Positions 1-21,391 of a stretch of DNA of 21,391 nucleotides are shown here, in pieces. Source of the stretch: a virus; the IMG/VR virus record IMGVR_UViG_3300025732_000318, positions 1 through 21,391 of that record; one strand, written 5' to 3'. Position 1 is the first letter of the stretch, and every line of letters begins with the position of its first letter. Below the pieces are notes generated by a model. That model was given only the letters and a program-made list of their open reading frames with translations, did no database searches and was not told the DNA's origin. The position numbers were made by a program, and so were the translations under genes.

Positions 1-109
1 CCTCAACCGTTTCGCAGGTCACTTTTTCTTCTGACCCCTCACTGGAATAAATGTACACAGTTCGTTTGATTGGGTCCACTACGCAGCGTGAGAGGTACTC
101 GTCTTGCAT
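1..109 (-). CDS. Small conserved-type phage protein, 5' part only (cut by window edge)
   Basis: A minus-strand reading frame starts at the ATG complementary to 107-109 and runs off the left edge after 36 codons. The protein begins MQDEYLSRCVVDPIKRTVYI and continues with a Ser/Glu-rich stretch (SSEGSEEKV) and a CETVE segment. I support it as real because it sits about 26 bases downstream of a perfect sigma-70 promoter (135-163) and the frame is open to the edge. The local base composition, near 50% G+C, is also richer than the tail genes beside it. A clear Shine-Dalgarno sequence is absent; a GGACG lies about 5 bases before the start and a GAGG further up. No function is recognised. It would be the first gene of a separate leftward unit, probably transcribed early by the unmodified host polymerase. 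Confidence 0.6.
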   Translation of the reverse strand, partial: MQDEYLSRCVVDPIKRTVYIYSSEGSEEKVTCETVE

Positions 110-134
110 TCGGTCGTCCGTTGATTACCTCAGT

Positions 135-163
135 ATTATAGGGCGCTTAGAGCGTTTTGTCAA
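135..163 (-). promoter_or_regulatory. Consensus sigma-70 promoter (TTGACA, 17-base spacer, TATAAT)
   Basis: On the minus strand TTGACA (complement of 158-163) is followed by exactly 17 bases and then TATAAT (complement of 135-140). Both hexamers are perfect consensus. Transcription would start near 128 and give a leader of about 19 bases before the ATG at 109. The -35 box lies just inside the upstream stretch and the spacer overlaps the stop codon of the 95-residue gene (147-434), so the promoter is packed into the end of the late tail block. Such host-type promoters serve early genes in T4-like cyanophages; early timing here is an inference. Confidence 0.85.
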
Positions 164-434
164 GCACCTGACCAAAAATCAAATAGTAACAGTCCACAGG
201 AAGTCCATTGGTTTGCAGGTGAACCTCGAGACCTTGAGTCCTTTTCACAATGATATTTTGATTTGCCCCGATAGAAGTTAAATGAACAGAAAGAGTAGTT
301 AAATCTACAAACTCTTCCCATTCATCTGGGAGTTTGATTAGGGGTTTTTTTACTCTACCTCTCAGAAAGACACAATTTTCTGGTGTGCCAGGAAAAGAAT
401 AATCTAGTTCTCGATTTTCTAATTTAATCTTCAT
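147..434 (-). CDS. Small virion-type protein, paralogue of the C-terminal domain of the 322-residue tail protein
   Basis: This 95-residue protein ends the long minus-strand tail block. Residues 20-90 align by eye with residues 228-302 of the protein at 1859-2827. Shared features are RGR, then I-x-LPD-x-W, VD, a V-x-LT-x-x-G-x-x-Q segment, VK, a V, and DC-x-Y ending near a Gly. The same domain recurs at the ends of fibre-like proteins of marine cyanophages, where it follows a DIPHPTK-type motif. Here it is free-standing and lacks that leading motif. The start lies 6 bases after the stop of the 473-residue gene and has no obvious Shine-Dalgarno sequence, so translational coupling is likely. A small baseplate or fibre-tip component is my inference; no catalytic residues are visible. 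Confidence 0.65.
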   Translation of the reverse strand: MKIKLENRELDYSFPGTPENCVFLRGRVKKPLIKLPDEWEEFVDLTTLSVHLTSIGANQNIIVKRTQGLEVHLQTNGLPVDCYYLIFGQVLDKTL

Positions 435-440
435 TTTAAT

Positions 441-1862
441 TTACAGGCAAGTTGTTGTTTCGTCTATTGAATCCTTTGTTTGATTTACGTAATCATCTAA
501 ATCTTTATAATCATCAATGCGATCTCTTTCACCTCCAATTGATTGTCTTAATCCCCATATTTTTAATGAATAGTCAGATCGTTCTGTTCTAAGTGCGTTT
601 GCAGCACCTATTTTTGTGTTAATACATCCAGAAGCAGATGATAAGTCAGACTCAGCACTATTTCTTGTGGATATTGCCTGATCTAATGCTGATTGTATTC
701 CAACACATGCTCCTGGAGGTGTTATATCAGTATAAAGACCTATCAATGTATTGGTTGTATAAACATATCCTTCACTTTGAGGGACACCAAACACTGTTGG
801 TTGGCTTGAAAATCCAACGATGTTATATATTCTACCTGCACCAACTTTTGGGGGTCTTATTTTTTCCCCATCTTTAGTAGTTCCTTCAAGTTCTGGTCTC
901 CAAGTTTGAGTATTTGGCGGATTTCTACTATTATCATATTCTATTGAGACACCAATTCCAATTGTTCCGCTTGTCATTATTCCAATTTCTTCGGGAGAAA
1001 ATGGATTTTTTGTAAATTCAACTCGATATTTAAAGTCATCATTCTCATTATTAAATGTTGCAGGGTCAGTTACAACAGTAAACTCAACATAAGTTCCGTC
1101 AGCTTCTGGCAAACTTGCAGTACCAACTGTGGAAGACTCTAAAAGTATAGTTGATACTGTAAGAGAAGTGGTTGCAATTCCAACTACTTCTTGCATAACA
1201 GTAGTAGAAATTCCACTCAAAGTTGTTGTACCAAACCCAACAATCTTATTATTTGTGCCAGAGAACACATTACTTTTTGAACTTATGATCAAATTACCGA
1301 CATTAAAGGACTCTACAATTTCAGATGAAGATTGAGAAACAACAGACAAGATTGTAGAAGCAGATCCAACCTTTCCAACAAAACTACCTACAGTTGTATC
1401 TCCAATGTCCTTAATATAAGGCTGGTTATAATACTTGATTGCATGTAGATTATCACCTTCTATTCCAGGAATTTCTATTGTATCAGAAGAATACGTGGTA
1501 ATTCCTCCAGAAGAATCCACAAAAAGAACAGTTGTTCCATATCCTACAACTGATAATTTAGTGACTATTAAAGAATAATCGGCAGGTGCTACCGCAGAAT
1601 TAACTCCAACAACTCTCCAAAACATATCAGTTCTACATGCACCAACAATTCTAGCGTTATATGCAGATTGAACACCAACGATTGTATTATTTACAAAATC
1701 AATATCTGATATCAAATCAGAATCTACGGATTGGATAGCACTATCATAATCTTCTTTCAAAGCGTCAGTGATTAAGATTTGCTCTTTAAAATACCTTATA
1801 TTATCTAATTTTTGTTGCTTTTTTTCCGCAATATCTTTTTTTATTTTGTCTGATAAAGTCAT
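441..1862 (-). CDS. Virion structural protein with coiled-coil ends, baseplate or fibre type
   Basis: The 473-residue product has a charged helical N-terminus (about residues 1-60), a long beta-rich middle full of Gly, Thr, Ser and Val with repeats of the VGxxTTxxS style (about 180-260), and a helical, heptad-like C-terminus (about 390-465). Cysteines are few and lie mainly near the C-terminus, including the penultimate residue. There is no enzyme motif. Its start overlaps the stop of the 322-residue gene in an ATGA junction, so the two are translationally coupled. This architecture, with coiled-coil ends around an extended beta region, fits a trimeric fibrous virion protein. Position among hub and spike genes suggests a baseplate-distal or short-fibre part. 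I do not recognise a T4 counterpart. Confidence 0.65.
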   Translation of the reverse strand: MTLSDKIKKDIAEKKQQKLDNIRYFKEQILITDALKEDYDSAIQSVDSDLISDIDFVNNTIVGVQSAYNARIVGACRTDMFWRVVGVNSAVAPADYSLIVTKLSVVGYGTTVLFVDSSGGITTYSSDTIEIPGIEGDNLHAIKYYNQPYIKDIGDTTVGSFVGKVGSASTILSVVSQSSSEIVESFNVGNLIISSKSNVFSGTNNKIVGFGTTTLSGISTTVMQEVVGIATTSLTVSTILLESSTVGTASLPEADGTYVEFTVVTDPATFNNENDDFKYRVEFTKNPFSPEEIGIMTSGTIGIGVSIEYDNSRNPPNTQTWRPELEGTTKDGEKIRPPKVGAGRIYNIVGFSSQPTVFGVPQSEGYVYTTNTLIGLYTDITPPGACVGIQSALDQAISTRNSAESDLSSASGCINTKIGAANALRTERSDYSLKIWGLRQSIGGERDRIDDYKDLDDYVNQTKDSIDETTTCL

Positions 1863-2827
1863 AATTTTACTCCTTTCATATCAGTTCCATAATATTCAAC
1901 AGTTAAATCAGGAACATCCTTTCGTTTTCCATATACTATATAACTACAATCTATTGGACCACCAGAATTATTTTGTACAACGATTCTAGTTCCCCACTCT
2001 ATTGCTTTTACAAATAATTCTTGATAGCATCCATGAGGAGTTAAGTTTACAGTTATTGATTCTGCGTCAACTAACCCCCTCCAATAATCCGGCAAATCAA
2101 TAACGCTACCATCCTTCAATCTTCCCCTATAGTAAACACCGACTTCTGGACCTTCTATACATGCGTGAACAAGTCTATGGTTTGGTTTAGTTGGGTGAGG
2201 TATATCAAACTCTTTCCAAGATTGGACATTAATAGTTCCTCTTAAAGAAACATTGTTACAAACTAAACTACCATCAACAATAAGATTACCATTAATTCTT
2301 TTATTACCATTATCTACGGTAGCGGCAGAAACTGCTTCTTTTCCTGCTCTTGCTTCTGCTCCAGTTTCAGCAACTACTCCAGTCAAAGTTTTGGCACCAG
2401 TCCAATTTAAAATTCCAACTCCTGTAGTATATGGAGAAATAATAGATACGTTTGTTTGATTAAAAATACTAATAGATAATGAATTGATTGATATTCCAAC
2501 AATTCCTGGACCAGGATCTCCAAGCATTACATCAATTGGAGTTGGTGGGCGCAGGGATCCTTTGTTGGACACTTTAAAAATAGATGGCGCTACTGCTGCC
2601 AGTGGATTTGCTGTTGGTTCAGGTCTTCCAACCATCAAAGATGCTTCTGGTATGTTTGGAACTGGAAAATTGAAAGGATTTCCAACTAAAAGTCCACCAT
2701 TAAAGAATCCAGTTCCAGGAACTGCAGTAGGTCCAAATCCAAAACACAGTGGAGGATTTGGTGTTACTCCCTGAACACTAAAATTACATTGTAATTGTTT
2801 TCCTACATGAACGTCAGATAATTCCAT
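1859..2827 (-). CDS. Fibre-like virion protein with C-terminal DIPHPTK/EGPE domain
   Basis: This 322-residue protein has three parts. The N-terminal 100 residues are rich in Gly, Pro, Phe and Asn with no long helix. Residues 100-200 form a beta-rich stalk (GISINSLSISIFNQTNVSII and later NLIVDGSLVCNNVSLRGTIN). The C-terminal domain starts at FDIPHPTK (207-214), continues with EGPE (225-228), YRGRL and DLPDYW, and ends in a DCSYIVYG segment (293-300). The DIPHPTK...EGPE module is familiar from tail-fibre-like structural proteins of marine T4-like phages. The ATG lies 2 bases after the upstream spike gene stop, and the 3' end overlaps the next gene by 4 bases. A tail-fibre or baseplate-fibre role is inferred; receptor binding is possible but unproven. 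Confidence 0.7.
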   Translation of the reverse strand: MELSDVHVGKQLQCNFSVQGVTPNPPLCFGFGPTAVPGTGFFNGGLLVGNPFNFPVPNIPEASLMVGRPEPTANPLAAVAPSIFKVSNKGSLRPPTPIDVMLGDPGPGIVGISINSLSISIFNQTNVSIISPYTTGVGILNWTGAKTLTGVVAETGAEARAGKEAVSAATVDNGNKRINGNLIVDGSLVCNNVSLRGTINVQSWKEFDIPHPTKPNHRLVHACIEGPEVGVYYRGRLKDGSVIDLPDYWRGLVDAESITVNLTPHGCYQELFVKAIEWGTRIVVQNNSGGPIDCSYIVYGKRKDVPDLTVEYYGTDMKGVKL

Positions 2828-2829
2828 TT

Positions 2830-3474
2830 TTATATAATACTTTGAATTAGTTTTTTAAATCCTTCAATAGTTTGAATAGCAGTATTTGCTCCACTACCTA
2901 ATGGACTTGTTACTGGAGAAACATCAGGAGTCTCTAGAACTTTAAAATTCCTACAAGATATTTTGTATTCTCCAGGAACACTAATATTTACGTCCCTTTC
3001 AGATGCAACCGAAAGAGCATCTTGAGCTTGGAACTGAATTGTTGGAGATTCTGCATCAATTGCAGCATTTGAATTTAAATTTATCCATCCTGTATCAGTT
3101 CCATTACCACTTGCATACAAATCAATATCTCTAGCAATTAATCTTATTCTTCCACTTGGCGCATGAAGAACCAAATCACCATTTTCTGCAAGAAAATAAC
3201 CGGCAATTCCACCTACTGGTTTTTCTCCACAAACAACTTGATATGTTGAAGGAGCTACATTGATAATAGATCCATTGAGTACTCCATTTTGAACTAATCC
3301 AATGTAATGAGAATTGGCAAAATTGTGAGGGAAAATACGACGAATCATGACTGCCATTTTGGTGTCATTTTCAGTCGTGTCTCCAAATCTTACCTCACCT
3401 TCTGTTGTTCCAAAAGAATTATAATCAACAGAAGTGGTTTCTCCAGTATTTGGATTCCTATATGATGATGTCAT
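2830..3474 (-). CDS. Probable central spike protein (beta-helical, gp5 C-terminal-like)
   Basis: The 214-residue product has an N-terminal Thr/Glu-rich region. From about residue 98 to 180 it shows alternating polar and hydrophobic strands such as GDLVLHAPSGRIRLIARDID, then AIDAESPTIQFQAQDALSVA and DVNISVPGEYKIS. This pattern resembles the repeating strands of VgrG/gp5-type trimeric beta-helix needles. The extreme C-terminus (IEGFKKLIQSII) is amphipathic. Its start shares one base with the stop of the giant gp5-like gene (TAATG), so the two should be made together. In T4 the OB-fold, lysozyme and needle are one polypeptide, gp5. Here I infer that this separate protein supplies the needle. It could instead be another beta-structured hub accessory. 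Confidence 0.55.
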   Translation of the reverse strand: MTSSYRNPNTGETTSVDYNSFGTTEGEVRFGDTTENDTKMAVMIRRIFPHNFANSHYIGLVQNGVLNGSIINVAPSTYQVVCGEKPVGGIAGYFLAENGDLVLHAPSGRIRLIARDIDLYASGNGTDTGWINLNSNAAIDAESPTIQFQAQDALSVASERDVNISVPGEYKISCRNFKVLETPDVSPVTSPLGSGANTAIQTIEGFKKLIQSII

Positions 3475-6400
3475 TATACCTTACCTACACAATCAACAAC
3501 ACTGAGTACAGTAGTGCCAGGTGGAACATTGATTTCCGCTGCTCTAGTAAACTTAAGAATTGGTTTAAGTCGTGCGTTGTATCCTGTTTTAGTATTTAGA
3601 CGTATCTCAGGAATACAGGTGAAGTTTGTTCCTTTTTGAACAACTCTTGCCTTAATAATAGTTCCATTTTGATCTATATCAAGTTCAATCTTTGTTGCAG
3701 CATCTGGATTTCCAGCACAGTCTAGAAGAGTTGCAGTGTCATCTGGACCAAATCCAAATCCACCATCTTCAATATGAATATCATCTCCAAGTTCAGGAAT
3801 GACATCATAATTATTTCCAGATGGTGGATTTTCTGGGGGACAATCTGGAGCGGTAATTGTTACATAAAACTCTGGAATTTTTCCCCATTTAGAATCATTC
3901 AGTTTTTTTTGCATGTCATCAGCAATGGTTCCTGGATATAAGTTCTCAAGATAATATCTAATATCTTGGTCACTGAACCCCAAAGATACCGCATAAGGAT
4001 AATCGTTTTCATAATCAAATACACCCCAATAACCATTACCTGTTAGATATTTTGGAAGGGGTCCAAAATTTGGATCATTCAAAACAACTTGCATCAATGG
4101 ACCAATTCTTTTCCCTAAAAGTTTTGAATAAAATCCTTCAAGATAAAATCTAATATCCTGATCTGAGAATCCAAGTTCTTTTGCATATGGATAATCATTG
4201 ACAAATCCAAATTGATCTGGACGATACTGCCCAACGATTTTTCCTTGTTCAACTAAAACTTTTTCTCTTTCATATGCTTCTATTGCTTTTGTAGTTTTTA
4301 TTAAATCATCAACACGCTTTTGATGCTCTATAGAAATTGGAGGAGTATTTTCAAGACTTGAACCTCTAAGATCATCAAACCCAACCATACTCTTAACATT
4401 TGCAAGATCAAATACAGTTCCCCCCTTACCATCATCAAATCCAACCATGCTCTTGAGACAAGTTAATGTTCCAGTGACGGAACATCCCGGCAATTTCTTT
4501 GCATCAAAATCACAATCAATGTAAACTTCTCCTCTTCCCGGAAGTTGAATCATATCACCGAAGAATAATTTGATTGGTTGTTTGTAACTATAAGCAGGAT
4601 CCCAATTCCCATTTGCTCTTCTTACAATTGTTTGACAACGATCTGCAAATGTTCTCTTCATTCCTCCTTTTGAACCGTTAGGATATGGAAGATAATTATA
4701 TCCAGTTTTGTTCATAAGAACTTCTTTAACACCAGTTGCAGTAGTTCCAATACCAGTTGGGGAAGAAGGTGACTCCTTACCAAAACAGTCAGATAAACGA
4801 ATAAATTTTGCAAACTCATAGTAACCAGAGGGTTTCCCAGCAAAATTTAATTCATAAACATAATCATCCCAATCATCGCCACCATTTTCTATAACAATAT
4901 GTTTATTTGATAGAGTGCCACTATTTGAAATTCCTTCAACTTTTTCGTCACCAATATACAATGTACCTCCAGTAGATTTAATTGGTCCAAATATTTTCTG
5001 ACTAGACTTTGACTTAATATACTCCCCAGGAATTTGTTTTGAAAAAAGAACACTAAGATTCTGCAAAGAAAGCCTACTTAAAGGATCTACCTCCGCCAAA
5101 CCAGACGTTACGTTTTGCGTATCTAAAGATATTAAATTTGGTATTGTAATTGAATAATCGGTATCATCATCCTCAAGATCTCCCATAGTAACTATAAAAG
5201 GAAGAGGACGACCATCAAGTGGAAAATCAGAAATATCAAGATATATTCCTGGACCATTGTAACCCTCGGATATAGAAAAATCACATTCTCCCCTATTGTT
5301 TGGACTACCTGGAGAACTTCCTCCAGCGACAGTAGTTCCATTACCTGCTGTTGGGGTAATTCCTAAAATTGGAGTTCCATAAGCACCTACCCCATTTCCA
5401 CAATTATCTTCAAATGTAATTACAGGTGCGCTTGTATAACTTCCAGATGCTATAATATCAACACCAATAATATCTCCAACAGCATTAAGAACGGCATTAC
5501 CTTTGGCACCAGATCCAGATCCGCCCCAAAAAATAACACTTGGGGGACCACATGATTCTGGTCCAGTAAAACAATCTGTTAAATTAAGATTCGGTTGTAT
5601 ATTAAAATTAAAATTGTCTAAATTATCGGCAATATTAATGGCACTAACAAAATTATCAGCAACTGCTTTGGCAGAATTTAGTATGCTCGCAAAGTCTAAT
5701 GAAACTTTAGGTGGTTGTCCACCTTCTAACACATTCCATTTTTCAGTGACGGGACATACATTTTCAACTTTACATTTTAAGAAGTCCAAAATTGACTCAA
5801 CAAAATCAAAAATCTCACTGGTAAAACTAATCACAGATCCTATTAAACTGGAGATAGGACCAAGAATACCATTTATTGCTGCAGTTAATTGTGAAATAAT
5901 TTGACCAAGAATAGTTCCAATTATATTTTCTATCAAACATTCTGCCGTGTTTAGAATTTTATCAAGAATTGCATTTAAAATAGCAGCAATAATTGATTCA
6001 AGATTTTCTAAAAGTTTAACAAACAAACAAGAAACAAGAGATAATTGATTCTTGGTTACTTCATTTATCAAGTATCTCTGACTTAAAGGAGCATTACCTA
6101 TTACATCACCTACTCCTGCGTTTATTTTTCTTGTTACATATCTTCTTAATTCTTGAATCGCCCAAGCAGTTAGATTTGCTATCTTGGCAGAATATTCATT
6201 TACTTTTCCCTGAACGTCATTTATAAATTTCTGACTTGTCTGCAAGAAACTATCTTCGCCTAGAAGATCTTGCTTTAACTTTTGTACATCCTTTAATAAA
6301 TTTTCAATCTCTTTATTGATAGCTTCAGTATCTACCTTCCTACATTTTGAAGGTAAAACAAGATCCTTATTTAAATTATTTTGTTTCTTGTCTTCTTCAG

Positions 6401-6926
6401 ATGGTCGTGGAGTATTAAACCATTCAGCGCCATTTACAAGTCTGTTTTCTTTATAATGAGTTTGTGGAACATAAAAAAGTGCTGATCCAGGAGTAAAACC
6501 ACTTGCAGCAGAGCATCCTGGTGCTTTAGTCGTGGAAAGAATACCTACACTATTTGGGTGAACATCGTCAATATAATAAATTCCAGTATCAGGATCTTGG
6601 AATACTGTTACAAAGGTGTTTGCAGCATAACGTGGAGCTGGTGAAGATGCTGCCCCCAATCCAGACGTTGGGGACTGACCATATGCCCAAGGCAAATCCT
6701 CAATAGGAGTAGTATCATCATGCATTGAGCATATTCTGATTTTATATCTTCTCAGAATAATGCCAGTTCCATCCTGAGAAACCCTGTCCTCAGTGAACTT
6801 TTTGTTCTGTATTGTTTCTACATAACTTTTTTCATCAGCAATCTGAGCAATTTGTGGTTTAAATTGTGAATTGCTGTTCAGTGCATATTCAAAAAGTTCT
6901 TGATTAAGTTGACGTGCGGGTTTCAT
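3474..6926 (-). CDS. 5: Giant gp5-like baseplate hub protein (OB-fold N-terminus, large insertions)
   Basis: This 1150-residue protein has near residues 57-128 a gp5/VgrG-type OB-fold signature: RRYKIRICSMH, IEDLPWA, a Gly-rich loop, NTFV, an F-x-D, and a strand ending in HPNSVG. In T4 gp5 this domain sits on the gp27 trimer under the tube. Residues 200-390 are helical and hydrophobic, with long Ile/Leu runs between 300 and 375. Residues 464-522 form a Gly-rich beta unit, and about 825-1020 hold short duplicated modules. A second Gly/Thr beta unit ends the protein. I see no lysozyme domain, unlike T4 gp5. The upstream gene is 7 bases away and the downstream spike gene overlaps by one base. 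Assignment as gp5-like is by the OB-fold and position; the remainder is of unknown role. Confidence 0.7.
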   Translation of the reverse strand: MKPARQLNQELFEYALNSNSQFKPQIAQIADEKSYVETIQNKKFTEDRVSQDGTGIILRRYKIRICSMHDDTTPIEDLPWAYGQSPTSGLGAASSPAPRYAANTFVTVFQDPDTGIYYIDDVHPNSVGILSTTKAPGCSAASGFTPGSALFYVPQTHYKENRLVNGAEWFNTPRPSEEDKKQNNLNKDLVLPSKCRKVDTEAINKEIENLLKDVQKLKQDLLGEDSFLQTSQKFINDVQGKVNEYSAKIANLTAWAIQELRRYVTRKINAGVGDVIGNAPLSQRYLINEVTKNQLSLVSCLFVKLLENLESIIAAILNAILDKILNTAECLIENIIGTILGQIISQLTAAINGILGPISSLIGSVISFTSEIFDFVESILDFLKCKVENVCPVTEKWNVLEGGQPPKVSLDFASILNSAKAVADNFVSAINIADNLDNFNFNIQPNLNLTDCFTGPESCGPPSVIFWGGSGSGAKGNAVLNAVGDIIGVDIIASGSYTSAPVITFEDNCGNGVGAYGTPILGITPTAGNGTTVAGGSSPGSPNNRGECDFSISEGYNGPGIYLDISDFPLDGRPLPFIVTMGDLEDDDTDYSITIPNLISLDTQNVTSGLAEVDPLSRLSLQNLSVLFSKQIPGEYIKSKSSQKIFGPIKSTGGTLYIGDEKVEGISNSGTLSNKHIVIENGGDDWDDYVYELNFAGKPSGYYEFAKFIRLSDCFGKESPSSPTGIGTTATGVKEVLMNKTGYNYLPYPNGSKGGMKRTFADRCQTIVRRANGNWDPAYSYKQPIKLFFGDMIQLPGRGEVYIDCDFDAKKLPGCSVTGTLTCLKSMVGFDDGKGGTVFDLANVKSMVGFDDLRGSSLENTPPISIEHQKRVDDLIKTTKAIEAYEREKVLVEQGKIVGQYRPDQFGFVNDYPYAKELGFSDQDIRFYLEGFYSKLLGKRIGPLMQVVLNDPNFGPLPKYLTGNGYWGVFDYENDYPYAVSLGFSDQDIRYYLENLYPGTIADDMQKKLNDSKWGKIPEFYVTITAPDCPPENPPSGNNYDVIPELGDDIHIEDGGFGFGPDDTATLLDCAGNPDAATKIELDIDQNGTIIKARVVQKGTNFTCIPEIRLNTKTGYNARLKPILKFTRAAEINVPPGTTVLSVVDCVGKV
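3867..4010 (-). repeat. Module NDYPYA-GFSDQDIR, copy 2 (residues 973-1020), in gp5-like gene
   Basis: This is the second copy, shorter by about five residues in its central helix. NDYPYA and LGFSDQDIR are identical to copy 1; the LND-x-x-x-G-x-x-P end is retained. Confidence 0.8.
4044..4202 (-). repeat. Module NDYPYA-GFSDQDIR, copy 1 (residues 909-961), in gp5-like gene
   Basis: The module begins VNDYPYAKELGFSDQDIRFY and continues with a helix and LNDPNFGPLP. It reappears 64 residues later as ENDYPYAVSLGFSDQDIRYY followed by LNDSKWGKIP. Divergent middles and conserved ends suggest an older duplication kept by function, probably a small helical bundle. Confidence 0.8.
4371..4394 (-). repeat. 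Peptide repeat KSMVGFDD, copy 2, in gp5-like gene
   Basis: Residues 845-852 of the gp5-like protein repeat KSMVGFDD. Both copies are followed by a short variable Gly-containing segment (GKGGT and LRGSS). Confidence 0.8.
4431..4454 (-). repeat. Peptide repeat KSMVGFDD, copy 1, in gp5-like gene
   Basis: Residues 825-832 of the gp5-like protein read KSMVGFDD, and the same eight residues recur 20 residues later (4371-4394). The DNA copies are nearly the same (the plus strand reads ATCATCAAA then CCAACCAT in both), so this is a recent or conserved tandem duplication of about 60 bases. Confidence 0.8.
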
Positions 6927-6933
6927 TTATTAC

Positions 6934-7149
6934 TCAATCTTCATAAATTTTACATTCTGAAGCACTTGGGTTTTCATCACAGTATAGTTCTAATGGTGTT
7001 GGATCATGATCATCATCAGGATGATTTGCCTGATACTTTTCTAAGGAATCTAACTCACTTTCAATATGACGACGACGTTGCGCATTAATATCTGGGTTGT
7101 CAAGTTCGTCACGATCATCATTGATATGTTGTTGAAGTGTTCTGTCCAT
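6934..7149 (-). CDS. Small acidic protein of unknown function between hub genes
   Basis: The 71-residue product is very hydrophilic, with many Asp, Glu and Arg residues, a probable helix (about residues 8-42, with NAQRRRHIESELDSLEKYQ) and an acidic tail that includes DDDHD and ends KIYED. It contains no membrane segment and two Cys residues near the end. It sits 5 bases after the gp27-like gene and 7 bases before the gp5-like gene, so it is co-transcribed with the hub proteins. Tight placement and a complete frame in the operon support it as real. A chaperone-like or assembly role would fit its size and charge, but that is a guess; I do not recognise the family. Confidence 0.6.
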   Translation of the reverse strand: MDRTLQQHINDDRDELDNPDINAQRRRHIESELDSLEKYQANHPDDDHDPTPLELYCDENPSASECKIYED

Positions 7150-7154
7150 GATTG

Positions 7155-8477
7155 TTACTTACCGTAAGAGTCTCTTACCAAATGAAGTCCCGTGAAAGTG
7201 CTTGATCGAGTTCCAAAATGGCAAAGATCTGATATCATATATATGCCACTACTGACAGGACTTTCTCTAATCGTTTTTGTTGTTGATGGTTGTGGAAAAT
7301 CACAATAGACTAAATCACCTGCATGTAAACTAAAGTCTGCAGGAATAATAATATCAACAGACATATTAAACTTCTGACGATAATTCTGCTTTGCTTGTTG
7401 GAAAATTTCCTCTACAGAAAAATTTTCCTTGTCTGTTTTTTTAACTTGTTCAGTTACTGAATCCCCAGGAATTACAAGTTGACCCTTTGCTTTCTGTGCG
7501 ACTAAGCGAACAGTTGCCTTATCTTTATAATCTGGGTTAACAACAGGTAAAGTTTTTGCAGCAATAATTCCATTTCCTCTTTCTTTTGCGGTGAAAGGTG
7601 CTGCCTTTGTATAAGTTTTGGTTACTTCATCATAAACTTCCAATACCGTTCCAAATGCACCGGAATAAAATTGTTGAAGTCCTTGTGTTGTTCTATTTGC
7701 TCTATGATATAAAATTTTATCATCATATCCTACAGGAACTGTTTGACTATCAACTTTATGATTTAGAATATATCTCTTGATTGTCTTTCCAGTTTTATCA
7801 AAAAGTTTATCCAAAGATTTAAAATGAAATCCTTCTGAAGTTTGCCAGAAAAGATAACCTGCCATCTTTCCTTTTGCATTCTGTATGCTAGGTATGCTCA
7901 ATTTTTGAAGGTCTAAAAGCATCTCAAATGGAAATCTATCGTTTCCAAACTGACTCAAAGTATTTTCAGTATCATCAACATAAACTTTTTTATCAGACTT
8001 TAAAGTTTGTTTGATTATAGTTTGAGCAATGTCAGATATTTTTCCACTATAATTTACCCTACATCTATTTTCCAAAAGAGAATTATCATAAGCTTCCTTA
8101 GAAACCACAGTCATAATAAAAGAAGTGCTTTTGAATGACTCAGTAACTAAACTTGTTGTATCAACTCTAAGGTCATTTGGTTTATCTAATTTAATTTTAT
8201 TACCACGACCATCCTCAATATTGAATAATATCTTCTCTGTGCCTTGACATTTGATAGAATTCAATACACTTATTGTTCCATATGCTTCTTTTTGAGATTC
8301 TGCAGATACTGCATTTCCAGTATCAACAATCGCAGCAGTGATTGTCACATAAGGAACAAAAACACTTTCACGATATTCAATTCTAGGAGTTCCAGAACGA
8401 AGATCTACAGACTTTCCATCTTCATTAGCAATGATTTCAAATCTATTAAACTGTAGTGACTCTTTTGAACCTGTCAT
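7155..8477 (-). CDS. 27: Baseplate hub protein, gp27-like
   Basis: The 440-residue protein lies between the tail-lysin gene and the gp5-like gene, where a hub gp27 is expected. The N-terminal part (about 10-130) shows beta strands such as EYRESVFVPYVTITAAIVDT, as in hub tail-tube-like domains. A middle domain contains FPFEMLLDLQK and GYLFWQTSEGFHFKSLDKLF, a segment commonly seen in hub proteins of marine T4-like phages. The C-terminus has a typical hub ending: a GDLVYCDFPQP strand, then SGIYMISDLCHFG and a final short strand. T4 gp27 is 391 residues, so the length fits. It would form the trimeric ring that accepts the gp5-like protein and joins the tube. The first 17 bases upstream are A+T-rich without a strong Shine-Dalgarno sequence. 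Confidence 0.75.
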   Translation of the reverse strand: MTGSKESLQFNRFEIIANEDGKSVDLRSGTPRIEYRESVFVPYVTITAAIVDTGNAVSAESQKEAYGTISVLNSIKCQGTEKILFNIEDGRGNKIKLDKPNDLRVDTTSLVTESFKSTSFIMTVVSKEAYDNSLLENRCRVNYSGKISDIAQTIIKQTLKSDKKVYVDDTENTLSQFGNDRFPFEMLLDLQKLSIPSIQNAKGKMAGYLFWQTSEGFHFKSLDKLFDKTGKTIKRYILNHKVDSQTVPVGYDDKILYHRANRTTQGLQQFYSGAFGTVLEVYDEVTKTYTKAAPFTAKERGNGIIAAKTLPVVNPDYKDKATVRLVAQKAKGQLVIPGDSVTEQVKKTDKENFSVEEIFQQAKQNYRQKFNMSVDIIIPADFSLHAGDLVYCDFPQPSTTKTIRESPVSSGIYMISDLCHFGTRSSTFTGLHLVRDSYGK

Positions 8478-8494
8478 TTATCTTTTATTACTAT

Positions 8495-11443
8495 TTAACC
8501 CACCATCAATGGCATTACTATATTTTTTACTTCATGAACAACGGTATAGGGAGTATCAGTTTGTAATGATGCAATTTCTCTTGATTGTTGAGATGGTGCT
8601 AATGATGCTCTTGTTCCGCCACTTTGTATTCTTTGAAATAAACCACCTTTCATTGGATCATACTTACCTTTTGTTGTCTCTTGAATTCCCATCGGTTTAG
8701 ACAACTGCTCAAGATGTATGTGAGGACCTCCAGATCTTCCAGAACCTGGAGCACCTTCTTCACCTCCAGAATAAGCTACAATTTGATTTGCTTTAAAAGA
8801 TCTACCGGTTTGTATTGATGGTGGAATATTGCTTAAGTGAGCTATTCTAGCTATTTTTCCATCAGAAAATTTAACATCCATGTATGTACCATAACCACCA
8901 TTTGCTTCTCTTGCGCCACTATTAGTTCTATAAACTCCAATAACTTCTCCACCCATGTCAAATGAAATTGGAGTCCCTTGAGGAGCAGCAATATCCATAC
9001 CTTCATGTGGTTTGCTGCGGAAACCTTCTTGTTGTCCGAATAAACTGGTTATATTTGCCCTACTAAATTTTTTAACTCCTTTAGCACTTAAACTTGGTCC
9101 GCCCGCAGATGTCTGAAGAACACTTCTCGCAAATCTTATTCTTTGAGAATCATTTGCTTCTGCCTCTCCAGGTCTTTCATATTTTTTTCTAAACAATATT
9201 GTGGCTTCTTCTAGGTTTTGAGTTGCCTTAAAGGACTGTATACTCATTCCACCGTCACCAGTTTTTATTTCATGATGAATAAACTGAAGTTGAGCTTCAA
9301 GTGTATTTGGATCTAAACCATTTTTTGATGCGAATGATTCTAATCTTGACCATCTATTTTCATCCCATTGTGCTATTCCTTTTCTACCAATACTATTAGT
9401 AAGTGTTGGATTCATCGCACGATTTTCTTGAAGAAGATTTCCAACTATAGCAGCTGCTTGGAAAGCAGTATATCCTTTACTTTTAAAGTAGTTAAAAGCT
9501 TTTATCGCACCAGTATTACCAGAAAAATCACCCGCATCTCCAGAAACATCTCCACCATCTCCAGGAGATACGCCACTAGCGGGACCTCCTTCTAAGTTCA
9601 ATTCTTGATTTAAATTACTTAAAACTTTTGCAGCAGAAATTTCTAATGCGATAGCAAAAGCATTAGAGATGTACTTACCAATTTTCTCACCAATACTCAT
9701 ACCTCCTTTAATTTCTCTTGATGGAACCACTCCACCACTTGCCATGGCAATTGCTTTTGAAATATCATTAAAAGAAGAATCAAGTTCTGCATTTACTGCT
9801 GCTGCAACTACAGAACCAAACATGCTTCCAAGAGAATTTGCAAGTTTTTTATCTGGCTTCTGTCCAAGTGCCATGTCAATACCAGCACCCAGCATACCAC
9901 CAGTAACTCCATGCATGGAGTTCATTTTCTTCAAGTCAGATGAACTTCTTGTGAGTGCTCTCAATGCACTTCTTTTTCCTGGTTCATCCTTGCCATAGAG
10001 TTCTTCAATTTTTAATTTACCACCAATATCTCTTCCTGGTTGTGTTTTTGGTGCAGTATAAGTTTTAGGACGTGGAGCTTGTTGTGTCTTAATTTTTCTT
10101 GTTGGAGCAACACCCGATTGTCCAGATCTGACTTGTCCACCTTGCGCTTTTGCTTGGGGTTTTTGATTACTTCCAACCAAAGTATCATACATTGCTCCAC
10201 CAACAATATCACCAAGAATACCACCAAGAATAGTACCAGCAAATGGAACTGGAATGAAAGTTCCAAGTGCTGCACCAATTGTAGAACCAACTGCTTTTGC
10301 TGCTGCTCTTCCTGGATTTTCTCCCATAGCAAGAGAAAAAGCAAAGTCAATCAGTCCGCCAACAATAGGAATTCTACCAAAAACCCCCTTTGCTATTCTA
10401 GTACCAGCTTTACCAAAAACTTTTAAAGCAGTTCTATTTGCAGATTTTACTAAACCACGAGAAAATACTCCACCTGTTCCTGTTCCACCAGCAAGTCCTC
10501 TTTGCGGTCCTCCAAATTTCTCAAATCGTTTAAGGACATCAGCACGAGCACGACTTGCTGATGCTCCTTGTGCTTTTCTTGCCTCATACATTCTTGCAGC
10601 ATCATTACCATATCTTCTTTCAATCAGTTTAGTTTGAGGATCTCTTTCCAAGTAACTAGAAAGTTTTACATTCTTCGGAAGAGTTGATGGTTTTCCTCCT
10701 GGCATTTTTCCGGGTGCTCCAGGTCTTCCTGGTTTTCCCGGCGAAGTACTTGCAATCAACATTGATGCAGCAATAGCACCATTCAATATAAGATTTAAAT
10801 TCTTTGAGAACTCATCAAAAGTCTTAACAGCATCTTTTCCACCAATATCATCAATTTTCTTACGAACATTATCATAAGTCTGATAACCAAAATCAATAAA
10901 TTTAATAACACCATCAATTGCATTTTTTGCAAATGCATCAATGAATTTAGTGACAGGCGCAATATACTTTCCAAATTCTAATAACTTAGGAAGGTATTGG
11001 TTATACTTATCAAATAAAAATCCAACAAAAGTAAAAATAACAAATCTCTTAATTGTATCAAGAATACTTGTTCCAGGTAAAGATACCTTTGATAGATTAT
11101 TAGAATCTACTTTTCCTCCCGGTTTAGTTTCTAATTTCTTTTCTCTATCTTCTGCTTTTTGTCTCTGTTTTTCCTTTCTCTTACGATTGTTTTCACTTTG
11201 TTGAATTAAGTAAGTACTATTAATAATATCTTTGATTTTTAAAACTTTCTTTTTGACAACAACAAGACTACCACCAGGTTCTTGTGTTTCTCTATCCGCA
11301 GGTTTTAAAAGTTTTTGAGATATATTAACATCTTTTTTATAGATGATATTACTTACAGGAACCAAAAATGGTTTTTGGGACTCTGCAATAGAACCACCGG
11401 GTTTACCAGATGGTAATAATTTTTTGGAATCTATAACTGCCAT
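8495..11443 (-). CDS. Tape-measure-like tail protein with tail lysozyme and M23 peptidase domains
   Basis: This 982-residue protein joins a tape-measure-type N-terminal half to two wall-degrading domains. Residues 85-105 are strongly charged, and 131-146 carry RFVIFTFVGFLFDK. A short collagen-like GxP run lies near 236-250 and hydrophobic Gly/Ala segments occupy 355-420. Residues 643-778 match a phage tail lysozyme, with IVGNLLQEN holding the likely catalytic Glu673, then GIAQWDENRW. Residues 795-920 are an M23 (LytM) endopeptidase: H813-x3-D817, H869 and H908-I-H910 provide the zinc and catalytic residues. It would act as a virion-borne lysin that opens the wall locally during DNA entry. A strong AGGATG Shine-Dalgarno sequence overlaps the stop of the upstream tape-measure gene, one base away. 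Confidence 0.8.
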   Translation of the reverse strand: MAVIDSKKLLPSGKPGGSIAESQKPFLVPVSNIIYKKDVNISQKLLKPADRETQEPGGSLVVVKKKVLKIKDIINSTYLIQQSENNRKRKEKQRQKAEDREKKLETKPGGKVDSNNLSKVSLPGTSILDTIKRFVIFTFVGFLFDKYNQYLPKLLEFGKYIAPVTKFIDAFAKNAIDGVIKFIDFGYQTYDNVRKKIDDIGGKDAVKTFDEFSKNLNLILNGAIAASMLIASTSPGKPGRPGAPGKMPGGKPSTLPKNVKLSSYLERDPQTKLIERRYGNDAARMYEARKAQGASASRARADVLKRFEKFGGPQRGLAGGTGTGGVFSRGLVKSANRTALKVFGKAGTRIAKGVFGRIPIVGGLIDFAFSLAMGENPGRAAAKAVGSTIGAALGTFIPVPFAGTILGGILGDIVGGAMYDTLVGSNQKPQAKAQGGQVRSGQSGVAPTRKIKTQQAPRPKTYTAPKTQPGRDIGGKLKIEELYGKDEPGKRSALRALTRSSSDLKKMNSMHGVTGGMLGAGIDMALGQKPDKKLANSLGSMFGSVVAAAVNAELDSSFNDISKAIAMASGGVVPSREIKGGMSIGEKIGKYISNAFAIALEISAAKVLSNLNQELNLEGGPASGVSPGDGGDVSGDAGDFSGNTGAIKAFNYFKSKGYTAFQAAAIVGNLLQENRAMNPTLTNSIGRKGIAQWDENRWSRLESFASKNGLDPNTLEAQLQFIHHEIKTGDGGMSIQSFKATQNLEEATILFRKKYERPGEAEANDSQRIRFARSVLQTSAGGPSLSAKGVKKFSRANITSLFGQQEGFRSKPHEGMDIAAPQGTPISFDMGGEVIGVYRTNSGAREANGGYGTYMDVKFSDGKIARIAHLSNIPPSIQTGRSFKANQIVAYSGGEEGAPGSGRSGGPHIHLEQLSKPMGIQETTKGKYDPMKGGLFQRIQSGGTRASLAPSQQSREIASLQTDTPYTVVHEVKNIVMPLMVG

Positions 11444-11444
11444 A

Positions 11445-13535
11445 TCATCCTACTCCCATTAAGTCACCGATTCCAAGAGATTGAATTACAATTTCTCTAT
11501 GAGGAATCATAGCAACAATTGAAACATCGGGTATTTGTGTTCCTGTCTTAACTGGAACACTTGGTTTTTTACCTGACATTGTTTGTGGTGGCAGCACAAT
11601 GGTTTGACTTCTAGAAATGATTGTTGGTGTTCCGACAGGCATTGTTCTAGACTGTGGACCTAGCAATTGATTTATTTGTCTTTCTGTCTCAAGTTGATTT
11701 TTTAATTCTTTTTCGCCAAGATTAATTGTATCTTGCAAAAGTCCACCACCAACACTTGATGCACCAGGAACTCTCTGCACATCTCTAGCAAAATTGAGAG
11801 TACTTCTTAAAGCCGCCTCTCTTCTTCTTTCTTGCGAAATTGGCGTTGATGGTTTAGTTTTAGGGACACTTACTTGCACTGGATCATAAGGACTCCAATT
11901 TCTAATTGTACTTGGAGCAGTGGGAGATTGATTATATCTTTGAACTTCAGATTGTGAAAATTGTCTACCAGGAACTTGAGGAAGATTAACTTTGTTTAAG
12001 TTAATACCAAGAAACTTATTTTGATACCCCATTCCAGTATAATTTGGTGCCATCACACTTCCGGTATTTGGTAAACCAAGATTCCCCAAAAAGTTTAAAG
12101 TATTACCAACTATTCCACCACCCTGAAATGTCTTTATATTTCTTTTGATTAATCCACCACCTTGAACAAGTTGAATGTTGTTTGCCATTTTTGGAATGTT
12201 AGTTCCACCCGCTTTCTTGTTTAATCCCAAGAAGAAGTTTGCCCCATACTTATCAACTGCCTTTTTGGACATCATTATTTCACCAGGTTGTGCAGCAATC
12301 AATTGTGTATCAGGTCCAGCACCCTTAATCCTTAAACCACTATCATCATTAATTCCACCACCATCAGCAAAAGCAATATCATTAACGTTCAATTCTTTTT
12401 GTATTTGTCCACCACCAAAGAATGATTTTCTTCTTACTCTACCACCACCACTAAACAATCCACCAAGTCCTCTTTGGAGAACTTGTTCTTGTTGTAATTG
12501 TGCAGGAGGAGGAGTTTTTCCTGTTTTAGCAGTTTCTTGGGGGGTTACTATTGTTTTGTCAGTTTTCTTTTGCTCCGCTCTAAACTTTTCATTCATTTGA
12601 ACAGCAGCATATGCACCAGCACCAGCAGCAAGAGCACCAAATACTAATGGATGAGCAGCCATGAATCTAACCATTTGAGGAATAAATCCTCTCAGCATTT
12701 TAATAGTTCCGCGAACAAATGCTCCAAGCGGAGTCAAGAATAATCCAGCAGCAAATGCTAATGAAGGCCACCAATCCTTTAAGAATCTACCAAGGATTTT
12801 TATTTTCTTCTCATTTGCAGGATCAGCAAACCATTTTAAAACTTTGTCAACTAAAAATCCAATCAAAGTAAATTGAATAAATCGCATGATTCTATCAAGA
12901 ATACTTTGGAATGGTGCTACTAAAGTTTTAACCAATCCAAGTGCTTTCTTTAGTGGTTTTTCTAATTCCGATTCTCTTTTTACTCTTCTTTTTTGTTCAT
13001 CCTCTTTTCTACTTTCGTCTGCTTTTTTCTTCTCTGCTTTATTTTGCCCTATAATACTTTTCAATATGTCATCAAGTGCTTCACTGATACCCTTAATATC
13101 ATCCGATTGTTCACCAGCAGGAAGTGCTGGTTGTGGAATGATTGCCTTTGATGTTAGATAAAATTTTTCAGTAGAAACTTTGACAGGACCAGTTACGCCA
13201 ATGTTTTCTGCTGTAATCTTTTTTCTCTTTATCTTAAATCTACCAACCTTTCCTTTGACTTTTCTAAACTCTTCAACAAGTAATTCGTCTTCTTCTGTGG
13301 AAAGTTTTTTACTGAAACTTCTGGATGCTGCAAGTCTTTCTTTCAGAAGAGTAACATATGTTCCATAGTCAATGTCAAAAACTTCATCGAGTCCAAGTAA
13401 CTTTAATATTCTTTCGTCTACATTCTCATCAACTAAATCATCCTCACGAACACCTTCATACAAAGCAAGAGCGGAATCTTTCTTACCTTCCGCTCTTATA
13501 CTTGCCAGTAAATCATCTAACTCGTCAGGACCCAT
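11445..13535 (-). CDS. Tape-measure-like tail protein (gp29-type position)
   Basis: This 696-residue protein is charged and helical in its first 200 residues, with a Lys/Glu-rich coiled-coil-like stretch at 165-198. RFIQFTLIGFLVDK follows (218-231), then hydrophobic segments at about 256-275 and 295-313, and a Gly-rich region. Residues 400-445 have GPDTQLIAAQPGEIMMSKKA and AGGTNIPK, a pattern I know from tape-measure proteins of marine myoviruses. It lies immediately downstream of the gp26-like chaperone and its -1 frame extension, the standard place for a tape measure. The start overlaps the end of that extension by 11 bases. Cyanophage annotations would call it a gp29-like hub and length determinant. 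It probably lines the tube interior and sets tail length, a role shared in some way with the downstream 982-residue relative. Confidence 0.7.
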   Translation of the reverse strand: MGPDELDDLLASIRAEGKKDSALALYEGVREDDLVDENVDERILKLLGLDEVFDIDYGTYVTLLKERLAASRSFSKKLSTEEDELLVEEFRKVKGKVGRFKIKRKKITAENIGVTGPVKVSTEKFYLTSKAIIPQPALPAGEQSDDIKGISEALDDILKSIIGQNKAEKKKADESRKEDEQKRRVKRESELEKPLKKALGLVKTLVAPFQSILDRIMRFIQFTLIGFLVDKVLKWFADPANEKKIKILGRFLKDWWPSLAFAAGLFLTPLGAFVRGTIKMLRGFIPQMVRFMAAHPLVFGALAAGAGAYAAVQMNEKFRAEQKKTDKTIVTPQETAKTGKTPPPAQLQQEQVLQRGLGGLFSGGGRVRRKSFFGGGQIQKELNVNDIAFADGGGINDDSGLRIKGAGPDTQLIAAQPGEIMMSKKAVDKYGANFFLGLNKKAGGTNIPKMANNIQLVQGGGLIKRNIKTFQGGGIVGNTLNFLGNLGLPNTGSVMAPNYTGMGYQNKFLGINLNKVNLPQVPGRQFSQSEVQRYNQSPTAPSTIRNWSPYDPVQVSVPKTKPSTPISQERRREAALRSTLNFARDVQRVPGASSVGGGLLQDTINLGEKELKNQLETERQINQLLGPQSRTMPVGTPTIISRSQTIVLPPQTMSGKKPSVPVKTGTQIPDVSIVAMIPHREIVIQSLGIGDLMGVG

Positions 13536-13692
13536 TTTGCTGTTGTTTTAGTTTTTCTTCTTCTAAATGAGCTCTTAATAATTCAACATAGATGTCTCGT
13601 TCCCAAGGCATCATGTTTTCAATCTCTGTTAATGAATATTTATGGTATTGCATCAACGAAAAATTAAGCTTGAAGTAACTCTCCAAGTCCAT
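13525..13692 (-). CDS. Short tail-assembly chaperone extension (GT-like; gp51 position), reached by -1 frameshift or its own ATG
   Basis: A 55-codon frame, too short for usual gene calling, begins at ATG 13692 and ends at 13525, inside the start of the tape-measure gene. Its sequence begins MDLESYFKLNFSLMQYHKYS, then LTEIENM, then MPWERDIYVELLRAHLEEEK. The PWERDIY-x-x-LL motif followed by a Glu/Lys helix is typical of the second (T) part of tail-assembly chaperones. The frame is exactly -1 relative to the gp26-like gene and stays open back to a slippery heptamer at 13710-13716. If frameshifted, it adds six linking residues (RIALVH) plus these 55 to gp26. In T4 the position corresponds to gene 51, a much longer gene; homology with that gene is not claimed. 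Independent initiation is possible, but the ATG sits in a hairpin and has no Shine-Dalgarno sequence. Confidence 0.75.
   Translation of the reverse strand: MDLESYFKLNFSLMQYHKYSLTEIENMMPWERDIYVELLRAHLEEEKLKQQQNGS
13637..13644 (-). promoter_or_regulatory. Late-promoter-like octamer CATAAATA
   Basis: The minus strand reads CATAAATA, one base from the T4 late consensus TATAAATA. It lies inside the -1 frame extension about 100 bases upstream of the tape-measure ATG, so it could give a secondary late transcript for the tape-measure genes. Because it lies in coding sequence, chance is a real alternative. Confidence 0.3.
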
Positions 13693-13716
13693 ATGGACTA
13701 GAGCTATGCGAAAAAA
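13686..13716 (-). other. Probable programmed -1 ribosomal frameshift site (T TTT TTC plus hairpin)
   Basis: On the minus strand the heptamer TTTTTTC (13716 to 13710) is in phase as T TTT TTC across codons 236-238 of the gp26-like gene. The zero-frame stop TAG follows one codon later. After a -1 slip the next codons are CGC ATA GCT CTA GTC CAT ATG and the frame stays open to 13525. Downstream of a 10-base spacer lies the perfect 14-base palindrome AGTCCATATGGACT (13686-13699). It can fold with an AUAU loop, and flanking CTC and GAG can extend the stem to 6 bases after the heptamer. Spacing and order match known -1 frameshift signals. The product would be about 299 residues. Confidence 0.75.
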
Positions 13717-14423
13717 CTTGAGAGTCCCTCCAGCACAACAGTGCTTTCAACTTCAGTCTTAGGATTTGTGACTTTGATTTCGTGAGAAAGTTTAGGCATT
13801 GTTTCAAAGAACTTCTCAATCTCTTTGAATTGAGTTGAGTTCATTTGCTCTAGAAACTCTATCAGTTCTTTCTTGGTACAGTCTGCAGCAGCCCAAACCT
13901 CTTGTTCATTATAAATCTTATCAATACATGCTGCAACTAGATCAAATGATTGATCCATTGCACCATCAGAATTAAAATCAAAGTTACTCTTGATGAACTG
14001 ATCCAGTGATGGATACTTCATTTCCATCACGATTGATTTATCAACTTGAATCTTGTTAGTATGTTCCTCTTTCTTTTCTACTTTAATATCATCAATACTG
14101 ATTTTGACAGGAACATAAGTCTCCCCATCATCCGGACAGATGATATTGACTTCGATTTCTTCTCCAACAGACTTGCCACGAATGTTTAAGAACAGATATT
14201 CAATATCAAAAGTAGGTAGAGTTTCTACTTTTATTCCTTTGGTATGAATACAAGATTTGATTACATTTTTAATCGCAGTTGTAATCTCTTTTGTATTCTC
14301 ACTTTCTAATGCTAATACTAATAGTTTTTCTTCTTTAACTAGAAATGGACGGTACTGAATTGTTTGTCCAGTTGAAGGCAATTCCAACTCATACGTTGGT
14401 GTAGAGATCTTTGGTAAAGGCAT
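13704..14423 (-). CDS. 26: gp26-like baseplate hub / tail-assembly chaperone (G-like)
   Basis: The 239-residue protein matches the T4_baseplate (gp26) family by eye. The N-terminus contains PTYELELPSTGQTIQYRPFLVKEEKLLVLA, a strand pair followed by a helix typical of this family. FDIEYLFLNIRGKSVGEEI and VNIICPDDGE follow in the middle. The second half is helical and includes EFLEQMNSTQFKEIEKFFETMPKL. In T4 gp26 is 208 residues and takes part in hub assembly; by position next to the tape measure it plays the role of the lambda G chaperone. The last codons contain an in-phase T TTT TTC heptamer, so a fraction of product may continue into the -1 frame. The start has a good TAGGAT Shine-Dalgarno sequence, and a late-promoter-like AATAAATA lies 30 bases upstream. 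Confidence 0.75.
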   Translation of the reverse strand: MPLPKISTPTYELELPSTGQTIQYRPFLVKEEKLLVLALESENTKEITTAIKNVIKSCIHTKGIKVETLPTFDIEYLFLNIRGKSVGEEIEVNIICPDDGETYVPVKISIDDIKVEKKEEHTNKIQVDKSIVMEMKYPSLDQFIKSNFDFNSDGAMDQSFDLVAACIDKIYNEQEVWAAADCTKKELIEFLEQMNSTQFKEIEKFFETMPKLSHEIKVTNPKTEVESTVVLEGLSSFFA

Positions 14424-14451
14424 AATATCCTATAGAAAGTTTCAGTGTGAT

Positions 14452-14459
14452 TATTTATT
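14452..14459 (-). promoter_or_regulatory. Late-promoter-like octamer AATAAATA upstream of gp26
   Basis: In the 39-base gap between the gp54-like gene and gp26, the minus strand reads AATAAATA, one base from the T4 late consensus. It lies about 30 bases upstream of the gp26 ATG, the only sizeable gap in the minus-strand tail block. It is a plausible late promoter for gp26 and the tape-measure genes. Confidence 0.4.
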
Positions 14460-14462
14460 ATC

Positions 14463-15272
14463 TCAATAAATTGGTTCTATGATTTTTACTACTCTACCGT
14501 CAGGAGTAATCCACTCACTTTGTCTTTGAGTGTTATTGACATCAACAGATCCAGCTCTTGTATATCCAACAGGAAAATTGGGAAGTCTTGATACATCAGT
14601 AATATCATCTGCCATTAATTTTGAACCACCGATGATATATCTAGAATAAGTAAACGATACTGTACATTTTAATAATTGAGAAGAATCATAAGAAACTGGC
14701 ATTGAATCAATGCTGATTGGAAAAGCATTTAAAAATTGATATTCTAAAGATCTTCCTGTATAATCCTTTTCAAATTTTCTTACATAAATTGATGTTTGAT
14801 AATCTTTTGGAAAATTTACACGATATGAATAATTTAGATTTTTTACTCCAGGTCCAAGAGTATCTGAATTTGTTATCTGTTCATTGGTAACATAAGACAT
14901 CCAGTTTTCAAAATAATATATTATTTCATAATCATGATCTACATAAAATGTAAATGATGCTCTATCATCATACTGTCTGCGATAAGCATGTCTCTCTGTT
15001 ACTCCAGTATAATCATTATTAATTTCATGCGTTGCTAAAGAAGAACCTGGAAGAGATGCTTCTGAACATGACAAAGAAATAAATTCATCTTGAGAATCGG
15101 TGTAATTTCCTAATCCAGCAGCAGATCTATTAGAGAACCAATCTTTTAATGTGTTATTACCACTCAGATTAAATGGTTGAAACCAACACTGATATGTTGA
15201 AGTAAGTGATGGATTTAAAATAGATGCTTTTAAATCCGCCAGAACTTTTTTTGATGGATTGGGTGAAGACAT
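14463..15272 (-). CDS. 54: Baseplate tail-tube initiator, gp54-like
   Basis: The 269-residue protein has a tail-tube-like pattern. A first strand YQCWFQPF is followed by FISLSCSEASLPGSSLATHE, as in tube proteins where the segment binding the next ring is rich in Leu, Pro and Gly. Next come RRQYDDRASFTFYVDHDY and YFENWMSYV, then YQTSIYVRKFEKD and LLKCTVSFTYSRYI. This order of strands, with an aromatic helix between, is shared by gp19, gp48 and gp54. T4 gp54 (320 residues) starts the tube on gp48 and is the best fit, because gp48 is encoded nearby on the other strand. A true tube protein (gp19) would be shorter and lack this context. The gene diverges from the gp4 block across a 44-base gap. 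No strong Shine-Dalgarno sequence is visible. Confidence 0.65.
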   Translation of the reverse strand: MSSPNPSKKVLADLKASILNPSLTSTYQCWFQPFNLSGNNTLKDWFSNRSAAGLGNYTDSQDEFISLSCSEASLPGSSLATHEINNDYTGVTERHAYRRQYDDRASFTFYVDHDYEIIYYFENWMSYVTNEQITNSDTLGPGVKNLNYSYRVNFPKDYQTSIYVRKFEKDYTGRSLEYQFLNAFPISIDSMPVSYDSSQLLKCTVSFTYSRYIIGGSKLMADDITDVSRLPNFPVGYTRAGSVDVNNTQRQSEWITPDGRVVKIIEPIY

Positions 15273-15277
15273 CTATC

Positions 15278-15285
15278 TATAAATA
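15278..15285 (+). promoter_or_regulatory. T4-type late promoter TATAAATA
   Basis: A perfect TATAAATA octamer, preceded by C, lies in the divergent gap between the gp54-like gene and the plus-strand gp4 block. It points right and would start transcripts near 15295. It matches the T4 late consensus read by the gp55/gp33/gp45-modified polymerase; gp33 is encoded in this window. It would serve gp4, gp48 and gp53. Confidence 0.7.
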
Positions 15286-15316
15286 CTTTTACTTGATATA
15301 TTATGTAGTAAGGATA

Positions 15317-15379
15317 ATGGCAGAAAGTATATATAATAATATATCGTTAATTCATGATGCAGAAAATTATAAAGTTTAA
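15317..15379 (+). CDS. 20-residue leader reading frame, possibly the remnant start of an interrupted gene
   Basis: An ATG at 15317 follows a clear Shine-Dalgarno sequence (TAAGGA, about 3-4 bases from the ATG), about 30 bases after the late promoter. It reads MAESIYNNISLIHDAENYKV and stops at 15379. This is the best-placed ribosome site of the whole plus-strand block, yet it opens only 20 codons and overlaps the next reading frame in another frame. It may be a translated leader that delivers ribosomes to the next gene. It may instead be the stranded original 5' end of gp4 or another gene. Chance cannot be excluded. Confidence 0.3.
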   Translation: MAESIYNNISLIHDAENYKV

Positions 15380-15923
15380 TTCAAAAAAATTAAATCAATT
15401 ATTCAATATTTCTTCTTCTGGGGAATTAATTTGCGAATTATATGAAGGAATTTCTGGATGCGAAGGTGAATTAAATCCATTTTATGGAAAGAAACATACA
15501 AAAGAAACTAAAGAAAAACTAAGAAAAATAACATTAGAACTTTACAAGGACGAATCTTTCAAATTGTCTCGTTCAAATTATGGAGAAAAAAATGGTATGT
15601 ATGGTAGTACAAGAACTGGAGAATTGAATCCAATGTGGGGCAAAACTCATTCTGAAGAAACAAGAAAAAAGCAAAGCGAAAAAAGGAAAGAATGGTTTAA
15701 AAATAATGAAAGCCCACATAAAGGAAAACCGTGCTTAGAAAGTACAAAAAAAGCATTATCAGAAAAAAATAGTAAAAAATATAAATTAATTTCTCCAGAA
15801 GGAATGATAATAGAAATAAAAAATCTTACTCAATTTGCAAAAGAAAATAATTTAAACATTGGATGCCTACAACATGTTGTTGCTGGAAGAAATAAATCTC
15901 ATAAGGGATGGACAAATGCCTAG
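15354..15923 (+). CDS. Homing-endonuclease-like protein, NUMOD DNA-binding repeats without visible nuclease domain
   Basis: The 189-residue product is Lys-rich. It carries NUMOD3-type units: GELNPFYGKKHTKETKEKLR (38-57), EKNGMYG (78-84), GELNPMWGKTHSEETRKKQS (89-108) and SPHKGKPCLESTKKALSEKN (120-139). A NUMOD1/IENR1-like helix-turn-helix follows: YKLISPEGMIIEIKNLTQFA (143-162), a loop, then HVVAGRNKSHKGWT. These modules are the DNA-binding tails of GIY-YIG and HNH homing endonucleases. I find no GIY-YIG, HNH or other catalytic motif in the first 37 residues, so the protein looks N-terminally truncated or is a free DNA-binding piece. It has no Shine-Dalgarno sequence at its ATG. It sits between a late promoter and gp4 and overlaps gp4 by 8 bases. 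Strong A richness suggests a separate origin. Confidence 0.75.
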   Translation: MMQKIIKFNSKKLNQLFNISSSGELICELYEGISGCEGELNPFYGKKHTKETKEKLRKITLELYKDESFKLSRSNYGEKNGMYGSTRTGELNPMWGKTHSEETRKKQSEKRKEWFKNNESPHKGKPCLESTKKALSEKNSKKYKLISPEGMIIEIKNLTQFAKENNLNIGCLQHVVAGRNKSHKGWTNA

Positions 15924-16362
15924 TGATTCAAAGTATCATCAAGGATTTTTTCATCCAAAAAATCCAAAAAAGTATAAAGGAAATCCACAAAATATAGTGT
16001 ATCGTAGCAGTTGGGAACTAAGATTTATGAAATGGTGCGACTTAAACGAAAATATTTTAGAATATGGATCAGAAGAATTTTGGATTCCTTATGTTTCTCC
16101 TGTAGATAATCGTGTTCACAGATATTTTCCAGACTTTATTATTAAAGTCAAAGAACAAACTGGAGAAATCAAAACATATGTGATTGAAGTGAAACCAAAG
16201 AAACAAACTGCACCACCAAAACAAAAATCAAGAGTGACAAAATCCTTTCTTCATGAAGCAAAAACTTATGCAGTGAATCAAGCAAAATGGAAAGCAGCAG
16301 ATGAATGGTGTAAGGATAGATTGGTGCAATTTAAAGTCATCACAGAAGAAGAACTATTCTAA
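15916..16362 (+). CDS. 4: Head completion protein gp4 with PD-(D/E)xK-like nuclease motif
   Basis: The start at 15916 gives a 148-residue protein beginning MPSDSKYHQG. An upstream in-frame ATG at 15859 would add 19 residues that are only the other frame of the preceding gene, so I reject it. T4 gp4 is 150 residues, a close length match. Motifs are YRSSWELRF (E34), VHRYFPDF (D73) and VIEVKPK (E91, K93), the arrangement of TnsA-like PD-(D/E)xK nucleases. gp4 acts at the end of head filling so that tails can join. The start lies in the last codons of the NUMOD gene. The stop and the next start overlap as TAATG, so this gene, the 128-residue gene and gp48 form one transcript. Confidence 0.85.
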   Translation: MPSDSKYHQGFFHPKNPKKYKGNPQNIVYRSSWELRFMKWCDLNENILEYGSEEFWIPYVSPVDNRVHRYFPDFIIKVKEQTGEIKTYVIEVKPKKQTAPPKQKSRVTKSFLHEAKTYAVNQAKWKAADEWCKDRLVQFKVITEEELF

Positions 16363-16748
16363 TGGCAGAAAATCAAAACCAATATTCAAGTCTTGTTGGA
16401 TCAAATAGAATTATTGGAATCAAAGATGATCTTAAGATGATGGATGATCCAGAAGAAATGATGATTTTAATTATGGATACATTAAAAGAAATAGAAATAG
16501 TACCTGATGTTGGAAATTATTATACCTTTGTTTATAAGGCAAAAAGCCCAGATATGAAATATGACCAACATCCACTCATCGCATGTCTTGAAGTTCAGAG
16601 ATGGGGATTTAAAGGATTAAATTTTCATTGGGGACAGACAAGAAATTATACTTGGGAAGAAATACCCGGTCAATTGCATCTTGTCAGAAAAAGCGAGATT
16701 AATGATCTACGTGATATTTCATATGCTCTCTTCAGAAGAACCCCATAA
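16362..16748 (+). CDS. Conserved-type phage protein of unknown function between gp4 and gp48
   Basis: The 128-residue protein starts with a polar, flexible segment (MAENQNQYSSLVGSNRIIGI) and continues with an acidic helix rich in Met and Asp (DDLKMMDDPEEMMILIMDTL). The second half is a compact beta region, with YYTFVYKAKSPDMKYDQHPL and a core around LEVQRWGFKGLNFHWGQTRN, followed by YTWEEIPGQLH. It has no signal peptide, membrane segment or enzyme motif. It is translationally coupled to gp4 (TAATG), ends just before the gp48 leader region, and so is likely co-expressed with tail-tube start proteins. I recall an unnamed protein of similar size at this position in T4-like cyanophages. A baseplate or tube-start structural role is likely but unproven. 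Confidence 0.65.
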   Translation: MAENQNQYSSLVGSNRIIGIKDDLKMMDDPEEMMILIMDTLKEIEIVPDVGNYYTFVYKAKSPDMKYDQHPLIACLEVQRWGFKGLNFHWGQTRNYTWEEIPGQLHLVRKSEINDLRDISYALFRRTP

Positions 16749-16751
16749 ATA
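16744..16751 (+). promoter_or_regulatory. Late-promoter-like octamer CATAAATA before gp48
   Basis: CATAAATA, one base from the T4 late consensus, overlaps the stop codon of the 128-residue gene and precedes the 83-base gap before gp48. It could give gp48 and gp53 their own late transcript. The same variant occurs on the other strand at 13637-13644. Confidence 0.4.
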
Positions 16752-16769
16752 GATAAAAAGTATCAATAA

Positions 16770-16832
16770 ATGTCTCATTCTCCACAAAAAATTGAGATGA
16801 TTAATCCTCTTGTAGTTGGGGAGGAGTTCTGA
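16770..16832 (+). CDS. 20-residue leader frame coupled to gp48
   Basis: An ATG at 16770 opens 20 codons (MSHSPQKIEMINPLVVGEEF). The frame ends in TGATG, so its stop overlaps the gp48 start by one base. The last codons contain the very strong gp48 Shine-Dalgarno sequence GGGGAGGAG. Ribosomes translating it would arrive at the gp48 start, so it could tune gp48 output. Its own ribosome site is weak. It fills the only gap in this block, so it may be a real micro-gene; chance is also possible. Confidence 0.3.
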   Translation: MSHSPQKIEMINPLVVGEEF

Positions 16833-18376
16833 TGGCTAATAAGAAAAAATATATCTATGGTGGGCAATTTGCACAAACATTATATGGAGATGACCAAAAT
16901 TTTTACTTTAGAACAGTAACAACTTATGAGGTAGATAATAACGGAAAACCCATAGAAGGAACGGCAAGAACTGATTTATATTATACACCTTTTGCTAAAG
17001 GAAAAGTTCCAGGAACTGGGGGAGATACTTGGACTCCAGGAACTGCAGATTCTCTTGCCAATTTTAAGCAAGCTGGATGGGTTAACGCGGGATTTACTGA
17101 AGATGGTGGAAAAACTTATGCTTTCAGAACTTATGGTCAAGCAGACGCCGATGCTGGAAGAATTCCTGTCACCAACCCTCCCACAAAAATAGGAGATCCA
17201 GTTTTAGGAGCAATTGCACAGCAGTCATTAACCACAAGTGGTGGTAGGTTTTATGAGGCAGTACAAAATAATCTAATAAACCTTGCAGTAAATACTCAAT
17301 CAGGACTTGCGCAAGTAATATCTGCAAAACAAAAAAATACAGTTCAACAACAACCACCACCACAAAGAGATCCATTAGACGTTGCAAGAGATACTCAAAC
17401 TATTGCTGCAAGAGATGCGGTAGAAAGTGCGCAACCAATCAATATAGAAATACCATCTCAAAATGTAAGAAAAGATTATGGTCCACCATTATTCTATCCA
17501 CAAGAATTAGAAAGTAATAAACAGGATAGAATAACTTTTACTATGAAAAGATTAACTGGCAGTACCATAAATCCAAATTCTTTTGAATCTAATGTAAGAA
17601 CAATAGATAGGCGTAATTTGGAGGAAATAAAAGGATCAGTAACTTTACCAATTCAACCATCAATCACTGACAACAACAGTGTTGATTGGAGTGGAGGAAC
17701 ATTGAATGCTATTCAAGCATATGGAGCAGCTGCTTCCATGAAGATTATTGGAAGCAATGATGCAGTTCAACTTGGAGATAATGTATCGCGCATTATGGGA
17801 GTGATAGCTAGAGAAGTAACCACAAAAGGATTATATCAAGATGCATTTAAAACATTTTTTGCTCAGGAAGCAGTAGGAACACAAAATTTATTATCAAGGG
17901 CAACCGGAGCAGTACTAAACCCAAACTTAGAATTACTGTTTAACGGACCTTCTTTACGTCCTTTTGCATTCACTTTTAGAATGTCTCCAAGAGATCAAAA
18001 AGAAGCAGAACAAGTTAGAAAAATTATTAGATTTTTTAAACAAGGAATGTCAGTTAAAGCGACACCTACAAATGTTTTTCTCCAATCTCCAAATATTTTT
18101 GCAATTAGGTATCAGCACTGGGATGGACAAAAGTTTTCAGAGCACCCTTCAATCAATAGAATTAAAAGATGTGCTCTGTTAAGTTGCGATGTTGATTACA
18201 CTCCAGATGGAACATACATGACATATAATGATGAAAGAAAAACAATGACATCATATCAGTTATCTCTCAGATTTAGTGAACTTGAACCAATTTATGAAGA
18301 TGATTATGGTGGAGCATCTGGAAAAACACCTACTACACAAGGAAGACCTTTAGCAAACGACGAAATAGGTTACTAA
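16832..18376 (+). CDS. 48: Baseplate tail-tube cap, gp48-like
   Basis: The 514-residue protein is longer than T4 gp48 (364 residues); the extra length lies in the N-terminal 200 residues. These contain a Gly/Tyr-rich region (KYIYGGQFAQTLYGDDQNFY) and a Gln/Pro stretch (VQQQPPPQRDP). The C-terminal 300 residues hold the conserved tube-cap region: VTLPIQPSITDNNSVDWSGG, then AVGTQNLLSRATGAVLNPNL, ELLFNGPSLRPFAFTFRMSP and IIRFFKQGM, ending with ALLSCDVDYTPDGTYMTYND and SYQLSLRFSELEPI. The NPNLELLFNGP and LRPFAFTFRMSPR motifs are characteristic of gp48/gp54-type tube starters. gp48 sits on the central hub and gp54 is added to it. The start has a strong GGAGGAG Shine-Dalgarno sequence and gp53 follows after one base. 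Confidence 0.85.
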   Translation: MANKKKYIYGGQFAQTLYGDDQNFYFRTVTTYEVDNNGKPIEGTARTDLYYTPFAKGKVPGTGGDTWTPGTADSLANFKQAGWVNAGFTEDGGKTYAFRTYGQADADAGRIPVTNPPTKIGDPVLGAIAQQSLTTSGGRFYEAVQNNLINLAVNTQSGLAQVISAKQKNTVQQQPPPQRDPLDVARDTQTIAARDAVESAQPINIEIPSQNVRKDYGPPLFYPQELESNKQDRITFTMKRLTGSTINPNSFESNVRTIDRRNLEEIKGSVTLPIQPSITDNNSVDWSGGTLNAIQAYGAAASMKIIGSNDAVQLGDNVSRIMGVIAREVTTKGLYQDAFKTFFAQEAVGTQNLLSRATGAVLNPNLELLFNGPSLRPFAFTFRMSPRDQKEAEQVRKIIRFFKQGMSVKATPTNVFLQSPNIFAIRYQHWDGQKFSEHPSINRIKRCALLSCDVDYTPDGTYMTYNDERKTMTSYQLSLRFSELEPIYEDDYGGASGKTPTTQGRPLANDEIGY

Positions 18377-18377
18377 G

Positions 18378-19046
18378 ATGCCAACATACTTCCGCCAAGT
18401 CCCAAACTTTGAGTATGTCAGCAGAACTGCTGATACTAAAAATATATCAGAATATAGAACTGTTAAAAATCTTTTTAAACGTGGAAAACTTCGTGATGAT
18501 ATTTTTGGAGATTTAACTTTCTTCACCAAGTATCAAATCATTGGAGATGATCGTCCTGATAATGTAGCATATGAAGTTTACAGAGATGAAACTCTAGACT
18601 GGTTAATCCTTCTTTCAAATAATATTTTGAATGTCCAGACAGAATGGCCATTAACTCAAGATTCATTTCAGAATTTTCTTATTAATAAGTATGGATCTGA
18701 TGAAAAGATATTTGGAATACATCATTATGAAACTACGCAAGTTATAGACAGTTCAGGAGTAATAATTGTTCCTGCAGGACTTACTGTAGATTCTAATTAT
18801 AGTGTTGAATACTATGATTCTAGACTAGAATCTTATATTACAAAGACAAACATTGTTATTCCAGTTACAAATTATGATTACGAAAGCAAAATTGAAAATG
18901 CCAAAAGAAATATCTTTGTTCTAAAAGGAGATTATCTAAATCTAGTATTGAATGACCTAGATGAGATCATGCCATATAAAGAGGGTTCCACCCAGTATGT
19001 GAGTGAAACCCTTAAGAGAGCAGAGAATATTAGACTTTATTCTTGA
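18378..19046 (+). CDS. 53: Baseplate wedge protein gp53
   Basis: The 222-residue protein has the hallmark gp53 order. A short N-terminal strand (YFRQVPNFEYVSR) is followed by VKNLFKRGKLRDDIFGDLTF, then YQIIGDDRPDNVAYEVYRDE. WLILLSNNILNVQTEWPLTQ comes next and the C-terminus contains a LKGDYLNLVLNDLDEIM segment. T4 gp53 is 196 residues, close in size. gp53 joins the outer wedge to the hub and helps close six wedges around it. It follows gp48 after one base and ends in a TGA that directly abuts the reversed stop of gp32, with no space between. The last 20 codons also carry a hairpin discussed under the gp32 terminator. Confidence 0.85.
   Translation: MPTYFRQVPNFEYVSRTADTKNISEYRTVKNLFKRGKLRDDIFGDLTFFTKYQIIGDDRPDNVAYEVYRDETLDWLILLSNNILNVQTEWPLTQDSFQNFLINKYGSDEKIFGIHHYETTQVIDSSGVIIVPAGLTVDSNYSVEYYDSRLESYITKTNIVIPVTNYDYESKIENAKRNIFVLKGDYLNLVLNDLDEIMPYKEGSTQYVSETLKRAENIRLYS
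18982..19012 (-). terminator. Possible terminator hairpin for gp32 transcript
   Basis: The arms 18982-18991 and 19003-19012 can pair over ten positions with an 11-base loop. In minus-strand RNA all ten positions pair (nine Watson-Crick and one G-U), and CUUUAUAU follows. In plus-strand RNA the G-U becomes a C-A mismatch, so the fold is better in the gp32 direction. It lies 35 bases beyond the gp32 stop, inside the gp53 gene. The U-tract is imperfect, so termination is probable rather than certain. Confidence 0.4.
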
Positions 19047-19994
19047 TCAATCTTCAGCAAGACGCTGGAAATAGGCAAGAGCATCATCTTCATCCTCATC
19101 AACTTCCTTAGTAACTACAGGAAGTGTAGGGGACTTGGAGCGAGCATAAGACTGTTCCAGTTCTTCCACAACACGACTTTCAACAGAAGGTTTCTCAAGA
19201 TAGGAATCATACTCTTCTTCCTGTTCAACCACAGCACGAGACTGTGCAGGAGAAGTCTTTTGACCTAGAACCATCTTCAGACGCTTCTCAAGATCTTCAT
19301 AAGACTTGAATTGATCAGGAGCAGTTACTGCAGCAAGAGAATACTCTTTCTTCCAGATTGCTTCCAGAGCATCATCATCATCCAGGAGAGGTTCAACGGA
19401 ACCAAACTCAGACTTATCATAGTTCCAATAACCATCCTTCTTCACGATTTTCAGTTTGAAGTTTGCACCCTGCCAGAAGTCAAAAGGATTGATAGGAGTT
19501 TCATCCTCAAACTCAGGTTGCATTGCTTCCATAACCTTATCAAAGATCTTCTTGCCATATTTGAACAGGAAGACTTTACCTTCGTTCTGAGGATTGGTAG
19601 GATCCTTCACTACATAGATGTTGGAGTAGTAAGACAGTTTACGCTTCTGCTTACGAACAGTTTCTTTATTTGCTTCAGTTCCACTGTTCCACAGTTCACG
19701 GTTGTATTCACCAAGAGGATCTTTCTGACCAATGGTAGTCAGAGAGTTTTCAATGTACCAACCACCAGGACCTTGGAAGGCATGGGAATACATTTTTGCC
19801 CATGGGAGTTCTTCACCCTCAGGAGCAGGAAGGAAACGAATGACTGCAAAACCATTGCCAGTCTTATCCATTTCGGGTTTCCAGAGACGCTCATCTGCGC
19901 CACCAGAAGTTGTACTCATCTTCTCTACTTCTTTTACCAGTTTCGCAGTGAGCGAACCAAGAGAAGATTGCTTTTTGAGATCGTTAAAAGACAT
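19047..19994 (-). CDS. 32: Single-stranded DNA-binding protein gp32
   Basis: The 315-residue protein is close to T4 gp32 (301 residues). Features are a basic N-terminus (MSFNDLKKQSSLGSLTAKLV), a core with SHAFQGPGGWYIENSLTTIG, and a KRKLS at 117-121 that matches the LAST-type basic motif. FDFWQGANFKLKI follows, and the protein ends in a strongly acidic tail (EVDEDEDDALAYFQRLAED) that in T4 binds partner proteins. There is not a single Cys, so the zinc site of T4 gp32 is absent. gp32 coats single-stranded DNA in replication and recombination, and interacts with gp59. A good GAGGTAA Shine-Dalgarno sequence sits 4 bases before the ATG. The 50-base leader has repeated short motifs and could be an autoregulatory site. 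Confidence 0.9.
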   Translation of the reverse strand: MSFNDLKKQSSLGSLTAKLVKEVEKMSTTSGGADERLWKPEMDKTGNGFAVIRFLPAPEGEELPWAKMYSHAFQGPGGWYIENSLTTIGQKDPLGEYNRELWNSGTEANKETVRKQKRKLSYYSNIYVVKDPTNPQNEGKVFLFKYGKKIFDKVMEAMQPEFEDETPINPFDFWQGANFKLKIVKKDGYWNYDKSEFGSVEPLLDDDDALEAIWKKEYSLAAVTAPDQFKSYEDLEKRLKMVLGQKTSPAQSRAVVEQEEEYDSYLEKPSVESRVVEELEQSYARSKSPTLPVVTKEVDEDEDDALAYFQRLAED

Positions 19995-20044
19995 TAGATT
20001 ACCTCGGATTGTGTACGGATTTGGCTTTTGTGTACTTCGTTATT
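19995..20044 (-). promoter_or_regulatory. gp32 leader with repeated GTACACAA and AATCCG motifs
   Basis: The 50-base gap before gp32 is mostly unstructured and A/C-rich on the minus strand. GTACACAA occurs twice (plus 20009-20016 and 20028-20035) and AATCCG twice (20005-20010 and 20016-20021), interleaved just upstream of the GAGGTAA ribosome site. T4 gp32 represses its own translation by binding its leader. A similar operator here is inferred, not shown. Confidence 0.3.
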
Positions 20045-20389
20045 CTACAGATCTGAACCAGTTTTGTCAATCTGTTCCTTCATCACTTCCAGCATTTTGG
20101 TCATGTTAGAAAAAATAACATTCATGTCAACACCAGGAGGAAGTCCCATCATTCTAGCGGAGTCTGAAATGCGTTCTTTCATTTCCTTTGCTTCAGGATC
20201 ATCAGACAGACTCATACGAGTATACAAAACCTGTTGCTTGCTCAATAGTTTTTCAAGAAGATCTACATGACGAATTTTATCCTCCTTCGTCATTGAAGGA
20301 AACTTAAAAACACTTCCATAAATTTCTTCTTGAAGTTCAGAGATTTCAGTCATCTCTGCACGAACAAATTCAGAATCAAAAAAACTCAT
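20045..20389 (-). CDS. DUF1825 family protein, cyanobacterial type
   Basis: The 114-residue protein starts MSFFDSEFVRAEMTEISELQ, a very close echo of the MxFFDSE-type start of the cyanobacterial DUF1825 family. It continues with a mainly helical chain (KEDKIRHVDLLEKLLSKQQ, then RMSLSDDPEAKEMKERISD). A GLPPG turn comes before the last helix (VIFSNMTKMLEVMKEQIDK). The length fits the family, which has no known function. The gene overlaps the gp59 stop (ATGA) and has a strong AGGAGA Shine-Dalgarno sequence, so it is made together with gp59 and gp32. T4 has no gene between 59 and 32. Its presence supports a cyanobacterial host and suggests gene exchange with it. A link to replication or host takeover is only inferred from position. 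Confidence 0.75.
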   Translation of the reverse strand: MSFFDSEFVRAEMTEISELQEEIYGSVFKFPSMTKEDKIRHVDLLEKLLSKQQVLYTRMSLSDDPEAKEMKERISDSARMMGLPPGVDMNVIFSNMTKMLEVMKEQIDKTGSDL

Positions 20390-20982
20390 CTGTCTCCTAA
20401 AATAACTTCCTTCAAAATTTTACGATAACGGAATACATCAATATTTAGAAACGGGTTATACTTTTTAATCTTGAGACTTACGGTTTCCCACACTGGGTCC
20501 TTGAGTTTCTTATCAAAGGTATTCCCGTACAGGAATATTCTATCATATATCACCATGGTTTCTAGGCTAATTTTCCCGCTCAGGAACTTTTTGAGTATGG
20601 GAGGATGACCCTTTGAGCAACTAAAAACTTCTTCAAACTTATGTTCTTCAAACAAAGATTGACTTTCTTCTTTGAAGATATAAGAAAGCGATTGAACTTT
20701 CTTTTGCCATTGTTGATATCTATCTTCACCTTCCTTCATCATTTCTCCAATCCAAATTGTTTCTGGATTGCTAGAGGAAACAAAGTTTGCAACAAAGAAA
20801 TCTACTACTTCTTGATCGGTTTTATTTCTTGCAAACTTTTCAAACCAAAAACGATCTTTCCTCTTATAAAAAGACTGTACAGATGCTCTTACTTTCTTAT
20901 TATATTTGAAGTAATCATAAGAATCTTTTGTAAAGTGATTCTTTAGAGCAAGGTATTCACGATAAGCATCAAATGGCATCAT
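20386..20982 (-). CDS. 59: Helicase-loading protein gp59
   Basis: The 198-residue protein is a helical, basic protein like T4 gp59 (217 residues). Recognisable parts are YFKYNKKVRASVQSFYKRKD, RFWFEKFAR, FFVANFVSSSNPETIWIGEM, KKFLSGKISLETMVIYDRIF, and WETVSLKIKKYNPFLNID near the C-terminus. The YFKYN...RKDRFWFEKF and ISxETxxxxD positions match the T4 protein by eye. gp59 loads the gp41 helicase onto gp32-coated DNA at forks. The gene starts with two ATG codons right after the gp33 stop (TGA ATG ATG), so either Met may start. It overlaps the DUF1825 gene at its end. The order 33-59-32 is that of T4. Confidence 0.85.
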   Translation of the reverse strand: MMPFDAYREYLALKNHFTKDSYDYFKYNKKVRASVQSFYKRKDRFWFEKFARNKTDQEVVDFFVANFVSSSNPETIWIGEMMKEGEDRYQQWQKKVQSLSYIFKEESQSLFEEHKFEEVFSCSKGHPPILKKFLSGKISLETMVIYDRIFLYGNTFDKKLKDPVWETVSLKIKKYNPFLNIDVFRYRKILKEVILGDR

Positions 20983-21237
20983 TCAAAAAACTAATTTGGC
21001 ACGGGATGTTTTTTTGAGAAAATTAAGTTCCATTGCTTCGTACTTAATCTTCTCTTTCAATGGTTTTGAAATCAGTTTAGGAACAGACTCCACATCAATA
21101 TTATTCTGCTCACAAAAATAAACTATTGCATCAATGTAGTTCATATCTGAACTATGAACAATCTCTTCAATCTCTTGAGCAAAACGAGATGGGCAAAAGA
21201 ATTTGCTCTCTAGAACCTTTTCTAATTCATTCTCCAT
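20983..21237 (-). CDS. 33: Late transcription co-activator gp33
   Basis: I choose the ATG at 21237, giving 84 residues beginning MENELEKVLESKFFCPSRFA. A longer frame from a TTG at 21261 is less likely; the ATG has a TAGG ribosome site. Other segments are YIDAIVYFCEQNNIDVESVP and KLISKPLKEKIKYEAMELNF, ending LKKTSRAKLVF. T4 gp33 is 112 residues; it binds the host polymerase beta flap and joins it to the gp45 clamp to allow late transcription. Identification rests on size, position beside gp59 and a sequence pattern familiar from cyanophages. It overlaps the upstream partial gene by 11 bases. With TATAAATA promoters in the window, it fits a T4-type late system. Confidence 0.75.
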   Translation of the reverse strand: MENELEKVLESKFFCPSRFAQEIEEIVHSSDMNYIDAIVYFCEQNNIDVESVPKLISKPLKEKIKYEAMELNFLKKTSRAKLVF

Positions 21238-21391
21238 CTTGCCTAGTATTGTAATGTACAAATTCTTTAATATAACGAACTAATAACTTAATATAATCCC
21301 CTTTGTTTCTTTTGTCAAACACCTTGACTTCTCCACCAGGGGTAACCATTAAAGTAATAAGTTTCTTTACCACTTTACCAGTCAGTTCGTA
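21227..21391 (-). CDS. Unknown protein, C-terminal 54 residues only
   Basis: A minus-strand frame is open from the right edge to a TGA at 21227 and overlaps the gp33 start by 11 bases. The visible end includes ELTGKVVKKLITLMVTPGGE, VKVFDKRNKGDYIKLLVRYI and KEFVHYNTRQDGE. It is basic, with no enzyme motif. An internal Met (at 21349) could be the start of a short protein, but the frame above it is open to the edge. In T4 the gene before 33 is dsbA; I see no similarity to DsbA and give no function. The overlap with gp33 marks them as one operon. Confidence 0.6.
   Translation of the reverse strand, partial: YELTGKVVKKLITLMVTPGGEVKVFDKRNKGDYIKLLVRYIKEFVHYNTRQDGE

Follow-up and report, generated by a model that had tools for sequence, protein, structure and literature searches.

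Introduction

In the usual account, homing is driven by a nuclease to the benefit of the gene that encodes it, and a DNA-binding protein alone is unable to start it. The free-standing Seg and Mob homing endonucleases of T4 have genes that lie beside conserved phage genes, overlap them and are patchily distributed. They carry NUMOD-type DNA-binding modules and co-convert the flanks of their insertion sites (intronless homing). The tails of I-TevI and I-HmuI consist of NUMOD3 repeats and a C-terminal domain. In the T4-like phage Aeh1, the homing endonuclease gene mobE is inserted within the coding sequence of nrdA, with the genes in pieces, and in T4 MobE drives the trans homing of the defunct I-TevIII (PMC2988022). 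The gp4 protein has been predicted to have a PD-(D/E)XK fold, for which TnsA or T7 endonuclease I are the best templates (PMC1189080).

Here we describe a gene, NUM, in a stretch of viral DNA of 21,391 nucleotides (IMG/VR record IMGVR_UViG_3300025732_000318), called the window. NUM has the features listed above for Seg and Mob but, unlike them, its family is devoid of a catalytic domain in the 19 homologues scanned, and its target gene is always the same. It resembles the tails of I-TevI and I-HmuI, whereas here the tail is the whole gene, with no GIY-YIG or HNH domain and no intron. Like mobE of Aeh1 it is inserted in the reading frame of a T4-like phage gene; in contrast to nrdA, the interrupted gp4 is restored by a start codon that the insert itself brings, and a scar remains of the old start. 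NUM may also be like I-TevIII, a nuclease-dead mobile gene moved by the cut of another protein, but it lacks a catalytic domain entirely and no recurrent helper was found in 15 NUM-carrying records. The gp4 of the window belongs to the T4 gp4/TnsA-like PD-(D/E)XK family (PF08722), which to our knowledge is not known to act in homing. Neither DNA cutting by gp4 nor a substrate for its nuclease-like fold in T4-like phages is known to us.

Results

Domain composition of NUM

The window record consists of the 21.4-kb contig only. NUM is our name for its reading frame at 15354-15923 and P0001 that of the encoded protein, which is divided as follows.

15354-15923, plus strand: NUM, 189 amino acids, ATG to TAG, intact; NUMOD-only DNA-binding protein (profile scans, AlphaFold)
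Residues 1-37: short N-terminal segment
Residues about 38-126: NUMOD3 repeats
Residues about 127-189: I-HmuI/I-TevI-like C-terminal DNA-binding domain

In Pfam, NUMOD3 was matched with 58.2 bits in three stretches (cut-off 20.4), and GIY-YIG and HNH were absent from the matches of the window protein. The PHROGs matches were homing endonuclease tails only. The NCBIfam profile for group I intron endonucleases, TIGR01453, was matched at positions 77-202 of 215; since the alignment starts at position 77, the catalytic front of the first 76 positions is missing. NUMOD3 was found in all members of a 19-member homologue alignment, and a catalytic nuclease family in Pfam (GIY-YIG, HNH or other) in none of the 19, even at E<=1. 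The initial annotation had described a NUMOD-only gene without a visible catalytic domain, which is borne out by these scans. It had also proposed profile searches with the first 37 residues. This segment showed neither a match to a family in the profile scans nor a conserved catalytic set in the 19-member alignment, and a catalytic domain hidden there was therefore rejected.

In the AlphaFold model (pLDDT 77), residues 1-37 form just a small strand-helix-strand; residues about 30-37 may resemble the final part of a GIY-YIG domain. The C-terminal 63 residues (127-189) superpose on the DNA-binding tail of I-HmuI with a Z score of 8.7 and an rmsd of 1.6 A over 62 residues. The I-TevI tail matches more weakly, with a sequence match of E 0.005. 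Taken together, we regard NUM as related to homing endonuclease tails, mobile and without a nuclease domain. By definition it is not a homing endonuclease, since a test for the catalytic domain showed that it is absent; judged by its sequence record, it works like a homing element.

Position of NUM relative to gp4

The surroundings of NUM in the window are arranged as follows.

14463..15272, minus strand: tail tube protein gene (phrog_45 / Phage_TTP_2; Pfam, PHROGs), native left flank, divergent and upstream
15278..15285, plus strand: TATAAATA, late-promoter motif in the native tube/gp4 intergenic region
15317..15331, plus strand: scar of the original gp4 start (ATG GCA GAA AGT AT..., MAESI)
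15332..15353, plus strand: left edge of the insert, here TATAATAATATATCGTTAATTC (alignment of left edges, 30 distinct copies)
15916..16362, plus strand: gp4, head completion protein with a TnsA-like PD-(D/E)XK fold (Pfam, PHROGs, Foldseek)
15916..16071, plus strand: 5' part of gp4 that arrived with the insert, the co-converted tract (breakpoint test, identity bins)
16362..16748, plus strand: DNA end protector gene (phrog_429; PHROGs), native right flank, downstream of gp4

The upstream gene had been called gp54, a name that is not established, as PHROGs and Pfam identify a tail tube protein. This gene is the neighbour in NUM-less relatives, too. NUM had been placed between a perfect late promoter and gp4. 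The motif TATAAATA does occur at 15278, as the sole exact copy on both strands of the window. However, it also precedes gp4 at the same spacing in the NUM-less contigs L084, L105 and L107, and since these relatives have it in the same place it is the native promoter of the tail tube/gp4 region. NUM sits inside the original 5' end of gp4, whereas the initial annotation had placed it in front of the gene.

In NUM-less relatives, the gap between the tube gene and gp4 measures about 10-56 nt, and in the cultured phage S-SCSM1 the tube gene adjoins gp4 with no NUM between them. The presence and absence of NUM at one site was thus seen in related genomes. In the empty sites, gp4 typically opens with ATGGCAGAAAGTATTAAAAGT... 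(MAESIKSK...) just past the promoter. About 37 nt of the scar region of the window are identical to the gp4 start of the NUM-less L105, and the divergence begins immediately past ATGGCAGAAAGTAT. The scar at 15317 is now read as a mini-ORF, MAESIYNNISLIHDAENYKV followed by a stop codon (15317-15379). At the NUM-carrying loci, the old gp4 start is kept upstream of NUM and is followed by a stop and then by the constant left edge TATAAATAATATGGAATA...TTC, about 35 nt ahead of the NUM start codon. The consensus of this edge in the 30 distinct copies is TATAAATAATATGGAATACTTAATTC. It is probably a late promoter of the insert that is degenerate in the window copy; the TATAAATA motif about 35 nt before NUM is conserved in nearly all copies.

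The scars have a length of about 5-31 codons. They read MAESI in the window, MAESIKSKYK and a stop in L006, MSYKGKYK in L025, MSEKKYHQGLFHPQNPEKYK and a stop in L013 and 31 residues in L023, and a further stranded native gp4 N-terminus upstream of NUM reads MSYKGIYKPEHPQKYIGDPKNIIYRSLWELL and a stop. When scored against shuffles, most of the longer scars reached p about 0.016, which is the floor, whereas the shortest ones match weakly (L001, p=0.049). The matches of L015, L019, L040-L042 and L163-L166 were not significant against the shuffles, some scar types being absent from the comparison set. The MSYKG-type start is the native gp4 start of cultured NUM-less Synechococcus phages; in the probe for this search, the L023 scar peptide supplied about 30 N-terminal residues and a generic gp4-like continuation the rest, so only the N-terminal match was counted.

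The initial annotation was also right that this homing-endonuclease-derived gene overlaps gp4: the gp4 ATG at 15916 is inside the 3' end of NUM, whose TAG is at 15921-15923. The gp4 restart within the 3' end of NUM reads MPxDSKYHQG..., and L013 and L023 carry a second copy of the gp4 start beyond the insert. NUM has taken over the old start codon of gp4 in frame at L041:1424 and L042:3001 and is translated from it (MAKRSYRF.../MAERSYRF...); in both, about 23 middle residues of NUM are missing. The differing junctions within gp4 show more than one insertion or re-joining event. In several cases the left edge and the native gp4 have AAATATAAA in common, which suggests that the insert may have been joined at this short homology.

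A second NUMOD-only family with different ends was observed directly before gp4 (L046:2221-2802 and L206:1168-1749; L044 is the same contig). It has a gp4 scar, MAYRGKFTPKHPKYMN and a stop, upstream and an edge of TATAAATAAT.

Distribution and broken copies

Searches of IMG/VR gave 49 further viral contigs with a NUM homologue of 41-100% identity. In all 49, NUM is directly 5' of gp4, and the intact copies have an overlap of 4-11 nt between the NUM stop codon and the gp4 start. Most relatives are without NUM; the comparison of this junction in relatives with and without the insert, which had been proposed earlier, thus gave a patchy distribution. The identity of NUM to the window protein is often higher than that of gp4 or the tube protein of the same contig, as in L004 with 77% for NUM, 65% for gp4 and 50% for the tube protein. 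In the cultured-phage collection, 122 records had some match to P0001. The matches listed were all homing-endonuclease-like tails with 30-41% identity, and none of them was shown beside gp4; the match in cyanophage B23 sits near a capsid gene, away from gp4. Some NUM copies are broken, by a TAG at codon 7 (L031-L035), by frameshifts (L043) or by loss of the C-terminus (L167), and these nonsense, frameshifted and truncated copies show that NUM is dispensable to the phage.

Recent transfer and co-conversion

In a tree of the nearby hub protein, in which L167 with its truncated NUM was labelled NUM-less, the NUM-carrying phages do not form one clade (AU p=0.0003), and 8 changes, at least 4 of them forced, were counted. 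In six NUM-carrying pairs (L017/L018, L027/L028, L028/L031, L041/L042, L006/L012 and L004/L011), the scar, NUM and the 5' part of gp4 are mostly 97-100% identical, whereas the genes flanking this block are about 50-75% identical. The block shared by the diverged pairs extends from about 60 nt before NUM to gp4 nucleotide about 115-295. The dS values of NUM and gp4 were 0.06 versus 0.81 for L017/L018, 0.02 versus 0.74 for L027/L028, 0.01 versus 0.39 for L028/L031 and 0.03 versus 0.55 for L041/L042, and in several pairs the dS of NUM is 10-40 times below that of gp4. The dN/dS of NUM is mostly 0.07-0.25, and the about 45 intact copies are under purifying selection.

Islands of at least 95% identity were then counted in NUM-carrying pairs with a hub-gene identity of up to 88%. 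They were found for NUM in 9.3%, for gp4 codons 1-38 in 7.6% and for the 3' part of gp4 in 1.5%. In NUM-less control pairs, the two gp4 parts gave 1.9% and 1.6%, so NUM-less phages also swap gp4 by ordinary recombination, without a 5' focus. Neither the contigs, some of which were obtained from related samples, nor the pairs of loci are independent, so pooled p-values overstate the effect, and more weight was given to the individual pairs. The window gp4 itself is a mosaic with a maximum chi-square breakpoint at nucleotide 156 (permutation p = 0.0005). In the first ~156 nt, 54 sites match NUM-carrying phages versus 4; the remainder is mixed and nearer to the NUM-less sisters (12 NUM-carrying versus 16). 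Our reading of these comparisons is that the mobility of NUM is recent, repeated and homing-like, by a gene that has no nuclease.

Proposed mechanism

NUM is probably the DNA-binding part of a homing endonuclease that survives as a nuclease-less mobile gene and spreads through the repair of breaks in gp4. It inserts into the first codons of gp4, stranding the old gp4 start upstream as the scar. The insert ends in a replacement gp4 start that overlaps the NUM stop codon, whereby gp4 stays intact. When cyanophages co-infect a cell, a NUM-less gp4 broken close to its 5' end would be repaired from a NUM-carrying copy, which would contribute the scar and ~115-295 nt from the start of gp4 as well. 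Judged by the shortest right flanks that pairs have in common, the cut would fall in about the first 115 nt of gp4. We infer that a double-strand break starts the transfer and that NUM binds the target DNA. The conservative answer for the cut is a nuclease that would be supplied in trans by another protein.

Alternative explanations and the source of the nuclease

The strongest alternative, to which we give somewhat less than an even chance, is that gp4 is cut by a complete homing endonuclease whose gene lies elsewhere, in the same phage or in a co-infecting one. NUM would then travel passively in the repaired block and might keep its DNA binding to act as a repressor or competitor. The mobilisation of the defunct I-TevIII by MobE in T4 is a precedent (PMC2988022). 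Complete GIY-YIG or HNH homing endonuclease genes are present in some NUM-carrying contigs, and an HNH-NUMOD gene overlaps gp4 in the distant phage L071. However, among the 15 NUM-carrying records, which are partial genomes, GIY-YIG was found in 2 and HNH_3 in 2, at differing places, and no recurrent helper nuclease was found near gp4. A passenger would also not be expected to hold a dN/dS of about 0.1-0.2 over some 45 copies. The L071 gene (L071:2563-3465) is complete; as an ancestor of NUM it was discounted, since it occurs in only one contig and no gp4 scar was seen.

It is rather unlikely that there is no homing at all and that NUM is a useful DNA-binding protein, for example one that, like I-TevI, represses its own late promoter. 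In that case ordinary recombination would have spread NUM, and selection would keep it. The purifying selection on NUM and the late-promoter motif conserved ahead of it would fit such a protein, and I-TevI doubles as an autorepressor (PMC2988022). But the exchange is focused on NUM and the 5' part of gp4 in NUM-carrying pairs and not in NUM-less pairs, and neither the repeated insertion into an essential gene nor the nonsense and frameshifted copies suggest a needed regulator. The role as a regulator that had been raised earlier is possible, but it leaves the repeated insertion and the short exchanged block unexplained.

A special case of the preferred explanation names the nuclease. In this split homing endonuclease, which we propose only tentatively and think unlikely, NUM would recognise and the TnsA-like gp4 would cut the gp4 gene of NUM-less rivals. 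The window gp4 matches the Pfam TnsA-like N domain (PF08722) with 83 bits, and its model (pLDDT 89) has TnsA 1t0f as the top PDB match (Foldseek, E 8e-5). The residues E34, D73, E91 and K93, its catalytic positions, are invariant in 126 aligned sequences, 40 with NUM and 86 without. NUM is always next to gp4 and overlapping it and was found at no other gene, and no NUM copy would need its own nuclease, since the T4-like phages bring gp4. The position at gp4 is, however, equally expected if gp4 is merely the target, and no report known to us describes DNA cutting by gp4. The initial annotation had considered NUM as the C-terminal piece of a split nuclease and suggested a search for a partner. 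The 15 NUM-carrying partial genomes gave no recurrent candidate of this kind, whereas the conserved PD-(D/E)XK protein gp4 could be the partner.

Viral proteins were also found that fuse NUMOD3 to the same Pfam TnsA-like domain, in the order NUMOD3 and then nuclease. NUMOD3 was detected in 18 of 18 of these single-chain proteins and PF08722 in 16. Their profile aligns with NUM residues 35-129 (probability 98.2) and with gp4 (probability 98.7) in colinear order. These proteins demonstrate a viable pairing of the two parts but no joint action of NUM and gp4, and NUMOD3 repeats are promiscuous, being found also with GIY-YIG, HNH and DUF559. A single NUM-gp4 fusion, in L164, was discounted because a run of A is one base shorter there than in L163.

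The single-chain class comprises proteins of about 280 amino acids with an N-terminal CxxC...CxxC that is zinc-ribbon-like, many of them on large viral contigs. Its members are as follows.

L076:2869-3708: NUMOD3-TnsA-like protein
L067:2893-3720: NUMOD3-TnsA-like protein
L240-L268: NUMOD3-TnsA-like proteins
L320: NUMOD3-TnsA-like protein (Bacteroidetes MAG)

The class looks like free-standing homing endonucleases of a type not described before. Among the papers searched, none combined the terms TnsA, NUMOD and homing endonuclease.

It is very improbable that NUM is what decay has left of a GIY-YIG or HNH homing endonuclease; the initial annotation had considered a decayed mobile element. The lack of a catalytic domain and the possible GIY-YIG resemblance of residues about 30-37 would agree with decay, but NUM is conserved over its full length in 50 contigs with a dN/dS mostly of 0.07-0.25, and several of the about 45 intact copies have moved recently. 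Simple decay is thus refuted for the family as a whole and holds true of L043 and L031-L035. An intron or intein that is spliced out to restore the original gp4, as the location of the insert within gp4 might suggest, has next to no chance of being right and was rejected: Rfam gave no intron match, NUM occupies almost the whole insert, and the gp4 start is duplicated beyond it (L013, L023), with gp4 N-terminal residues on both sides, so splicing cannot restore the original gene.

Other mobile genes in the compared contigs

On the other side of gp4, between gp4 and the DNA end protector gene, a GIY-YIG-like homing endonuclease tail was observed (L230, from the L161 contig, 2983-3429), and both sides of gp4 thus attract such genes. 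In L227:789-1523 and L228:1185-1799, GIY-YIG homing endonuclease genes follow an nrdB-like gene, and their 3' ends overlap the start of the next gene as NUM does with gp4. In L226:1-1932, an apparent intein interrupts a UvsX/RecA-like gene and itself contains a NUMOD3 reading frame.

Discussion

NUM, with the DNA-binding part only, has the population signature of homing, namely repeated insertion, a co-converted flank and recent spread. Genes of this kind, derived from homing endonucleases but without a nuclease, may either persist on one that they borrow or have recruited a structural nuclease that is essential. If the split enzyme were real, a mobile gene would carry the target recognition and borrow a cutting subunit that is present in every potential recipient. 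For gp4 itself, the finding points to a possible DNA-related role.
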